Below are positions 1-64,000 of a DNA stretch of 64,000 nucleotides, one piece after another. The notes below the pieces were generated by a model. It was not told the origin of the DNA and did no database searches. It saw only the letters and a program-made list of their open reading frames with translations. The DNA is from Gelidibacter japonicus. Lineage in GTDB: Bacteria; Bacteroidota; Bacteroidia; Flavobacteriales; Flavobacteriaceae. The stretch's first letter is position 1, and every line of letters starts with the position of its first letter. Position numbers and translations under genes: made by a program. The DNA is taken from NCBI RefSeq assembly GCF_010725055.1, contig NZ_BJKB01000018.1, positions 1-64,000 of the forward strand, written 5' to 3'.

Positions 1-6
1 TAGAGC

Positions 7-116
7 TTAAGGTGGTTATAGCGACGGGGCTCACCTCTTACCATTCCGAACAGAGAAGTTAAGCCCGTTTGCGCCGATGGTACTGCATCCCGTGGGAGAG
101 TAGGTCGCCGCCTTTT
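7..116 (+). rRNA. rrf: 5S ribosomal RNA, copy 1
   Basis: A complete 5S rRNA gene. The closing helix pairs AAGGTGG near base 9 with CCGCCTT near base 112, and the conserved loop region CCGAACAGAGAAG is present. It is probably the last gene of an rRNA operon whose 23S gene lies before the window, but this cannot be seen. A second, diverged copy lies at about 11810. Ends are good to a few bases. Confidence 0.92.
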
Positions 117-122
117 TTGGAG

Positions 123-157
123 AATCCTCAACATGCATTTGTTGAGGATTTTTTTTG
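123..157 (+). terminator. Rho-independent terminator after 5S copy 1
   Basis: An 11-bp perfect stem (AATCCTCAACA, 123-133, with TGTTGAGGATT, 140-150) has a 6-nt loop and is followed by a run of T. It ends the rRNA transcript. Confidence 0.9.
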
Positions 158-181
158 TTTTATACTTTTCATAATATGAGG

Positions 182-1002
182 TCATTTAAACATTTTACTT
201 TTCTTTAGGAATATTACCATAAATTTTAGATAATTGAAACCCAACCAACTTGCAATGGTTGTATCAAATATATTTGGTAGTGAGTGATAACTGTCCATCC
301 AAGCGTTTGTCCTTTCTATTGCATATCTTTCTCTATATAGTTCTTGATTGGAATATTCTTCCCTATCGGTACTTTCATTGCGCTTGTTGAAACACACATT
401 GGCTTTGATCTCTTTTTTCTCACAAGAGTTTCTAAAATCTTTTGAGTCAAACCCGGCATCTGCGTTCAGGTACGGGCCTTCCACTTTTATATTGGCCTTT
501 TCGGGTGTTGCTGTGACCACCTCAAAATGTACCTCTATGTTGTACAGGTCATTATGGTTGCCCGCCAACGGTTCTGACATTGCAATTGGAGTCCCTGCCT
601 TTCGCTTAAATACAGCGCATTGATGGTCTTACGCTTTTTTTCGTCCTTGATATTCTACTTCTTCGCCGCCTCTAATTGCAGGTGTGTGGCTACCGTCCAG
701 ATCTACACTTGAAAGGACCAGTCGTGATTTGTGCCTAACAAGGACACCTCTCCTTCACGTCTTCGAGACTCCTGTGACGCACCATTTTCTATAATGATAA
801 TAGACCGATTTCCAACTTTATGTCTTTTCTTTAAAGAAGACCTCTGCAGCCAATTGATGCCATTGCACGCCTGTTTTCAGCTTCTAGAGGATTGCGTTGA
901 CAATCTCCACCAAGGGAACAGTTGGAGGAAAACCTCTTTTTGCAATTGTAAGTATGGGACAATTTCCGTTTCTATTGTATCTTTGTCGAGTACTGAGGAC
1001 AT
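182..1002 (-). pseudogene. Decayed IS5-family transposase
   Basis: This is a remnant of a DDE transposase of the IS5 family. Read on the minus strand from an ATG at 1002, it starts MSSVLDKDTIETEIVPYL. It loses frame within an A-run soon after, and then has a TAG where KLKTG-type sequence continues. The middle contains the first catalytic region (VDLDGSHTPAIRGG). The last 132 codons (580-182) are open and contain the second Asp (LNADAGFDS) and the Glu region (ERTNAWMDSYHSLP). All three catalytic blocks are recognisable, but at least one frameshift and one stop make it inactive. No convincing terminal inverted repeats were found. It lies between 5S copy 1 and the second IS remnant. Confidence 0.85.
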
Positions 1003-1196
1003 ATAGGGTTGTGATTTAGTTATTTATGTTTCGCAACACAAATACCCACAACCCTTTCTTACTTTTCAAAAAAGTTTAAATCACTTCTATGATATTAAGT
1101 CTTCACTCTCTACGTTTTTTAAGTTAAATGACATTTAACCAATTTGTATTTTAATGTGATTTTCAAAGTGATTCTTTTTGAATAATTGGGTCACTA

Positions 1197-2475
1197 GTGT
1201 CCCATTAAAATCGGGACGTTTTAAAAATTAAATAAATTTGGCCCATTAAGGCTATCTCGTTATTTGTCATTTTGAAATTTAGTTTTGCTAAAAAGTTCTC
1301 TAAGATTGGTTTTATCAGTTAGGGAAATACTTAATATCTGTAGCACTTCATACGTGCTCCTACCCAGTTTCATATCGTGCTGAACGATTGCCACGAGGCA
1401 ATAGGTACATATGGTGGCATAGATTTGAATCCGGACAGCATTTTCGGTAATACCCCAGAATTTTTTGATCCTAAGGTGTTGCTTCAGCCATTTAAAAAAG
1501 AGTTCTACCTGCCAGCGGTTTCTATAAAGTTCCGCCACCTGCAGAGCTGAAATGTGAACGGCATTGGTCAAAAGAATAAATTCACGTTTTTGCTCCTCAT
1601 CCCAGTATCTCACCAAGCGAAGTGACCCGGGATAGTACTGTTTTGGATAAAATCCTGTCAATCCGATCGTTTGGTCAGAAAGCACGTTCTTGGGCAATCT
1701 GCGTTTCCATTTGAGAGGTTTATACTTAAGATTTCTCTTTGCTCTGATCACAAAATAAGCTCCTATTTGATGGATCTTATATAGCATCTTAAAATTATTG
1801 TAGGCTCGATCAAATATATAGTAAGAATCTGGCTCATAAGGGATCTCTTTCATCGTTTTTGAATCGTGCATAGAAGCTTCAGTGAACATCATACAGTGTG
1901 TATATTTTGATACCGCCTTTATTCCTCCGGAACTTTGCCCACCAAAACACGGAAAGGCAGAGGTCGATTGTTGTCGAATCGAAAGCATAAACGTTACCGC
2001 CAAGATTGAAGATATTGACAGCTTTCCTCGATCTTGCTTGGTTAATCAAGTAGTAGGCATATTCTTCAAAAACATGATAGTTTCTGTCCTGATTTGCTCT
2101 TGCCAAAGATGATCTTGAGACATTCTTCCCCATTCCCAAATGATAGCATTTGGAGTTATGGGCTTCTTAGGCGACAATCAGACTCCTTAAACTTTCACGG
2201 TTGGATAGCTGACCGAACATTAAAACAAGCAGCTGAATCCAGCAGCTAAAATGCTTGACGTATTTGTCTCCTTTATACTTCGATACAATCCGATTGAACC
2301 TACTCCGGTTGAGGAACGAGACCAATTGGACGAAAACATATTTATCTTGGAACATAGGTTGGCAGATTGATCTGACAACAAAGCTAGGTATTCATGTACG
2401 TTCGGCTGACAAACCACTATAACTAACTAAATTTCAAATATTTCAAAGAACAATTTCAAGTTTTAATCGGGCAGC
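1197..2475 (-). mobile_element. IS4-family insertion sequence remnant with imperfect ends
   Basis: An imperfect terminal inverted repeat frames a broken IS4-type transposase. The left end near 1197-1210 reads GTGTCCCATTAAAA. The right end near 2459-2473 carries the related inverse AGTTTTAATCGGGCA. About 11 of 13 positions match when one base is skipped. No target duplication was established. The element is dead because its transposase is broken. Confidence 0.6.
1260..2355 (-). pseudogene. Broken IS4-family transposase (DUF4372 N-terminus plus DDE domain)
   Basis: The N-terminal piece (2355-2167) is the DUF4372 domain common in Bacteroidetes IS4 transposases (MFQDKYVFVQLVSFLNRSRF). A TAA at 2164-2166 interrupts it, and the same frame resumes with the first catalytic Asp block (YAFDSTTIDLCLSVFWW). 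The frame is then lost after KGGIKIYTLYDVH, where about ten residues appear deleted. The C-terminal 200 codons continue in another frame with the second Asp (YYIFDRAYNNF) and the Y-R-E-K signature (YRNRWQVELFFKWLKQHL). One stop and one deletion/frameshift make it inactive, but decay is modest. Confidence 0.88.
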
Positions 2476-2495
2476 AATGTAGTTAGAATAATATT

Positions 2496-3257
2496 TCATT
2501 GTCCAAATCTCAGCATAGATTCCAGGATATTATTAATTTCATTTCGCTTTTGCCTTGAAACTGGGATTTCTTTTTTATCATTCATAAGTACTGTTCCTCC
2601 ATCTTGTTTAAGAATGGCTTTGACAAATTGGGGGTTGATTAAATGGGATTGATGTACACGTAAAAAGCCATAATCACTAAGCATTTTTTCTATTTCCTTA
2701 AGGGTTTTACATATAAGCAGATTGTTTTCATTGACTAAAAAAAAACAAGTATAGTTGTTATCTGATTCACAACGTACAATATTTTTTATATCCACAATAT
2801 GGTAGCCTACTGCTGTTGGCAACGCAATTCTAGAAGCATTAATTACCGAACTGTTTATATTTTTATGCAATAATTGCCATTGTTCTATACTGGTCTTTTT
2901 GCGTCGTTTTTCCCAGTTGAATAACGCATTTACGATGCTTTTCTCTGTTATGGGTTTTAGCAAGTAGTTAATGGCACTGTACTCAAAGGCGCGAATGGCA
3001 TATTGGTCATAAGCAGTGGTAAAAATAATATCGAAATCTATGGGTAATATTTTATCCAACAAAGTAAAACCATTAAGATTTGGCATTTCGATATCTAAAA
3101 ATAGAAGGTCTGGTTGATTGGTTTTAATAAACTCTAAACCTGTTTCTGGGTTGCAAAATGTTCCGATAATCTCATAGTCAATATGTACTTTTTTTATAAG
3201 ACTTGTCAGTACGTTTATGCAATGTGCTTCATCATCTATAATTATAATTTTTTTCAT
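2496..3257 (-). CDS. LytTR-family response regulator
   Basis: A DNA-binding response regulator of 253 residues. Residues 1-120 are a receiver domain with the acidic pair (IIDDEAH), the phospho-acceptor Asp (LLFLDIEMPNLNGF), the Thr (FTTAYD) and the Lys (LLKPI). Residues about 145-245 are a LytTR DNA-binding domain (YHIVDIKNIVRCESDNNYT ... RVHQSHLINP). The start codon lies 3 bases after the stop of the upstream kinase gene, so the two form a co-translated pair. LytTR proteins bind two direct repeats about two helical turns apart, and such repeats lie upstream of the kinase at 5371-5457. The regulator probably controls its own operon and the facing secreted-protein genes (inference). Confidence 0.95.
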   Translation of the reverse strand: MKKIIIIDDEAHCINVLTSLIKKVHIDYEIIGTFCNPETGLEFIKTNQPDLLFLDIEMPNLNGFTLLDKILPIDFDIIFTTAYDQYAIRAFEYSAINYLLKPITEKSIVNALFNWEKRRKKTSIEQWQLLHKNINSSVINASRIALPTAVGYHIVDIKNIVRCESDNNYTCFFLVNENNLLICKTLKEIEKMLSDYGFLRVHQSHLINPQFVKAILKQDGGTVLMNDKKEIPVSRQKRNEINNILESMLRFGQ

Positions 3258-3260
3258 TGT

Positions 3261-5288
3261 CTAATCGTTATATGTTATGGTTATGCGGGTGCCAGAAGGT
3301 ATGCCGTTATCTTCCAAGTCCAAAATGTTGAGTTGCATTTGGGTATGACTTACATGGTTGTACAGTGTTAACCGTTCCTTTGTAATATTGGTTCCAGCAG
3401 ATTGATGTGTTTTTTTTGTCTTGCTACTTTCTTTTCGTCCAATTCCGTTATCTTCTATAGTAATTTGCAGTTGTTTGGAAGTGTCAAACACCAAGGAAAG
3501 TTTTTTTTCAGGTCTATAACTTGGATAAAGTCCATGCCATATAGCGTTCTCTACAAAAGGTTGTAACAATAAAGGAGGTATGCTATATTGTGAAAGTATT
3601 TCACGGGAATCACATTGGATGACATAGGAAAAATCATTCCCTAGCCTACTTTTTTCTAGAGAAAGGTATAGTTCTAATATTTCAAGTTCTTCTTCTACGG
3701 TAATAGTATTTTTACTGCTGTTTTGCAAGATGTTACGAAGCAATAAAGAAAAATTATCCAAATAACTAATGGCATCTTCCTCTCGTGACTGCATGACTAA
3801 ATTTTTAAGAGCATTTAAACTATTGAATATAAAATGAGGATTCATTTGCGAGCGCAATGCCAACATTTCCATGTTTCGTAAACGTTCATTAAATGATTTT
3901 TTAAGTTGTTCTTCTTTTTGTTTTTCTATTTCAGAATAGAGCTGTACAAGTTCTTCAGTTTTTTGGTTGATTTGATTATCCAATTCTTTGCGCATGTTGC
4001 TTTCCATAATTTTGTTTTGCTGTAATTGCTCAATCAATTTTTGGCTCGTCTTTTCTTTTTCTTTTTGGACAAGAAACATACTTTCTCCTAAAGCTATTGA
4101 AAAACAGAGCACTTCGCCCAGAAGTCCAGCCATAAAGATGACGTTTTGAGAATAGAAAAAATTGAAGATACCACCTGGTACTAAATGAAGGCCGGTGTAA
4201 TAAACAATTGAGGAAAGAACAGCTCCTATAAAAAAGAAACTCTGTCCCAAAATAAAGTACTTTAACAGTGGATGTTTTACCTTATAGATAATCCAAAAAA
4301 AGAAGAATAGGTTAAGTGGTAGAACAATGGTACGGATAATGATGGATGCCATTCTTCTGACTTCCAAATTGACCCATAAAAGATTAAAACCAAAGCATAA
4401 TATGGCATAGGCAAAACAAACAATACCAAATATTTTTAATGCCCTGACCAGTTTAAGGCTAGAGGTTTTTACATCAAGTAAATGCAGTATAAATAATATG
4501 TAAAAACCAATAAAGGTAAATTGTACAGATTCTGAAATCAGGACTGAAAAATAAGGAAAGTGCTGGGCAAGGTTTGCTATGGTTGCAGGTGTGGTCTGTA
4601 ATACCAAAAACGCATAAACAATTTGAAAAAACAAATACCCCAAATAGTAAAAATAGATACGTTTCTGCAAACGGATACAAAACACCAATACAAAGAGCAT
4701 AATACAGCACAGGGAAATCAAGTAAACATATATAAATGCTATGGGAGGATAATGCACTGCCCTAATATTTTTCAAAAGTTCAAGATAGCCTAACTTGGAA
4801 AACAGGATAGGAAAAGAGGTGCTGTTTTTTTTATAATCAGTACTCAATTTTATATAACATTGCGACTGTTGCAATGGTGAAAGTTTGAGTTCGGTAAAAA
4901 AGTACGATTTAGGTTTAGGGCGTTGGTTTAATGGCCTGAAGTAGCCATTTTTGTAATGTTCGTACCTGCCTTCTTTTTCCAGATAAATGTCGATGTAGTG
5001 ACCTTCATAAAAAAGATAGGTTGTAAGAATATCTTGAGTGGTGTTTTCTATTTTAAAATTAATCCAAACCACTGTGTCATGATTTGCTGTAAAAGTAGAG
5101 TCGTAAGCTTTCCAAGAAGTACTTATTATAATGTCATTAAACGTAACATCGCTACTGCTTGTTATGGCTTGCACCTCTGGATTACGTATTAGGTCCAACC
5201 TTGTGGCAATGCTGTCCACCTTTATCTGGGCAGATAACGTGTAAAACCCTGAAAGAAAGAGAAGCATAATGATTGCTTGTTTTTTCAT
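3261..5288 (-). CDS. Seven-transmembrane LytS-type sensor histidine kinase
   Basis: The start is placed at the internal Met (MKKQAIIMLLFLSGFYTLSAQ), which begins a clear signal peptide, giving 675 residues. An exported sensory domain of the 7TMR-DISM extracellular 2 type occupies about residues 25-165 (FNDIIISTSWKAYD, WINFKIENTTQ). About seven membrane helices follow (175-395), then a coiled coil (400-465). The His_kinase domain has the phospho-His in QMNPHFIFNSLN, an N box (PFVENAIWHGL) and a G box (EDNGIG). This arrangement is typical of Bacteroidetes LytS/YehU-like kinases. It presumably senses a carbohydrate-like or envelope signal outside the inner membrane, but the ligand is unknown. 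It is the first gene of the kinase-regulator operon. Confidence 0.93.
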   Translation of the reverse strand: MKKQAIIMLLFLSGFYTLSAQIKVDSIATRLDLIRNPEVQAITSSSDVTFNDIIISTSWKAYDSTFTANHDTVVWINFKIENTTQDILTTYLFYEGHYIDIYLEKEGRYEHYKNGYFRPLNQRPKPKSYFFTELKLSPLQQSQCYIKLSTDYKKNSTSFPILFSKLGYLELLKNIRAVHYPPIAFIYVYLISLCCIMLFVLVFCIRLQKRIYFYYLGYLFFQIVYAFLVLQTTPATIANLAQHFPYFSVLISESVQFTFIGFYILFILHLLDVKTSSLKLVRALKIFGIVCFAYAILCFGFNLLWVNLEVRRMASIIIRTIVLPLNLFFFFWIIYKVKHPLLKYFILGQSFFFIGAVLSSIVYYTGLHLVPGGIFNFFYSQNVIFMAGLLGEVLCFSIALGESMFLVQKEKEKTSQKLIEQLQQNKIMESNMRKELDNQINQKTEELVQLYSEIEKQKEEQLKKSFNERLRNMEMLALRSQMNPHFIFNSLNALKNLVMQSREEDAISYLDNFSLLLRNILQNSSKNTITVEEELEILELYLSLEKSRLGNDFSYVIQCDSREILSQYSIPPLLLQPFVENAIWHGLYPSYRPEKKLSLVFDTSKQLQITIEDNGIGRKESSKTKKTHQSAGTNITKERLTLYNHVSHTQMQLNILDLEDNGIPSGTRITITYND

Positions 5289-5370
5289 TTTGCCATATAT
5301 TTTTAGCCAAAAGCATCTAACCATTCAATTGTTTACAATATATAAAATGATTTCTACTCCTTTATACGAA

Positions 5371-5457
5371 ATTTAGAATTCGGCTGTCTGGGTTTAGAAT
5401 TTGGTCGGTTAAATCTGCTTTTTCCAAATTCTAAATGGAATCTACCAAATTCTAAAT
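5371..5457. promoter_or_regulatory. Candidate LytTR operator: two opposed pairs of 12-bp direct repeats
   Basis: Four copies of one 12-mer lie between the divergent genes. TTTAGAATTCGG (5372-5383) and TTTAGAATTTGG (5393-5404) point left. CCAAATTCTAAA (5424-5435 and 5445-5456) points right. Within each pair the offset is exactly 21 bp, two turns of DNA, as known for LytTR-type regulators. The array is symmetric about base 5414. A promoter-like -7 box stands at mirrored distances on both sides: TAAGTTTG at 5486-5493 (+) and TATATTGT at 5342-5335 (-). Sequence and geometry are seen directly; binding by the neighbouring regulator is inferred. Confidence 0.75.
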
Positions 5458-5462
5458 ATGTG

Positions 5463-5493
5463 TTTTTAAAACAACTATTGATGGTTAAGTTTG
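5463..5493 (+). promoter_or_regulatory. Promoter of the secreted-protein operon
   Basis: The -7 box TAAGTTTG (5486-5493) matches the Bacteroidetes TAnnTTTG consensus. A poor -33 box (TTTT, 5463-5466) lies 19 bp upstream. The nearest operator repeat ends at 5456, just before the -33 box, as expected for an activator-dependent promoter. Confidence 0.6.
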
Positions 5494-5509
5494 TTTCAAA
5501 ACAATAATT

Positions 5510-6343
5510 ATGAAAAGGTCAAGGCACATAATATTACTTTTGTTGGTGGTGGGTTTTACACAAACCTCAGAGGCTCAATTTTTAAAAAAACTCAAGAAAA
5601 GGATTGAAGAGAAGGTAGAGCAGACTGTTGTTGAGAAAACTGCGGATAAAGCTTCCGAAAAAGCATCCAATTCCATGGACAAAATTTTTGATGTTAACCT
5701 CAATAGTCCTCAGGTAAAGGGCAAAAAGGTAGATGCCAAAAATGTTCCAGATTCTTATCAATTTTCATATAAATACCAGTTAAAGATGACTACTGCAAGC
5801 GGAGAGATGGACTTAGACTATTTTCTTGAGCCTGATGCCACATATATAGGTATGAAAATGAATGCAGGCGTACCGTTTTTTATGGTGACTGACGACGATG
5901 CCAAGACCACATATATGTTTATGGAAAGCGGTGGCAACAAAGTGGTAACGGCAACTTCGATTGATATGGATGAATCTATGGAGGATATTGAAGACATTGA
6001 GTCTCCATGGCTGGAAGATATGACCATAACAGACCTGCCCAACAAAATAATTTTGGGCTACAACTGCATAGGCAAAAAGTTTGAAAATGATGCGTATGCA
6101 TTTATATCCTATTTTACTGTAGATGCGCCCGTGAGCTTTGACCAAGTGTTCAAATCTGAAATGGATCGTTATCCCGAACCTATAAAAGAACAGTTCAAAA
6201 ATTATGAGGGTGCACTTTTAATGCATATGGAAATGATCGATAAAACAAACAAAGGTAAAAAAAATACTTCTGGAACTATGGAGTGTGTGGCCATTGAAGC
6301 TGTAGACTATAAGTTTAGCACCAAAGATTATTTAAAACTATAA
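5510..6343 (+). CDS. Secreted DUF4412-type protein
   Basis: A 277-residue exported protein with a signal peptide (MKRSRHIILLLLVVGFTQTS, cleaved near SEAQF). A charged K/E-rich helical stretch follows (FLKKLKKRIEEKVEQTV), and then a domain resembling DUF4412 (YQFSYKYQLKMTTASGEM ... YFLEPDATYIGMKMN; NKIILGYNCIGKKF). DUF4412 proteins are periplasmic or outer-membrane-associated and have no known reaction. It is the first gene of the run facing the two-component system, 53 bp after the last operator repeat, and is probably the lead gene of that operon. The family call is from recognition of the pattern, not from a search. Confidence 0.8.
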   Translation: MKRSRHIILLLLVVGFTQTSEAQFLKKLKKRIEEKVEQTVVEKTADKASEKASNSMDKIFDVNLNSPQVKGKKVDAKNVPDSYQFSYKYQLKMTTASGEMDLDYFLEPDATYIGMKMNAGVPFFMVTDDDAKTTYMFMESGGNKVVTATSIDMDESMEDIEDIESPWLEDMTITDLPNKIILGYNCIGKKFENDAYAFISYFTVDAPVSFDQVFKSEMDRYPEPIKEQFKNYEGALLMHMEMIDKTNKGKKNTSGTMECVAIEAVDYKFSTKDYLKL

Positions 6344-6358
6344 AATACGATTGACTAT

Positions 6359-6829
6359 ATGAAATCTTTTATCTTTTCTATTGTTTTTATGCTCAGTATG
6401 TTTTGTACTACCGCTTTAGGGCAATCACTTTCAGGCAAACTTATTGTTGAAGGTTGGGGTAAAACCACCACATTGAAATCACAGGAACCAGTAGCTCTGT
6501 TCAAAAACTTTAGAGATGGCAAGCACAAAATCCTGTTCCGTTTTAAAAACACGTCGGGCGAAAAGAGCATTGTACTCTTTCAAATGAAAACCACCATTAT
6601 CCATAATGGAAAAAACATTGGGAGTAGCAGCCGTAACGATTGGCCATGGTTGCCTGGTGATATGTATGTTCCTGTGGAAGCTTTCGATTTTATTCCGTTG
6701 CTTCAAAAAACAGCCAATAAAAACAAAGGCAAGCTTGCTCCGGGAAATTATGAGATACAATTGGAAATGAAACCCGTAAAGGCAAATTCAGAACCCATAA
6801 ATACCACGCTTTCGTTTAAGGTTGGTTAA
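6359..6829 (+). CDS. Exported protein of unknown function
   Basis: 156 residues with a signal peptide (MKSFIFSIVFMLSMFCTTAL, cleaved after ALG). The mature part is about 135 residues and looks like a single beta-rich domain (KILFRFKNTSGEKSIVLFQM; APGNYEIQLEMKPVKAN). No known family is recognised. It starts 15 bp after the preceding stop and so is surely co-transcribed with it. It may be a partner of the DUF4412 protein, but the sequence does not show this. Confidence 0.75.
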   Translation: MKSFIFSIVFMLSMFCTTALGQSLSGKLIVEGWGKTTTLKSQEPVALFKNFRDGKHKILFRFKNTSGEKSIVLFQMKTTIIHNGKNIGSSSRNDWPWLPGDMYVPVEAFDFIPLLQKTANKNKGKLAPGNYEIQLEMKPVKANSEPINTTLSFKVG

Positions 6830-6866
6830 TTTTAGAATAAAACATAAAACCATAAAATAGAAACAC

Positions 6867-8258
6867 ATGAAAACAACATTACAAAATTTTACATTTTTTA
6901 TAGTTTTATCTATATGCACTATCCCATTGTCTTCTGCACAAGGTTGGGAATATGTTGGTACGCCTGGGTTTTCAGGTGGTGGTGTAGATTATACGTCATT
7001 TGCTTTCAATAGTGCCGATGAGCCGTATGTTGCTTTTTTGGATTCTTTACATTTGGGTAAAGCCTCTGTAATGAAATTTAATGGGACTGATTGGGAAGCC
7101 GTAGGAACACGAGGTTTTTCTACTAATCAGGCAGATTGGTGTTCCCTTGCTATCAATGATAGTGGGGAGCCTTACGTAGCTTTCCAAGACAGATCATTTC
7201 TCGCAAGCCAAGCTACGGTGATGAAGTTTGATGGAACCAACTGGGTAAACGTTGGATCGCCAGGTTTTTCTGCTGCTGGAGCTTATTTTGTTTCACTTGC
7301 CATCAACAATGCAGGAGTACCTTATGTAGCTTACAGAGACCACTATAATGGCGATCTCGGAGTAACTGTCATGAAGTTTAATGGAACTAATTGGGAGAAT
7401 GTAGGGAGTCCTGGGTTTTCAGATTATAAGGTAGCCGATGTTTCCCTAAAGCTCGATGCTTCAGGAGTACCTTACGTGGCTTTTAAAGATGCCGAAGGTC
7501 TCTACATGGAACCAAAGAAGATTACTGTAATGAAATTTAATGGCTCAAACTGGGAAGCGGTAGGCATGCCCAGATTTTCTGATGGAGAAGCAAATGACTG
7601 TACTTTAGCAATTAGCGATTCAGGAGAGCCTTATGTGGCTTTTAACGATCAAGCCAATCAATTTAAGGCTACTGTCATGAAATTTAATGGTAGCTCTTGG
7701 GAAACTGTGGGTCCAGCTGGGTTTTCTGAAGATAGAGCATTTAATTTCTCTCTTGCGTTTAGCAGCACAGGAGAACCATATTTAGCTTACATGGACAGGG
7801 AAAATGAAGACAAGGCTACCGTAGTCAAGTTTAATGGAACTAATTGGGAAACAGTTGGAAGCCATGGGTTTTCAGAAGGTAGGGCATTTCACTCATCTTT
7901 ATTGCTAAACAGTAGTGACGAGCCTTATTTGGCAATTAGCGAAACGTCTTTAATAGGTTTATCTTACAGAAGAGCTTCCGTTATGAAATTCACAAACACC
8001 ATGAGCATTCAAGACAACGAAGTTTCAAGGGTTTCGTTATATCCCAATCCAGCCAATAATATGGTAACACTTGAAAATCTACCCTATGGCGAAACGCACA
8101 TAAAAGTTTTTGACATTACTGGGAAAGAAGTGTTTTCAATAAAAAGTAACACAGCAATAGAAACCATTGATACTACCAATTTTGCTAATGGTGTGTACCT
8201 TGTTAGCATAGCTAATAAAGGAAACCTTGCCCATAAAAAATTGGTGGTAAACAAATAA
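6867..8258 (+). CDS. T9SS cargo: predicted seven-bladed propeller with type A sorting domain
   Basis: 463 residues. A signal peptide (ending near LSSAQ) precedes seven tandem units of about 50 residues, each running W-E-x-VG-x-x-FS ... SGEPYVAF-D ... ATVMKFNGT-N. Their spacing and number suggest a seven-bladed beta-propeller. The last 75 residues are a T9SS type A sorting domain (VSLYPNPANNMVTLENLP ... NGVYLVSIANKGN ... KKLVVNK), so the protein is exported by the type IX system and released or anchored at the surface after sortase cleavage. Substrate or ligand is unknown. The gap to the previous gene is 37 bp. Its sorting domain is very similar to that of the protein at 10975-11448. Confidence 0.9.
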   Translation: MKTTLQNFTFFIVLSICTIPLSSAQGWEYVGTPGFSGGGVDYTSFAFNSADEPYVAFLDSLHLGKASVMKFNGTDWEAVGTRGFSTNQADWCSLAINDSGEPYVAFQDRSFLASQATVMKFDGTNWVNVGSPGFSAAGAYFVSLAINNAGVPYVAYRDHYNGDLGVTVMKFNGTNWENVGSPGFSDYKVADVSLKLDASGVPYVAFKDAEGLYMEPKKITVMKFNGSNWEAVGMPRFSDGEANDCTLAISDSGEPYVAFNDQANQFKATVMKFNGSSWETVGPAGFSEDRAFNFSLAFSSTGEPYLAYMDRENEDKATVVKFNGTNWETVGSHGFSEGRAFHSSLLLNSSDEPYLAISETSLIGLSYRRASVMKFTNTMSIQDNEVSRVSLYPNPANNMVTLENLPYGETHIKVFDITGKEVFSIKSNTAIETIDTTNFANGVYLVSIANKGNLAHKKLVVNK

Positions 8259-8402
8259 ATACAGGACTGTCATTTCAAGGTATGAGAAATGAACAATGAA
8301 ACACTTTTTACAACTGATTGCCACAAAGTAAAGATTGTTTCGTTTTAATCTGCTTTTGAGGGTTGCAATGACTATCCGTAAAAAAACATAAGAAAACATA
8401 CA

Positions 8403-9101
8403 ATGAAACAACAATTACTTACATTTCTTGGTCTACTTCTATGTATTTTAGGATATACACAAACCCTTACCGGAAAACTTGAAAACCCGTTACAGAATAT
8501 GCCCGAAATGGACATAGTACTTTGGCCTTTAGGTATGGACAGTGCTGTAACCATTGGGAAATTGACCGCCAATGGGACTTTGGAATTCAATTTTCCGGAA
8601 AAAGAAGCCTTCCAATCTGCCGATGCGGAAAAACAAATGGTAGTGGACGATTTTAAACATGCACTTCGTTTTAATTGTATTGCGCAGGGCGAATCTGTGT
8701 ACCCAAATGTTAAGGCAACCAGTATAAGTCCCATTTCATTGTGGTACAAAAACCGTTATGTGGGTGTGTTGTTTCCAGTTACCGACGAAGCCCTGATGCA
8801 CTGGCTGGAAGACGAAGCTTACAACAATCCCGTAAAGGGCAAATTTTATGATGTGGTTTACGTTGCTGAAGCCACCACATTTAAAACCGAGTGCGCTATC
8901 ACATTACAGTTTTCAGAAGAAACGGTAAACGCCAGTTACGACTATCAATTGGAACTGGAAGCAGGGTTGAATTTTATAGCCTATACCATTGAAGATATCC
9001 ATAAAATGAATTCCAAGGTTACCTCCAATAAACCCAGTAAGGTTACGGTTAAAAACGTTAAAGCAGAAGATGGTATAAAATGGATTGCGAAATATTTTTA
9101 A
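8403..9101 (+). CDS. Exported protein of unknown function
   Basis: 232 residues with a signal peptide (MKQQLLTFLGLLLCILGYTQ). The mature part has no family I recognise. Visible features are an acidic middle (TDEALMHWLEDEAYNNPVKG) and a beta-rich C-terminal half that ends in a basic stretch (KPSKVTVKNVKAEDGIKWIA). It has no T9SS sorting domain, so it is likely periplasmic or outer-membrane associated. It lies 144 bp after the propeller gene with no terminator seen between, so it is probably part of the same transcript. Confidence 0.75.
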   Translation: MKQQLLTFLGLLLCILGYTQTLTGKLENPLQNMPEMDIVLWPLGMDSAVTIGKLTANGTLEFNFPEKEAFQSADAEKQMVVDDFKHALRFNCIAQGESVYPNVKATSISPISLWYKNRYVGVLFPVTDEALMHWLEDEAYNNPVKGKFYDVVYVAEATTFKTECAITLQFSEETVNASYDYQLELEAGLNFIAYTIEDIHKMNSKVTSNKPSKVTVKNVKAEDGIKWIAKYF

Positions 9102-9157
9102 ACCATTGGAAAAAGCCAAGATGAGTTCTATATGTTGAATTTTAAAACCAAAACCTT

Positions 9158-9748
9158 ATGAGACCCATTTTTTTGATACTGATTTTCATCTTATTTGTGA
9201 CAAGTTCATGCAAGCAATCCTCTGAAAAGGAAAACAATTTGATTGAAGAAAAGATTGATGAGCTCGAAAATTCGACTAAAGTTGGTTCTTGGCAACAAAA
9301 CTTAATAACAACAGAAGCTTTGCAACTAGACCAACTCAAGGCTAAACTGCCTAAACAATTGGCGGGTTTGCCGTTAAGAAGTTCAGATTCGCCAGCACCA
9401 CAAACCGTTATAGGAACTTATAGTTTAAGTACAGACCCTAACCATGAGACCGAAAACATTACTGTGAAGATTTTGGATGGTGCCGGAAATTATGGTTTTG
9501 GGCATGTCAATGCCGTCCATAAAATGATTGCTATGGAAGTAAACAATAAGGGAGATAATAATTGGGCAAAAACCCAAGACCATCAAGGTGTTAGGATTTT
9601 ATTAAAAGAAGAACTTGTAAAAGACATCCAATTTTCAGAACTGCAATACATCAAACAAAGCCGTTACCATATTACCTTAACTGGTAGAAGGTACGACAGT
9701 AAAAAACTCTTACAGGCAAAAAGCGATTTAGGAAAAACCGATTTTTAA
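9158..9748 (+). CDS. Lipoprotein of unknown function
   Basis: 196 residues with a type II signal peptide. The lipobox is FVTSSC with the Cys at position 18, followed by KQSSEKENN. A short charged segment leads to a conserved-looking domain (LPKQLAGLPLRSSDS ... VKILDGAGNYGFGHVNAVHK). I do not recognise the family. It is 56 bp downstream of the preceding exported protein and in the same direction. The lipobox has no acidic residue right after Cys, so surface export by the flavobacterial LES signal is not obvious. Confidence 0.75.
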   Translation: MRPIFLILIFILFVTSSCKQSSEKENNLIEEKIDELENSTKVGSWQQNLITTEALQLDQLKAKLPKQLAGLPLRSSDSPAPQTVIGTYSLSTDPNHETENITVKILDGAGNYGFGHVNAVHKMIAMEVNNKGDNNWAKTQDHQGVRILLKEELVKDIQFSELQYIKQSRYHITLTGRRYDSKKLLQAKSDLGKTDF

Positions 9749-9835
9749 CAGATTGATAAGTTAAAATGAGTTCGGTAAAAAGAATGTATGGAATAGGACA
9801 ATTATAAAAAACGAAATAACAAAAAACAGATTCAC

Positions 9836-10741
9836 ATGAAAACAATACTACACATTATGGTGTTTTTCCTTTTCGGAACCATTTTCGCTCAACAGGGTAT
9901 TAACTATAAGGCCATTGTAAAAGACGGCTCTGGTAACGTGGTTGCCAACGATTTAATACAGGTGCAGTTTACCATTTTACAAGGTGCCACAAGTGTATAT
10001 CAAGAAACCCACAGTCCAACCACCGATGCCAACGGCATTGTTGTTCTAAACATTGGTGAGGGCACACCTATTTCAGGCACATTCAGCACTATTGATTGGA
10101 GTGCAGACGACCACTACCTAAATGTGCAGATAAACACAGGAGGTGGCCTTACGGATATGGGTACGACGCAGTTTATGGCAGTGCCTTATGCCATACACGC
10201 AAAAACTGCAGAAAGTGTAAGCAGTATAACCACCTATTCTGTGGGTGACTTTGCTCACGGAGGCATTGTATTTTGGGTTGACGAAACAGGGCAGCACGGA
10301 CTGGTATGTGCCAAACAAGACCAAAGCACAGGAGTACGTTGGTATGCAGGGACCAACGGCAATACTCAAGCCAGAGGAGACGGACTTTATGCAGGCAAAG
10401 CCAACACATCAATCATTATTGCTGCACAAGTTGCTCTTGGTGATGATGGTAGCACCTACGCAGCCCGTATTTGTAATGAATTACAAATTACAGAAGGCGG
10501 TAATACTTATGGCGATTGGTACTTACCCTCGAGAGAAGAATTAAACCTGATGTATCAAAACAAAGCAGCTATTGATGCCACAGCAGGGGCAAATGGAGGC
10601 AGCAGTTTTGCTAGTACCTACTATTGGAGTTCTACCGAGTACACTTTCGACGGCGCTTGGGGGCAGAACTTCGTCGGTGGTGACCAAATCTACGGCAATA
10701 AGGGCAGCATGGTCAGGGTTCGTGCTGTTCGGGCTTTTTAA
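9836..10741 (+). CDS. DUF1566-type surface protein with hypervariable-looking C-terminus
   Basis: 301 residues. A signal peptide (ending TIFAQ) precedes a domain typical of flavobacterial phage-tail-collar-like surface proteins (GINYKAIVKDGSGNVVAND ... TQFMAVPYAIHAKTA, residues 22-125). A DUF1566 / C-type-lectin-like domain follows (GDFAHGGIVFWVDETGQHGL ... YGDWYLPSREELNLMYQNK, 140-301). The final segment YYWSSTE ... RVRAVRAF frames about 25 residues. In these, 14 codons are of the NNC form, against 6 in the preceding 25 and 0 in the last 8. That is the pattern left when AAC-rich template codons are diversified in a retroelement target. No template repeat or reverse transcriptase lies in the window. 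The ligand is unknown and the protein is probably an adhesin or receptor. Confidence 0.85.
   Translation: MKTILHIMVFFLFGTIFAQQGINYKAIVKDGSGNVVANDLIQVQFTILQGATSVYQETHSPTTDANGIVVLNIGEGTPISGTFSTIDWSADDHYLNVQINTGGGLTDMGTTQFMAVPYAIHAKTAESVSSITTYSVGDFAHGGIVFWVDETGQHGLVCAKQDQSTGVRWYAGTNGNTQARGDGLYAGKANTSIIIAAQVALGDDGSTYAARICNELQITEGGNTYGDWYLPSREELNLMYQNKAAIDATAGANGGSSFASTYYWSSTEYTFDGAWGQNFVGGDQIYGNKGSMVRVRAVRAF
10640..10738 (+). other. Candidate diversity-generating retroelement variable region
   Basis: Codons 269-293 (10640-10714) are dominated by NNC: TAC, TTC, GAC, GGC, AAC, GTC, ATC and AGC occur. Interspersed are seemingly fixed codons such as GCT TGG, CAG and AAG. An apparently fixed tail follows (RVRAVRAF, 10715-10738). 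Adenine-directed mutagenesis of AAC codons yields exactly this NNC set. Codon content is observed; origin by a retroelement acting in trans is inferred. Confidence 0.6.
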
Positions 10742-10745
10742 CTAT

Positions 10746-10912
10746 TGTTCATTGCGAGGAACATAGCGACGAAGCAATCTCATCAAATATTTTCGGTTTC
10801 GACTTCAACTTCGACTTCGATTTCAAAGAGATTGTCACGACCTACAGGTCTCTCAATGACAAAATAAAAAATGCACGTCGTTCCGAGTGAGGTACAAGCG
10901 AAGCAATCTCAA
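10746..10912. repeat. REP-like palindromic repeat cluster
   Basis: Three related arms of about 33-36 bp are present. One starts TCATTGCGAGGAAC and ends AAGCAATCTC (about 10749-10782). One is inverted, GAGATTGTCACGAC to CTCTCAATGAC (10828-10860). One starts CGTCGTTCCGAG and ends AAGCAATCTC (10877-10910). The first two form an imperfect inverted repeat. A short (TTCGAC)-rich tract sits between them. This is the kind of extragenic palindrome scattered in many genomes. Confidence 0.65.
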
Positions 10913-10974
10913 CAATAAAAGAAACAGGTCGCTATGTCCCAATTGTAGTAGTGATAATTATAAAACAAATTGAA

Positions 10975-11448
10975 ATGAAAAACATACTAACATTCATAAT
11001 GGGCTTTGGGTGCTTATGGACACAAGCCCAAACCATCGAAAAATTTTCTATTGATAGTGGTGGTAACATTACTTCAAACGACAACATAGCTATACTTTAT
11101 ACCATAGGTGAAGTAAATGTGCAAGAACTCAATGCAGGTAACATTTTACTTTCAGAAGGATTTATCAGTTCTAACTTTGGTGAAACTTTAAACATTGAAG
11201 TTAGTTCAATAGACAACCAATTGTTGTTGTATCCAAACCCTGCAAAAGATTTGGTGACTTTTGCCAATTTGCCACTTGGCGAAACACAAATAAAGGTTTT
11301 TGACCTATCAGGAAAGGAAGTGTTTTCAAAACATATAAATTCAGAAACTACAACCATAAATACGACCAACTTTGCCAATGGCGTTTACCTTGTTCGTATA
11401 AATTACAATGGGAATGTTGCCCATAAAAAATTGGTTGTTAACAAATAA
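10975..11448 (+). CDS. Small T9SS cargo protein with type A sorting domain
   Basis: 157 residues when started at the Met with a proper signal peptide (MKNILTFIMGFGCLWTQA). An upstream ATG at 10951 would add eight residues ahead of it. A short N-terminal domain (IEKFSIDSGGNITSNDN ... YTIGEVNVQELNAGN ... SEGFIS) is common in small flavobacterial T9SS proteins. The last 75 residues are a type A sorting domain (LLYPNPAKDLVTFANLP ... NGVYLVRINYNGN ... KKLVVNK). It is nearly the same as in the propeller protein, pointing to duplication of that segment. It is the last gene of the run and the function of its short passenger is unknown. Confidence 0.85.
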   Translation: MKNILTFIMGFGCLWTQAQTIEKFSIDSGGNITSNDNIAILYTIGEVNVQELNAGNILLSEGFISSNFGETLNIEVSSIDNQLLLYPNPAKDLVTFANLPLGETQIKVFDLSGKEVFSKHINSETTTINTTNFANGVYLVRINYNGNVAHKKLVVNK

Positions 11449-11809
11449 CAGGTGTTATTTTGATAAATTATTTTACGAGGCAACCTTAGATGGGCAAAAG
11501 ATTACCTCGTTTCAACTGTCTTAAACAACAGCAGGAAAGTTGACAAGAACAAAATAATTAAACAAAGATATGATTTACACCTTGCTTTATTGTTGTTTTC
11601 TATATATAATCTTTAATGGGAACATTAGAGCGCACGATAATTTCTAGTATAACCATTGCATCTTATTAATTCAAAATAACTTTTAATTTTAGACACATTT
11701 GATTTTTTTTTGATCCAAACAAGGTAGGTCTGGAATTTTTTGTTTTCTGCCTGTTTTTGGAAAGTTTATATACATAATTGTAATCTCGCACTAAGTGAGG
11801 AGGCAAAAT
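11449..11809. other. Intergenic stretch before 5S copy 2
   Basis: About 360 bases without a supported gene. The only structure seen is a hairpin at 11475-11510. No 23S rRNA sequence is recognisable here, so the following 5S gene is not the tail of a complete rRNA operon. Confidence 0.6.
11475..11510 (+). terminator. Possible hairpin ending the secreted-protein operon
   Basis: ACGAGGCAACCTT (11475-11487) pairs with AAGATTACCTCGT (11498-11510) at 11 of 13 positions. No T-run follows, so intrinsic termination is doubtful. Confidence 0.35.
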
Positions 11810-11919
11810 TTAAGGTGGTTATAGCATTGGGGCTCACCTCTTACCATTCCGAACAGAGAAGTTGAGCCCGTTTGCGCCGATGGTACTGCATCTCGTGGGA
11901 GAGTAGGTCGCCGCCTTTT
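11810..11919 (+). rRNA. rrf: 5S ribosomal RNA, copy 2, orphan and slightly diverged
   Basis: The sequence is near-identical to copy 1 over about 108 bases. It differs at the start of helix II (GCATTGGGG against GCGACGGGG), at TTGAGCCCG against TTAAGCCCG, and at GCATCTCGT against GCATCCCGT. The first difference changes a C-G pair to T.G and an A-T pair to a T-T mismatch, so helix II is weaker here. There is no 16S or 23S gene near it. It may be an expressed minor copy or a duplicate left by recombination. Confidence 0.85.
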
Positions 11920-11925
11920 TTGGAG

Positions 11926-11958
11926 AATCCCTTCATGGAAACATGAAGGGATTTTTTT
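11926..11958 (+). terminator. Terminator after 5S copy 2
   Basis: A 12-bp stem (AATCCCTTCATG with CATGAAGGGATT) closed by a GAAA tetraloop is followed by T7. It shares the TTTTTTGGAGAATCC lead-in with the terminator of copy 1 but has a different stem. Confidence 0.9.
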
Positions 11959-12066
11959 GTTTATATGGGCCGGTTGGCCTCCTGGCCTAGCCTCTTTTAA
12001 TCAGAATGATCTTGAGAATCAACTCGATTTTATGTATTTTCAATGGCTGTTAACAAATGGCTTAAA

Positions 12067-14532
12067 ATGGAAAGAAATAAAGATATCGAGTTGGCTTGGA
12101 ATTTTGTCAACACTACCAATCAGAATGTTTTCCTGACGGGAAAGGCGGGGACTGGGAAGACTACTTTTTTGCATAATCTTAAGCAAAATTCTTTAAAGCG
12201 TATTGTTGTTGTAGCACCCACCGGTGTTGCGGCAATTAATGCAAAAGGAGTAACAATCCACTCCTTTTTTCAACTCCCATTTGGTCCTATCTTACCGGAT
12301 GCTGAATTTCATACTTCATCAGGCTTCAATAGAAAATTTAGCAAAACTAAAATCGATATCATTAAATCCATGGACTTACTCGTTATTGACGAGATCAGTA
12401 TGGTAAGGGCCGATGTGTTGGACGGGATTGATAAGACCTTAAAACGGTTCAGAAATAGAAATAAGGTGTTTGGAGGCGTTCAGGTTTTGATGATTGGAGA
12501 TCTGCAGCAACTATCGCCAGTAATCAGAGAAAATGAATGGCAGCTCCTTAAACCATATTATCAAACCGGCTATTTCTTTAGTAGCTTGGCTTACCAAAAT
12601 TGTAATGCTATTACTATTGAACTTAGACACATTTATAGGCAGGAAAATCCTAAGTTTATAGAGATCCTCAATGAAATTCGGAATAATACCTTGTCACAAG
12701 CTTCTGCGGACGAATTGAATAAGCGCTATATCAAAGACTTTAAACCTGATCCGAAAGAAGGTTATATCGCACTGACCACTCATAACAATAGAGCAGAACA
12801 AGTCAATACAAAAGAGCTCAACGCCTTAACTACTAAAGCATATACCTATAAGGCTATGATTACTGGAAAATTTCCTGATCATGCCTTTCCAAATAATGAG
12901 GAACTCCATTTAAAAGTGGGAGCACAGGTCATGTTCATTAAAAATGATAGTTCACCCGAAAAGCGCTATTTTAATGGCAAGATAGGGAAAGTTATTTTTT
13001 TGGATAAGGATGAAGTGGTCGTTAAATGTCCTGATGACGATTATAATATTAACACCACCCGAGAAGAATGGGAAAACATCAATTACTCTGTAAATGCTGA
13101 AACAAAAGCAATTATTGAAGATAAGATTGGTTCTTTTTCTCAAATTCCGTTGCGTTTGGCTTGGGCCATTACCATTCATAAAAGTCAGGGATTGACCTTT
13201 GAAAAGGCTATAGTGGACGCTCAAGGTGCATTTGCACATGGGCAAACCTATGTTGCATTGAGTCGATGTAAATCGTTGGAAGGCCTTGTCTTGAAAAGTA
13301 AAATTGATTCCAGCCAAATCATTAATGATCAGCAAGTCAGTTCATTTACCCAATCATCGGCAGAAAATCAACCCGACGAGCAAACATTAACATTGGCCAA
13401 AAAAGCGTTTCAACTCGAATCCATTCAGGAGATATTTGATTTCTATGAGTTTTTATATCCTATTAATCGCTTGTTGGATATATTTTATAAAAACAGAGGC
13501 AGCATCCAGGGAAGTATAGAATCACCATTAAACACCATGAAAGATGGGATCACCAATTTCTTGAAGCTAAGTACAAGTTTCATTAATCAATTGAAACAAA
13601 TTTCGGATGGTGAGAGTTTGCCTGAAACCAATAGTACGATTCAAGAGCGATTTAAAAAGGCGATCGTCTATTTCAAAACGGAAACTGAAAAATGTATTGT
13701 TGAAAGCCTAAAGTCCTTCAATTATGCTACAGACAATAAGGCGATCGAAAATGATCTTATTAAGAGCTTGGATACTATCGAAGAACTTCTGGCCGCCAAA
13801 CTCTCTTATTTTAATGGATTGGCAGAAGGGTTTTCTACACATAAATTTTTGGAATTGCGAGCCAAATCGGTATTCTTGACCAAAGATAAACCGAAGAAAT
13901 CAAGAGCATCCGTTATTGATGGTACCTTCAATATTGAGTTATTTGAGATGTTACGCGAATTAAGAAACGATATTGCGCATGAAAATGACCTCATCCATTA
14001 TCAGATTTTTACACAAAAAGCATTATATGAAATCTGTGAAGTGCTTCCGGTAACTAAAAAACAACTCTTAGAGATCAACGGTTTTGGAAAAGTTCGGGTC
14101 GAGAAGTATGGCACTCAAATTCTTGAAGTTATAAAAGCCTATTGTGAGGAAAATGACATTGAGACCGATGATTCCATAGTCTTTGAAGATCCGCCAAAAC
14201 CAAAGAAAACGTCAAAAAAGGGAGAGTCGCATAAAATATCCTTAGAATTATTTCAATCGGGGAAAAGCATCTCAGAAATTGCTTCAGAACGTGAGCTTGC
14301 TGAAACAACAATTTTTGGTCATCTGGCCAAATTTGTGGAATCTGGAGAAGTACAAGTGAAAGATTTAATTTCCGAAGCACATTTTAATGAACTGACAGAA
14401 CTCATTCCAAAACAATCGTTTGAGAATCTTACTGAATTAAAAAATCAACTGGATCCAAAATACAGTTACAATGAAATAAAGGTGGTTCTTAGTTCCTTAT
14501 CGAATAAATTAGGGGCCAATGTTATATCTTAA
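12067..14532 (+). CDS. PIF1-like helicase with HRDC-like and RecQ-type helix-turn-helix C-terminus
   Basis: 821 residues from MERNKDIELAWNFV; an ATG at 12043 would add eight. The N-terminal half is a superfamily 1 helicase of the Pif1/RecD type: Walker A GKAGTGKTTF, Walker B LLVIDEISMV, and the late motif AITIHKSQGLTFEKAIVD ... YVALSRCKS. Residues about 590-700 are an HRDC-like DNA-binding domain (FEMLRELRNDIAHENDL ... LLEINGFGKVRVEKYG). Residues about 715-780 are a RecQ-associated HTH (SLELFQSGKSISEIASER). It probably unwinds DNA or RNA-DNA structures during repair. The combination joins a Pif1 motor to RecQ accessory domains and is known in Bacteroidetes. It is a single gene with no clear operon partner. 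Confidence 0.9.
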   Translation: MERNKDIELAWNFVNTTNQNVFLTGKAGTGKTTFLHNLKQNSLKRIVVVAPTGVAAINAKGVTIHSFFQLPFGPILPDAEFHTSSGFNRKFSKTKIDIIKSMDLLVIDEISMVRADVLDGIDKTLKRFRNRNKVFGGVQVLMIGDLQQLSPVIRENEWQLLKPYYQTGYFFSSLAYQNCNAITIELRHIYRQENPKFIEILNEIRNNTLSQASADELNKRYIKDFKPDPKEGYIALTTHNNRAEQVNTKELNALTTKAYTYKAMITGKFPDHAFPNNEELHLKVGAQVMFIKNDSSPEKRYFNGKIGKVIFLDKDEVVVKCPDDDYNINTTREEWENINYSVNAETKAIIEDKIGSFSQIPLRLAWAITIHKSQGLTFEKAIVDAQGAFAHGQTYVALSRCKSLEGLVLKSKIDSSQIINDQQVSSFTQSSAENQPDEQTLTLAKKAFQLESIQEIFDFYEFLYPINRLLDIFYKNRGSIQGSIESPLNTMKDGITNFLKLSTSFINQLKQISDGESLPETNSTIQERFKKAIVYFKTETEKCIVESLKSFNYATDNKAIENDLIKSLDTIEELLAAKLSYFNGLAEGFSTHKFLELRAKSVFLTKDKPKKSRASVIDGTFNIELFEMLRELRNDIAHENDLIHYQIFTQKALYEICEVLPVTKKQLLEINGFGKVRVEKYGTQILEVIKAYCEENDIETDDSIVFEDPPKPKKTSKKGESHKISLELFQSGKSISEIASERELAETTIFGHLAKFVESGEVQVKDLISEAHFNELTELIPKQSFENLTELKNQLDPKYSYNEIKVVLSSLSNKLGANVIS

Positions 14533-14641
14533 GATACTGATACTTAATGTCAATCCTAAATGACGTTATCTGCATATGGTTAATTTTTAGACTTAAATTC
14601 TGAATTTAACAAAAAACATTTTACTGCCATTGAGGTTATTT

Positions 14642-14673
14642 AAAAAAAAAGACCCTAACTAAGTTGAGTCTTT
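14642..14673 (-). terminator. Terminator of the acyl-CoA dehydrogenase gene
   Basis: On the minus strand, arms AAAGAC/GTCTTT and AACT/AGTT form a hairpin followed by a long T-run (A-run 14642-14650 on the plus strand), 23 bp after the stop. Confidence 0.7.
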
Positions 14674-14695
14674 CGTATCTATATTATAAGAAATA

Positions 14696-15838
14696 TTACT
14701 CTTTAATGAGGTTTCTAGAAATGACGATCTTTTGAATTTCTGAGGTACCTTCGTAAATTTGTGTAATCTTCGCATCACGCATCAAGCGTTCCACATGATA
14801 TTCTTTAACAAAACCGTTACCGCCATGAATCTGAACGGCTTCGACGGTATGCTCCATCGCCACTTTAGAGGCAAATAGTTTTGCCATGGCACTTGACACA
14901 TCATAGTTGTTGCCTTGGTCTTTATCCCATGCCGCTTTCATCACCAAATGGCGTGCTGCCTCAATATCTACGTACATATCCGCCAATTTAAATGCAATCG
15001 CTTGGTGGTTGCAGATTTCTGTGCCAAATGCTTTACGTTCTTTTGAATATTTTAGTGCCAAATCATATGCTCCAGCGGCAATTCCCAAAGCTTGGGCGGC
15101 AATACCTATCCGTCCACCCGAAAGTGTTTTCATAGCAAAGCGGAATCCTGAGCCGTCTTCACCTATTCTATTTTCTTTTGGTACTTTGACGTCGTTAAAT
15201 TGAAGGGTGTGTGTGTCACTTCCTCTGATTCCCAATTTATCTTCTTTTGGACCAACGTCAAAGCCAGGCGTGCCTTTTTCAACAATAAACGCATTGATTC
15301 CATGAGATCCTTTATGCTTATCCGTTTGGGCAATTACGATATAAACATCAGCACGCCCACCACTTGTAATCCAGTTTTTTGTTCCGTTAATCACATAATG
15401 ATCGCCTTTATCAATGGCCGTTGTCTTTTGGGACGTCGCATCACTTCCAGCTTCAGGTTCACTTAAACAAAACGCACCTATAAACTCTCCGGTGGCAAGT
15501 TTTGTCAAGTACTTTTGTTTTTGTTCCTCGTTTCCAAAAGCTTCCAACCCATAACACACCAGCGAATTGTTTACAGAAACAATTACCGAAGCCGAGGCAT
15601 CTATCTTGGACAATTCCTCCATAATTAAAACATAAGAAATGGTATCCATCCCACTGCCACCATATTTAGGATCTACCATGATGCCGAGAAAACCCAAATC
15701 TCCCATCTTTTTTACCAATTCTTGTGGAAATTTTTGTTTGTTGTCGCGTTCAATAACTCCAGGAAGGAGTTCCGTATTGGCAAAATTGCGAGCGGCGTCA
15801 CGAATTAATTTATGTTCTTCGGTTAGTGTAAAATCCAT
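14696..15838 (-). CDS. Acyl-CoA dehydrogenase (short/medium-chain type)
   Basis: 380 residues, normal for the family. It performs FAD-dependent alpha-beta oxidation of an acyl-CoA, passing electrons to ETF, in fatty-acid or branched amino-acid breakdown. Family signatures are visible: FCLSEPEAGSDA in the FAD/substrate region, GGRIGIAAQALG, QIHGGNGFVKEYHVERLMRD, and the catalytic-Glu region QIYEGTSEIQK. It stands alone and is divergent from anmK. A -7 box TATCTTTG reads toward it at 15883-15876. Chain-length preference cannot be told from sequence alone. Confidence 0.93.
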   Translation of the reverse strand: MDFTLTEEHKLIRDAARNFANTELLPGVIERDNKQKFPQELVKKMGDLGFLGIMVDPKYGGSGMDTISYVLIMEELSKIDASASVIVSVNNSLVCYGLEAFGNEEQKQKYLTKLATGEFIGAFCLSEPEAGSDATSQKTTAIDKGDHYVINGTKNWITSGGRADVYIVIAQTDKHKGSHGINAFIVEKGTPGFDVGPKEDKLGIRGSDTHTLQFNDVKVPKENRIGEDGSGFRFAMKTLSGGRIGIAAQALGIAAGAYDLALKYSKERKAFGTEICNHQAIAFKLADMYVDIEAARHLVMKAAWDKDQGNNYDVSSAMAKLFASKVAMEHTVEAVQIHGGNGFVKEYHVERLMRDAKITQIYEGTSEIQKIVISRNLIKE

Positions 15839-15929
15839 ATTCTAAAATAATTGTTGGTTCATTAAAAAACGAACGCAAAGATAAGGTTTTAGTGCTATTT
15901 TATCAATTTGAATAACTATTTTTACGGCT

Positions 15930-16994
15930 ATGATAAAAAATCACTACAACGTTATAGGGGTGATGTCGGGTACATCCTTGGATGGGATTGACCTAGCCCA
16001 TTGTGCTTTTACCCACCACGGCCATTGGAATTTTGAAATATTACAGGCGGAAACCTGTACATATCCGTCCGTTTGGGTCGAAAAATTGAAAAATCTGGTG
16101 ACCTTGAGCCAAAAGGAATTGTTGCAATTGGATGAAGATTACACGAGTTTTTTGGGGGGAAATATTGAACAATTCATACATAAAAACAAGTTATACGATT
16201 TAGATGCTGTATGTTCCCATGGACATACTGCCTTGCACCAACCTCAAAATGGATTGACCTACCAAATCGGTAATTTGCCTAAACTTGCCACTATGTTAAA
16301 TAAAACAGTGGTATGCGATTTCAGGGTTGCCGATGTTGCTTTGGGAGGGCAGGGCGCGCCATTGGTGCCTATTGGTGATAAGTTTCTGTTCTCTAAATAT
16401 GATTTCTGTTTGAATTTAGGAGGCTTTGCCAATATCTCTTCCGAAATAAACGGACAGCGGATTGCCTATGATATTTGTCCTGTCAATATTGTACTTAATT
16501 CTTATGCTAATGCTTTGGGATTGGAATACGATGATGGTGGAGAAATTGCAGCAACGGGCAATATCAATCAATCATTGTTAAACGAATTGAATTCTTTAAG
16601 CTTTTATGAAACACCTTATCCAAAGTCATTGGGGTTGGAATGGGTCAAAGAGGAGATTTTTCCATTGATAGATTCATTCTCTTTGAGCATAAAAGATGTC
16701 TTAAGAACCTTCGTTGAGCATATTGCCATACAAATTGCTAAAGAAATTAATTCTAAAAGAAATGCATCAGTATTATCTACCGGGGGCGGTGCATTTAATC
16801 AATTTTTAATGACAAGTTTATCTGATAAGACCGAGAATGAGATTATTCTACCGGATAAATCCATCATTAACTACAAGGAGGCACTCATTTTTGCTTTTTT
16901 GGGTGTGCTAAGACTTCGCAACGAAAATAACTGTCTGGGCAGTGTTACGGGCGCTAAACATGATCATAGTTCCGGTAAAATTTATTATCCTTAA
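15930..16994 (+). CDS. anmK: Anhydro-N-acetylmuramic acid kinase
   Basis: 354 residues. It phosphorylates and opens 1,6-anhydro-MurNAc to MurNAc-6-P in recycling of cell-wall fragments. The N-terminal VIGVMSGTSLDGIDLAHCAF is the family's phosphate-binding signature. The middle has GGQGAPLVPIGDKFLF and LNLGGFANIS, and the C-terminal part has LSTGGGAFNQFL. A -7-like box TATTTTTA (15917-15924) lies only 6 bp before the ATG, so the mRNA may be leaderless. Neighbours are not recycling genes. Confidence 0.95.
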   Translation: MIKNHYNVIGVMSGTSLDGIDLAHCAFTHHGHWNFEILQAETCTYPSVWVEKLKNLVTLSQKELLQLDEDYTSFLGGNIEQFIHKNKLYDLDAVCSHGHTALHQPQNGLTYQIGNLPKLATMLNKTVVCDFRVADVALGGQGAPLVPIGDKFLFSKYDFCLNLGGFANISSEINGQRIAYDICPVNIVLNSYANALGLEYDDGGEIAATGNINQSLLNELNSLSFYETPYPKSLGLEWVKEEIFPLIDSFSLSIKDVLRTFVEHIAIQIAKEINSKRNASVLSTGGGAFNQFLMTSLSDKTENEIILPDKSIINYKEALIFAFLGVLRLRNENNCLGSVTGAKHDHSSGKIYYP

Positions 16995-17202
16995 AAATAT
17001 TGCTAATTTGATTCAAAGCGATGCTTAGTTTTTTATATTTGCCATTGAAAATCAGACTCGAAAAGGTCACCGTTTTAGAGGGGTATATTATAAAGTCAAG
17101 CTGCGGTAACATTTATGCATTCAACATCAGGTTTTTTAAATATACTTAAGTTAAGTTTTCTACGTTTACACACTAAATACATCAATTTTAATAAATTTTA
17201 AT

Positions 17203-17898
17203 ATGATATTACAGAGTACTATTCAAGATGGAGTGGAACTAGTTCCGGAAGCAGAATCAGTTGAAAAGACATTGTCAATTATTGAATTGATAGGAAGCGG
17301 AGGTACTGCTGGAATGGTCATCATTGCCATTTTGTTTGTGTTGATGGTTTTTGCGATTTATATTTATTTCGAAAGATTATTTGCTATAAAGGCCGCATCC
17401 AAAATAGATTCCAATTTTATGAATCAAATAAAGGATCATGTTACCAATGGTAAAACAGATTCCGCACAGATTTTATGCGCACAAGTAAATACTCCGGTAT
17501 CACGTTTAATCAATAAAGGGATCAGTCGTATTGGTAGACCGTTGGAAGATATTAGTACGGCTCTCGAAAGTGCAGGACGATTGGAAGTTTATGAATTGGA
17601 AAGAAATGTGAGTGTTCTCGCTACTATTTCGGGAGTGGGGCCGATGATTGGATTCTTGGGGACTGTTATTGGGATGATCCTATCCATCTTTGAAATTGCA
17701 AATGCGGGCGGGCAAATTGATATCAAATTGCTGGCCGACGGACTTTATACAGCAATGACCACCACTGTTGGAGGTTTGATTGTTGGTATAGTAGCATATA
17801 TGGCATATAATCATTTGGTGGTTAAAACTGATAAAGTGGTCCATCAAATGGAGGCTAATTCGTTAGAGTTCTTAGACCATTTGAACGAACCGATTTAA
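17203..17898 (+). CDS. exbB: ExbB/TolQ-type proton channel subunit
   Basis: 231 residues with three membrane segments: about 35-60 (GMVIIAILFVLMVFAIYIYF), 130-155 (GPMIGFLGTVIGMILSIFEI) and 175-200 (MTTTVGGLIVGIVAYMAY). The MotA/TolQ/ExbB signature is GVGPMIGFLGTVIGMI. With ExbD it uses the proton gradient to energise TonB for outer-membrane uptake. It is the first gene of exbB-exbD-tonB-folC. A -7 box TATATTTG (17034-17041) lies 160 bp upstream, leaving a long untranslated leader. Confidence 0.93.
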   Translation: MILQSTIQDGVELVPEAESVEKTLSIIELIGSGGTAGMVIIAILFVLMVFAIYIYFERLFAIKAASKIDSNFMNQIKDHVTNGKTDSAQILCAQVNTPVSRLINKGISRIGRPLEDISTALESAGRLEVYELERNVSVLATISGVGPMIGFLGTVIGMILSIFEIANAGGQIDIKLLADGLYTAMTTTVGGLIVGIVAYMAYNHLVVKTDKVVHQMEANSLEFLDHLNEPI

Positions 17899-18079
17899 TT
17901 TAGTGGGCACAGTAGGCAGCCTTTCCACCTTCGCAAAATGCTATGAATGGGCTGGCAGTTGACGGTTTCAAAACGAAGTTGTATAAGATTCAGTTGTGAG
18001 CTTGAACTTCTTGGAACCTGCCATTTGACATCACTTGGGAAACCATTACAATAATGATAATGTAGAGTAATACGTAATT

Positions 18080-18472
18080 ATGAATATAAGAGGAAGAAAT
18101 AAAGTAACACCAGAGTTCAATATGTCATCGATGACTGATATTGTCTTTTTGTTATTGATATTTTTTATGTTGGCATCAACTTTGGTAACCACTAATGCTA
18201 TTGATATTCTTTTACCAAAGGCAGATGGGAAAACTGAGAATAAGAAATCTGTGGCGGTAAGTATTACAAAGGATTTAAATTATTATATTGATGAGAAGCT
18301 GGTTGGTGAGAGTGTTTTGGAGCTTGAATTAAAGAATGTACTCACTGATCAAGATCAGCCGACCATTGTTTTAAGAGCTGAAAAGTCAGTGCCTGTTGAT
18401 AATGTTGTCAAAGTGATGGACATTGCCAATAGAAATAAATTTAAGGTAATTTTGGCTGTTAAGCCTAATTAG
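18080..18472 (+). CDS. exbD: ExbD/TolR-type biopolymer transport protein
   Basis: 130 residues with one N-terminal membrane helix (MSSMTDIVFLLLIFFMLAST) carrying the conserved proton-path Asp in MTDIVFLLLIFF. A periplasmic domain follows (VPVDNVVKVMDIANRNKFKV). It is the partner of the ExbB protein, which ends 181 bp upstream, and of the TonB-like protein 48 bp downstream. The 181-bp gap shows no gene. Confidence 0.93.
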   Translation: MNIRGRNKVTPEFNMSSMTDIVFLLLIFFMLASTLVTTNAIDILLPKADGKTENKKSVAVSITKDLNYYIDEKLVGESVLELELKNVLTDQDQPTIVLRAEKSVPVDNVVKVMDIANRNKFKVILAVKPN

Positions 18473-18520
18473 AGTCCATTGAACCTGGAAGATTTCAACT
18501 ATAACATTTTATAAAAGGAA

Positions 18521-19408
18521 ATGAAATATCTAAAAACCAAACATGAACGCGATTCAGCAAAAATCACCACACTTATTGTGGTTATTCTGCTGTTATTGTT
18601 ATTTGTAGTTGGTCCTCCTTATATGGATCCTCCTTTGGAATATGGAGTTGCTGTTAATTTTGGCGATTCAGATGTAGGAAGTGGTGATGTACAACCTCTA
18701 AAACCTGTAAAGTCTGAACCGAAAGAGGTAGTGACTGAGCCTGTTGTTAAGGAAACCGAAGTTGAAGAAGAAAAAACAGAACCTGCAAAATCAGAATTAC
18801 CTGCTGAAAAGGTATTGACCGAAGACAATTCTGAAGCCATTGCCATGAAAAAGCAAAGGGAGGCTGCCGAAGCTAAGGCAAAGGCCGAAGCCAAAGCCAA
18901 GGCAGAGGTGGAGCGTGCGCAAAAAGCCAAGGAGGCAGCGGAGGCAAAAAAGCGTCAAGAAGAAGCCGATAAAAAGGCGAAGTTGGATGCTTTAATTGGA
19001 GGCGTTAGAAAATCAGAGGGTACAACTACTGGAGGAGAAGGTGACGACGGCAAACCGGGAGATAAAGGACAGTTGGATGGTGATCCGTATGCGCCAAGTT
19101 ATTTTGGAGAACCTGGTACGGGTAGTGGAGGTAGCGGAAGTGGTTATGGTTTGAGAGGAAGAGGGAGACCTATCAATAGTAAAGTCCTTCCTGACTGTAA
19201 TGAAGAAGGCAGGGTAGTGGTTGAAATCCATGTCAACAGAGACGGACGTGTTGTTAACGCCATTCCTGGGAAAAAGGGAACTACAGGGAATATTTGTCTA
19301 TATGAAGCCGCAAGAAAGACGGCTCTCACCTATAAATGGCCAGCCGATCCAAAAGCGCCCCCAACTCAAGTAGGCTTTGTTAAAATTGATTTTAGCGTTA
19401 CTCAATAA
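18521..19408 (+). CDS. TonB-like energy transducer
   Basis: 295 residues. One membrane helix near the N-terminus (TTLIVVILLLLLFVVGPPYM) leads to an acidic and then K/A/E-rich coiled segment (about 105-165, EAAEAKAKAEAKAKAEVERA) and a Gly/Asp-rich linker. The C-terminal TonB domain has NEEGRVVVEIHVNRDGRVVN ... TALTYKWPADP. It carries energy from ExbBD to outer-membrane TonB-dependent receptors across the periplasm. Its stop is directly followed by the ATG of folC, so the two are translationally coupled. The long charged spacer resembles TolA more than E. coli TonB. Confidence 0.88.
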   Translation: MKYLKTKHERDSAKITTLIVVILLLLLFVVGPPYMDPPLEYGVAVNFGDSDVGSGDVQPLKPVKSEPKEVVTEPVVKETEVEEEKTEPAKSELPAEKVLTEDNSEAIAMKKQREAAEAKAKAEAKAKAEVERAQKAKEAAEAKKRQEEADKKAKLDALIGGVRKSEGTTTGGEGDDGKPGDKGQLDGDPYAPSYFGEPGTGSGGSGSGYGLRGRGRPINSKVLPDCNEEGRVVVEIHVNRDGRVVNAIPGKKGTTGNICLYEAARKTALTYKWPADPKAPPTQVGFVKIDFSVTQ

Positions 19409-20629
19409 ATGACCTATCAAGATACTGTCAACTGGATGTTTCAGCAGTTACCAATGTATCAAAACCAAGGTAAGACTGCATATAAGGCCAACTTGGACAA
19501 TACTCTGCAATTCGCAGAACATCTCCAACACCCAGAACATAATTTTAAAAGCATCCACGTTGCCGGAACGAATGGCAAAGGATCAACGAGCCATATGTTG
19601 GCTTCTATTTTACAGGAAGCTGGATACAAGGTGGGGCTTTATACGTCTCCACATCTAAAGGATTTTCGAGAACGCATCAAAATCAATGGAAAAGAAATAG
19701 GAGAAACTTTTGTTGTTGAATTTATTGAAAAGCATCGATCGTTTTTTGAAACCCACTCGTTGTCATTCTTTGAAATGACCGTGGGAATGGCATTTGAGTA
19801 TTTCTCCGTAGAAAAAGTAGATATTGCTGTTATTGAAGTAGGTATGGGCGGGCGTTTGGATTCAACCAATATCATTACCCCAGAGTTATCCATAATTACC
19901 AATATTGGCTTGGACCACACTCAGTTTTTAGGAAATACCTTAGAGGCCATTGCTTTTGAAAAAGGCGGAATTATTAAACCAAATGTTCCTGTGGTGATAG
20001 GAGAAACCCAGCCTGAAACCATAAATGTATTTAAGGCACTTGCCGAGGAACGTCAAGCGGATGTTCATTTTGCAGATCAGCAGGAGGCAATAACAAGCTA
20101 TGAAAGTGATCTCAAAGGCGATTATCAGAAAAACAACAAAACGACAGTTCTTTGTGCCATATCTGTCTTACGCGACGAAGGGTATAACATTGCAGGAGAA
20201 GCCATCACAAATGGTTTTATGAAAGTAGTTATAAATACAGGTTTAAATGGGCGTTGGCAAATCTTGCAAGAGCATCCGAAGATTATTTGTGACACTGCGC
20301 ACAACAAAGAAGGTCTACAGTATGCTATGGCGCAGTTATTAAAGGAACCATATAAAGTGCTGCACATGGTTTTTGGTGTTGTAAATGATAAAGACCTATC
20401 GTCAATATTACCTTTGTTGCCCAAGAATGCCAGATATTATTTTTGTAAACCCAATATTCCTCGTGGTTTAGATGCTGAAGACCTAAGAGGTGTTTTTATC
20501 ACGAATGGATTTCAAGGGAAAGCCTATAGTAGTGTCCAAGAGGCATTAAGTGTTGCTAAACAACAAGCTACAACATCAGATGTTATTTATGTTGGTGGTA
20601 GTACTTTTGTGGTGGCTGAAATAATTTAA
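19409..20629 (+). CDS. folC: Folylpolyglutamate synthase / dihydrofolate synthase
   Basis: 406 residues. It is a Mur-ligase-fold enzyme that adds glutamate to dihydropteroate and folates. The ATP loop is VAGTNGKGSTSHMLASILQ, followed by GLYTSPHLKDFRERIKING and VGMGGRLDSTNII. The C-terminal part carries DTAHNKEGL. The ATG follows the TonB-like stop with no gap, making it the last gene of the exbBD-tonB-folC unit. It is followed by the promoter of the tRNA cluster. Confidence 0.95.
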   Translation: MTYQDTVNWMFQQLPMYQNQGKTAYKANLDNTLQFAEHLQHPEHNFKSIHVAGTNGKGSTSHMLASILQEAGYKVGLYTSPHLKDFRERIKINGKEIGETFVVEFIEKHRSFFETHSLSFFEMTVGMAFEYFSVEKVDIAVIEVGMGGRLDSTNIITPELSIITNIGLDHTQFLGNTLEAIAFEKGGIIKPNVPVVIGETQPETINVFKALAEERQADVHFADQQEAITSYESDLKGDYQKNNKTTVLCAISVLRDEGYNIAGEAITNGFMKVVINTGLNGRWQILQEHPKIICDTAHNKEGLQYAMAQLLKEPYKVLHMVFGVVNDKDLSSILPLLPKNARYYFCKPNIPRGLDAEDLRGVFITNGFQGKAYSSVQEALSVAKQQATTSDVIYVGGSTFVVAEII

Positions 20630-20647
20630 ATATTTTTCAAAAAAAGC

Positions 20648-20678
20648 TTTTGCGATATCAAAAACTAATCTATATTTG
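20648..20678 (+). promoter_or_regulatory. Consensus Bacteroidetes promoter for tRNA-Val
   Basis: TTTTG (20648-20652), an 18-bp spacer, and TATATTTG (20671-20678) match the sigma-A consensus of Bacteroidetes almost perfectly. The tRNA begins 13 bases after the -7 box. Confidence 0.88.
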
Positions 20679-20691
20679 CAATCCCGTAACA

Positions 20692-20766
20692 GGGCGATTA
20701 GCTCAGCTGGTTCAGAGCACCTCGTTTACACCGAGGGGGTCGGGGGTTCGAACCCCTCATCGCCCA
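20692..20766 (+). tRNA. tRNA-Val (TAC)
   Basis: A complete cloverleaf of 75 nt. The acceptor stem is GGGCGAT/ATCGCCC with discriminator A. The D arm is GCTCAGCTGGTTCAGAGC and the anticodon arm is CCTCG-TTTACAC-CGAGG with anticodon TAC. The T arm is GGGGTTCGAACCCC. The 3' CCA is not encoded (CTA follows). Confidence 0.95.
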
Positions 20767-20768
20767 CT

Positions 20769-20797
20769 AAAGTTCATACCTGGTATGGACTTTTTTT
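20769..20797 (+). terminator. Hairpin with T-run between the two tRNA genes
   Basis: AAGTTCATACC pairs with GGTATGGACTT at 10 of 11 positions around a tiny loop, followed by T7. It could end the first tRNA transcript. The second tRNA would then need its own start or read-through. Confidence 0.65.
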
Positions 20798-20807
20798 ATA
20801 AACAGCA

Positions 20808-20882
20808 GGTCCATTAACTCAGCTGGTTCAGAGTGTCACGTCGACAACGTGGAAGTCACTGGTTCGAATCCAGTATGGACCA
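20808..20882 (+). tRNA. tRNA-Val (GAC), with C at position 33
   Basis: 75 nt. The acceptor is GGTCCAT/ATGGACC with discriminator A. The D arm is ACTCAGCTGGTTCAGAGT. The anticodon stem TCACG/CGTGG holds a 7-base loop TCGACAA, so the anticodon is GAC. The T arm is ACTGGTTCGAATCCAGT. The base before the anticodon is C instead of the near-universal T. The 3' CCA is not encoded in full (CAC follows). Confidence 0.85.
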
Positions 20883-20892
20883 CATCAAGCAC

Positions 20893-20921
20893 AATCCCGA
20901 TGCGAGAGCATCGGGATTTTT
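20893..20921 (+). terminator. Terminator after tRNA-Val (GAC)
   Basis: The perfect 11-bp stem AATCCCGATGC/GCATCGGGATT has a GAGA loop and is followed by T-rich sequence. Confidence 0.88.
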
Positions 20922-20934
20922 GTTTCCGAAAACC

Positions 20935-21465
20935 CCCAAGTCAAAGACTTGAGGGTTTGCAGGAAACAAAAATCCACAGTGCGCTGCCAAGCGCACGGGA
21001 TTGTATTTGCAGAAGTGATTTTGTTCTGGATCAACGCAGTTAATCCTATTTTATAAACCCCAGGTCAAAGACTTGAGGGTTTGCAGGAAACAAAAATCCA
21101 CAGTGCGCTGCCAAGCGCAGGGGATTGTATTTGCAGAAGTGATTTTGTTCTGGATCAACGCAGTTCATCCCGTTCGGGAGAATCCCAAGTCAAAGACTTG
21201 AGGGTTTGCAGGAAACAAAAATCCACAGTGCGCTGCCAAGCGCACGGGATTGTATTTGCAGAAGTGATTTTGTTCTGGATCAACGCAGTTCATCCTATTT
21301 TATAAACCCCAGGTCAAAGACTTGAGGGTTTGCAGGAAACAAAAATCCACAGTGCGCTGCCAAGCGCACGGGATTGTATTTGGAGTTGTGGACTTTATCT
21401 GGATCAACGCAGTTAATCCCGTTCGGGAGAATCCCAAGTCAAAGACTTTAAGGATTGCAAAGTAC
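20935..21465. repeat. Tandem repeat, 124/125 bp x about 4.2, with internal palindromes
   Basis: The landmark TCAAAGACTT begins at 20941, 21065, 21190, 21314 and, in a partial unit, 21439, giving periods of 124, 125, 124 and 125. Each unit contains the short palindrome AAGTC-AAA-GACTT (or AGGTC-AAA-GACTT) and a longer one, GTGCGCT-GCCA-AGCGCAC. Unit junctions alternate between TCCTATTTTATAAACCCC and TCCCGTTCGGGAGAATCCC, so the true higher-order period is 249 bp. Unit 4 is partly diverged. Open frames of 64-74 codons through the repeats look accidental. The array directly follows the tRNA-Val terminator. Confidence 0.92.
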
Positions 21466-21821
21466 GAAGACCTTAAATGTTCCTTGAGACCTTAGGGAGA
21501 CTCCTATCAGTTTTAAAAAAAATTAAAACAGGTATTGTTGGAAGAAATAGAAAGTTTAGGATGTTGGGATTAAGAATAAATTGCTAGTGGGAAATACCAA
21601 GAATGGCAAAAGTTGTCAAAAATCATATAATGTAATCCAACACACCCCAAACTTCTCAATAGAAAAATAAATAAGCAGAAAGAAGAAAAAACGCTTCGAA
21701 AGGAGCGACTTAAAGCGATTATCAATAAATCGAAATCATAATGATTTGATACGTTGTAAAAAACAATTTTCCGAGTTTCAGTAAGCAGTAGTTAACAGTG
21801 ACAGTAGAAAGATGAATCAAT
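21466..21821. other. Intergenic stretch between repeats and murF
   Basis: About 355 bases, AT-rich. I see no gene, RNA or convincing signal in it. Confidence 0.6.
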
Positions 21822-23105
21822 TCATAAAATGTCTAAAATCCGCTCTAAAGCCATGCCTCGAGAGCCTTTGATCAATAAAAATGCATCTTTAATTTGATGG
21901 TTTTGAAGATGTGATTTTAAAGCTTCAAAACCATCAAATTTCAGAATGCTTGTATGCTTGACGTTCGTCTTATAGAAATTCTTACCAATCAAAAAGGTGT
22001 TGCCAAGATCGTTCTGTTCAAGATAATCCACAATGGCTTGATGTTCGGTGTCGGCAGTTGGTCCCAATTCGAACATATCACCTAAAAAAATCATTTTCCC
22101 CTTTTGTTGTAGCTGTTTAAAATTCTCCAAAGCCGCCATCATACTTGTTGGATTGGCATTATAAGCATCCATTATTATGGTATTACTGTCTTTTTTGAGT
22201 ATTTGAGAGCGGTTATTGGTTGGGGTGTAATTTTCAATGGCATTTTTGATCTGATCTGGCGCAACATTAAAATATGATCCAACGGCAACGGCTACAGCAA
22301 TATTATTAAAATTATAGGTGCCTGTAAGTTGACTTTTAATCACAGATCCATTATAACTGAGGATGACATAAGGTTGTGTGTTGATAAGCTCCAGCATGGT
22401 GTCCGTAGAGGTGCTCAGTCCGAATTTGTAGACCTTATCATAATGTAAAGTCTGTTTGATTTGGAGTGGATCATTTTCATTGACAAAAATTGTTTTCTGA
22501 TTTGCCTTTAAATAATCGTACAATTCAGATTTTGCTTTGATCACGCCTTCTATACTGCCAAAACCTTCAAGATGGGCCTTGCCGAAATTGGTAATCAGTC
22601 CGTAATCTGGTTGAGCAATTTTACATAATAAACCAATTTCTTTGGGATGATTGGCTCCCATTTCCACAATGCCAATTTCTGTGGTCTCATTCATCCGCAA
22701 CAGGGTCAAAGGGACGCCAATATGATTGTTTAAGTTGCCAATTGTGGCCGTAGTTTTATATGTCTTTGATAATACGGCATTGATCAATTCTTTGGTTGTG
22801 GTTTTTCCATTACTTCCGGTAAGTGCGATAATGGGAACTCCTAATTGAACTCTATGGAATGTGGCCAGATTTTGCAAGGTTTCCAAAACGTTATCTACAA
22901 GGATATAGCGTTGGTCTAAAGCGTATGGTTTTTCGTCAACAACACAATACTTGGCCCCAGATTCCAACGCTTGGCTGGCAAATGCGTTGCCATTAAAGTT
23001 GTCTCCTTTTAAGGCAAAAAAGAGACTGTCTTTTTCTATCTTTCGAGTATCGGTGCTTACCGTTGAACATTTTTTGAAATGTTGGTAGAGTTGTTCTATA
23101 ATCAT
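21822..23105 (-). CDS. murF: UDP-MurNAc-tripeptide--D-Ala-D-Ala ligase
   Basis: 427 residues from MIIEQLYQHFKKC; an earlier ATG at 23132 adds nine unlikely residues. It adds D-Ala-D-Ala to the peptidoglycan precursor in the cytoplasm, using ATP. The N-terminal MurF substrate domain (CSTVSTDTRKIEKDSLFFAL) is followed by the ATP loop ALTGSNGKTTTKELI, the central motif EMGANHPKEIG, and the C-terminal DAYNANPTSMMAALENF and LIKGSRGMALER. It lies downstream of gldJ with a terminator-like hairpin between, the usual gldJ-murF order in flavobacteria. Confidence 0.96.
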   Translation of the reverse strand: MIIEQLYQHFKKCSTVSTDTRKIEKDSLFFALKGDNFNGNAFASQALESGAKYCVVDEKPYALDQRYILVDNVLETLQNLATFHRVQLGVPIIALTGSNGKTTTKELINAVLSKTYKTTATIGNLNNHIGVPLTLLRMNETTEIGIVEMGANHPKEIGLLCKIAQPDYGLITNFGKAHLEGFGSIEGVIKAKSELYDYLKANQKTIFVNENDPLQIKQTLHYDKVYKFGLSTSTDTMLELINTQPYVILSYNGSVIKSQLTGTYNFNNIAVAVAVGSYFNVAPDQIKNAIENYTPTNNRSQILKKDSNTIIMDAYNANPTSMMAALENFKQLQQKGKMIFLGDMFELGPTADTEHQAIVDYLEQNDLGNTFLIGKNFYKTNVKHTSILKFDGFEALKSHLQNHQIKDAFLLIKGSRGMALERILDIL

Positions 23106-23118
23106 GAAATAAATGTAA

Positions 23119-23150
23119 TAAAAAAGTCCCAACTCAAGGTTAGGACTTTT
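23119..23150 (-). terminator. Terminator between gldJ and murF
   Basis: On the minus strand AAAAGTCC ... GGACTTTTTT forms a stem, extended by TAAC/GTTG pairing, with a T-run. It lies 23 bp after the gldJ stop and just before the murF start. Confidence 0.65.
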
Positions 23151-23172
23151 ATGATTTTACTGTGATAAATTA

Positions 23173-24843
23173 CTAATGTCTTGTTTTATTGTTCTGTTTT
23201 GATTTAGAACCTACTCTTGACATTGCACATCTAAATCCAATATAGTCAGTGGCCATGTCTTGTGGGAAATAACGACGCTGCGCTGGATCTATCCAATATG
23301 CTCTGTCTTTCCAAGAACCACCTTTGTAAACTCTTACATTATCATTGATCAATGAAGTTCTGTTATTTGATTTGTCAATCATTTTTACAATGGCACCTGT
23401 TGAATCAACAGTCACTTCATGTTTTGGAGAATTGTACATTTGTCTCGTGTCAGACACTTCGCCATCATCACTAAAGTTATCTGTATAGTGACGTGATGAT
23501 CTTCTGTCGCCATCTCTGAAGTTTCTGTTATCACTGGCGTCAAAGTTTGTTCTTAAATAAGCATCTTCACCGTTGATAGGTACCTGTAATATGGTTCCAG
23601 GTAAGTTTCTAGGAACAACTTGCCCATTACTTAAGGTGTCATAAACAATATCTTCAGTGGTAACCACTTTTACCGTGCCATCTTCATTGATTGCATTTTT
23701 GGTGTACACATTACCTCGGTAGTAATTGAAATCATTAAACTCATCATCTACAATAGGTCTGTAAACATCAGCTACCCATTCAGCAACGTTACCGGCCATA
23801 TCATAAATTCCGAAATCGTTAGGCAAGTATGATTTTACTTTGTTGGTAATATCAGCACCGTCATCAGACCATCCTGCAATTCCACCATAATCACCTTTAC
23901 CTTGCTTAAAGTTGGCTAATTGATCACCTCTGGTCTTTCTTTTTCCAGAACGGGTGTATTGGCCACTCCAAGGATATTTTTTTCTACCACGAATAGCATT
24001 GTAGTTTCTTAGTTCATTCAAACCAAGAGCTGCATATTCCCATTCAACTTCAGAAGGTAAACGGTATTCTGGAGATATAATTCCTGATTCTCTCTTGGCG
24101 TACACATTTATTGGGTTGCCATCGGCATCAGTTTGCTGTCTTCTTTTTCCACCTTCAAGAATTTCTTCGTTGCCACCATAGGTCGAACTTGGAGAATTGA
24201 TATAGGTATCTGTGTTGAAATTAGCATCAGCATTCACATCGGTTACACGGGCATCTCTTTTTAAGAATCCAGCTCGTTCCAAATATAATTCATTGACTCT
24301 ATCGGTTCTCCAGCTTGCAAAATCGACAGCTTGAATCCAGCTGACACCAACCACAGGATATTCTCCATAACCTGGGTGACGTAAATAGTTCTCGGTCATC
24401 ATTTCACTATAACCAAGACGGTTTCTCCAGACCAAAGTATCCGGTAGTGCACTTTGATAAATCAATTTGAAATTAGGATCTTCTGGTGGATAAACACGCT
24501 TGAGCCAATCCAGATATTCTAAGTACATTTTGTTGGTCACCTCAGTTTCATCCATATAAAAGGATTGAACGTGTTGTTGATTGGGTGTGTTGTTCCAATC
24601 GTGCATAGGATCGTCCTGCACTTTACCCATGGTAAAGGTTCCACCTTCAACGAAAACTAAACCTGGGGAAGTTTCTTGTTCTTTAAAATTGGTGTTGTAT
24701 TGAAAACCTCCGTTCTTGTCATTTATTTTCCATCCAGTAGCTCTAGACTCGTTTGACGACGAAGATCTTTTACATCCAACCATTGCTAAAGAGAGCATTA
24801 GGGCAAATGCAATCTTTATATTAATGATGTTTTTCATATCCAT
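23173..24843 (-). CDS. gldJ: Gliding motility / type IX secretion lipoprotein GldJ
   Basis: 556 residues; the start could equally be the Met two codons on (24837). A type II signal peptide has lipobox LAMVGC (Cys at about 24), followed by KRSSSSNES. The rest is a formylglycine-generating-enzyme-like (SUMF1) fold: FVEGGTFTMG near 65, MDETEVTNKMYLEYLDW, PVVGVSWIQAVDFASWR, YRLPSEVEWEYAALG, GIYDMAGNVAEWVADVY and a C-terminal RVYKGGSWKDRAYW. GldJ stabilises GldK and is needed for gliding and T9SS function. It is divergent from porU, as in many flavobacteria. Confidence 0.95.
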   Translation of the reverse strand: MDMKNIINIKIAFALMLSLAMVGCKRSSSSNESRATGWKINDKNGGFQYNTNFKEQETSPGLVFVEGGTFTMGKVQDDPMHDWNNTPNQQHVQSFYMDETEVTNKMYLEYLDWLKRVYPPEDPNFKLIYQSALPDTLVWRNRLGYSEMMTENYLRHPGYGEYPVVGVSWIQAVDFASWRTDRVNELYLERAGFLKRDARVTDVNADANFNTDTYINSPSSTYGGNEEILEGGKRRQQTDADGNPINVYAKRESGIISPEYRLPSEVEWEYAALGLNELRNYNAIRGRKKYPWSGQYTRSGKRKTRGDQLANFKQGKGDYGGIAGWSDDGADITNKVKSYLPNDFGIYDMAGNVAEWVADVYRPIVDDEFNDFNYYRGNVYTKNAINEDGTVKVVTTEDIVYDTLSNGQVVPRNLPGTILQVPINGEDAYLRTNFDASDNRNFRDGDRRSSRHYTDNFSDDGEVSDTRQMYNSPKHEVTVDSTGAIVKMIDKSNNRTSLINDNVRVYKGGSWKDRAYWIDPAQRRYFPQDMATDYIGFRCAMSRVGSKSKQNNKTRH

Positions 24844-25170
24844 ACATTTTAAGTAAGCTGATTAAATTTAGTGACGCAATATAGTAATTAAAGAGAAAGT
24901 AACAAGCGTTTTTATCAAATAGATTGAAAAAAAGTTGCATTTCATCCCTTTTTTTGAACACGACGTCGGATTTTTGGCGATTTTATCGATGTTTTTAGTA
25001 TTTCAATAACGATGAAAAAAAGTAATTATTGTTGTAATTTTGGATAAAAATTAAGGACTTTATACTAACAAATCGGGGCAAACGTTATTCTTTCTATATA
25101 ATTAGCTGTTTCAGTTGGTGAGATTAGTATTAGATTGCGGTTGTTTTTTGAAAAAGAATTATATAGACTA
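24844..25170. other. Divergent intergenic region gldJ / porU
   Basis: About 325 bases separating two divergent T9SS genes. It must hold both promoters. Only a single -7-like TAATTTTG on the plus strand near 25040 was seen, without a good -33. No gene is supported. Confidence 0.5.
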
Positions 25171-28100
25171 ATGAGAATAAAGTTACTATTACTTTTTGTT
25201 TTAATATCATCTTTAGGTTTTTCCCAAGAAAAGCGCTTTGACATCCTGTGGAATGGCAGCATTCTACTTGAAACAGAATCTTCGGCCATAACAGTGCCTT
25301 ATTTTGATAAGGATCATTTTAGTTTTGACACTGACAAGGGGCTCAAGTTCTTTGCTGAGTGGCCATCAGAAGGAAAGATCAATAAGAACTCAGTGACGCT
25401 GACCAATGTAACTTATGCTATTATTTCTGCAGATGAATTGCGTTCAATTCCACTCGAATCGATTCCTACAACTCCAAAATTACATTTTGAAAATACAACG
25501 GCAAGAGAGAAAACGCATGCTTACCTCGAATTAACGCCTATCATTAAAGATAATGGCGTGTACAAAAAGATTACCTCTTTTGCTATCTCCTATAATATTA
25601 CGGCGAGCCGATCTTCGGCCGCTAGCCCTTTTCAAACTCAAAGTATTAGCAATTCTGTATTAAATTCAGGAGAATGGTATCGATTTTATGTGGATAAGTC
25701 TGGGGTTTTTAAATTGACCATAGGCTTTTTGAATTCGCTTGGGGTGAATACAAGTTCGGTAGATCCACGTACGATTAAAATTTATGGAAATGGAGGTGGC
25801 ATGCTGCCGCTATCCAATTCAGAACCATATCCCATTGACCTTACGGAAAACGCCATAAAGTTTATTGGTGAAGAAGATGGTGAATTTGACAGTGATGATT
25901 ATATTTTGTTTTATGCCGAAGGTCCCACTGGTTATAATGCAGAAAGTAATACCAATAATAATATATTTACGGATAAGAGTTATTATTTCGTCAACGTGAG
26001 TGGCGGCGCAGGCAAGCGGATCCAAAATATGCCTCAGCCAGCGGGTGCTTCGACTTATTTGGTGAGTACATTTCAGGACTATCAGTTTCATGAAGTTGAT
26101 GAAATTAATATTGTGCGTGTTGGAAGACGTTGGTTTGGCGAGAGGTTTGATATTGAAAACGAGAGGCAGTTTGAGTTTGAGTTTCCTAATCTTGTTACGA
26201 CCGAGCCTGCACGTGTTAAAGTTTATGCCGCATCGACATCTCAAGTAAACACAAGTATGGAGGTTAAGGTCAATTCAAATGTAGTAGCCAATTTTGCGTT
26301 TTCTCCAATTGGTTCTCCGGTACTGGCCGACGGAAAGTTCTTCAATAATAATGTCTTACTGAGCTCTCCCAATGTGGTGGTCAAACTCAATTACAACAAT
26401 TCAGGAAATCCTACTTCTCATGGGTATTTGGATTATATATCTATTGAAGCCACGCGTGGGTTGGTTTTTGAAGGCAATCAATTTATGTTTAAAAACAATC
26501 AGGTGGCCAATACACCAGGCATTGTAGAGTATAGCTTGTCCAATGCAGCTTCGGTTTCAGAAATTTGGGATATTACTAATAAATATGATGTCACTACGGT
26601 CGTCAATACTGAAGGAAACTCAGTTTTTAATTTTAAATCAATTTCCGGAATTTCTAAAACATACTTGGCAGTAACGCCTTCAGATTACTATGAGCCTTTA
26701 CGGGAAAGTAAAACAAAAGTCAGTAATCAAAATATTAAAGGGACCATATTTGAAAATGAGCAAGGGCAATTTAAAGATATTGATTATATCATCGTTGCTC
26801 CAAACAATTTGGTTTCCCAGGCAGAGCGACTGGCTCAAATAAATAGAACGCAAAACGATCTCAATGTAAAGGTCGTCACACTAAATGAAATCTATACCGA
26901 GTTCAGTTCAGGAAACCAAGATGTCTCTGCCATAAGGAACTTAGTGCGTTATGTGTACCACAATGCAAGTTCGCCAGATAGACGCCTGAAATACTTGTGT
27001 CTTTTTGGCGATGCTTCTTTTGATTATAAAGACAGGATCCCGAATAATACCAATATTGTTCCGTCCTGGCATTCATTGGATAGTTTTAGTCTGACCAATG
27101 CCTTCATTTCTGATGATTTTTTCGGGATGATGGATATTAATGAAGGTGATATGGGCGCCTCAAACAAATTGGATATTGCTGTCGGAAGAATTTTGGCAGA
27201 GACACCACAACGCGCCAAGGAAATGGTGGATAAGATTGAATTGTATTATCAGGATGAATCTTATGGAAGTTGGCGAAATAACGTGATGGTCATGTCGGAT
27301 GATGTAGATATCGCTTGGGAAAGTGTTCTACAGGAGACAACGGATGAGATTGGAAGAACCATTACTGCCGAAAAACCATTTTTAAACGTGGTCAAGATCC
27401 ATTCCGACGCCTTCCAACAACAGGCTTCAGCAAGTGGCGAGCGTTATCCGGCGGTTAACAAAGCAATTAAGGATGCTATTGAAGTGGGCGCTTTGGTGGT
27501 CAACTATTTTGGACATGGCGGTGAAGATGGATTGGCATCTGAACGTATTTTTGATAAGAACGATTCACAAGAAATAAGAAATACTTGCAAATTTAACTGT
27601 TTTGTAACGGTGACCTGCGAGTACACGCGTTTTGACAACCCGTTTCGTCCAACCGCGGGAGAATATACCTATTGGAACACTCAAGGGGGTGCCATTGCGC
27701 TAATTACGACCACGCGTCAAATTTTTGTCAGTGTTGGAGTTTCCTTTAATATAAAGCTGGAAAAATATCTTTTTGGATTTGGTTCGGATGAGTATCCAAC
27801 AATGGCTGAGGCTTTGCGACTTACAAAAATAGATCCTTCCATTTCTGGAATCCAACAAAGACGCCTGGTCTTTTTTATTGGTGATCCGGCAATGAAACTT
27901 GCCATTGCGAAACCGAATATTCAATTGACAAAAATAAACGATATCCCTTTGGGCCAAGCCAATGATACCCTGAAAGCACTTAGTAAAATTAAAATGTCTG
28001 GGGAGGTTTTGGATCCCGCCGGAAATTTAATGACCAGCTACAATGGTGTGCTCACTGCAACTATTTTTGATAAGGACATTCAGCGACAAACATTGGGCAA

Positions 28101-29031
28101 TAACAATGTCTATCAAAATGGACAATTGGTTACAATGGACTTCACCACCCTAGGTGAGAAGATATTTATAGGTCAAGCTACGGTCAACGATGGTCATTTT
28201 GATTTTGAGTTTGTGGTTCCAAGAGATATTGGAATTCCTGTTGGAAAAGGTAAAGTTAGTTTTTATGCAAAATCTGAAGTGCCATTGCAGGATCAAGCGG
28301 GAGCGAGTTTTGATATATTGGTGGGAGGGATCAATGAAAATGCAGAAACAGATACAACTGGACCAGTTATAAAGCTCTATATGAATGACGAGAATTTTGT
28401 TTCTGGAGGTATTACCAATGAAGCGCCCACACTTTTGGCAAAACTGGAGGACAGCAATGGCATCAACACTGCAAGTGGTATAGGTCATGATATTGTAGCC
28501 ATTATTGATGGTGATGAAACCAATCCGTTTGTGCTAAACGATTACTATAGAGCACAGGTTGATGACTATACTAAAGGCGTAGTCACTTATCCCTTTCGTG
28601 ATTTAGAACCCGGATTACATACCTTAACCCTTAAAGCATGGGATGTTTACAACAACTCAGGTATCGCCGAAATTCAATTTGTGGTACATGATAAAGATCA
28701 AGAGTTAAAGATTGAAAACGTTCTAAATTACCCTAATCCATTCATAAATTACACAGAATTTTGGTTCAATCACAATAGTTCGCAACCTTTAGACGTTTCT
28801 ATACAGATATTCACTATTTCAGGTAAGCTTGTCAAAACCATAAATAGTCAAACCAATGCTGGCGGATGCTGCAATGAAGGCGCTTCGTCACTGTCAAGAG
28901 ACATTGTTTGGGATGGTCGGGACGACTTTGGAGATAAAATCGGGAAAGGTGTGTATGTCTATAAACTAAAAGTAAGATCAAATCAGCTAAATAAGCAAGT
29001 TGAGAAGATCCAGAAACTTGTAATATTATAA
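25171..29031 (+). CDS. porU: Type IX secretion system sortase PorU
   Basis: 1286 residues from MRIKLLLLFVLISSLGFSQE, which starts a signal peptide; an ATG at 25135 adds twelve residues ahead of it. It is a C25 (gingipain-like) peptidase that cleaves the sorting domain of T9SS cargo at the cell surface. The catalytic His lies in VVNYFGHGGEDGLASERIF and the Cys in FVTVTCEYTRFDNP. An upstream Asp-rich segment reads YLCLFGDASFDYKDR. The C-terminus has a FlgD-like/sorting-like Ig domain (NYPNPFINYTEFWFNH ... KIGKGVYVYKLKVRS). It is followed by porV 65 bp on. Confidence 0.96.
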   Translation: MRIKLLLLFVLISSLGFSQEKRFDILWNGSILLETESSAITVPYFDKDHFSFDTDKGLKFFAEWPSEGKINKNSVTLTNVTYAIISADELRSIPLESIPTTPKLHFENTTAREKTHAYLELTPIIKDNGVYKKITSFAISYNITASRSSAASPFQTQSISNSVLNSGEWYRFYVDKSGVFKLTIGFLNSLGVNTSSVDPRTIKIYGNGGGMLPLSNSEPYPIDLTENAIKFIGEEDGEFDSDDYILFYAEGPTGYNAESNTNNNIFTDKSYYFVNVSGGAGKRIQNMPQPAGASTYLVSTFQDYQFHEVDEINIVRVGRRWFGERFDIENERQFEFEFPNLVTTEPARVKVYAASTSQVNTSMEVKVNSNVVANFAFSPIGSPVLADGKFFNNNVLLSSPNVVVKLNYNNSGNPTSHGYLDYISIEATRGLVFEGNQFMFKNNQVANTPGIVEYSLSNAASVSEIWDITNKYDVTTVVNTEGNSVFNFKSISGISKTYLAVTPSDYYEPLRESKTKVSNQNIKGTIFENEQGQFKDIDYIIVAPNNLVSQAERLAQINRTQNDLNVKVVTLNEIYTEFSSGNQDVSAIRNLVRYVYHNASSPDRRLKYLCLFGDASFDYKDRIPNNTNIVPSWHSLDSFSLTNAFISDDFFGMMDINEGDMGASNKLDIAVGRILAETPQRAKEMVDKIELYYQDESYGSWRNNVMVMSDDVDIAWESVLQETTDEIGRTITAEKPFLNVVKIHSDAFQQQASASGERYPAVNKAIKDAIEVGALVVNYFGHGGEDGLASERIFDKNDSQEIRNTCKFNCFVTVTCEYTRFDNPFRPTAGEYTYWNTQGGAIALITTTRQIFVSVGVSFNIKLEKYLFGFGSDEYPTMAEALRLTKIDPSISGIQQRRLVFFIGDPAMKLAIAKPNIQLTKINDIPLGQANDTLKALSKIKMSGEVLDPAGNLMTSYNGVLTATIFDKDIQRQTLGNNNVYQNGQLVTMDFTTLGEKIFIGQATVNDGHFDFEFVVPRDIGIPVGKGKVSFYAKSEVPLQDQAGASFDILVGGINENAETDTTGPVIKLYMNDENFVSGGITNEAPTLLAKLEDSNGINTASGIGHDIVAIIDGDETNPFVLNDYYRAQVDDYTKGVVTYPFRDLEPGLHTLTLKAWDVYNNSGIAEIQFVVHDKDQELKIENVLNYPNPFINYTEFWFNHNSSQPLDVSIQIFTISGKLVKTINSQTNAGGCCNEGASSLSRDIVWDGRDDFGDKIGKGVYVYKLKVRSNQLNKQVEKIQKLVIL

Positions 29032-29096
29032 TTTTATTAATTTATATTTGCTAAATACATGGCCCTCAAAGTGCCGTGTATAATACCAACAACCTT

Positions 29097-30296
29097 ATGA
29101 GAAAATACGCACTAGCATTAATTACATTAACTATTTACCATCTTTCTTCTGCTCAGGAAACTGTTATATTTGATAATCAATCTTCGGTAATTACTACTGG
29201 AGTTCCATTTTTACTCATTGCAGCAGATGCACGTGCTGCTGGTATGGGAGATATAGGTGTTGCCACTTCAGTAGATGCCTTTTCCCAACAATGGAACCAA
29301 TCTAAATATGCTTTTTCTGAGACCAAATCGGGAATTGCTGTTAGTTATACGCCTTATTTAAGTAAATTGGTCAATGATATTTTTTTAGGAAATGTTACTT
29401 ATTTCAATAGAATCAATGAAGGAAGTGCCTTTGCTGTGAGTTTTAAATATTTTAGCTTGGGCGAAATTGAGTTGGTACAGGATGAATTTTCCGAAGCACT
29501 CCTTGCAAAACCGAATGAACTTACTATTGACGGATCCTACGCCCTTCGATTGGGTACTCAGTTTTCTATGGCTGTTGGTTTGCGATATTTACGTTCTGAT
29601 TTAAAAATCCAAGCTTTGGATAATTCAGCACAGGCAGCGAGTTCAGTTGCGGCCGATATTTCTGGGTTTTATCAAAGTGAGGAGGAAGCCTATGATAGTT
29701 TTAACGGAAGAACCCGTTTGGGTTTTGCCATTCAAAATATTGGACCAAAGATCAAGTATGACGATGCTGGCAGAGAAAACTTTTTACCTACTACCTTAAG
29801 ACTTGGTGGAGGATTCGATTTTATTTTTGATGAGTACAACACCTTGGCCCTGACAGGTGAGGTGACTAAATTGTTGGTGCCGACACCTCCTATTTTGGGC
29901 TATGTTGATGAAAATGGCAATGGAAGACAGGATGGGAATGAACCCACTATTATTGTTGAAGGCAAATCGCAAGATGTGAACTTCCTTAAAGGGATGTTCC
30001 AATCCTTTAGTGATGCACCGGGAGGTTTCAGTGAAGAATTGAAGGAGTTTACTTGGGCCTTAGGTGCAGAATATCAATATCAAGATTCTTTTGCGTTCAG
30101 GGCAGGGTATTTTAATGAAAGTGATGACAAAGGGGCACGTAAGTTTTTTGCATTAGGTGCGGGCTTTAAATACACCACCATCAATATTGACATGTCTTAT
30201 TTGTTCTCCGCTTCAAAAGTTCAAAGTCCCTTGGAAAACACCTTGCGTTTTTCTTTGACCTTCAATTTTGGGGATGAGACCTATAGAGAATACTAA
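29097..30296 (+). CDS. porV: Type IX secretion outer-membrane protein PorV
   Basis: 399 residues from MRKYALALITLTIYHLSSAQ (signal peptide). It is a FadL-like outer-membrane beta-barrel that shuttles cargo from the translocon to the PorU sortase. Family marks are FLLIAADARAAGMGDIGVAT followed by DAFSQQWNQSKYAF, and the C-terminal barrel strands ending NTLRFSLTFNFGD. It lies directly after porU and is followed by a strong terminator, so porU-porV form one transcript. Its function connects with the T9SS cargo genes at 6867 and 10975. Confidence 0.95.
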   Translation: MRKYALALITLTIYHLSSAQETVIFDNQSSVITTGVPFLLIAADARAAGMGDIGVATSVDAFSQQWNQSKYAFSETKSGIAVSYTPYLSKLVNDIFLGNVTYFNRINEGSAFAVSFKYFSLGEIELVQDEFSEALLAKPNELTIDGSYALRLGTQFSMAVGLRYLRSDLKIQALDNSAQAASSVAADISGFYQSEEEAYDSFNGRTRLGFAIQNIGPKIKYDDAGRENFLPTTLRLGGGFDFIFDEYNTLALTGEVTKLLVPTPPILGYVDENGNGRQDGNEPTIIVEGKSQDVNFLKGMFQSFSDAPGGFSEELKEFTWALGAEYQYQDSFAFRAGYFNESDDKGARKFFALGAGFKYTTINIDMSYLFSASKVQSPLENTLRFSLTFNFGDETYREY

Positions 30297-30321
30297 GACG
30301 ACATTTAAATAGAAAACAAAA

Positions 30322-30357
30322 AAAACTATTGCTATTATAAAGCAATAGTTTTTTTGT
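30322..30357 (+). terminator. Terminator of porU-porV
   Basis: The perfect 12-bp stem AAAACTATTGCT/AGCAATAGTTTT has a 7-nt loop and is followed by T-run. Confidence 0.92.
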
Positions 30358-30398
30358 CTAAAAAAGTATCGTATTTTTAAAAATAGATAAATAGACCC

Positions 30399-30881
30399 AT
30401 GAAGGAAATTAAAATCGAAACCGTGCTTAATGTCTATGACTCATTGGATGAACTTCCCAAAGATGTCATCTCTTTAATGAAGAAAGCGTCAGAGGCAAGA
30501 GCTAAATCGTATTCACCCTATTCAAACTTTAGCGTAGGCACAGCCATACTTCTTGAGAATAATGAAATTATAACCGGGAGCAATCAAGAAAACGCATCGT
30601 ATCCGTCAGGCCTTTGTGCCGAAAGAACCGCCATTTTCTACGCAGGTGCACAATTTCCTGATGTTAAAATTAAAAGAATGGCCATTATTGCTGGGTCAAA
30701 ATTAAAAATAACCGATTCCCCAATTCCGCCTTGTGGAGCATGCCGACAATCTATTGCAGAGTATGAAATAAAGCAGGATGCGTCAATTGAAATTTATTAC
30801 ATGGGTGAAAAAGGAAAAGTGGTCCGGTCCCATTCCTTGGCAAATCTTCTCCCGTTGGTGTTTGATAAGAACGTTCTATAA
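30399..30881 (+). CDS. cdd: Cytidine deaminase
   Basis: 160 residues. It hydrolyses cytidine and deoxycytidine to uridine forms for pyrimidine salvage. The zinc site is seen as CAERTAIF (Cys and catalytic Glu) and PPCGACRQSI (two Cys). The substrate-side YSPYSNFSVGTAIL and TGSNQENASYPSG are also present. Length suits the small tetrameric class. It lies between terminators and promoters of unrelated genes and is probably monocistronic. Confidence 0.95.
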   Translation: MKEIKIETVLNVYDSLDELPKDVISLMKKASEARAKSYSPYSNFSVGTAILLENNEIITGSNQENASYPSGLCAERTAIFYAGAQFPDVKIKRMAIIAGSKLKITDSPIPPCGACRQSIAEYEIKQDASIEIYYMGEKGKVVRSHSLANLLPLVFDKNVL

Positions 30882-30911
30882 CGATTTCGTAGAAGTTTTA
30901 CGATTTTCAGT

Positions 30912-30942
30912 TTTTTCATTAATGGTTAATGTGTTACTTTTG
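30912..30942 (+). promoter_or_regulatory. Promoter of pdhA
   Basis: TTTT (30912-30915), 19 bp, and TACTTTTG (30935-30942) match the Bacteroidetes pattern. The start point would be near 30949, giving a leader of about 140 nt. Confidence 0.6.
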
Positions 30943-30948
30943 TTATCC

Positions 30949-31047
30949 GTTTAGTGAAGTTCAACTTTTCGTGAGTTTAAAAACAACGAACAGAAAATTG
31001 AAAGTTGAATTGTTCTTGACATGATTGGGAGCTTCAGCGCACTAAAC
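30949..31047 (+). ncRNA. Structured 5' leader of pdhA (candidate cis-regulatory RNA)
   Basis: Two nested perfect stems lie in the leader. The outer is GTTTAGTG (30949-30956) with CACTAAAC (31040-31047). The inner is TTCAACTTT (30960-30968) with AAAGTTGAA (31001-31009), extendable by G.T pairs. The outer arm begins at the predicted transcription start. No known riboswitch class is recognised. Confidence 0.45.
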
Positions 31048-31088
31048 TCGAACTATTTATGTATTTAATTTTTTAGAAATTATTTCGG

Positions 31089-32087
31089 ATGCAAAAGATA
31101 ACAAAGGAGGTTTACCTCAAATGGTATGAAGACATGTTGTTCTGGAGAAAGTTTGAAGACAAACTTGCTGCAGTTTATATTCAACAGAAAGTAAGAGGTT
31201 TTCTTCATTTATATAACGGGCAGGAAGCTATTTTAGCTGGAGCACTGCACGCTATGGATTTGACGAAGGATAAAATGATTACTGCTTATCGTAATCACGT
31301 GCAGCCTATTGGCATGGGTGAAGATCCAAAACGCGTGATGGCGGAATTATATGGTAAGGCCACAGGAACTTCTCAAGGTCTTGGAGGATCCATGCATATT
31401 TTCTCAAAAGAACATCGCTTCTATGGTGGACACGGTATTGTTGGGGGTCAAATTCCTTTAGGTGCCGGTATCGCTTTTGGTGATAAGTATCATGGTAGTG
31501 ACGCAGTGACTTTATGTTGTTTTGGTGATGGTGCAGCGCGTCAAGGTTCTTTGCATGAATCTTTCAACCTCGCGATGTTATGGAAATTGCCTGTGGTATT
31601 TGTTTGTGAAAATAACGGCTATGCCATGGGAACATCAGTAGCTCGAACTGCTAACCACACTGATATTTGGAAACTGGGCTTAGGCTATGAAATGCCTTGC
31701 GGACCTGTGGACGGAATGAACCCGGTAAAAGTAGCAGAAGCTTTTGATGAAGCTATCAAACGGGCACGACGAGGTGATGGACCTACATTTTTGGAATTAA
31801 AAACGTACCGATACAGAGGACACTCAATGAGTGACGCTCAGCATTATAGAACAAAGGATGAGGTGAAGGAATATCAAAAAATAGATCCAATCACCCAAGT
31901 GAAAGATATTATTCTTGAGAAGAAATACGCCACTGAGGAAGACCTTAAGAAAATTGATAAGAGAGTTAAGAAGCGAGTAGAAGAATGTGAAAAATTTGCT
32001 GACGAATCTCCATATCCAGATACAAGCGTCATGTATGATGCCGTGTATGAGCAAGAAGATTATCCATTTATACAACACAAAATATAA
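31089..32087 (+). CDS. pdhA: Pyruvate dehydrogenase E1 component, alpha subunit
   Basis: 332 residues. It is the thiamine-diphosphate subunit that decarboxylates pyruvate for acetyl-CoA formation. Signatures are RGFLHLYNGQEA, YRNHVQPIG, GGSMHIFSKEHRFYGGHGIV, the TPP motif GDGAARQGSLHES ... ENNGYAMGT, and the phosphorylation-loop-like YRYRGHSMSDAQHYR. The E2 gene starts 3 bases after its stop. No E1 beta gene is in the window, in line with the separate pdhB often seen in flavobacteria. Confidence 0.95.
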   Translation: MQKITKEVYLKWYEDMLFWRKFEDKLAAVYIQQKVRGFLHLYNGQEAILAGALHAMDLTKDKMITAYRNHVQPIGMGEDPKRVMAELYGKATGTSQGLGGSMHIFSKEHRFYGGHGIVGGQIPLGAGIAFGDKYHGSDAVTLCCFGDGAARQGSLHESFNLAMLWKLPVVFVCENNGYAMGTSVARTANHTDIWKLGLGYEMPCGPVDGMNPVKVAEAFDEAIKRARRGDGPTFLELKTYRYRGHSMSDAQHYRTKDEVKEYQKIDPITQVKDIILEKKYATEEDLKKIDKRVKKRVEECEKFADESPYPDTSVMYDAVYEQEDYPFIQHKI

Positions 32088-32090
32088 GTT

Positions 32091-33728
32091 ATGGCAGAAG
32101 TAATAAATATGCCGCGTCTGAGTGACACCATGGAAGAAGGAACTGTGGCAACGTGGTTAAAAAAAGTAGGCGATAAGATTGAAGAAGGTGATATTTTGGC
32201 TGAAATTGAAACAGATAAGGCTACAATGGAGTTTGAATCTTTTCATGAAGGCACATTACTTTATATTGGTATTCAAGAAGGAGAGACTACTAAAGTTGAC
32301 GAACTGTTGGCCATTATTGGAGAAGAAGGTGAAGATATTTCAGATTTAATTGACGGTGGTGCTTCCGATAAGAAAAAAGAGACTCCAGAGGATACATCTT
32401 CTGACGATGATAAAAAAGAAGAAGCTTCTGACGAAAAAAGTACTTCTGATGAGCTTCCAGACGGCGTGACCGTTGTTACAATGCCACGACTGAGCGATAC
32501 TATGGAGGAAGGTACAGTGGCAACATGGCTTAAAAAAATAGGAGACAAGGTTGAAGAAGGAGATATACTTGCGGAAATCGAGACCGACAAGGCGACAATG
32601 GAGTTTGAATCTTTCCAATCGGGGACCTTGCTCTATATTGGTTTGGAAGAAGGCGATACTGCAAAAGTCGATTCTTTATTGGCCATTATTGGCCCTGAAG
32701 GGACGGATGCTGCTGCCATAGCCAAAAACTTTCAATCTGGCTCAGAGAAAAAAGAGGCTGCACCTAAAAAGAAAAGCGCTGACTCCGATAAAAAAGAAAG
32801 CTCTAAACCAGCTGTAAAGGAAGAAAAAAAAGAAGTTTCAAGTTCTTCAAGTTCTGCAACTTCAGATGGTAGTCGTGTATTCGTATCGCCTTTGGCCAGA
32901 AAAATGGCTGAAGAAAAAGGCATCAACTTGTCTCAAGTAAAAGGCTCTGGAGAAAACGGACGTATTATCAAACGCGATATAGAAAACTATACACCTGAGG
33001 TAAGTGCTGCGCCAGCGACAGTTGGACAAGTCGCGGCATCAGGAGTGGAAGATTTTGACGAAAAACCAAACTCGCAAATGCGTAAAGTGATTGCGAAACG
33101 TTTGGCAGAATCTAAGTTTACAGCGCCTCATTATTATCTTAACGTGGAGTTTGACATGGAAAAAGCCATTGCGTTTAGAGAGCAGGTCAATGCCATTCCA
33201 GATACAAGAATTTCATTCAATGATATGATAGTTAAGGCCTGTGCTTTGGCATTAAAAGAATTCCCACAAGTCAATTCACAATGGTTTGACGATAAGATCC
33301 GATTAAATAATCACGTGCATATTGGCGTAGCAGTCGCCGTTGAAGATGGATTGGTCGTGCCTGTAGTCCGATTTGCTGATGGGCTAAGTTTGTCAGAAAT
33401 TGGTGCGAAGGTCAAAGACTATGCAGGACGTTCCAGAACCAAAAAATTGACTCCCCAAGAAATGGAAGGTAGTACCTTTACCATTTCCAATTTAGGGATG
33501 TTTGGTATTGAAAGTTTTACTTCAATCATCAATCAACCTAATTCAGCGATCTTATCGGTGGGCGCCATTGTTGAAAAACCAGTGGTTAAAGATGGAAAGA
33601 TTGTTGTAGGCCATACCATGAAACTTTCTTTGGCATGTGATCATAGAACGGTTGATGGGGCTACCGGAGCCGAATTTCTTCAAACACTAAAAGGATTTGT
33701 TGAAAATCCAATTTCGATGTTGGTTTAA
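32091..33728 (+). CDS. pdhC: Pyruvate dehydrogenase E2 (dihydrolipoamide acetyltransferase), two lipoyl domains
   Basis: 545 residues. Two lipoyl domains (about 3-75 and 130-203) each carry the lipoylated Lys in ETDKATMEFESF. They are joined by K/E/S-rich flexible linkers. A peripheral-subunit-binding domain (VFVSPLARKMAEEKGINLSQ, about 263-300) precedes the catalytic acetyltransferase domain (about 320-545) with the active-site CDHRTVDGATGAEFL. It transfers the acetyl group to CoA in the cytoplasmic multienzyme core. The two lipoyl domains are almost identical, pointing to internal duplication. Confidence 0.96.
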   Translation: MAEVINMPRLSDTMEEGTVATWLKKVGDKIEEGDILAEIETDKATMEFESFHEGTLLYIGIQEGETTKVDELLAIIGEEGEDISDLIDGGASDKKKETPEDTSSDDDKKEEASDEKSTSDELPDGVTVVTMPRLSDTMEEGTVATWLKKIGDKVEEGDILAEIETDKATMEFESFQSGTLLYIGLEEGDTAKVDSLLAIIGPEGTDAAAIAKNFQSGSEKKEAAPKKKSADSDKKESSKPAVKEEKKEVSSSSSSATSDGSRVFVSPLARKMAEEKGINLSQVKGSGENGRIIKRDIENYTPEVSAAPATVGQVAASGVEDFDEKPNSQMRKVIAKRLAESKFTAPHYYLNVEFDMEKAIAFREQVNAIPDTRISFNDMIVKACALALKEFPQVNSQWFDDKIRLNNHVHIGVAVAVEDGLVVPVVRFADGLSLSEIGAKVKDYAGRSRTKKLTPQEMEGSTFTISNLGMFGIESFTSIINQPNSAILSVGAIVEKPVVKDGKIVVGHTMKLSLACDHRTVDGATGAEFLQTLKGFVENPISMLV

Positions 33729-33826
33729 TTGTGAATTAAATGGACATGTTGAGTTGAGCATTTTATTAAGCTAAAGACAAGTTCAGTTGATAAGCATATC
33801 CAAGAATCATTACATATATAAAAAAC

Positions 33827-33856
33827 CTGCTTCCGTTAAAAGAAGCAGTTTTTTTT
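33827..33856 (+). terminator. Terminator of pdhA-pdhC
   Basis: CTGCTTC (33827-33833) pairs with GAAGCAG (33842-33848), followed by T8. Confidence 0.88.
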
Positions 33857-33860
33857 AGTG

Positions 33861-34055
33861 AAACCCATATTTCAATAGCCGAAGGCGCATTGGAATATGT
33901 TGGTTGAACTCATCCCGCTTTCGTGCGGGATCTAAACCCATATTTCAATAGCCGAAGGCGCATTGGAATATGTTGATTGAACTCATCCTGCTTTCGTGCG
34001 GGATCTAAACCCATATTTCAAAACCCGAAGGCACATTGGAATAAATTGGTTGTCT
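33861..34055. repeat. Tandem repeat, 73 bp x about 2.7
   Basis: The landmark AAACCCATATTTCAA begins at 33861, 33934 and 34007, an exact 73-bp period. The first two units are nearly identical; the third is truncated and diverged. Each full unit contains a hairpin, ATCCCGC-TTTCGT-GCGGGAT (one base changed in unit 2). It lies in a 500-base gene-free stretch (33729-34230). The remaining DNA up to 34230 shows only another small hairpin near 34080 (CCCGATATTTATCGG). Confidence 0.92.
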
Positions 34056-34230
34056 CGATAGCCATTGGGATAATCCTTCCCGATATTTATCGGAATAATC
34101 ACATTTTTATACAATAGTAAAATTCCAAAATTGAAATTCACCAATTTGACTGGCGTCATATGAGGTGATATGAAAGTATTGAATTATCTTGCTATTTTAG
34201 TAGAATATTTAAAATCAATCAGCATTAGGC

Positions 34231-35229
34231 ATGAAAAACATTTTTTTAATTGGTATCCTCTTAGTTATCGTTTCCTGTAAGAATCAATCGCAGGAATCTA
34301 CCCAAAATAGTAACAAAGACCTTGCAGCAGCCGAAATAAAGTTGGTAGAGGAAACGTTAAATTTCGTAACAAGTGCTGAGCTTAAAGAAACGGTATTTTA
34401 TTTGGCTTCAGATGAGCTTAAAGGTCGTGCTACAGGTTCAGAGGGTATTGAAAAAGCTGCGGTTTATATTGAAGAAAAATTCAAATCTTATAATGTACCG
34501 CCGTATTTTGAAACTTATCGGGATCATTATAAGGCAAAGGGCGTAGATGCCTCCAATGTTGTAGGTTATTTAGAGGGCCATGATCCGGAATTGAAGCAGG
34601 AGTTTATCATTTTGGGGGCCCACTATGATCATATTGGTGTGATAAAAGCCGTAGACGGCGATTCTATTGCGAATGGGGCCAATGATGACGCCTCAGGAGT
34701 CGCCGCTGTTTTGGCCATGGCACGTTATTTTGCTGCTAAGAAGAATAATAAGCGCAGTATTTTATTCACCCTTTACTCTGGTGAGGAAATGGGCTTGTTG
34801 GGGTCAAAACATTTAGCAGAACGTTTAAAGGAGCAGAACATGAATCTCTACACCATGACCAATTTTGAAATGATGGGCGTGCCCATGGTCGATAAAGATT
34901 ATAAGGCCTATTTTACGGGATTTGATCTGTCTAATATGGCAACTAAAATGAACGACTATGTGGACTTCAAGCTTTTGGATCAATTGCCTAAGGCTAAAGA
35001 ATTTCAACTATTCTACCGATCGGATAATTATCCATTTTTTAAAGTTTTCAACAGGCCTAGCCATGCCATTTCCACATTTGATTTTACTAATTTTGACCAT
35101 TATCATAAAGTTGGGGATGAAGCCGAATTAATGGATTATGAATTTATGGCTGATTTGGTGAATAAATTAATTCCCGCCTATGAAACCATGAGCAATACAA
35201 CAACACAAGAAATAGAAATGAATGAGTAA
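34231..35229 (+). CDS. M28-family zinc metallopeptidase, lipoprotein
   Basis: 332 residues. It has a lipobox (LLVIVSC, Cys at 16) and an aminopeptidase Y/M28 domain. Zinc-site segments are LGAHYDHIG (His), NGANDDASGVAAVLAMAR (Asp) and FTLYSGEEMGLLGSKHL (catalytic Glu pair). Downstream metal ligands are likely in NFEMMGVP and the C-terminal FDFTNFDHYHKVGDEAE. It probably trims peptides in the periplasm or at the outer membrane. Its stop overlaps the next gene by 8 bp, so it is co-transcribed with the SDR and HAD genes. Confidence 0.93.
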   Translation: MKNIFLIGILLVIVSCKNQSQESTQNSNKDLAAAEIKLVEETLNFVTSAELKETVFYLASDELKGRATGSEGIEKAAVYIEEKFKSYNVPPYFETYRDHYKAKGVDASNVVGYLEGHDPELKQEFIILGAHYDHIGVIKAVDGDSIANGANDDASGVAAVLAMARYFAAKKNNKRSILFTLYSGEEMGLLGSKHLAERLKEQNMNLYTMTNFEMMGVPMVDKDYKAYFTGFDLSNMATKMNDYVDFKLLDQLPKAKEFQLFYRSDNYPFFKVFNRPSHAISTFDFTNFDHYHKVGDEAELMDYEFMADLVNKLIPAYETMSNTTTQEIEMNE

Positions 35230-35905
35230 GAATATCGTTATAACAGGTACCAGTAGAGGAATTGGCTATGAGTTGGTGAAATTGTTCGCCAAGCAAGGAC
35301 ATCAGGTTTTGGCATTGTCCAGAAACGATGGTCCCATAAAAGCCCTGAAATTGAAAAATGTAAAAGCATTTTGTTTTGATTTGGGCGACCCTGAAGCCTA
35401 TAAAAAAGTGCAAGATTTTATTTCAGAAAATTGGGGACATGTGGATGTATTGATCAACAACGCAGGACAAGTGCTTAACAAGCCTTTTGCAAAAACCACG
35501 GTGAGCGATTTTGAAGAAGTCTATCGGACCAATGTTTTTGGAATGGCAGAATTGACGAGAACCTTAATTCCGTTTATGGCCAAAAACAGCCATGTGATTA
35601 CCATGAGCTCCATGGGGGGCGTTCAAGGAAGTATGAAATTTCCAGGACTGGCAGCATATAGTTCTAGTAAAGCTGCGGTAATTACCTTAACAGAATTGCT
35701 TGCAGAAGAGTATAAGGACTCAGGTATTTCATTTAACGTATTGGCATTGGGAGCTGTCCAAACTGAAATGTTGGAGGAAGCTTTCCCTGGTTATAAAGCA
35801 CCCGTTACACCAGAAGAAATAGCCGACTATATTGTTGATTTTTCGTTAAAAGGACAAAAGTTTTATAACGGGAAATTGCTTCAAGTTTCAAATTCAACAC
35901 CTTGA
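35222..35905 (+). CDS. Short-chain dehydrogenase/reductase
   Basis: 227 residues with a classical SDR Rossmann fold. The cofactor loop is TGTSRGIGYELV, the structural motif LINNAGQ, and the catalytic Ser (TMSSMGG) with YSSSKAA (Tyr and Lys) are present. The residue pattern after strand 2 (ALSRND) fits NADP use, but this is not decisive. Substrate is unknown. It overlaps the peptidase gene by 8 bp and is followed 2 bp later by the HAD gene. Confidence 0.93.
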   Translation: MSKNIVITGTSRGIGYELVKLFAKQGHQVLALSRNDGPIKALKLKNVKAFCFDLGDPEAYKKVQDFISENWGHVDVLINNAGQVLNKPFAKTTVSDFEEVYRTNVFGMAELTRTLIPFMAKNSHVITMSSMGGVQGSMKFPGLAAYSSSKAAVITLTELLAEEYKDSGISFNVLALGAVQTEMLEEAFPGYKAPVTPEEIADYIVDFSLKGQKFYNGKLLQVSNSTP

Positions 35906-35907
35906 TT

Positions 35908-36546
35908 ATGTCTAAATATAAGTGCATTATTTTTGATTGTGATGGGGTTCTTGTTGATAGTGAACCTATCGCTGGCCAAGTTTTAGTGGATATGGCCAAT
36001 GAATATGGCGCCAATATCGATTTGGAATATGCTTTAAAAAATTTTAAAGGTACATCCATGCAGGAGTGCTATGCGCAGGTTGCTGAGTTGGCAACTCAAA
36101 GATTGCCCGATGACTTCATGCCGAATTTCAGGGAACGAAGTTTTGCATCATTCAAAAAAAACATTCAGCCTGTAGAAGGTGTTACTGAGGTTGTAAAGAG
36201 CCTGGAAATTCCATTTTGCGTGGCGTCCAGTGGTCCTGAAAATAAGATCCGGCTCAATTTGGAACTGACAGGGCTTTTGCCCCATTTTGAAGAAAATATT
36301 TTCAGTTGTTTTACAATTAGAAAATGGAAGCCAGATCCGGCCGTTTTTCTTTGGGCAGCCGATACTATGGGATTCGATCCAAAAGAATGTTTGGTCATTG
36401 AAGATAGCATGAGTGGTGTAAATGCTGCTTTAAACGGCGGTTTTGACGTCTATGGGTATACCGCTCATGATTACCATAACGAACTTGAAGGAAATGCCAC
36501 ATTAACCTTTAATGACATGTCGCAACTCTTGAAGTTGATAGGCTAG
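35908..36546 (+). CDS. HAD-superfamily phosphatase (beta-phosphoglucomutase-like)
   Basis: 212 residues from ATG at 35908. HAD motif I is FDCDGVLVDSEP with nucleophile and acid Asp. Motif II is the Ser in CVASSGPENKI. Motif III is the Lys in RKWKPDPAVF and motif IV is VIEDSMSGVNAALNGG. A helical cap between motifs I and II (residues 15-80) fits the phosphoglycolate phosphatase / beta-phosphoglucomutase subgroup, as do YigB/YieH-like sugar phosphatases. Substrate cannot be told. It is the last gene of the peptidase-SDR-HAD unit. Confidence 0.92.
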   Translation: MSKYKCIIFDCDGVLVDSEPIAGQVLVDMANEYGANIDLEYALKNFKGTSMQECYAQVAELATQRLPDDFMPNFRERSFASFKKNIQPVEGVTEVVKSLEIPFCVASSGPENKIRLNLELTGLLPHFEENIFSCFTIRKWKPDPAVFLWAADTMGFDPKECLVIEDSMSGVNAALNGGFDVYGYTAHDYHNELEGNATLTFNDMSQLLKLIG

Positions 36547-36616
36547 GAATTCCTTATGAAGGAAACAAATTATGTGTTCGTCTGTATTTTTGCGCAACAG
36601 AAGAACTCCTTAATGC

Positions 36617-36826
36617 TCATTTGATTTTTGTCAGTGCAGAACCTTTGTGTGCGGCAATATGATCGGTTTTGTCACTTTTGATTTCGTATTGCGGTTCATC
36701 TTTGCTCGCATGATGTGTGTAGCCCTTATAATCAAAATCGGCATGGTGGATTTTTATGATTTTTCCAGAAACATGTCCTGCTTCCGAATTCCATTGGACA
36801 TGGTCTCCAACTTTAAATTTTGTCAT
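36617..36826 (-). CDS. DUF2945 (Tudor-like) small protein
   Basis: 69 residues covering the whole DUF2945 family: FKVGDHVQWNSEAGHVSGKI, then GYTHHASKDEPQYEIKSD and the ending HKGSALTKIK. These small basic beta proteins occur widely in bacteria and some fungi and have no firm role. It stands alone between the HAD gene and an ECF sigma factor gene. The start is clear and length is normal. Confidence 0.88.
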   Translation of the reverse strand: MTKFKVGDHVQWNSEAGHVSGKIIKIHHADFDYKGYTHHASKDEPQYEIKSDKTDHIAAHKGSALTKIK

Positions 36827-36926
36827 AATCGTTGCTCATAAATGATTCTTATAATTGTTTTGGGTACGTACGATGGGATTGATAGTCAACATTTCAGTAA
36901 ACTCGGTCTTTCAAAGACTTTATTTT

Positions 36927-37601
36927 CTATATATTTTCCATGACCCGTTCCGTAATCCTATCACATCTGCTAAAACCAAATTCAAAAATATGAGTATCGT
37001 GTGAGATTTCAAAAAGGCTGTCTTTGAGCATTTCCTTTGAACGGTGCAGGCGCACTTTTACATTGGACAGTGTCAGATCTAATGCCAAGGCCGTTTCTTT
37101 TAGACTCATCCCTTCAATTTCCTTCATCATATAAACTATTTTATACTTTGGTTCCAATTGATCAATGGCCTTTTCTAATAATTGTTTTGCTTCGTGATGT
37201 ATCATTTTATCTTGAGGATTGAGTTGCTTCTTATCTGGTATTTCTAAAATGGTGTTTTTGTTCAGTTCTTCTGGACGCTCACTAATATGATATAGCTTTC
37301 CTTTCTCCTTTAATCTCGCCAGGGCTTCATTAATAGCTATCCGAATGAGCCAGGTAGAGAATGATGCTTCCAATTTAAATTGAAAAAGCTTGGTGAACCC
37401 CTTGATATAACTGTTCTGCATGATGTCCTCAATTTCAGCTTCATCATTGAGATAGCTTCTAATAACGCGATAGAGTTTCTGGTTGTTCCGTCTTACTAAA
37501 ATCTCATATAGCTCTTTTTCACCTGAAAGGATACGTCTTATAATATCCGCTTCAGTTATTTTATGGCGATTAAAATGGTTAATGTTTATTGCTTCCATCA
37601 T
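36927..37601 (-). CDS. ECF-type RNA polymerase sigma factor
   Basis: 224 residues (or 223 from the second Met). Region 2 is YEILVRRNNQKLYRVIRSYL ... EIEDIMQNSYIKGFTKL ... FSTWLIRIAINEALARLKEK. Region 4 is LEPKYKIVYMMKEIEGMSLK with the HTH LALDLTLSNVKVRLHRSKE. A C-terminal tail of about 35 residues with one Cys (EFGFSRCDRITERVM) is unusual. No anti-sigma gene is adjacent. It is divergent from the DoxX-like gene, and a perfect 14-bp palindrome lies between them at 37642-37655. Confidence 0.93.
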   Translation of the reverse strand: MMEAININHFNRHKITEADIIRRILSGEKELYEILVRRNNQKLYRVIRSYLNDEAEIEDIMQNSYIKGFTKLFQFKLEASFSTWLIRIAINEALARLKEKGKLYHISERPEELNKNTILEIPDKKQLNPQDKMIHHEAKQLLEKAIDQLEPKYKIVYMMKEIEGMSLKETALALDLTLSNVKVRLHRSKEMLKDSLFEISHDTHIFEFGFSRCDRITERVMENI

Positions 37602-37711
37602 TCTATGATTTTTGTTTTAGATAGAGAAAACGATAATAAGTTACAAAATTTTGTATCCTTTTTCATGATTCCCTATCAAAATAGTATAACAAATTAAAAA
37701 GACATTAAATC

Positions 37712-38086
37712 ATGGAATCAAATGTACAGTTAGTAAAAAACATTTTAAAATACACTTTTGGCTTGGTGCCAATCGTGGCAGGACTGGATAAGTTTACAAA
37801 TATTTTGACCGATTGGACACAGTACCTTTCAGATGGTCTTGCAGATATGCTTCCTTTTGAACCTTCAGTTTTTATGATGATTATTGGTGTTATTGAAATC
37901 GTAGCGGGGATCTTGGTATTTACAAAGACTAAATTTGGAGCTTATCTTGTTTCAGTTTGGTTGGTACTTATTGACTTGACATTACTATTTAGCGGTACCT
38001 ATTTGGATGTTGCCGTAAGAGATATCGTCATGGCTATTGCTGCCTTTTCATTGGCGAAATTGTCTGATATTGAGCCTAAGGCTTAA
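37712..38086 (+). CDS. DoxX-like small membrane protein
   Basis: 124 residues with four predicted membrane helices (about 8-28, 45-70, 75-95, 98-118; e.g. FMMIIGVIEIVAGILVF). The pattern VPIVAGLDKFTNILTDW near the N-terminus and its size resemble DoxX/DoxD family proteins. Role unknown; in some bacteria DoxX proteins take part in redox stress response. It is followed by a strong terminator and is monocistronic. Confidence 0.78.
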   Translation: MESNVQLVKNILKYTFGLVPIVAGLDKFTNILTDWTQYLSDGLADMLPFEPSVFMMIIGVIEIVAGILVFTKTKFGAYLVSVWLVLIDLTLLFSGTYLDVAVRDIVMAIAAFSLAKLSDIEPKA

Positions 38087-38115
38087 TATCAAAGCTTAAT
38101 AGTTCTATTAGAAGG

Positions 38116-38148
38116 ACTCCAATCTGGTTTTTACGGATTGGAGTTTTT
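38116..38148 (+). terminator. Terminator of the DoxX-like gene
   Basis: The stem ACTCCAATC/GATTGGAGT (38116-38124 with 38136-38144) is followed by TTTT. Confidence 0.85.
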
Positions 38149-38234
38149 AATATGTAAATGTAGATTGGGAAGAAATGGTTTGATAACCCAGATATCTACG
38201 TCCACATCACAGCTATTATAAATTAAAAGAGAAT

Positions 38235-38819
38235 TTAACACTCCTCAATTTCCAATTTGAAATTTATTTCAATGTCATCTGAAACGACGACGAGCCCAAA
38301 CATTTTTTTTGGCGCTTCAAGGTCAAAATCCTTAATGTTCAGTTTGAGTTTTCCCGAAATCGACCAACCTTGATTGTAATAGAATTCTGTTCTCATATGG
38401 TAAGCATTGACTAAACCAGCTATTTCAATATCAATTAAGGCATCGACTATGTTTTTTTTATGTGGATTTAATTTGATTTCTTTTAATTTCAGAGTAATAT
38501 TTGGGTATAGGTTTGATTGTAGCAAACTGTGAAAATCATTGTTGATTCCTTTACCTCCACAATCAAATCCTTTGTTTTTTAAAATGATTTCTGACTTTTC
38601 GAATCTGATAATATCATTTGCTTTCTCATAATGAATTCGAAAAGGCTCGTTTAGGTTTTGTATTTCATATTGGCAGGTAAAATCCTTAACATTACTAGTA
38701 CCATTGATCTGCAATTCACTTTTTGGGGTAATGCGTACAGTTTTACTGCTAATTGCACTATCTAATTGGGAAAAGGAAATAAAAACTAAACATGGTAAAA
38801 TAAAAAGTAATCTTTTCAT
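38235..38819 (-). CDS. YceI-family-like exported protein
   Basis: 194 residues with a signal peptide (MKRLLFILPCLVFISFSQLD). It then resembles the YceI lipid-binding barrel: SELQINGTSNVKDFTCQYE corresponds to the usual G-T-S-x-x-H-D-W, and the end IKDFDLEAPKKMFGLVVVSD matches the family's closing strand. The usual HDW is replaced by KDF, so it is a divergent member. YceI proteins bind polyprenyl lipids in the periplasm. It lies after the porin and second YceI genes, separated from them by a strong terminator. Confidence 0.82.
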   Translation of the reverse strand: MKRLLFILPCLVFISFSQLDSAISSKTVRITPKSELQINGTSNVKDFTCQYEIQNLNEPFRIHYEKANDIIRFEKSEIILKNKGFDCGGKGINNDFHSLLQSNLYPNITLKLKEIKLNPHKKNIVDALIDIEIAGLVNAYHMRTEFYYNQGWSISGKLKLNIKDFDLEAPKKMFGLVVVSDDIEINFKLEIEEC

Positions 38820-38851
38820 TGTTCTGTTGATTAAACGGCTACAATATATTT

Positions 38852-38904
38852 AAAAAAAAACTAACCTCATTCATTTAGCGGACTACTAAATGAGTGAGGT
38901 TAGT
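38852..38904 (-). terminator. Strong terminator of the porin/YceI operon
   Basis: On the minus strand CTAACCTCA and CTAAATGA arms pair with TGAGGTTAG and TCATTTAG. They form a stem of about 17 bp with one mismatch, followed by T9. Confidence 0.92.
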
Positions 38905-38927
38905 TACTATTATCAAGAATCAGTTTG

Positions 38928-40196
38928 TTAGAAACTAATTACAGCCTCAGCCATTAGTCCATTGAATTTTCCATCATTAAAGATGCTTCCTGTATCGAAG
39001 CCATCATATTTTTGATTGACATACTCAGCTTTAAGTAGAATGTTTCTGGTCATAAACCAACCTGCGGCCAATTGGAATCTTGAAATATCTACATCGCTTC
39101 CACTAATGTCCTCAGAATCAACTTTGTTATATCGGCCGCCTATGTAAAAGTTTTCGGTGTTTCCAAATCGGTAGATCAATTCACCAGCATACTGATTGGC
39201 AACTCTTTTTTCTGGTTCTGACGCACCTTTACCTTTTGATGATTCAAACGTTCCGAAAAACTCCAAACCTTTATACTTTACAAAAGGGTTGAACATGATC
39301 GCAGTAATCTGATTTCTTAATCTTGGGTCATAGCGACCAGATCTAAAAGCACCTGCAGTTGTAGCGGTTGTAGGTTCGAGCACTAAATAATATCTTGAAC
39401 CTGCTCTATCTGCACTGTAGAGGTACGAATTGGCAACTCTACCAGTGTTGTAAATAGATCCAGTTAATCTGAAACGGAAATCATCATTAAATTGCTTGTC
39501 ATAACCAAATTTTCCTAAGAATGAAGCACCGCCGGTATCAGGCTTGTCAACTGATTGATTCAATTTTCCATTTGTAAAACCTACCATTCCAATAAATCCA
39601 TCTCTTTGATAGTACAGTTCAGCTCCCACTTCTGTTGTAAATGCATCCATGATCAAGTTGCCCACAAAAGGGTTATAGATTGCCTGAGCGTTATCGGTTC
39701 TTCTAAAATGCGCATCTCCATAGTTGTTTTCCATATGTCCAACTTTAATGGTGGTGTACTTCATAATGTCTTCCATAAAACCTGGCTTTATAAATTCAAG
39801 CTTATCTATTTGGAAGTAGCCTCCTTTTACATAAGGCTCTGGATGGTGACGAGAAGATAAATAGGTGCGTAAGTGCATTCTAATACCGTCATATAATACG
39901 ACATCCAAATCGAGATTAGCGGTTGCAAGGTTAAAGTTTGAACCTATTTCAATCAAATCTACCGCTCCGGAATTCTCATGATCAATGGCTTGGAATTGTA
40001 AGGTGGATGACCCCCCGATTCTTACTTTAACATTTTCAAAAGTAGAAATAGTGTCTTTAGGGGCCTCGAAAACATTTATGCCCCCTTTATCAGGCTCTCT
40101 ATAATTATCAATACTTCTGTTGTTTTTTTGCGCATTCATATTGACCCCTACTAGGAGTAATAATGCGATTACTGAATTTCTAATTAATTTTTTCAT
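38928..40196 (-). CDS. Outer-membrane beta-barrel (porin-like) protein
   Basis: 422 residues with a signal peptide (ending NMNAQ). Amphipathic beta strands alternate throughout and it ends in an aromatic residue (GLMAEAVISF), as expected for outer-membrane insertion. Segments such as VRIGGSSTLQFQAIDHE, TIKVGHMENNYGDAHFRRTD and GWFMTRNILLKAEYVNQKYD resemble phosphate-selective/OprO-like porins annotated in Bacteroidetes. Substrate is unknown. It is 20 bp downstream of a YceI gene and probably shares its transcript. Confidence 0.85.
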   Translation of the reverse strand: MKKLIRNSVIALLLLVGVNMNAQKNNRSIDNYREPDKGGINVFEAPKDTISTFENVKVRIGGSSTLQFQAIDHENSGAVDLIEIGSNFNLATANLDLDVVLYDGIRMHLRTYLSSRHHPEPYVKGGYFQIDKLEFIKPGFMEDIMKYTTIKVGHMENNYGDAHFRRTDNAQAIYNPFVGNLIMDAFTTEVGAELYYQRDGFIGMVGFTNGKLNQSVDKPDTGGASFLGKFGYDKQFNDDFRFRLTGSIYNTGRVANSYLYSADRAGSRYYLVLEPTTATTAGAFRSGRYDPRLRNQITAIMFNPFVKYKGLEFFGTFESSKGKGASEPEKRVANQYAGELIYRFGNTENFYIGGRYNKVDSEDISGSDVDISRFQLAAGWFMTRNILLKAEYVNQKYDGFDTGSIFNDGKFNGLMAEAVISF

Positions 40197-40216
40197 TATT
40201 ATAAGTTTAAGCTTGT

Positions 40217-40804
40217 TTATTTATTAAGAACAGTGTTGAAGTTGATTGTAACTTCGTCTCCTGTGGTAATTGTACCCAAAAGAGCTTTAGGAGGATCTAT
40301 ACCAAAATCGGTCATTTTAAATGATTTTTTACCATTTAAGGTCACCTTGCTCGACGTCACAGACATATCCAAATTGATATTGAGCTTTTTGGTGACTCCA
40401 GCTATAGTTAAATTTCCTACGATTTCAGTTTTATAGTTGTCATTTCCTACAGATTTTATTTCTTTGACCTCAGTAAGCTGAAAGTTGATGGTTTTATGTT
40501 TTCCCGTATTTAATGCTTTATAGGTGTTTTTGTCCATTCCTCCTTTGCCACTTTTAAGGCTTTCTGCAGTAACCTCAAGAGTCAGTTTTTCTATCTTCAA
40601 GTCATTTGCCGTATTTAGGATAATTTGACCCTTTTGCTGCTCGGCATCAATATCCCAATCATGTAAGCTAGAGGTGCCGGAAACAGTGAGTTTTGAGGCT
40701 TGATTACTCAGATTATAAGTTTGTGAGTAAACTTGTGGTGTTGATAAGAAGAGCATAAATAGTAAACTCAACACGGATTTGCTAATGTTTTTAAAAGTAA
40801 CCAT
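40217..40804 (-). CDS. YceI-family periplasmic protein
   Basis: 195 residues. A signal peptide (LSLLFMLFLSTPQVYSQ) is followed by a full YceI domain: KLTVSGTSSLHDWDIDAEQQ with the family His-Asp-Trp, then GKGGMDKNTYKALNTGKH and the closing MTDFGIDPPKALLGTITTGD. The fold is a lipocalin-like barrel that binds isoprenoid lipids. It is the first gene of the YceI-porin operon. A near-consensus -7 box (GAACTTTG on the minus strand, 40837-40830) and a CRP/FNR-type palindrome at 40860-40873 lie upstream. Confidence 0.92.
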   Translation of the reverse strand: MVTFKNISKSVLSLLFMLFLSTPQVYSQTYNLSNQASKLTVSGTSSLHDWDIDAEQQKGQIILNTANDLKIEKLTLEVTAESLKSGKGGMDKNTYKALNTGKHKTINFQLTEVKEIKSVGNDNYKTEIVGNLTIAGVTKKLNINLDMSVTSSKVTLNGKKSFKMTDFGIDPPKALLGTITTGDEVTINFNTVLNK

Positions 40805-40859
40805 AATAGTATGTTTTAATATTATGGTGCAAAGTTCAGTAATAAATTAACTTTAAATT

Positions 40860-40873
40860 ATGATAAATATCAT
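40860..40873. promoter_or_regulatory. Candidate CRP/FNR-family site upstream of YceI-porin operon
   Basis: ATGATA-AA-TATCAT contains the family half-site pattern TGAT-N4-ATCA. Its centre (40866.5) is about 43 bp from the predicted start near 40823, the class II activator position. Seen as sequence; the regulator is not in the window. Confidence 0.45.
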
Positions 40874-40936
40874 GATGGAAATTTGTGAAGAGTGTTGTTT
40901 TCGATTTTGAAATTCGGATTCCTAAATAGAATTAAA

Positions 40937-40962
40937 TAAAAAAAACCAGAGCAACCTGGTTT
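40937..40962 (-). terminator. Terminator of cbpA-cbpM
   Basis: On the minus strand, AAACCAG-GTTGCT-CTGGTTT is followed by T-run, about 100 bp after the cbpM stop. Confidence 0.75.
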
Positions 40963-41066
40963 ACTTGACTTTATGGGAATAGATTGTTTTTTGTTTCAAA
41001 TAGAAAAAAAAGATATCCACCAGGGATTTTGGCGAAATATTTGATAAAAAAAACTTTAAAAAAATA

Positions 41067-41360
41067 CTAATCCTCAAAAATTCGCAATCTGTTTTTGGTT
41101 GCGGCCAATTCATTTTGCAGATCGTGAATTTTATCCAAAAGATTTAATATCGTGTCAATGCCTTCAAAATTTATATGTAAGTCCTGATGCAATCGTACTA
41201 TGGATTCCAGATTTTTGATCTGTTTTTGATGGATGCATGGCGATGTTTCAATAGTTGTTATTTCGATCAATCCATAATCGTTCAAGCCATGAAAAAACGA
41301 AGTCTCCACTTTATAAAAGGTGCATAGGGTTTCTATTGGAATATAGGTTTCAGTACTCAT
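41067..41360 (-). CDS. cbpM: CbpM-like chaperone modulator
   Basis: 97 residues. It starts with a MerR-like degenerate helix-turn-helix ([20 protein letters not shown] ... [11 protein letters not shown]) and ends with a helical region ([20 protein letters not shown] ... LRIFED). CbpM binds the J domain of CbpA and blocks its co-chaperone and DNA-binding actions. Its ATG overlaps the cbpA stop as ATGA, so translation is coupled, matching the known cbpA-cbpM pair. Confidence 0.9.
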
Positions 41361-42265
41361 GATTTTAAATTTTTAAGTTCATTGAACAGTGCTTTCTCTT
41401 TAGCAGAAAGTTTGGTTGGCATCTCAATGTTGTAGGTAATATACAGGTCACCAAAATGCCCTTCCTTCTTATAAACAGGGAAGCCTTTTCCTTTTAGCTT
41501 GACTTTAGTACCATTTTGGGTTTCTGGTTTTATTTTCAACTTGACTTTACCGTCAAACGTATCTACGGTAATTTCACCTCCTAAAATTGCAGTATAAAGA
41601 TCAATGGTTTCAGTGGAATATAAGTCAGATCCATCGCGTTTAAATTTTGTGTTGTTGCCAATATTGAATTGGATCAACAAATCGCCGTTTGGACCGCCAT
41701 TGACGCCTGGGCCCCCTTTGCCTGCAATCTTGATGACTTGACCATTTTCTACCCCTGCAGGAATGGTTAAACGTATGTTTTTTCCATTGACATTGAGAAT
41801 TCTTTTGTGGGTTTCATAAACATCTCTCAGATCCAATTGCAATTCTGCATTAAAATCCTGACCTCTGAAGCCAGCCGACCTGCCACGACCTCGTGTAGCG
41901 CCTCCTCCTCCAAACATGGATTCAAAAAAATCGGAAAAGTCTCCTTCGGAAAAACTGGCACCTTCAAAGCCACCTGATGCATGGTGTTGGTACTGGCGCT
42001 GCGATTGTTGCTGGCGTTGTGCTTGTTCGTAAGCTTCGCCGTGCTGCCAATCCTTGCCGTACTTGTCGTATTTTTTTCGCTTTTCAGGATCGCCCAATAC
42101 TTCATTGGCTTCATTGATTTCTTTGAATTTTTGTTCCGCAGTCTTATCATTTGGATTGACATCGGGATGGTATTTTCTTGCCAGTTTACGGTATGCTTTC
42201 TTGATTTCTGCAGTGGTGGCAGATTTACTTACGCCCAATACTTTGTAATAATCGATAAATGCCAT
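41357..42265 (-). CDS. cbpA: CbpA-type DnaJ co-chaperone
   Basis: 302 residues. Residues 1-70 are a J domain with the HPD motif ([16 protein letters not shown]). A Gly/Phe/Gln-rich linker follows (about 80-135, [31 protein letters not shown]). Two beta-rich substrate-binding domains complete it ([40 protein letters not shown]). It lacks the zinc-finger of DnaJ, as CbpA does. It works with DnaK in protein folding and may bind DNA. The next gene encodes its modulator CbpM. Confidence 0.94.
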
Positions 42266-42450
42266 GTGTTATACCTTCTTTTTAAAAGATTTGAGTTTTG
42301 CAATGTTTGATATGGACAATTATTTTCTGTGTTAAATTTCTGTTTAGCTCATGGATGGTAATCAAAAACCCGGCTCTTGTAGCCTCGGCTAATTCCTAAG
42401 CTTTGTTTCCGAAATTTACAAAAATCTTTATACAATCTCACCAAATCTCT

Positions 42451-42458
42451 TATTTTTG
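42451..42458 (+). promoter_or_regulatory. -7 box directly before the SprT-like gene
   Basis: TATTTTTG fits TAnnTTTG and ends 6 bp before the ATG at 42464, where transcription would begin. This suggests a leaderless mRNA. The -33 match is poor. Confidence 0.5.
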
Positions 42459-42463
42459 CGTCT

Positions 42464-43075
42464 ATGCACAACACGCTTCAAGAATACATTCCCTATCAGG
42501 CAATTCCCGATGTGATCGAACTTTTAGATCATGATAATTTGGTTGTCAAAATCAAGAATGAGCGCAAAACCCGACATGGTGATTATCGGAAATTACCAAA
42601 TAACAGGCACCAAATCACCATAAATTCAAATTTGAACCATTATCGGTTTTTGATGACCTTAATTCATGAGATCGCTCATTTTGAGGCCTATAAAAATTAT
42701 GGAAGATTTATTAAGCCACACGGCAAAGAATGGAAGTATACCTTTCAGCAATTGATGCTGCCTTTTCTCAATCCTACAATATTTCCTAATGAATTATTGC
42801 CACTTTTGGCGAAACACTTTAGAAACCCGAAGGCTAGCAGCGACACCGATGTTAAATTGGCCTTGGCCCTAAAACAATTTGATCCACCAAACGATAAAAC
42901 CTATATTTTTGAAGTGCCAATGGGAAGTGAGTTTAGACTTTATAACGGACGCATATTTAGAAGAGGAGTGAAAAGACGAACGCGTTATGAGGGTGTAGAA
43001 GTTACATCGGGAAAGTTGTATCTTTTCAACCCGAATGCCGAGGTGGAATTAGTCAACAGTTTACAGTCGCAGTAA
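42464..43075 (+). CDS. SprT-like zinc metalloprotease domain protein
   Basis: 203 residues. The N-terminal half carries the HExxH-type zinc site LIHEIAHFEAY with upstream HQITINSNLNHYRFLMT, as in SprT/Spartan-like proteins. The C-terminal half (EVPMGSEFRLYNGRIFRRG ... KLYLFNPNAEVE) has no Cys zinc ribbon, unlike classical SprT. It may act on DNA-protein crosslinks, but this is known only for distant relatives. It is divergent from cbpA and is followed 95 bp on by manC. Confidence 0.88.
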   Translation: MHNTLQEYIPYQAIPDVIELLDHDNLVVKIKNERKTRHGDYRKLPNNRHQITINSNLNHYRFLMTLIHEIAHFEAYKNYGRFIKPHGKEWKYTFQQLMLPFLNPTIFPNELLPLLAKHFRNPKASSDTDVKLALALKQFDPPNDKTYIFEVPMGSEFRLYNGRIFRRGVKRRTRYEGVEVTSGKLYLFNPNAEVELVNSLQSQ

Positions 43076-43170
43076 GCAGTTGTTGTTGACAATGATGTTA
43101 TAAGCCATGGTATCGTTCGTAACAAAAAGAAAGACAAGATTCATTTTCACATAGAATAAAAATACAACTA

Positions 43171-44250
43171 ATGAACAATAATTATTACGCCATATTAATG
43201 GCAGGAGGAGTAGGATCACGATTTTGGCCAGTGAGCACGCAGGATTTTCCGAAGCAATTCCACGATATGTTGGGAACAGGGGAGACGCTCATCCAAAAAA
43301 CCTTTCAGAGGCTTTCCAAATTGATTCCACAAGAAAATATTTTTATTCTCACTAATGCCGTTTATAAAGATTTGGTGTTCCGTCAATTGCCAGGTTTAAC
43401 GGATCGGCAAGTGTTGTTGGAGCCTGCCATGCGGAATACCGCACCTTGTATTTTATATGCAGCATTAAAAATTCAAAAAGAAAATCCGGATGCAGTGATG
43501 ATTGTCGCGCCCAGTGACCATTGGATTGAAGACGAAGCCAAATTCACCCAAAACGTTCAACAGGCATTTGATTTTTGCGAAACCAATGACGCCCTGATGA
43601 CCCTTGGTATCCAGCCCACCTTTCCGAACACAGGCTTTGGATATATAGAATATGAGCAATCGTCAAATAAAGCCATAAAGCCTGTACATCAATTTAGGGA
43701 AAAACCAGATTACGAAACTGCGAAATCCTTTATCGCCCAGGGAAATTTTTTATGGAATGCTGGCATTTTTATGTGGAGTGCCAAAAGTGTAGTCAAGGCC
43801 TTTCAGTTTCATCAGCCACAATTATTTGAACTGTTTATAAAGGGAATCAATCTTTATAATACCGATAGTGAAGATCTCTTTATAGCGGAAAACTACGGAA
43901 AATCAGAAAACATTTCGGTGGATTATGCAATCATGGAGGTTTCAGAAAATGTTTATGTCCTGCCGGCCGAATTTGATTGGAACGATTTGGGAACCTGGGG
44001 TAGCTTATATGATAAGCTCGAAAAAGACCAGCACCAAAATGCGGTAGTCAATGCACGAACCTTAACCGAAGACGCTACGGGAAACATGATTAGAACCAAA
44101 GCCGATAAAATTGTGGTGATTGATGGATTGAAAGATTATATTATTGTTGACAAAGACGAAGTTTTGCTTATATTTCCTAAATCAAAAGAACAAGATATTA
44201 AGCAAACTTTACAGAGGGTAAAAGATAAGTTCGGAAAAAACTATGGATAA
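43171..44250 (+). CDS. manC: Mannose-1-phosphate guanylyltransferase
   Basis: 359 residues. It makes GDP-mannose from mannose-1-P and GTP for surface polysaccharides. The nucleotide-binding MAGGVGSRFWPVSTQDFPKQ, the central LEPAMRNTAPCILYAAL and MIVAPSDHWIED, the FREKPD motif, and the sugar-binding FLWNAGIFMW and EFDWNDLGTWGSLY are visible. It lacks the phosphomannose isomerase domain, so it is monofunctional. It overlaps the DUF389 gene by 8 bp. Confidence 0.95.
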   Translation: MNNNYYAILMAGGVGSRFWPVSTQDFPKQFHDMLGTGETLIQKTFQRLSKLIPQENIFILTNAVYKDLVFRQLPGLTDRQVLLEPAMRNTAPCILYAALKIQKENPDAVMIVAPSDHWIEDEAKFTQNVQQAFDFCETNDALMTLGIQPTFPNTGFGYIEYEQSSNKAIKPVHQFREKPDYETAKSFIAQGNFLWNAGIFMWSAKSVVKAFQFHQPQLFELFIKGINLYNTDSEDLFIAENYGKSENISVDYAIMEVSENVYVLPAEFDWNDLGTWGSLYDKLEKDQHQNAVVNARTLTEDATGNMIRTKADKIVVIDGLKDYIIVDKDEVLLIFPKSKEQDIKQTLQRVKDKFGKNYG

Positions 44251-45727
44251 CAATCAAGAAAACAAGTTCAATTTTTCTGAGGAAGAAGACAAAACCACGA
44301 GCCGGCAAGATAAGGCTGTAGAAGCCTCAAAAGAAGCCGTAAAGAAAGAGGCAAAAGGACTCTGGGAAAGCATCAAGACATTCTTTAGTGATTTGTTGGA
44401 TTTCCGGGAAGATACGGATAGAGATGCCACCGTGGCGGCCATTAAAGGCGATATTCCATTTAAGGGCGCAACGGCATGGATTCTTATCTGTTCTATTTTT
44501 GTGGCATCTGTTGGGTTGAATGCCAATTCTGCGGCTGTAGTTATTGGTGCCATGTTGATTTCCCCCCTCATGGGACCTATTTTAGGTGTTGGACTTTCTA
44601 TTGCTATTAATGATATCGATACCTTGAGGCGCTCCTTGATCAATTTGGTCATTATGATTGTTTTGAGTTTGGCAACGGCTTTTCTGTTCTTTAAGTTTTT
44701 TCCGCTGAGTGAGGATACATCCGAGTTGTTAGGACGAGTAAAACCTGATATTCGCGACGTATTGATTGCTTTTTTTGGTGGTTTGGCATTAATTATTGCC
44801 AGAACTAAAAAAGGAACTATTGCCTCGGTCATCTTTGGCGTAGCTATTGCCACCGCATTGATGCCGCCTTTATGTACAGCCGGGTATGGATTGGCAAAGG
44901 GTAATCTGGAGTATTTTACTGGAGCCATGTACTTGTTCACTATCAATACTATTTTCATCGCCTTGGCAACATTTATCGTGGTGAAGATATTAGGTTTTCC
45001 TATGCTTAAATATGCCAATTCGGCAAAGAGAAAACGCATTTCAAGGATAGCAACAGCTGTTGCAGTGATTGTTATGATTCCGGCAATAATTACTTTTATT
45101 GATGTATGGGGCCAAAGCAAATTTGAAAATGAAGCTCGGGCATTTATAAATAAGGAACTTGAAGAGTTGCCACACGCTGATTTTATCAAATCAAACGCAA
45201 TCTCTTCATATTCAAATAGAAAGGGAGAGTCATCCACTATAGAGTTAAATAGTTTTGGCCTGGATCAAATTCCGGACAATACAATTTCAGTTATCAGAGC
45301 ACGTATGAAGGACTATCCAGCTCTTGCAAATACGAAGTTGATATTCAATCAAAATCGTTCAAGAAATTTGGACAACATGCGATATATGTCGCAATTGCGT
45401 TTGCGTGACTCATTAGACTTACTTTCCCAAGCCGAGAGGATCGTCTTCCTTGAAGATATGGTCAGGAAGTTGGGAAAATATGAAGCACTGCAAATTCCTT
45501 TCGTAGAATTGACCAAAGAGGTTAAGATTAACTATGAGGATATTGAGAGATTGTCCTACTCGAGCGTAATTTCATCCAATTTTGAAAAGTTGGATACCAT
45601 TGCAGAATTTACCGTGAAATGGAAGGATAAAATAAAAGAAGATGTCATTGCTAAAGAACAGGAAAAGTTGCAACGTTGGCTCAAACAGAAGTATAAGTTA
45701 GATACTTTGGTGGTGAGACGTCAATAG
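44243..45727 (+). CDS. DUF389 (TIGR00341-like) membrane protein
   Basis: 494 residues. After a charged N-terminal helix (about 1-60) come roughly six membrane helices (about 70-270), including the family signature LNANSAAVVIGAMLISPLMG and ATALMPPLCTAGYGLA. The C-terminal 210 residues are soluble and helical. Function of the family is unknown. Its start overlaps the end of manC by 8 bp, so translational coupling is likely, but a shared role is not evident. Confidence 0.92.
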   Translation: MDNNQENKFNFSEEEDKTTSRQDKAVEASKEAVKKEAKGLWESIKTFFSDLLDFREDTDRDATVAAIKGDIPFKGATAWILICSIFVASVGLNANSAAVVIGAMLISPLMGPILGVGLSIAINDIDTLRRSLINLVIMIVLSLATAFLFFKFFPLSEDTSELLGRVKPDIRDVLIAFFGGLALIIARTKKGTIASVIFGVAIATALMPPLCTAGYGLAKGNLEYFTGAMYLFTINTIFIALATFIVVKILGFPMLKYANSAKRKRISRIATAVAVIVMIPAIITFIDVWGQSKFENEARAFINKELEELPHADFIKSNAISSYSNRKGESSTIELNSFGLDQIPDNTISVIRARMKDYPALANTKLIFNQNRSRNLDNMRYMSQLRLRDSLDLLSQAERIVFLEDMVRKLGKYEALQIPFVELTKEVKINYEDIERLSYSSVISSNFEKLDTIAEFTVKWKDKIKEDVIAKEQEKLQRWLKQKYKLDTLVVRRQ

Positions 45728-45745
45728 GAGTGTATGAAGATTGGT

Positions 45746-45785
45746 GATTGTTGATTGTTGATTGTTGATTGTTGATTTTTGATTG
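45746..45785. repeat. Heptamer microsatellite (GATTGTT)n
   Basis: About five head-to-tail copies of GATTGTT, the last imperfect, lie 20 bp after the DUF389 gene. The following AAGACTGTAAACTGAAGACC-type sequence is also low-complexity. No coding potential is seen. Confidence 0.85.
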
Positions 45786-45845
45786 AAGACTGTAAACTGA
45801 AGACCGATGACTTGCCAACTGCTACTGAATACTGCCCACTGAAAA

Positions 45846-46613
45846 CTACTGATCTTCTTCCAAGTACATCTTTTGTACCCGTTTAAACAGATCGGAAGAA
45901 TACACAAAATCAGTGACCGCCTCATTATCCGTTTTGAAAATATTTTTGTTAGAGCCTTCCCATTCTTTAAATCCATCCTTTAAGAAAATGATTTTTTGGC
46001 CAATCTCCATGACTGAGTTCATGTCGTGGGTGTTGATAATTGTAGTAATATCGTACTCGTGTGTAATTTCTTGAATCAGATTGTCAATAACGGTTGCTGT
46101 CTTCGGATCCAATCCTGAGTTGGGTTCGTCACAAAATAAATATTTAGGTTGGTTGACGATAGCCCTTGCAATGGCAACACGTTTTTGCATCCCACCAGAG
46201 GCTTCACTCGGCAACTTATTGTGCGCATCCCCAAGATTGACTCTTTTTAGAACAAGGTCCACCCGATCATTCATTTCGCTTTTACTCTGTTTGGTAAACA
46301 TCCGCAGCGGAAATTTTACGTTTTCGGCAATGGACATAGAGTCAAAAAGTGCACTTCCTTGAAATACCATGCCCATCTTTGATCTTAGATTGCTTTTTTC
46401 ATCAGTACTTAAATCCGAATAGTCTGTGCCATCATAAATAATGGAGCCTTGATCAGGAGTGTATAAGCCCAACAAAGTCTTCAAAAAAACAGTTTTTCCC
46501 GAACCACTTTGTCCAATGACAAGATTGGTTTTTCCTTTTTCGAATGTTGTGCTAATGCCTTTTAGGATTTTGGCATCACCAAAAGATTTATGGATATCAT
46601 TGACTTCAATCAT
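45846..46613 (-). CDS. mlaF: ABC transporter ATP-binding protein, MlaF type
   Basis: 255 residues. Walker A is VIGQSGSGKTVFLKTLLG, the ABC signature ASGGMQKRVAIARAI, Walker B LFCDEPNSGLDP, and the H-loop is in INTHDMNSV. The SGGMQKRV form is typical of MlaF, which powers phospholipid transport that keeps outer-membrane lipid asymmetry. Its ATG overlaps the stop of the permease gene by one base (TAATG). The MlaD substrate-binding gene is not in the window. Confidence 0.93.
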   Translation of the reverse strand: MIEVNDIHKSFGDAKILKGISTTFEKGKTNLVIGQSGSGKTVFLKTLLGLYTPDQGSIIYDGTDYSDLSTDEKSNLRSKMGMVFQGSALFDSMSIAENVKFPLRMFTKQSKSEMNDRVDLVLKRVNLGDAHNKLPSEASGGMQKRVAIARAIVNQPKYLFCDEPNSGLDPKTATVIDNLIQEITHEYDITTIINTHDMNSVMEIGQKIIFLKDGFKEWEGSNKNIFKTDNEAVTDFVYSSDLFKRVQKMYLEEDQ

Positions 46614-47350
46614 TAGCTTAGCAACATTTGGGTTAATATATAGTTTAAAAGAATAATCGCCACACTGGTCCAGACGAACGAGGTGGTACTCGCTTTGCCT
46701 ACTTCTAAGGCGCCACCTTTCATATAATATCCGTAGTAAGACGGGATGGTAGCCAGTAAGAAAGCAAAAACGAAGGTCTTGATAAAGGCATAGACGATAT
46801 GGAATGGGATGAAATCCATTTGTACTCCGGCTATATAATCATCCAAAGAAGCAAAGCCTCCAAAAACACAAGCCGCCATCCCGCCCAAGATTCCCAAAAA
46901 CATAGCAATGGAAATCAAAAACGGATACAACATAAGGGCAATGAATTTAGGAAATACCAAGTAGTTTATGGCATTGATTCCCATGACCTCCAAAGCGTCA
47001 ATCTGCTCAGTTACCCGCATGGTACCAATACTTGAGGTGATAAAGGATCCAACCTTTCCTGCCATAATAACGGAGATAAATGTTGGAGCAAATTCTAAAA
47101 TGACCGATTGTCTTGTTGCAAAACCTACCAGCGATTTTGGAATGAGCGGATTGCTGATGTTCAGGGCAGTTTGGATGGTCACAACGCCTCCAACAAAAAA
47201 GGCGATAAAAGCTACAATTCCTATGGAATTAATGATTAAATCATCAATATCCTTAAAAATTAAATGCCGCATAACTGACCATTTGGTGGGTTTGCGGAAC
47301 ATTTCTTTTATCATTAAAAAATATTGACCAATATTATGTAGGTAGCTCAT
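46613..47350 (-). CDS. mlaE: Lipid ABC transporter permease, MlaE type
   Basis: 245 residues with about five membrane helices. The MlaE family signature is seen in FVGGVVTIQTALN, AGKVGSFITSSIGTMRVTEQ and IDALEVMGINAINYLVFPKF. It partners with the overlapping downstream ATPase. The pair is divergent from the phosphatase gene. Normal length. Confidence 0.93.
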   Translation of the reverse strand: MSYLHNIGQYFLMIKEMFRKPTKWSVMRHLIFKDIDDLIINSIGIVAFIAFFVGGVVTIQTALNISNPLIPKSLVGFATRQSVILEFAPTFISVIMAGKVGSFITSSIGTMRVTEQIDALEVMGINAINYLVFPKFIALMLYPFLISIAMFLGILGGMAACVFGGFASLDDYIAGVQMDFIPFHIVYAFIKTFVFAFLLATIPSYYGYYMKGGALEVGKASTTSFVWTSVAIILLNYILTQMLLS

Positions 47351-47461
47351 ATGATATTTTGTTACTGCTAATGTAAAAAAAACCGTGACGTTTTTACCCT
47401 TTATTTGAATTTAGATATTTGAAAAAGCCGTATGTTTGAAATTGAATTCAATTTAATAACA

Positions 47462-49129
47462 ATGAAAAAAATTATTTACGGCATTCTTATCTCGTTGTTT
47501 TTTGTCTCTTCATTTCAAGCACAACAACAGAATTCCAAAAACAGGACTAACAAAGATAATACTATTCAAGCGCCACCAAAATTAATTGTGGGCATTGTTG
47601 TAGACCAAATGCGCTATGATTATTTGACCCGGTTTTATGACAAATATGGGGATGGCGGTTTTAAGCGTATGATGAACGAAGGCTTTAATTGCAAAAACAA
47701 CCATTTTAATTATGTGCCAACCTATACGGCACCTGGCCACACCTCGGTGTATACAGGAACAACACCAAAATACCATGGTATTATAGGGAATAATTGGTAC
47801 GACAAAGAAATCAAATCATCGGTGTATTGTGCGGGTGATGATAGTGTGGAATCTGTTGGTACTGAACATAAGGCAGGGCAAATGTCGCCGCACCGGATGA
47901 AGACCACAACCTTTGCTGATGAGAACAGACTATTTACCCAAATGCGCGGAAAAACGATTGGAATTGCACTTAAGGACAGAGGTGCAATACTTCCTGCCGG
48001 CCATACCGCAAATGCGGCGTATTGGTTCCATGGCGCAGATGAAGGCCGATGGATTTCAAGTACATTCTATATGGCTGAATTGCCGAAATGGGTTCAAAAC
48101 TTCAATAACTCCAACCAAGTAAAATCCTATTTTAAAGAATGGAATACCTTATACGATATTTCAACCTATACCGAAAGTGCTCCTGATCACAACACCTTCG
48201 AAGGAGGATTTAAAGGTAAGGAAACCGCAACTTTCCCTTATGATTTAGGCGCTTTGAAAGATCAGAATGGTGGGTATGAAATTCTTAAAGCGACCCCGTT
48301 TGGTAATAATATAACCACTGACTTTGCACTGGCAGCCATTGAAGGTGAAGCCTTGGGACAAGATGAATTTACAGATGTTTTGACAATCAGCTATTCGAGC
48401 CCAGATTATGTAGGCCACAATTTCGGAGTAAGTTCAAAAGAAGTCCAGGATACTTATTTGCGTCTTGATAAAGACTTAGAGCGCTTATTTAAAGGTTTGG
48501 ATGCTAAGGTTGGAAAAGGAAATTACACGGTTTTTTTAACGGCAGATCATGCCGCGGTTGAAGTACCTTCATATTTGAAAAGCTTAAAAATTCCTGCAGG
48601 TTATTTTGACAGCAGAGCATTTAGGGAAAAAGTTTACGCCTTTATGAAGACAACTTTTAAAGCTGATGAACTTATAGAAAACATTAGCAACAACCAGATC
48701 TTCTTAAATAGATCTAAATTATATGAGATGGGCTTAAAGCTTGAAGATGTTCAACAAACCATCATCAATGAAATTATAACCTATGAGCATATTGATAAGG
48801 CCTATTCAGGAATGTCAATGACTCAAACGTCGTTTACTACAGGTATTGAAGAATTGATCCAAAATGGGTTCAACCAAAAGCGATCAGGGGATGTGATTTA
48901 TGTTTATGATCCTGCCGTTCTTTCCTATAGTTTGACAGGGTCCTCCCATGGGTCTTCTTTTAACTACGACACACATGTGCCACTTTTGCTTTTCGGAAAT
49001 GGGATAAAACACGGACAGAGTTTGAAAAAAACACATATTACGGATATCGCTCCTACCATATCTGCAATATTGGGTATTAGTTTCCCGAATGCCGCAACCG
49101 GTCAACCATTAGAATTTGTTTTAGAGTAA
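47462..49129 (+). CDS. Secreted alkaline phosphatase, PafA-like
   Basis: 555 residues from MKKIIYGILISLFFVSSFQA (signal peptide); an ATG at 47432 adds ten residues. An alkaline-phosphatase-fold metal enzyme with the Thr nucleophile in VPTYTAPGHTSVYTGTTP and metal sites in GIVVDQMRYDY, SYSSPDYVGHNFG, FLTADHAAVEVP and GSSHGSSFNYDTHVPLL. It matches the PafA type of flavobacteria, which releases phosphate from monoesters in the periplasm. The nuclease gene starts 5 bp downstream, so the two may together yield phosphate from nucleic acids. Confidence 0.92.
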   Translation: MKKIIYGILISLFFVSSFQAQQQNSKNRTNKDNTIQAPPKLIVGIVVDQMRYDYLTRFYDKYGDGGFKRMMNEGFNCKNNHFNYVPTYTAPGHTSVYTGTTPKYHGIIGNNWYDKEIKSSVYCAGDDSVESVGTEHKAGQMSPHRMKTTTFADENRLFTQMRGKTIGIALKDRGAILPAGHTANAAYWFHGADEGRWISSTFYMAELPKWVQNFNNSNQVKSYFKEWNTLYDISTYTESAPDHNTFEGGFKGKETATFPYDLGALKDQNGGYEILKATPFGNNITTDFALAAIEGEALGQDEFTDVLTISYSSPDYVGHNFGVSSKEVQDTYLRLDKDLERLFKGLDAKVGKGNYTVFLTADHAAVEVPSYLKSLKIPAGYFDSRAFREKVYAFMKTTFKADELIENISNNQIFLNRSKLYEMGLKLEDVQQTIINEIITYEHIDKAYSGMSMTQTSFTTGIEELIQNGFNQKRSGDVIYVYDPAVLSYSLTGSSHGSSFNYDTHVPLLLFGNGIKHGQSLKKTHITDIAPTISAILGISFPNAATGQPLEFVLE

Positions 49130-49133
49130 TTGT

Positions 49134-49937
49134 GTGAGTAAAAGAAATCTTTACAGTCTTCTTGCCATCCTCCTTGTTTTGGGAGTATATGGCTATGAAC
49201 ATTTCTTAAAGGAAGAAGAATCTTCAGAGTATATAAAAGAAGGCGAACGTATCAAATCTGATGCGACCGCCTTTTTTTTACCTACGAGTACGACCGGTCA
49301 GGTGGTACATCATGAGGGCTATTCGCTTTCTTATAGCGAACCGCATGAGCAGGCAGAATGGGTGGCCTATGAACTGAAAAGCTCACAGCTTTCAAGATCC
49401 AACTTTGAACGTCCTTACTTTGAAATCGATAAGGCGGTTAAAACCGGTGCCGCAAGTTGGCGAAATTATAAAAATTCCGGATATGATCGTGGCCATTTGG
49501 TTCCGGCAGCGGATAGAGCCTACAATAAACGAGCCTATGATGAAACTTTTTTGACCAGTAACATCAGTCCGCAAGATCGTGAATTTAATGCAGGCATCTG
49601 GAACACATTGGAGCAAAAGGTGCGGTATTGGGCGAGGAAATACGACGGCGTTTTTGTGGTGACCGGTGGTGTGTTGAAAGACGATCTAAAAACCATAGGC
49701 AACGAAAAGGTGGCCGTTCCTGAACTGTTTTATAAAATCATCTATGATCCTGACCACCAAAAGATGATTGCTTTTTTGATGCCGAATAAAAATTCAAATG
49801 AACCCTTATATAATTTTGTGGTATCCGTGGATTCAGTGGAGGTACTCACTGGAATTGATTTTTTCCCTGCGTTGGACGATCATATAGAAGATCGATTGGA
49901 GGCCCAATCTGATTTTAAAGAATGGAGTTTCAACTAA
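49134..49937 (+). CDS. DNA/RNA non-specific endonuclease (NUC1/EndoG type), membrane-anchored
   Basis: 267 residues with a GTG start (MSKRNLYSLLAILLV) 5 bp after the phosphatase stop; no better start is seen. One N-terminal hydrophobic helix (about 5-20) anchors or exports it. The beta-beta-alpha-metal nuclease domain shows the catalytic DRGHLVPAADR (His) and SNISPQDREFNAGIWNTLE (metal-binding Asn). It degrades DNA and RNA outside the cytoplasm. Its stop overlaps the end of the convergent glycosyltransferase gene by 8 bp. Confidence 0.93.
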   Translation: MSKRNLYSLLAILLVLGVYGYEHFLKEEESSEYIKEGERIKSDATAFFLPTSTTGQVVHHEGYSLSYSEPHEQAEWVAYELKSSQLSRSNFERPYFEIDKAVKTGAASWRNYKNSGYDRGHLVPAADRAYNKRAYDETFLTSNISPQDREFNAGIWNTLEQKVRYWARKYDGVFVVTGGVLKDDLKTIGNEKVAVPELFYKIIYDPDHQKMIAFLMPNKNSNEPLYNFVVSVDSVEVLTGIDFFPALDDHIEDRLEAQSDFKEWSFN

Positions 49938-50778
49938 ATTTTTGAAGCATGCCCTTCCAGCGGGTTGCACGGATAAATTGACCTTGTTCCTTGGTCACTA
50001 GATAATCCTGTCCCTCTTTTTTAGCCTTATAGAAGCCAGACATATAATCTCTGAACAAATTAAGACTTTTCTTTTTAAACGCTAATTTTGAAGCGGATAT
50101 CAGGGTGATTAGAAAACCATATCGCATTTTATACATGGCTTCACCTTGTAAATATTTTGAAGCTGTGTTATAGCTGGTTCCAGTTGGTTTTAAATGTTTG
50201 ACCTGGAGATTTGAATCAGTTAAAATCTCCCATCCATAAAATTTTGCCAGGAGTTCATCAACGGTGTCCCAACCCATGGAAGGTTTCAGTTTTCCAATTT
50301 CAATGAAGCAATTTTTTCGATACGCTTTTAGGGCACCTCGAATATGATCTTTTCTCGTCAGGTTTTCTAAAACCCATTGTCCGTTCTGTTCGATATAGCA
50401 AAACCCTGAGGCCATGCCTATCTTGGGATTGGTTTTGAAATGATGCGCTAAACCTTCTAAATAATCCGGAGGAAAAATTAAATCAGCATCATACTTGCAA
50501 ATCACATCGTAGTTGTCATCTAAGTGTTCATAGCCTTTGTAAAAAGCATTTATAATTTTTGAACCGGGCAAATGTTGGTCTGATGACTCATTGCTTATTA
50601 AGGAAATCCAGGAATGTTTACTGACAAATCGCTTTACAATCGCTGAGGTTTCGTCAGACGAATGATCATCAACGACCACTATTTTTATGGGTGTCAAGGT
50701 TTGATTGACCAACGACTCCAATGTTAATCCTATGGAATCCTCTTCGTTGTGGGCGGGTATAATGATGTAGAAATTCAA
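49930..50778 (-). CDS. Family 2 glycosyltransferase
   Basis: 282 residues, GT-A fold: IIIPAHNEEDSIGLTLESL at the start, IVVVDDHSSDET, and a metal-binding D-A-D in CKYDADLIFPPDYLEGL. The C-terminal part has GWDTVDELLAKFYGW and no membrane helices. It adds a sugar to an unknown acceptor, perhaps a lipid-linked glycan. The methyltransferase gene ends 24 bp before its start on the same strand, so the two may form an operon. Confidence 0.92.
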   Translation of the reverse strand: MNFYIIIPAHNEEDSIGLTLESLVNQTLTPIKIVVVDDHSSDETSAIVKRFVSKHSWISLISNESSDQHLPGSKIINAFYKGYEHLDDNYDVICKYDADLIFPPDYLEGLAHHFKTNPKIGMASGFCYIEQNGQWVLENLTRKDHIRGALKAYRKNCFIEIGKLKPSMGWDTVDELLAKFYGWEILTDSNLQVKHLKPTGTSYNTASKYLQGEAMYKMRYGFLITLISASKLAFKKKSLNLFRDYMSGFYKAKKEGQDYLVTKEQGQFIRATRWKGMLQKFS

Positions 50779-50802
50779 AAGCTGATGATTTGAAGACTAA
50801 AG

Positions 50803-51324
50803 TTAAACTCTTTCAGCGTATACGATATAATATCTTGGAGTGAACCACCGAAATAAAGGTCTGATACCAATTTTCGTTGTGGGATTGGTCCATTTTTGTC
50901 GGGATTTAATGGTCCAGCCTGCTTTTTCGAGCAGCCAATCGAACTGCCAATCTTCAAATTCATGGTAATGCCTGTCGCGCATATCTGTCTTGCTTCGGTA
51001 AGCAGATGCAAACCATAATCTTAAAGGGACGCTGGCAACTAATTTATTTGAATTGATTTTTTGTAAAACCGTAAAAGGGGATAGTAAATGTTCAAATATC
51101 TCAAAAGCGGTCACTACATCAACCTCTGCATTTTCGAGCGTTGAAGTGTCGATATCTAAATCTTCGCCACCTGTATTTTTAATAGTATACCCATGATCTC
51201 TCATGATTTTTGAAAAAGGATTTTCAATACCTAAATCTAAAATTTTTTCGGTTGGATCAATATGATGTTTTAAAAATTCCAATGTCAATCGATATCTTTT
51301 AAATGGGAATTTTCCTTCGTACAT
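50803..51324 (-). CDS. Class I SAM-dependent methyltransferase
   Basis: 173 residues, short for the fold. Motif I is KILDLGIENPFSKIM and a motif IV-like segment is DVVTAFEIFEHLLSPFTVLQ. The C-terminal half (RDRHYHEFEDWQFDWLLEKA ... PLFRWFTPRYYIVYAERV) resembles sugar- or lipid-modifying methyltransferases. Methyl acceptor unknown; the glycosyltransferase next door suggests a glycan or glycolipid. Confidence 0.85.
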   Translation of the reverse strand: MYEGKFPFKRYRLTLEFLKHHIDPTEKILDLGIENPFSKIMRDHGYTIKNTGGEDLDIDTSTLENAEVDVVTAFEIFEHLLSPFTVLQKINSNKLVASVPLRLWFASAYRSKTDMRDRHYHEFEDWQFDWLLEKAGWTIKSRQKWTNPTTKIGIRPLFRWFTPRYYIVYAERV

Positions 51325-51388
51325 TTTAGATGTATTTACTTGGGATTTTTTCTGTATAAATCAAATTTCTTATTAAAAAGATGACTGT

Positions 51389-52447
51389 TTAATATTGATA
51401 AACTATCGCATTGATGTGCATACCGCTACCTACACTGGCAAACATGATGAGGTCACCTTTTGTGAGTAAATGGTTTTCTAATTTGTTGTTTCTGACCAAA
51501 TCAAATAAGGTGGGAATGGTGGCAACTGAGCTATTTCCTAATTCTTGAATGCTCATTGGCATAATGCCTTCTGGAATTTCAGTATTATATAGCTTGTAAA
51601 AGCGTTTTAAGATAGCTTCATCCATTTTTTCGTTGGCCTGATGGATAAAGATTTTTTTCAGATCCTTAATGTCCCTGCCGCTTTTATCCAAACAGGTTTT
51701 CATTGCCAATGGCACATTGTTAAGTGCAAATTCATAGATTTTTCTGCCGTCCATTTTGATATAACGCGTATCGGCACACAGATCTTTGTTATTGGAATTT
51801 CCAAAGAATAAATAATACGCTTCATCATAGGTGAAGCTTCCAGTTTCATGAGCTATAATTCCGCCTTCCTCATCTGTAGCTTCAACCACCGTTGCCCCAG
51901 CGCCATCACTATAAATCATAGAGTCACGATCGTGTTTATCAACCACTCTGGAAAGTGTTTCCGAACCAATAACCAAACACTTCTTAGCGATGCCTGCCTT
52001 TATAAAGGCATAGGCCTGAATGACCCCTTCAATCCAACCAGGACAGCCAAAAAGGATGTCATAGGCTACACATTTTGAACTTTTAATGCGTAAACTATGT
52101 TTAACACGTGCAGCCAAACAAGGTAATACATCGGTCTGGATGGTATTGTGCTTGACGTCACCAAAGTTGTGGGCCATAATGATATAATCCAGTTCTTCTG
52201 GGTCAATGTTGGCATCAGCGATAGCTTTTTCAGCTGCAAAAAAACCAAGATCTGAAGAGGTTAAATGATCAAAAGCATAACGGCGCTCGTCAATACCAGT
52301 AATCGCTTTGAATTTTTCAATGATTACCGAATTGGGTTGGGCCAAACGAGTACCATCGGTATTTAGAAAACGATGTTGTCCGAAGTTTTCATTTTTTTCG
52401 ATGCTGCTTGGTATATAGCTGCCAGTACCTGTAATCTTTATCGCCAT
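51389..52447 (-). CDS. Beta-ketoacyl-ACP synthase III-like (FabH family) enzyme
   Basis: 352 residues from MAIKITGTGSYIPSSIE; an upstream ATG at 52507 adds twenty residues with poor start context. Thiolase fold with the catalytic Cys in DILFGCPGWIEGVIQAYAF, His in IFIHQANEKMDEAI and Asn in ELGNSSVATIPTLFD. It joins an acyl-CoA to malonyl-ACP or a related unit. Divergence from typical FabH suggests a secondary role (special lipid or flexirubin-like pathway), but no such genes are nearby. Confidence 0.9.
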   Translation of the reverse strand: MAIKITGTGSYIPSSIEKNENFGQHRFLNTDGTRLAQPNSVIIEKFKAITGIDERRYAFDHLTSSDLGFFAAEKAIADANIDPEELDYIIMAHNFGDVKHNTIQTDVLPCLAARVKHSLRIKSSKCVAYDILFGCPGWIEGVIQAYAFIKAGIAKKCLVIGSETLSRVVDKHDRDSMIYSDGAGATVVEATDEEGGIIAHETGSFTYDEAYYLFFGNSNNKDLCADTRYIKMDGRKIYEFALNNVPLAMKTCLDKSGRDIKDLKKIFIHQANEKMDEAILKRFYKLYNTEIPEGIMPMSIQELGNSSVATIPTLFDLVRNNKLENHLLTKGDLIMFASVGSGMHINAIVYQY

Positions 52448-52575
52448 TTGATTTGAAGTTTTATTCAATTTACTAATGTACTTAATATTCGTTTTGTTTG
52501 TCGCCAATTGTGGCCTTTATTGGTAATTTTTGCCAAATTATCAAAAATATGGCCTCTACAAATAAAAATAACTAA

Positions 52576-52610
52576 AAAAGCGCTCATTTAATAATTAAAG
52601 GAGCGCTTTT
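52576..52610 (-). terminator. Terminator of gcvP
   Basis: On the minus strand, arms AAAAGCGCTC and GAGCGCTTTT (10 bp, perfect) enclose a 15-nt loop and are followed by T-run. Confidence 0.9.
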
Positions 52611-52634
52611 GGTCACTTAATGACTAATTTGAAA

Positions 52635-55484
52635 CTAAGCCTCCATATATTCTTCTATAGGTGCACAAGTACAAATCAGGTTCCTGTCGCCATAAGCATC
52701 GTCCACACGTCTTACGGACGGCCAGAACTTGTTATCTCGAATATAATCTAACGGATATGCTGCCACCTCTCTTGAATATGGGAAATCCCACTCATCCGAA
52801 GTTAGCATCGCCAAAGTATGTGGTGCGTTTTTAAGAACGTTATTTGGATCATCTTTCGACGCGTTGTCAATTTCTTTTCTAATGGAGATCATGGCATCGC
52901 AGAAACGATCCATTTCGTCTTTGCTTTCACTTTCAGTAGGTTCAATCATCAATGTTCCTGCCACAGGGAAAGATACCGTTGGGGCGTGAAATCCATAATC
53001 CATCAAGCGCTTTGCAATATCGCTAACTTCAATGCCATTTTCTTTAAATGGTCTGCAGTCCACAATCATTTCATGGGCTGCGCGTCCGCGTTCCCCAGAA
53101 TATAACGTGTCAAATTGGCCTTGCAAACGTTGCTTGATATAATTGGCGTTTAATATGGCTGTTTGTGTAGCACGTGTCAATCCTTCAGCTCCCAACATTT
53201 TGATGTAACCATAGGAAATCAAGCATACCAATGACGATCCAAATGGAGCTCCGGAAATAGCGGAAATTGCTTGGTCTCCACCAGTTTTGATGATTGGATT
53301 TCCTGGTAAAAACGGCACTAATTGTTCGGCTACGCAGATAGGTCCAACTCCTGGACCACCACCGCCATGCGGAATGGCAAAAGTTTTGTGCAAGTTGAGA
53401 TGGCAAACATCTGCTCCGATGTTTCCTGGATTGGTCAATCCAACCTGTGCATTCATATTGGCGCCATCCATATAAACCTGGCCACCGTTATCATGAATAA
53501 TTTGAGTGATTTCTTTAATAGCAGATTCATAAACACCGTGGGTAGATGGATAAGTCACCATCAAACACGATAAATGATCTTTATGCTTAAGGGCTTTTTC
53601 ACGTAAATCGTCAACGTCAATATTTCCTTCATCTGTCGATTTGGTCACGACCACTTTCATTCCTGCCATCACCGCACTTGCTGGATTGGTGCCATGGGCA
53701 GACGATGGGATCAAACAAATATTGCGATGTCCTTCGTTGCGGGATTCGTGATAGGCTTTGATCACCATTAAACCTGCAAACTCACCTTGTGCACCAGAAT
53801 TAGGTTGCAGGGAGGTACCGGCAAAACCTGTGATTTCCGTCAATTGGTCTTCTAAAGCTTTTAAGACAATGTGGTATCCTTCTGCTTGCTCAACTGGACA
53901 AAACGGATGGATGGTTCCCCAATTTGGCCAACTCAATGGCAACATTTCTGCAGCGGCATTAAGTTTCATTGTGCATGAGCCTAAAGGGATCATGGAATGA
54001 TTTAAAGACAAATCCTTACGCTCCAACATTTTGATATATCGCATCAATTCTGTTTCAGAATGGTGCTTGTTGAATACCTCTGCCGTCAAAAACTCCGTCT
54101 GACGCTCTAAGTTCTTGTCGATGTTGTTGGCATCCTCAATTTCTGTTAGGACAACCGTATCTTTTTGACGGTTTTCAGCGAAAATTGCTATGATTTCGTT
54201 GGCATCCTTTAAAGAGGTTGTTTCATTGATGGAAATGGTTATGGTATCGGCATTTGGATAGTTGAAATTCACTTCATGACGCTCGGCTATTCTTTTTATC
54301 GCGTCAGCATTTGCCTCAATGTTGATCGTGTCAAAAAACGATGCATTTTTTTGCTTGTAGCCCAATTGGCTCAATGCTTTTGCGACGCTCGAAGCTGTGT
54401 TGTGAACTTTGGAAGCAATATGCTGTAAGCCTTTCGGACCGTGGTAAACGGCGTACATTGCTGCCATAACTGCCAATAGAACTTGTGCTGTACAAATATT
54501 GGACGTTGCTTTATCACGTTTAATATGTTGCTCACGGGTTTGCAAGGCCATGCGTAAGGCCCTGTTGCCATTCATATCTTTGGTAACCCCAATAATTCGT
54601 CCTGGTAAATCACGTTTATAGTCTTCCTTAGTTGCAAAATATGCGGCGTGTGGCCCCCCGTATCCCATAGGGATTCCAAACCGTTGCGTCGTTCCCACAA
54701 CAACATCAGCGCCAAATTTGCCTGGAGCTTCCAATTTTACCAAGCTTAAAATATCGGCCGCAACTGCTACTTTTATCTGATTTGCATTTGCTTTTTCGAT
54801 GAATGATTTGATATCGCTTACCAGTCCATCTTTTCCAGGGTATTGTAATATGGCCCCAAAAAATTCTGATGAAAAACTAAATTCATCTTCATTTCCAACG
54901 ACCAATTCAATGCCAATAGGAGCGGACCTGGTTTGTAGCAAAGACAAGGTTTGTGGTAAAATGGCATCAGAAACAAAAAATTTATTGACCTCATTCTTCT
55001 TTTGGTCACGCTCACGAACAGCAAACAACAAGCTCATGGCTTCTGCGGCAGCGGTGCTTTCGTCAAGTAAAGAGGCATTGGCAATCTCCATTCCTGTCAG
55101 GTCGGTTACCATGGTTTGGAAGTTTAAAAGAGCTTCCAATCTTCCTTGGGCAATTTCCGCTTGATAAGGCGTGTAGGCCGTGTACCAACCTGGGTTTTCC
55201 AAAACGTTACGCTGGATGACAGCAGGAACAATGGTAGGATGGTAGCCTAAACCAATATATGATTTGAAAATTTTATTCTTTTTTGAAAGTTCATGAATAT
55301 GGTTGTTATATTCATATTCAGACATTGGTGGATCGAGCTTCAATCCGTTTTTCAATCGGATATTATCAGGAACTGTTTCATAGATCAATTGATCAATGCT
55401 ATCAACCCCAATGGCTTTGAGCATTAAATTTTGGTCATTTTCGTCTGGACCAATGTGGCGTAGAGCAAAACTGTTTGTATTCAT
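52635..55484 (-). CDS. gcvP: Glycine dehydrogenase (decarboxylating), P protein
   Basis: 949 residues, the full-length single-chain form. It decarboxylates glycine and passes the aminomethyl group to the H protein. The N-terminal FALRHIGPDENDQNLMLKAI, AYTPYQAEIAQGRLEALLNF and GMEIANASLLDESTAAAEAM are typical. The PLP-binding Lys is in VCHLNLHKTFAIPHGGGGPG. The C-terminal part ends with RVDDAYGDRNLICTCAPIEE. It is monocistronic, followed by a strong terminator. No glycine riboswitch was recognised upstream. Confidence 0.97.
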   Translation of the reverse strand: MNTNSFALRHIGPDENDQNLMLKAIGVDSIDQLIYETVPDNIRLKNGLKLDPPMSEYEYNNHIHELSKKNKIFKSYIGLGYHPTIVPAVIQRNVLENPGWYTAYTPYQAEIAQGRLEALLNFQTMVTDLTGMEIANASLLDESTAAAEAMSLLFAVRERDQKKNEVNKFFVSDAILPQTLSLLQTRSAPIGIELVVGNEDEFSFSSEFFGAILQYPGKDGLVSDIKSFIEKANANQIKVAVAADILSLVKLEAPGKFGADVVVGTTQRFGIPMGYGGPHAAYFATKEDYKRDLPGRIIGVTKDMNGNRALRMALQTREQHIKRDKATSNICTAQVLLAVMAAMYAVYHGPKGLQHIASKVHNTASSVAKALSQLGYKQKNASFFDTINIEANADAIKRIAERHEVNFNYPNADTITISINETTSLKDANEIIAIFAENRQKDTVVLTEIEDANNIDKNLERQTEFLTAEVFNKHHSETELMRYIKMLERKDLSLNHSMIPLGSCTMKLNAAAEMLPLSWPNWGTIHPFCPVEQAEGYHIVLKALEDQLTEITGFAGTSLQPNSGAQGEFAGLMVIKAYHESRNEGHRNICLIPSSAHGTNPASAVMAGMKVVVTKSTDEGNIDVDDLREKALKHKDHLSCLMVTYPSTHGVYESAIKEITQIIHDNGGQVYMDGANMNAQVGLTNPGNIGADVCHLNLHKTFAIPHGGGGPGVGPICVAEQLVPFLPGNPIIKTGGDQAISAISGAPFGSSLVCLISYGYIKMLGAEGLTRATQTAILNANYIKQRLQGQFDTLYSGERGRAAHEMIVDCRPFKENGIEVSDIAKRLMDYGFHAPTVSFPVAGTLMIEPTESESKDEMDRFCDAMISIRKEIDNASKDDPNNVLKNAPHTLAMLTSDEWDFPYSREVAAYPLDYIRDNKFWPSVRRVDDAYGDRNLICTCAPIEEYMEA

Positions 55485-55671
55485 TAAGATAGTGTTGTGT
55501 TAGATTCCCGCTTACGCGTGAAAGTCAATTTATTAGACGCTGAGATTCTATGGAATTGAGGCGCCTTTTTACAACCGCGAATTTACGGAAATATTGACCA
55601 TTTTTAGTTAACGAAACCTAAAGTTTTTAACCAATATAAAGTCTTATCAACACAATGTTTATTTTTGTAAG

Positions 55672-56502
55672 ATGAACAGGTTAAAGCCTTTGATTGATTT
55701 TTATATTAATAGCAGCATTCACGTGGCAGTTGCTGTGTTTTCAATGACTTATGTGACGGTATTGGAACTCGGTTTGCCGACAGATTGGCCTCTGTTTTTA
55801 TTTGTCTTTTTCTCCACGATTACGGGGTATAATTTCGTAAAGTACTTTGGAATGGCGAAGTTTCACCATAGAAGGTTGGCAAGATGGTTGAAAATTATTC
55901 AGGTGTTTTCATTGGTATGTTTTTTTTTGATGCTCTGGTTTTTGTGGCAGTTACAACCTCAAACGATTGTCTATGTTGCTGTTTTTGGTGTGGTTACATT
56001 TTTATATGCCATTCCATTTTTACCGAAACGGTATTTTGTGGATCGACAAAAAAACTTAAGAAACATTGGTGGTCTGAAGGTGTATGTGATTGCCTTGGTT
56101 TGGGCTGGGGTCACTGTTTTACTACCTGTATTGGATAAAAACGGGCTATTTACTTTGGATGTATGGCTCACTGCCATTCAGCGCTTTTTGTTGGTCATGC
56201 TTTTGATGTTGCCGTTTGAAATTAGAGATTTGCAATACGACAGTTTGAAGCTGGCTACGATTCCCCAGAAAATTGGAATCAAGAACACAAAGATAATGGG
56301 GGTTTTGGTGAGTATGGTTTTTCTAATGTTGGAGTTTTTCAAGGACCAATTGAGCCTAAAATTGATTTTACTAACTTTAGCAGTCACATTGATAACCTTG
56401 CTCTTTATAGTATTTGCCAATAAGAAAAGAAGTAACTATTACAGTTCTTTTTGGGTTGAAAGCGTGCCAATATTCTGGCTGGTATTACATCTGATTTTTT
56501 AA
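55672..56502 (+). CDS. UbiA-like prenyltransferase-family membrane protein
   Basis: 276 residues with about eight hydrophobic helices. It has the general look of flavobacterial UbiA-superfamily proteins: SITGYNFVKYFGMAKF-type first motif (TITGYNFVKYF) and MLPFEIRDLQYDSLKLATIP with the second Asp-rich motif IRDLQYD and IPQKIGIKNTK. The first motif lacks the usual DxxxD, so prenyl transfer is uncertain. A -7 box TATTTTTG (55660-55667) ends 5 bp before ATG, so the mRNA may be leaderless. It converges with, and overlaps by 18 bp, the small gene at 56485. Confidence 0.82.
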   Translation: MNRLKPLIDFYINSSIHVAVAVFSMTYVTVLELGLPTDWPLFLFVFFSTITGYNFVKYFGMAKFHHRRLARWLKIIQVFSLVCFFLMLWFLWQLQPQTIVYVAVFGVVTFLYAIPFLPKRYFVDRQKNLRNIGGLKVYVIALVWAGVTVLLPVLDKNGLFTLDVWLTAIQRFLLVMLLMLPFEIRDLQYDSLKLATIPQKIGIKNTKIMGVLVSMVFLMLEFFKDQLSLKLILLTLAVTLITLLFIVFANKKRSNYYSSFWVESVPIFWLVLHLIF

Positions 56503-56739
56503 CTGTTGGTTTAAACGGTCTTCCATAAGTTTACGTTCGCTGTACTCCAAACATTCCAAGTTGGAAGATTTTAGAGCCTTGGTCAACTTGGTGTTCCGGT
56601 TGACATATAATCTTGTGGTACGGCACCAAAGATATCTGAAACTCAGCTTTACCTTTTCCCACAAGGTAGATTCACGATATTGTGATTTGTCACAAATATG
56701 AAATGCTTCTTCTTTTGAAATGATAAATAATCTAAACAT
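56485..56739 (-). CDS. Small protein linked to ECF sigma factor
   Basis: 84 residues, basic and helical (MFRLFIISKEEAFHICDKSQ ... LWEKVKLSFRYLWCRTTRLY). It starts 2 bp after the sigma factor stop, the usual place for an anti-sigma factor. An H-x-C pair (HIC) and a later single Cys recall the zinc-binding anti-sigma fold, but the common C-x-x-C is absent. It may be a small cytoplasmic sigma partner. Its last 18 bp overlap the convergent UbiA-like gene. Confidence 0.75.
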   Translation of the reverse strand: MFRLFIISKEEAFHICDKSQYRESTLWEKVKLSFRYLWCRTTRLYVNRNTKLTKALKSSNLECLEYSERKLMEDRLNQQLKNQM

Positions 56740-56741
56740 TG

Positions 56742-57323
56742 TTATGATTTAAACCAGTGTTTTTCCATGCATTCTGCCAATGTTAACCGTGCACGATGAA
56801 TTATGACCCATAAATTAGACGCAGTGATGTTGAGTTCATTACAAATTGTTTCTGTTTCATAGTTTAAAATGGTTTTCATTTTGAACACGGTGGCCTGTCT
56901 TTCGGGCAGTTTACTCATACAATCGTAAATGGCATTGCCAAGTTCAATGTTTTCTAGCGTGTCCTGAGCATTTAAATAGGCATCATCTTCTACGCGCTCT
57001 TCAAGCCAATCCCCTTCGTTTTCATCTGTACTGTAAGTCATTCTGACTTCAGCTTGACCTTTCTTGGAGTTTATTTTTCTATAATAATCGATGATTTTTC
57101 TCTTTAAGATAGAAATAAGCCAAGTGCGTTCACTGGCTTCGCCTTTGAAATTCTTCATCGACTTTAAACCGGCAAAAAAGGTGTCTTGGATGATGTCTTT
57201 AGCAATTTCGCGGTCATTGACCCTGCTGATTGTGTAATTAAAGAGATAATCCGAATAAAGTTCAATCCACCTATTAGGGTTGATTTGATGGTTTGGCATC
57301 TGTTTTATAGCAATGTGTTTCAA
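56742..57323 (-). CDS. ECF-type RNA polymerase sigma factor
   Basis: 193 residues. Region 2 is WIELYSDYLFNYTISRVNDR ... AKDIIQDTFFAGLKSMKNF ... ERTWLISILKRKIIDYYRKI. An acidic linker follows (STDENEGDWLEERVEDDAYL). Region 4 is LPERQATVFKMKTILNYETE with the HTH CNELNITASNLWVIIHRARL. It sits 18 bp after the TIGR01777 gene and 2 bp before the small partner gene. A -7 box TAATTTTG reads toward it just upstream of its start, so it may also have its own promoter. Confidence 0.93.
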   Translation of the reverse strand: MKHIAIKQMPNHQINPNRWIELYSDYLFNYTISRVNDREIAKDIIQDTFFAGLKSMKNFKGEASERTWLISILKRKIIDYYRKINSKKGQAEVRMTYSTDENEGDWLEERVEDDAYLNAQDTLENIELGNAIYDCMSKLPERQATVFKMKTILNYETETICNELNITASNLWVIIHRARLTLAECMEKHWFKS

Positions 57324-57340
57324 AATTAAGTAAATAAAAT

Positions 57341-58243
57341 TTAATATTTGATCAAATTAACTAAAGCGTCTTGGATGTTCCCATATTTGAAGTTGAAGCC
57401 ATTTTCCAATAGGCGTTTGGGAATCACGTTTCTGCTTTTGAGAATAAGTTCGGTTTCAGTCCCTATCAGTTTTGCGCCGAAAGTTAACAGCCATTCCGGA
57501 TGAGAAACGCCAATAGGAATCCCCATTGTTTTTCTTAAGGTCTGCATCAGGGTTTTATTGTCCGTTGGTTTTGGTACACATAGGTTGAAACTACCTGAAA
57601 GTTGAGGATGGTCGATTAAAAACTCAACAGTTCTTATAAAATCCGCTTCGTGGATCCAACTTACTTTTTGTTTACCAGATCCTTGAGTGCCACCTATTCC
57701 AAAGCTGATCAGTTTTTTTAGAGGGAGGAGTGCGCCACCGTGTTTGCCTAATACGATAGACGTGCGAAGGGCTATTTTTCGAGTCTTGGGATTAGTGATG
57801 GAGTAGAAGGCATCTTCCCAAGATTTGGCAATATTCATTGAGAAATCATCGCCAATGATGCCGGTTTCTTCATCGTTTTCATGACATAAAGAGTGTTCAT
57901 AAATGGTAGCGGTTGAAGCATTCATCCACAGCTTTGGTGGATGTTCACATAGATTAATGGCAAGTCCCAGAATATGCGTGGCGTCGATGCGCGAATCGTA
58001 GATGAGTTTTTTATTGGCTTCAGTGTATCTGCAATCCACTGATTTTCCGGTTAGATTAATGAGCACATCAGCATTTTCTAATGCTTTTGTCCATTCACCT
58101 AAGTCTTTTGCATTCCAATAGATGTCGTTTTTTAGTTTAGGATGTCTTGTTAAGATGGAGACGTGATATTTGTTTTCTATGAAATAGTTTTCCAACACTT
58201 GTCCTAAGAATCCGGTGCCGCCTGCAATTATGATGTTTTTCAT
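57341..58243 (-). CDS. TIGR01777-family NAD-dependent epimerase-like protein
   Basis: 300 residues. An SDR-type Rossmann protein with the N-terminal IIAGGTGFLGQVLENYFIEN, then DVLINLTGKSVDCRYTEANK and SRIDATHILGLAINLCEHPP and LRTSIVLGKHGGALLPLKKL. The C-terminal DUF1731 part ends LLENGFNFKYGNIQDALVNL. These match the YfcH/TIGR01777 family, whose reaction is unknown. It lies in the GbsR - membrane protein - TIGR01777 - sigma run. Confidence 0.94.
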   Translation of the reverse strand: MKNIIIAGGTGFLGQVLENYFIENKYHVSILTRHPKLKNDIYWNAKDLGEWTKALENADVLINLTGKSVDCRYTEANKKLIYDSRIDATHILGLAINLCEHPPKLWMNASTATIYEHSLCHENDEETGIIGDDFSMNIAKSWEDAFYSITNPKTRKIALRTSIVLGKHGGALLPLKKLISFGIGGTQGSGKQKVSWIHEADFIRTVEFLIDHPQLSGSFNLCVPKPTDNKTLMQTLRKTMGIPIGVSHPEWLLTFGAKLIGTETELILKSRNVIPKRLLENGFNFKYGNIQDALVNLIKY

Positions 58244-58382
58244 TATATCGGTGTTTTATTCCTACCAGTGGTTTTGATACTTCGAGTCTTGTTTCGATCG
58301 GGAAAAGACGGTTTAGTATCCGTAGTTTGAACTCACGTCCCAAGGTTCTTGATTTTTTGACACTTTTTTTAAAGCGTTGTGT

Positions 58383-58754
58383 TTAGTAAAGCTGTTCCGA
58401 TTTACTCTGCTGAACATGGGAATTCATTTTTTTAAAGATGATTACTGTAAGGTATATGGCCAATACTACGGGAACTGAGACAAAAACATAAGCGAAATTC
58501 CCTAATTCGAAATGACTGTTTTCAATCGGGATCCAGGATAAAAAGTATGCGATGACACTGCCAAGATATATTTTGAGATTATTATCTTTTGGATGATTAA
58601 GCAACAGGCAAATTCCTAAAACAACTTGTATCAGGCCTGTCAGCATAGTTGAAAGCAAAGCGTAGAATAGGAAAACATTGAAAATAGTTCCCACTAATCC
58701 GAGAAGAATTGGTAAGCCTATCGCAAAAAGGTTAAAACGGTGTATTAGTTTCAT
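58383..58754 (-). CDS. Small four-helix membrane protein of unknown function
   Basis: 123 residues, nearly all hydrophobic: four helices at about 9-32, 35-53, 60-78 and 85-108 (e.g. FAYVFVSVPVVLAIYLTVII). No family is recognised. It starts 14 bp downstream of a palindrome (58769-58790) that matches the one at the gbsR promoter, so it is probably under control of the GbsR-type regulator encoded just upstream. Confidence 0.78.
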   Translation of the reverse strand: MKLIHRFNLFAIGLPILLGLVGTIFNVFLFYALLSTMLTGLIQVVLGICLLLNHPKDNNLKIYLGSVIAYFLSWIPIENSHFELGNFAYVFVSVPVVLAIYLTVIIFKKMNSHVQQSKSEQLY

Positions 58755-58768
58755 ATCGGTTATTTTAA

Positions 58769-58790
58769 ACTTTCAGAAACTACTGAAAGT
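58769..58790. promoter_or_regulatory. Candidate GbsR operator before the membrane protein gene
   Basis: ACTTTCAG (58769-58776), 6 bp, then CTGAAAGT (58783-58790): an 8-bp perfect inverted repeat with the same spacing and core as the site at the gbsR promoter. Confidence 0.7.
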
Positions 58791-58804
58791 AAATTGGAAA
58801 TTTT

Positions 58805-59308
58805 TTATTTTATCAGTTTAATCAGAGATTTGGTAATCCAGTTTTGTTGTTGGTTGACAATTTTATTCAGCATGGCATCAGCAGTTTCGGTTAAATCGTA
58901 AAGGGCTTTGGTTTGTTTGATCAATTCTTGTGTTTTTTTGGTACCATCATCTCTGATGGAGGAGACCTCCTTTAGAACTTTTACCACGGGTTGAATTTCC
59001 CGTCTGCTTCTTTCTTTGGCAATAATCCGTGCCAATTCCTGTACATCCTTTTCTGTGGTAAAATACTCTTTTCGCTCTCCGGGAATTAATTCTTTGGTGA
59101 CAATGCCCCAATCCATCAGTTGGCGTAGATTCATGCTGGTGTTGCCGCGAGATATATGTAGTTGCTCCATAATATCTTCCATGGACAAAGGCTTTGTTGA
59201 AATAAAAAGTAAGGCTTGAATCTGGGCCATCGCCTTATTAATGCCCCAAAGTGTCCCGAGACTTCCCCAGGTACTAATGAATTTTTCCTTTGCTTCCTGA
59301 TATTCCAT
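58805..59308 (-). CDS. GbsR/MarR-family transcriptional regulator
   Basis: 167 residues from MEYQEAKEKFISTWGSLGTL; an upstream ATG at 59341 lies across the operator and is rejected. Winged-helix domain: GINKAMAQIQALLFISTKPL, then MEDIMEQLHISRGNTSMNLR (recognition helix) and WGIVTKELIPGERKEYFTTE (wing). A C-terminal helix for dimer formation follows. In this family it usually represses genes for osmolyte or envelope functions. It probably represses itself and the membrane protein gene through matching palindromes. Its ATG follows the -7 box by 4 bp, suggesting a leaderless mRNA. Confidence 0.93.
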   Translation of the reverse strand: MEYQEAKEKFISTWGSLGTLWGINKAMAQIQALLFISTKPLSMEDIMEQLHISRGNTSMNLRQLMDWGIVTKELIPGERKEYFTTEKDVQELARIIAKERSRREIQPVVKVLKEVSSIRDDGTKKTQELIKQTKALYDLTETADAMLNKIVNQQQNWITKSLIKLIK

Positions 59309-59312
59309 GATA

Positions 59313-59356
59313 CAAATATATGATAATTTTCGAACTTTCAAAAATTATTGAAAGTT
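59313..59356 (-). promoter_or_regulatory. gbsR promoter overlapped by palindromic operator
   Basis: On the minus strand: TTTG (59342-59339), 18 bp, TATATTTG (59320-59313), a near-perfect Bacteroidetes promoter. The palindrome AACTTTCAA (59333-59341) - 6 bp - TTGAAAGTT (59348-59356) covers the -33 box, as expected for autorepression. Confidence 0.8.
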
Positions 59357-59588
59357 TATTTTATGATTGATGTGAAATGATTATTGATAATTGGAATTTG
59401 CAATGAATACAACTATAAACGTTGGATTCCTCTGGAATCCATACTGTTTTGATAGAATGTGGTATCAAACGTCTTAGAAAATTGAAACAAGAAATCTAAA
59501 AGACGCCATAGGCATCCCGCGTTTGTAGCCCCAAATATTCACGCAGTTCACGATCCTGTAGGTGTCGCACCAGTTTAGTTTAGATATT

Positions 59589-61625
59589 TTAATTCGACGG
59601 CATCAATCCCGCACGTTTCAATAGGGCATCAGGTTGTGGTTCTTTTCCTCTAAAGCGTTTATAGAGCACCATTGGGTCTTCAATACCACCTTGTGAAAGC
59701 ACATTCTCCATAAATTTGGTGGCGACTTCCTTATCAAAAATGCCTCTTTCCTTAAAGAATTCAAAGGCATCGGCATCTAAAACTTCAGCCCACTTATAGC
59801 TGTAATAACCAGAGGAATAACCGCCTTGAAAAATGTGGGAAAAGGAGGTGCTCATGCAATTTTCTTTCACATCCGGAAATAATTGAGTGCCTTCAAAGGC
59901 CTTTAACTCATGCGCTTTAACATCGGTAATTGAAGTTGGATCGATGCCATGCCAGCTCATGTCCAAAAGTCCAAAACTCAACTGGCGCAAGGTTTGCATC
60001 CCTTCATGGAAGGCAGCAGAGTCTTTTATTTTTTGAACCAAATCCATAGGGATCAATTCGCCTGTTTGATAATGGGTAGCGAACAATTCCAAGGCTTCTT
60101 TTTCATAACACCAGTTTTCAAATACCTGACTTGGTAATTCCACAAAATCCCAAAACACGCTGGTTCCCGATAAACTAGGATAGGTTGTGTTTGCCAACAT
60201 GCCGTGAAGTGCGTGTCCAAATTCGTGAAACAAGGTGGTGACTTCATTAAAAGTCAATAATGAAGGTTTGGTTTTGGTAGGCTTTGTAAAATTGCAGACG
60301 ATGGAAATGTGCGGACGTTCATTTTTATCTCCTTTTATAAATTGGGGTTTGTAACTGGTCATCCATGCGCCGTTGCGCTTTCCTGGTCTCGGGAAAAAAT
60401 CGGCGTAAAAAATGGCAACCAATTCATCGTTGGCGTCAGTAACTTTATAAGTTAAAACCTCTTCGTGGTATTTATCGATGGTCGTAATTTCTTCAAACAC
60501 CAATCCAAATAATTTTTGAGCCACTTTAAAAGCGCCATCAATAACATTCTCAAGTTTGAAATAAGGTTTTAGCTTTTCATCATCCAAATCAAACCGACTC
60601 TGTTTCAGTTTTTCAGCGTAATATGCTGAATCCCATTTTTCCAATTGGCTAATACCATCTAAAGAATTGGCAAACTCTTGAAGTTCTTTAAACTCGCGGA
60701 GGGCTGCAGGTTTAGCCTTGACCAACAATTCTTCCAAGAAGTCTTCTACTTTTTGCGGGGTTTTGGCCATGCGTTCTTCAAGAACAAAGTGAGCATGTGT
60801 TTTATAGCCTAAAAGTTGTGCGCGTTCAAACCGCAATTTGGCAATCTGCAAGACATTCTTTTGATTGTCTAAAGCGTCGCCTTTAAAAGCCTTTTTTCCA
60901 GCGGCAATGGCTAATTTTTTTCTGAGTGCTCTATTGTCGGCGTAGGTTAAGAAGGGGATATAGCTTGGGTAATCCAAAGTAAATAGCCAGCCTTCCTTGT
61001 CTTTGCTTTCTGCCAATTGTTTGGCAGCTTCCAATACGCCTTCCGGCAAGCCTGAGAGTTCTTCCACATTGGTGACCAACATTTCGAAATTGTTGGTTTC
61101 TGCCAAAACATTCTCACCAAAGGTCAATTGGAGTTGGCTCAACTGTTTATCAATAGCTCTAAGCTTATTCTTTTTTTCTTCTGAAAGATTGGCGCCATTT
61201 CGCGCAAAACTCTTATATTTTTTATCCAAAAGCGTGTGCTGCTCAGTGGTCAACTCTAAAGTGTCTTTTTGATCGTAAATTGCTTTCACCCTTTTGAATA
61301 GAGCTTCGTTTAAAGTGATGTCATTGCTGAATTCAGTGATTAAAGGGGATACTTCCTGTGCGATCTTTTGAATGATATCGCTCGTTTCAGCTGAGTTGAG
61401 ATTGAAAAAAATACTCGAAATCCGATCCAATTGCTGGCCGGTGAATTCTAAGGCTTCGATAGTATTTTCAAATGACGGCGCTTCCAGAGTATTGGTTATG
61501 GCCTCAATCTCTTGTTTGGCACTGTCAATGGCGACTTTGAAAGCCGGTAAAAAATCCGTGTCCTTTATTTGAGAAAAAGGTGCCGTGTTATAGGTCGTAT
61601 TAAAAGATGTATTTAAGATATTCAT
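59589..61625 (-). CDS. M3-family oligopeptidase / peptidyl-dipeptidase
   Basis: 678 residues. Thimet-type zinc metallopeptidase with TLFHEFGHALHGMLANTTYP (HExxH) and the downstream Glu ligand in FWDFVELPSQVFENWCYE. The N-terminal helical half (NTTYNTAPFSQIKDTDFLPA) and C-terminal GGYSSGYYSYKWAEVLDADA are typical of oligopeptidase A / Dcp. It cleaves short peptides in the cytoplasm, since no signal peptide is visible. Whether it is endo- or dipeptidyl-acting cannot be decided. Confidence 0.95.
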   Translation of the reverse strand: MNILNTSFNTTYNTAPFSQIKDTDFLPAFKVAIDSAKQEIEAITNTLEAPSFENTIEALEFTGQQLDRISSIFFNLNSAETSDIIQKIAQEVSPLITEFSNDITLNEALFKRVKAIYDQKDTLELTTEQHTLLDKKYKSFARNGANLSEEKKNKLRAIDKQLSQLQLTFGENVLAETNNFEMLVTNVEELSGLPEGVLEAAKQLAESKDKEGWLFTLDYPSYIPFLTYADNRALRKKLAIAAGKKAFKGDALDNQKNVLQIAKLRFERAQLLGYKTHAHFVLEERMAKTPQKVEDFLEELLVKAKPAALREFKELQEFANSLDGISQLEKWDSAYYAEKLKQSRFDLDDEKLKPYFKLENVIDGAFKVAQKLFGLVFEEITTIDKYHEEVLTYKVTDANDELVAIFYADFFPRPGKRNGAWMTSYKPQFIKGDKNERPHISIVCNFTKPTKTKPSLLTFNEVTTLFHEFGHALHGMLANTTYPSLSGTSVFWDFVELPSQVFENWCYEKEALELFATHYQTGELIPMDLVQKIKDSAAFHEGMQTLRQLSFGLLDMSWHGIDPTSITDVKAHELKAFEGTQLFPDVKENCMSTSFSHIFQGGYSSGYYSYKWAEVLDADAFEFFKERGIFDKEVATKFMENVLSQGGIEDPMVLYKRFRGKEPQPDALLKRAGLMPSN

Positions 61626-61803
61626 AAAATGAAATGTTCTGATAATTAAACTGTTATGTGAGATTTTTCTTGCTAAAGAGTTGTAAATCTGATAATTAAC
61701 TTATTTTTCACAACTATGTATTGATTATATTTATACATTTGCCTAGCAATTGTTAAGAAGTTTCGATAAAGACCCTTTTTAGAATTGATTAATAGCATGA
61801 AAT

Positions 61804-61821
61804 CCCTGACATTTGTCGGGG
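61804..61821 (-). terminator. Hairpin after purE
   Basis: CCCTGAC (61804-61810) with GTCGGGG (61815-61821), 7 bp with one G.T, close to the purE stop. The T-tail on the purE strand is short; the plus strand has a better one (TTTT after 61821). Confidence 0.6.
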
Positions 61822-61825
61822 TTTT

Positions 61826-62308
61826 CTATTTTAAATCTTGAGCGGAAGCAATAACCTTTGCTTTTAAGTCTTCCTTATACGCAATGATTTTTTCTTGGAC
61901 CTGAGCGTCCGAACTTCCAATAATTTGGGCGGCAAGAATACCCGCGTTTTTTGCGCCATTTAAAGCGACTGTGGCAACCGGGACACCGCCAGGCATTTGA
62001 AGGATGGAAAGGATGGAGTCCCAGCCATCAATGGAATTGGTACTTTTAACAGGAACTCCAATCACAGGCAGTGGCGATAACGAAGCAATCATTCCGGGTA
62101 AATGTGCGGCTCCTCCTGCACCTGCAATGATTACTGAAAATCCGCGGGTATGCGCGTTTTTGCCATAATCAAATAATTTCTCTGGTGTTCTGTGGGCTGA
62201 AACAATATCAACTTCAACCTCAATATTAAACTCTTTTAATATATCGATGGCGTCTTGCATTACTGGAAGGTCACTTTTGCTTCCCATGATGATTCCTATT
62301 TTGCTCAT
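61826..62308 (-). CDS. purE: N5-carboxyaminoimidazole ribonucleotide mutase
   Basis: 160 residues. Moves the carboxyl group of N5-CAIR to give CAIR in purine synthesis. Signatures: GIIMGSKSDLPVMQDAIDIL, VSAHRTPEKLFDYGKNA, IAGAGGAAHLPGMIASLSPL and PVIGVPVKSTNSIDGWDSIL, LQMPGGVPVATVALNGAKNA. It is 72 bp downstream of purK on the same strand, so the two form the usual purK-purE pair. Confidence 0.97.
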   Translation of the reverse strand: MSKIGIIMGSKSDLPVMQDAIDILKEFNIEVEVDIVSAHRTPEKLFDYGKNAHTRGFSVIIAGAGGAAHLPGMIASLSPLPVIGVPVKSTNSIDGWDSILSILQMPGGVPVATVALNGAKNAGILAAQIIGSSDAQVQEKIIAYKEDLKAKVIASAQDLK

Positions 62309-62380
62309 AATTTTTTAAACTTCAAATATTTAAATTCCCTGTTAGCCAAGAGGAAGGCAGATTATTGATCTGCTATGTAT

Positions 62381-63535
62381 TTACTGACTAATGACTTTAA
62401 TTAAATTCTTTACATCCTCGGCAATTTGTCGCGCTTCATTTAAATCTTCATTGACAATCGTTACATGTCCCATTTTTCGAAATGGCCTGGTTTGCTTCTT
62501 GCCGTAAATATGCGGCGTAACGCCGTCCATTGCCATAATATCTTCTATATTTTCATAAATGACATCTCCAGAATGGCCTTCGGCACCCACCAAATTGACC
62601 ATTACCGCTGCAACTTTATTATTTGTATTCCCTAAAGGTAAATCCAAAATAGCTCTTAAGTGTTGCTCAAACTGCGAGGTGTAACTGGATTCAATAGTAT
62701 GATGTCCCGAATTGTGTGGTCGGGGCGCAACTTCATTCACAAGAATTTGGTCATCTTGAGTTTGAAACATCTCTACCGCCAATAGGCCAACATGATTGAA
62801 GGCTTTCGATACTTGTAAAGCAATGTCTTGAGCTTTATGGGCGATTTTAGTACCAATTCTCGCTGGACAAATCACATATTCCACTTGATTGGCTTCTGGA
62901 TGAAATTCCATTTCTACTACGGGATAGGTCTTGACTTCTCCTTTCACATTTCTACTGACGATAACCGCAAGTTCGTTTTTAAAAGGAATCATGGTTTCTG
63001 CAATACATTCGCCATCTTGAAGATCTTTTAAGTCTGCTTTGCTACGCACCACTTTAACTCCGTTGCCATCATATCCAAACTGAGCGGCTTTCCAAACAAA
63101 TGGCAAATGGAGTCCGCCATTGTCAATAGCGTCTTCAATTTGAGAAAGGTAGGCAAAACGCGTAAAATTGGCCGTTGGAATATTATTGTCCACATAGAAC
63201 AACTTTTGAGTGGCCTTATTTTGAATGATTTTTAAAGTTTTGGACGACGGAAACACTTTGACGCCTTGTTTTTCTAAGGTTTCAAGAGCATTAGCGTTGA
63301 TATTTTCAATTTCAATGGTGAGTACATCTACATGCTTTCCAAAATTGACGACCGTTTCATAATCCATTAAATCGCCTTGGGTAAATTCATTACAGGCAAT
63401 TTTACAGGGTGCTTCATCACTGGGGTCAAGGACACAGGTGTAAATGTCAAATTTTCGAGTTTCTGTAAGCAGCATTTTGCCCAATTGGCCTCCACCTAGA
63501 ATACCGAGTTTAAAGTTTGAGGAAAAATAATTCAT
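62381..63535 (-). CDS. purK: N5-carboxyaminoimidazole ribonucleotide synthase
   Basis: 384 residues. ATP-grasp enzyme that carboxylates AIR with bicarbonate. N-terminal GILGGGQLGKMLLTETRKFD; ATP-grasp segments LPFVWKAAQFGYDGNGVKVV and CIAETMIPFKNELAVIVSRN; metal site ILVNEVAPRPHNSGHHTIES; end part HIYGKKQTRPFRKMGHVTIV. First gene of purK-purE. A -7 box TATTTTTG on the minus strand (63594-63587) lies 50 bp upstream of the start. Confidence 0.97.
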   Translation of the reverse strand: MNYFSSNFKLGILGGGQLGKMLLTETRKFDIYTCVLDPSDEAPCKIACNEFTQGDLMDYETVVNFGKHVDVLTIEIENINANALETLEKQGVKVFPSSKTLKIIQNKATQKLFYVDNNIPTANFTRFAYLSQIEDAIDNGGLHLPFVWKAAQFGYDGNGVKVVRSKADLKDLQDGECIAETMIPFKNELAVIVSRNVKGEVKTYPVVEMEFHPEANQVEYVICPARIGTKIAHKAQDIALQVSKAFNHVGLLAVEMFQTQDDQILVNEVAPRPHNSGHHTIESSYTSQFEQHLRAILDLPLGNTNNKVAAVMVNLVGAEGHSGDVIYENIEDIMAMDGVTPHIYGKKQTRPFRKMGHVTIVNEDLNEARQIAEDVKNLIKVISQ

Positions 63536-63684
63536 GTTTAAGGTTCTTACAGGGGGAAATCATTTAAATTTATGTCGTTAATACGGCAAAAATACGCTTA
63601 AACTCTGAAAGTTGTAAATGAAATCCTGAAATTTCGGGAGTAATTTTTAAATCAAAAGCGTATATTTGCATCTTTTAAAAACCA

Positions 63685-64000
63685 ATGACATTGATTAAGC
63701 TTCACGATTTATATTTTAAACCCTTTATATCGGAAAAGGAAATTGATACTGCTGTCCAAAGATTGGTGGACGAGGTGGCGAACGATATAAATGACGAAAT
63801 TCCTGTATTCGTTGGCGTTTTGAACGGCTCATTCATGTTTGTGAGTGATTTTGTGAAAAAGTATCCAAAACCGTGCGAAGTGACGTTTATTAAATTAGCG
63901 TCTTATGAAGGGGTAAAATCAACGGAAGATATTGAACGTCTTATTGGATTGACGCAGGATTTGTCAGGTAGAACCGTTGTAATTCTTGAAGATATTATTG
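63685..64000 (+). CDS. hpt: Hypoxanthine phosphoribosyltransferase, 5' part
   Basis: The reading frame from ATG 63685 (MTLIKLHDLYFKPFISEKEI) stays open to the window end, giving about 105 residues, so the gene is cut. It salvages hypoxanthine (and often guanine) with PRPP. Family segments: VFVGVLNGSFMFVSDFVKK and the start of the PRPP loop, RTVVILEDII (the expected D-T-G-x-T follows outside). A -7 box TATATTTG (63661-63668) lies 16 bp before the ATG. It is divergent from purK, fitting linked purine synthesis and salvage. Confidence 0.92.
   Translation, partial: MTLIKLHDLYFKPFISEKEIDTAVQRLVDEVANDINDEIPVFVGVLNGSFMFVSDFVKKYPKPCEVTFIKLASYEGVKSTEDIERLIGLTQDLSGRTVVILEDII

What the first reader, a model, noticed from the sequence alone, without database searches (positions are those of the whole stretch)
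5335..5493. Mirror-symmetric LytTR-type operator controlling a two-component system and a facing secreted-protein operon
Four copies of the same 12-mer (one with a single mismatch) lie between the kinase gene and the exported-protein genes. Two are on each strand, each pair spaced exactly 21 bp, and the array is symmetric about 5414. On the plus side a -7 box (TAAGTTTG, 5486) lies at a set distance from the last repeat. At the mirror position on the minus side there is TATATTGT (5342-5335). LytTR regulators are known to bind paired direct repeats about two turns apart, and a LytTR regulator is encoded right here. The repeat unit CCAAATTCTAAA is thus a proposed recognition sequence for this regulator. 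I do not know it as a described motif.
Basis: partly seen in the sequence, partly recalled or inferred. Interest (0 to 1): 0.85.

Follow-up and report, generated by a model that had tools for sequence, protein, structure and literature searches.

The report
LytTR operator with agr-like divergent promoters
A marine bacterium's sensor-regulator gene pair and the secreted-protein genes facing it share a stretch of DNA with two matched pairs of binding sites, very probably the switches that the regulator uses to turn on itself and its target genes; the arrangement is conserved in many relatives and resembles one long known from staphylococci.

Summary
Four 12-mers (one with a mismatch) form two 21-bp-offset pairs on opposite strands, symmetric about 5414. 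Each pair ends 29 bp before a -7-type box.

The array is conserved. In the window and 32 named kinase orthologues (48-85% identity), the kinase-side pair is found in 32 of 33 and the facing pair in 24 of 33. In 24 of 24 facing pairs a perfect TAnnTTTG starts 29 bp after the pair, and at none of the other 69 distances tried. Where it could be read, the neighbouring gene is divergent in 23 of 23 loci with a facing pair and 3 of 9 without. The gap between the pairs varies from 17 to 20 bp, so each pair's phase to its own promoter is conserved, not mirror symmetry.

Best reading: two LytTR activator sites, one for autoregulation and one for the facing secreted-protein operon, laid out like S. aureus agr P2-P3. 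Binding and activation are inferred.

Look-alike sites found by DNA pattern lie within 9.4 kb of a LytTR gene in 38 of 51 non-tandem places, 0 of 12 tandem-repeat places. A consensus-free scan of 51 LytTR loci gave little, so this is not shown to be general.

The parts
2496..3257 (-). response regulator, receiver + LytTR DNA-binding domain; presumed binder of the repeats
   Evidence: Pfam Response_reg 4.7e-20, LytTR 3.8e-18
3261..5288 (-). LytS-type sensor histidine kinase (7TMR-DISMED2, 7TM, His_kinase); start taken at 5288 (ORF listed to 5324)
   Evidence: conserved start
5335..5342 (-). -7-type box TATATTGT of the kinase-regulator promoter, 29 bp after the kinase-side pair
   Evidence: 28-29 bp spacing in orthologues
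5372..5383 (-). promoter-proximal half-site, kinase side (CCGAATTCTAAA)
   Evidence: CCAAATTCTAAA in three close relatives
5393..5404 (-). distal half-site, kinase side (CCAAATTCTAAA)
5405..5423 (.). 19-bp gap between the two pairs; sequence differs and length is 17-20 bp in relatives
5424..5435 (+). distal half-site, facing side (CCAAATTCTAAA)
5445..5456 (+). promoter-proximal half-site, facing side (CCAAATTCTAAA)
5463..5467 (+). T-run in the place of a -33 element; its first two columns (22-23 bp before the box) are invariant in 20 distinct facing promoters
5486..5493 (+). -7 box TAAGTTTG of the facing promoter, 29 bp after the facing pair
5510..6343 (+). first gene of the facing operon, exported protein with DUF4412
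   Evidence: DUF4412, 1.4e-4
6359..11448 (+). rest of the presumed facing operon: exported or lipoproteins at 6359-6829, 6867-8258 (Por_Secre_tail), 8403-9101, 9158-9748, 9836-10741 (Lcl_C) and 10951-11448 (Por_Secre_tail); operon extent not tested
   Evidence: same order in G364 and G045 (first gene interrupted in G045), first five genes in G. sediminis, where the sixth is only a partial frame and the seventh was not listed

Best explanation
Two LytTR activator sites lie back to back. When the kinase phosphorylates the regulator, a regulator dimer binds each pair of 12-bp direct repeats (half-site core RAATWCTA, 21 bp apart, two helical turns). If the -7 box lies at -12 to -5, the pair covers about -74 to -42. 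From there the regulator would recruit RNA polymerase to a promoter with a good -7 box but a poor -33 element. The minus-strand pair would switch on the kinase-regulator genes (positive feedback) and the plus-strand pair the facing secreted-protein operon. Shown: sequence, spacing, conservation and association with LytTR genes. Inferred: binding, phosphorylation dependence, the dimer, and activation rather than repression.
For: The regulator has a receiver and a LytTR domain. Upstream of 33 kinases, direct 12-mer pairs with at least 11/12 identity are found at 66 positions with offset 21 and at 1 with any other offset from 13 to 59. The kinase-side pair scores at least 17/24 in 32 of 33 loci and the facing pair at least 18/24 in 24 of 33; shuffled upstream regions reach 17 in 0.76% and 18 in 0.1% of 1980 trials. 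A perfect TAnnTTTG starts 29 bp after the facing pair in 24 of 24 and at none of the other 69 distances; on the kinase side a box with at least 5/6 matches lies at 28 bp in 15 and 29 bp in 13 of 32, the other four being TATATTGT at 29 bp. The neighbouring gene is divergent in 23 of 23 readable loci with a facing pair against 3 of 9 without (Fisher p 9e-5, not corrected for relatedness). In the window and three close relatives the repeats differ at one base while the 19-bp centre varies. DNA-pattern searches find the same geometry near other LytTR genes. The inferred centre, -58, is like that given for AgrA's proximal repeats, about -60 (PMC4227749, passages); LytTR repeats of LRS operons lie just upstream of -35 (PMC6193735, passages and section 9).
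Against: No binding or transcript data. L129 lacks a clear kinase-side pair (16/24) and L119 is weak (17/24). Judged by self-similarity alone, the best 12-mer pair upstream has offset 21 in 23 of 33 loci and another offset in 10. Three loci (L126, L129, L136) have a divergent neighbour but no facing pair. A consensus-free scan of 51 other LytTR loci found only 3 pairs at offset 21 with a box (at 31-32 bp), against 0-2 at each other offset. Orthologues are related, so counts are not independent. The kinase-side box of the window matches TAnnTTTG at only 4 of 6 positions.
Confidence: 0.88

Rival explanations
1. The four repeats are one cooperative operator: two dimers join across the 17-20-bp gap and set both promoters together.
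For: The inner gap stays within 17-20 bp in 24 of 24 loci with both pairs, about three turns between the inner repeats.
Against: The gap length and sequence vary while each pair's spacing to its own box hardly does. In the 6 loci with a co-directional neighbour the facing pair is absent and the kinase-side pair persists.
Confidence: 0.2
2. The repeats are a repressor site or the site of another regulator, not of the LytTR protein.
For: No binding data; other proteins also bind direct repeats.
Against: Placement upstream of the -35 region is that of an activator. The 21-bp repeat geometry and its co-location with LytTR genes elsewhere point to LytTR proteins.
Confidence: 0.08
3. Chance or a dispersed repeat element.
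For: Single 12-mers occur at chance level, and 7-bp tandem repeats of similar letters are common in several genomes of the family.
Against: The array is the only match listed in its genome and is conserved in orthologues of about 50% kinase identity in exact register with a promoter box.
Confidence: 0.01

Closest known systems
Staphylococcus aureus agr P2-P3 intergenic region, bound by AgrA
   Same: A LytTR response regulator, direct repeats upstream of two divergent promoters, one for the regulator's own operon and one for the effector; proximal repeats centred near -60 (PMC4227749, passages), here about -58 by inference.
   Different: No AgrB in this genome; the kinase is 7TMR-DISM/LytS type; the target is a secreted-protein operon, not a regulatory RNA; the promoter has a Bacteroidota-type -7 box; the half-site sequence differs (agr half-site recalled, from no call).
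LytTR Regulatory Systems (LRS), S. mutans HdrRM/BrsRM and the Bacteroides LRS-like operons
   Same: Direct repeats (9 bp, mostly 12-bp spacer, so a 21-bp offset) just upstream of the regulator's own promoter, positive autoregulation. B. thetaiotaomicron and B. ovatus are listed with 11-bp repeats, 11-bp spacer and a TATCTTTG box (PMC6193735 Table 3).
   Different: LRS pair a LytTR protein with a membrane inhibitor; here it is a two-component pair with a receiver domain. Repeat sequence differs, and repeats to box is 34 bp in Bacteroides (my sum of 11, 4 and 19) against 29 here.
Second repeat class found here (NCGAATWCTAAA) near other LytTR regulators in Flavobacteriaceae
   Same: Same 21-bp offset and 29 bp to a TAnnTTTG-type box.
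   Different: Different half-site letters and targets; in L172 a Reg_prop kinase and a VIT/VWA protein.

Membership tests
LytTR-bound activator site | a LytTR regulator encoded nearby | tested here: met
   Pfam LytTR 3.8e-18
LytTR-bound activator site | two direct repeats offset by about 21 bp | tested here: met
LytTR-bound activator site | repeats just upstream of the core promoter at a fixed distance | tested here: met
   29 bp to TAnnTTTG in 24 of 24 facing promoters; starts not mapped
LytTR-bound activator site | half-site resembles the described LytTR consensus | tested here: inconclusive
   compared by eye only with the repeats in PMC6193735 Table 3: partial likeness
LytTR-bound activator site | regulator binds the repeats and activates | not testable with these tools
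   needs EMSA, footprint and reporters
agr quorum-sensing system | divergent promoters each with a LytTR-type repeat pair | tested here: met
agr quorum-sensing system | AgrB (peptide-processing protease) encoded with the regulator | tested here: not met
   AgrB PF04647: no match at E<=0.001 in this genome (among 14 control genomes it rang in 1, below cut-off). AgrD, a short peptide, was not searched for
LRS | LytTR protein with a membrane inhibitor instead of a kinase | tested here: not met
   regulator has a receiver domain, partner is a histidine kinase

The most novel reading that the evidence does not exclude
The kinase, regulator and two-promoter array form a portable switch whose cargo is exchanged: the facing promoter stays while the secreted-protein genes behind it change (DUF4412 operon, a lipoprotein with collagen-like GxY stretches, a 401-402-residue lipoprotein and others). 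A subset of Flavobacteriaceae LytTR pairs share one promoter grammar (12-9-12-29-TAnnTTTG), in which a few LytTR residues (candidates 169, 235, 236) choose between CCAAAT and ACGAAT half-sites.
Probability: 0.4. Interest if true: 0.6.

Novelty: new member of a known kind. Interest (0 to 1): 0.45.

Why it matters
LytTR genes are numerous in this family: 4 to 36 LytTR domains in 57 of the 58 genomes, 1 in the other (genomes that had a match). The searches named in the report showed no described operator for them in Flavobacteriaceae, only one predicted Bacteroides case. A conserved half-site with a fixed distance to the -7 box gives a directly testable recognition sequence, lets targets be predicted from sequence, and offers two half-site classes for working out how LytTR domains read DNA.

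Tried and rejected
Relatives of the DUF4412 gene were searched first; most homologues are distant, so the kinase was used as the anchor instead. The first family-wide pattern search was full of 7-bp tandem repeats; adding the -7 box reduced this but 12 of 63 non-orthologous places were still tandem. Mirror symmetry as the conserved property was rejected because the inner gap varies from 17 to 20 bp. A -33 TTG was looked for in the facing promoters: 6 of 20 have TTG at the right distance against 4.6 expected by shuffling, so no TTG, but a T-T pair is invariant there. A consensus-free scan of 51 LytTR loci gave little. A pair that one search had shown in L097 and that I first took for a site is a 7-bp tandem repeat (period-7 agreement 0.77), which is why one search left it out; it is withdrawn, although notebook entry 3 names it. 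An earlier count gave about 77 places; the recount is 75. Mapping the specificity residues onto a solved LytTR-DNA complex failed: the profile search matched only 3d6w at E<=0.01. One search stopped on a missing file; one search repeated the comparison from the alignment already made. The LytTR listing was cut off, so neighbourhoods were fetched instead. The upstream regions of the five more distant kinases (L091-L095) were printed but not scored. Structure prediction was not used.

Full report
WHAT IS THERE. Each pair ends exactly 29 bp before its box: TAAGTTTG at 5486 (+) and TATATTGT at 5342-5335 (-). A single 12-mer is unremarkable (19 matches with up to 2 mismatches against 19.9 expected), but the exact pair occurs once in the 4.67-Mb genome, and with 3 mismatches allowed only this array is listed there. 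To the left lie a response regulator with receiver and LytTR domains and a LytS-type kinase with 7TMR-DISM sensor domains; to the right a run of exported proteins beginning with a DUF4412 protein, two of them with Por_Secre_tail.

CONSERVATION. A kinase search of 397 genomes of the same family (two candidates scored per genome) matched 12: the window's own, three at 83-85% identity, three at 50-51% and five at 30-34% over part of the kinase. The three close ones carry all four repeats, perfect, and the 19-bp centre between the pairs differs. At 50-51%, G034 keeps both pairs in the same 12-9-12-19-12-9-12 layout, the facing pair degenerate; G351 and G418 show the kinase-side pair only (read by eye). 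The five distant ones were not scored. A search of named genomes with the kinase alignment returned 35 loci; 32 are orthologues at 48-85% (L107-L138: Gelidibacter, Xanthomarina, Flagellimonas, Maribacter, Tamlana, Confluentibacter, Aequorivita, Bizionia, Winogradskyella, Oceanihabitans and others). The other three, at 34-38% over part of the kinase, were left out. Some of the 32 are the same genomes as G handles, and several Aequorivita loci are near-identical, so they are not independent.

GEOMETRY. Over these 32 and the window, the kinase-side pair scores at least 17 of 24 in 32 of 33 (L129 fails with 16) and the facing pair at least 18 of 24 in 24 of 33. Without any consensus, direct 12-mer pairs with at least 11 of 12 matches upstream of the kinases occur at 66 positions with offset 21 and at one with any other offset from 13 to 59; the single best pair of a locus has offset 21 in 23 of 33. 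Shuffled upstream regions reach 17 in 0.76% and 18 in 0.1% of 1980 trials. The box was not used to choose the facing pairs, yet a perfect TAnnTTTG begins 29 bp after 24 of 24 of them (15 distinct 33-mers) and at none of the other 69 distances examined. On the kinase side a box with at least 5 of 6 matches begins at 28 bp in 15 and at 29 bp in 13 of 32; the remaining four have TATATTGT at 29 bp. In 20 distinct facing promoters the fully invariant columns all lie in the half-sites, in the -7 box and in a T-T pair 22-23 bp before the box. The gap between the two pairs is 17, 18, 19 or 20 bp in 3, 9, 9 and 3 loci. What is kept is therefore each pair's phase to its own promoter, not the mirror symmetry.

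LINK TO THE FACING GENE. The nearest upstream gene is divergent in 23 of 23 loci with a facing pair (L115 ends too soon to tell) and in 3 of 9 without (L126, L129, L136) (Fisher p 9e-5, not corrected for relatedness). In L108 the neighbour is a piece of the interrupted DUF4412 gene; in L110 the script named a 114-residue ORF, where one search shows a divergent 311-residue gene. The facing gene itself changes: DUF4412 proteins in the window and in L107, L112 and L117 (Pfam for the window and L117; L107 and L112 by their N-termini), a lipoprotein with collagen-like stretches in Flagellimonas (my reading; no Pfam match for L111), a 401-402-residue lipoprotein in eight Aequorivita loci (no Pfam match for L120). 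Relatives of the window genes at 6359 and 8403 recur in L111 (N-terminal likeness seen by eye).

LINK TO LytTR. A pattern made of two degenerate half-sites plus the -7 box, searched in 397 genomes with 3 mismatches, gave 75 listed places against 22 for the backwards control (both counted by eye). Twelve belong to the orthologues above. For the other 63, neighbourhoods were fetched and searched with a LytTR profile made from these regulators. Of 33 places with NCGAAT-type half-sites, 29 have a LytTR gene within 8.9 kb in the stretch examined (25 within 8 kb); two more (G043) have one 6.6 and 9.4 kb away in L173, 31 in all. G057 and one G344 site have none. Of 18 other non-tandem places, 7 have one and 11 have none. 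Of 12 places that are 7-bp tandem repeats, none has; two of these lie on contigs of 4.9 and 11.2 kb. From the densities I estimate 6-7% by chance. Many of the 31 look like one regulon seen in several genera, so they are not independent. In L172, for example, a Reg_prop kinase and LytTR regulator lie in the same cluster and a VIT/VWA protein gene follows one site. In L185 and L186 the pair stands directly before the kinase gene.

LIMITS OF THAT LINK. The pattern resembles the window's own repeats, so it can only find look-alikes. A consensus-free scan of 51 LytTR loci (11 of this genome; 40 strong LytTR hits, one per genome, all from genomes with a match) found 3 pairs at offset 21 with a box, at 31-32 bp, against 0-2 at each other offset. 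The layout is thus not general for LytTR genes, or half-sites elsewhere are too degenerate to see this way.

HOW IT MOST LIKELY WORKS. In F. psychrophilum the sigma-A -7 box TAnnTTTG lies at -12 to -5 (PMC9723704, passages). Carried over, the repeats here cover -74 to -42, with starts expected near 5498 (+) and 5330 (-). AgrA binds direct repeats upstream of the divergent agr promoters with the proximal repeats centred near -60 (PMC4227749, passages). In S. mutans LRS operons the repeats lie 4-11 bp upstream of -35, elsewhere mostly 10 bp, and for HdrR they mediate positive autoregulation (PMC6193735, passages and section 9). By analogy, phosphorylated regulator would bind each pair as a dimer and recruit polymerase, giving positive feedback on the kinase-regulator operon and activation of the facing operon. 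Sequence, spacing, conservation and gene association are shown; binding, phosphorylation dependence, the dimer and the sign of regulation are inferred.

KNOWN OR NEW. In its layout it works like agr P2-P3 but is not an agr system (no AgrB in the genome), and it is not an LRS. The closest Bacteroidota precedent is a predicted pair of 11-bp repeats before LRS-like operons of B. thetaiotaomicron and B. ovatus (PMC6193735 Table 3). Full-text searches for LytTR with Flavobacterium, with Bacteroidetes and binding site, with Bacteroidetes and promoter, with Flavobacteriaceae and two-component, with direct repeats and 21 bp, with Bacteroidota and operator, and two wider ones listed no paper whose title or opening abstract describes such an operator in Flavobacteriaceae. 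Only listings were seen, some of them capped; of these papers PMC6193735 and PMC4227749 were read in passages, and PMC5395568 was checked for its LytTR passages, which only count LytTR genes. Only open-licence papers are held. I file it as a new member of a known kind.

SPECIFICITY LEAD. LytTR domains of 31 CCAAAT-class regulators (31 of the 32 named loci; L136 gave no hit at the cut-off) and 26 ACGAAT-class regulators differ nearly completely at 169 (Y/N), 235 (R/V), 236 (Q/R) and 147 (P/H), among many other positions. The classes are also separate lineages, so this is only a lead.

Noticed in passing
G043 C4:187399 and 190186, G142 C5:200435-210777, G332 C1:687918 and 690316 (L172, L173, L175): A second repeat class (NCGAATWCTAAA pairs, 21-bp offset, 29 bp to a TAnnTTTG-type box) beside a kinase and LytTR regulator; in L172 the kinase has Reg_prop repeats and a VIT/VWA protein gene follows one site.
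   Followed up: partly
G000 C4:47355-47424 (L174, L235): One site like the second class in this genome, before a 225-residue exported protein, with no LytTR gene in the fetched 18 kb around it.
   Followed up: partly
G351 C1, L089: The orthologous system looks decaying: the regulator has N for D in LLFLDIEMP and the kinase frame holds a TAA.
   Followed up: no
G045 C15:3193-4021 (L004, L031): The DUF4412 gene of Xanthomarina gelatinilytica is interrupted although both promoter sequences look intact.
   Followed up: no
window 2496-11448 and L086, L087: The kinase of G. sediminis is 95% identical to that of Xanthomarina but 83% to the window's, and other Gelidibacter species (L123, L126, L128) have an orthologue of about 50%, which suggests horizontal transfer of the locus.
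   Followed up: partly
window 5335-5342: The kinase-side box TATATTGT also fits TAnnTTGY, the SM5 promoter motif reported for F. psychrophilum (PMC9723704, passages).
   Followed up: no
window 1260-2139: A piece of a DDE transposase (1260-2003) and an overlapping 86-residue frame (1879-2139, not scanned) lie downstream of the regulator gene.
   Followed up: no
G381 C1, G439 C1, G049 C11 and others: 7-bp tandem repeats such as CCAAATT are common in several Flavobacteriaceae genomes.
   Followed up: no
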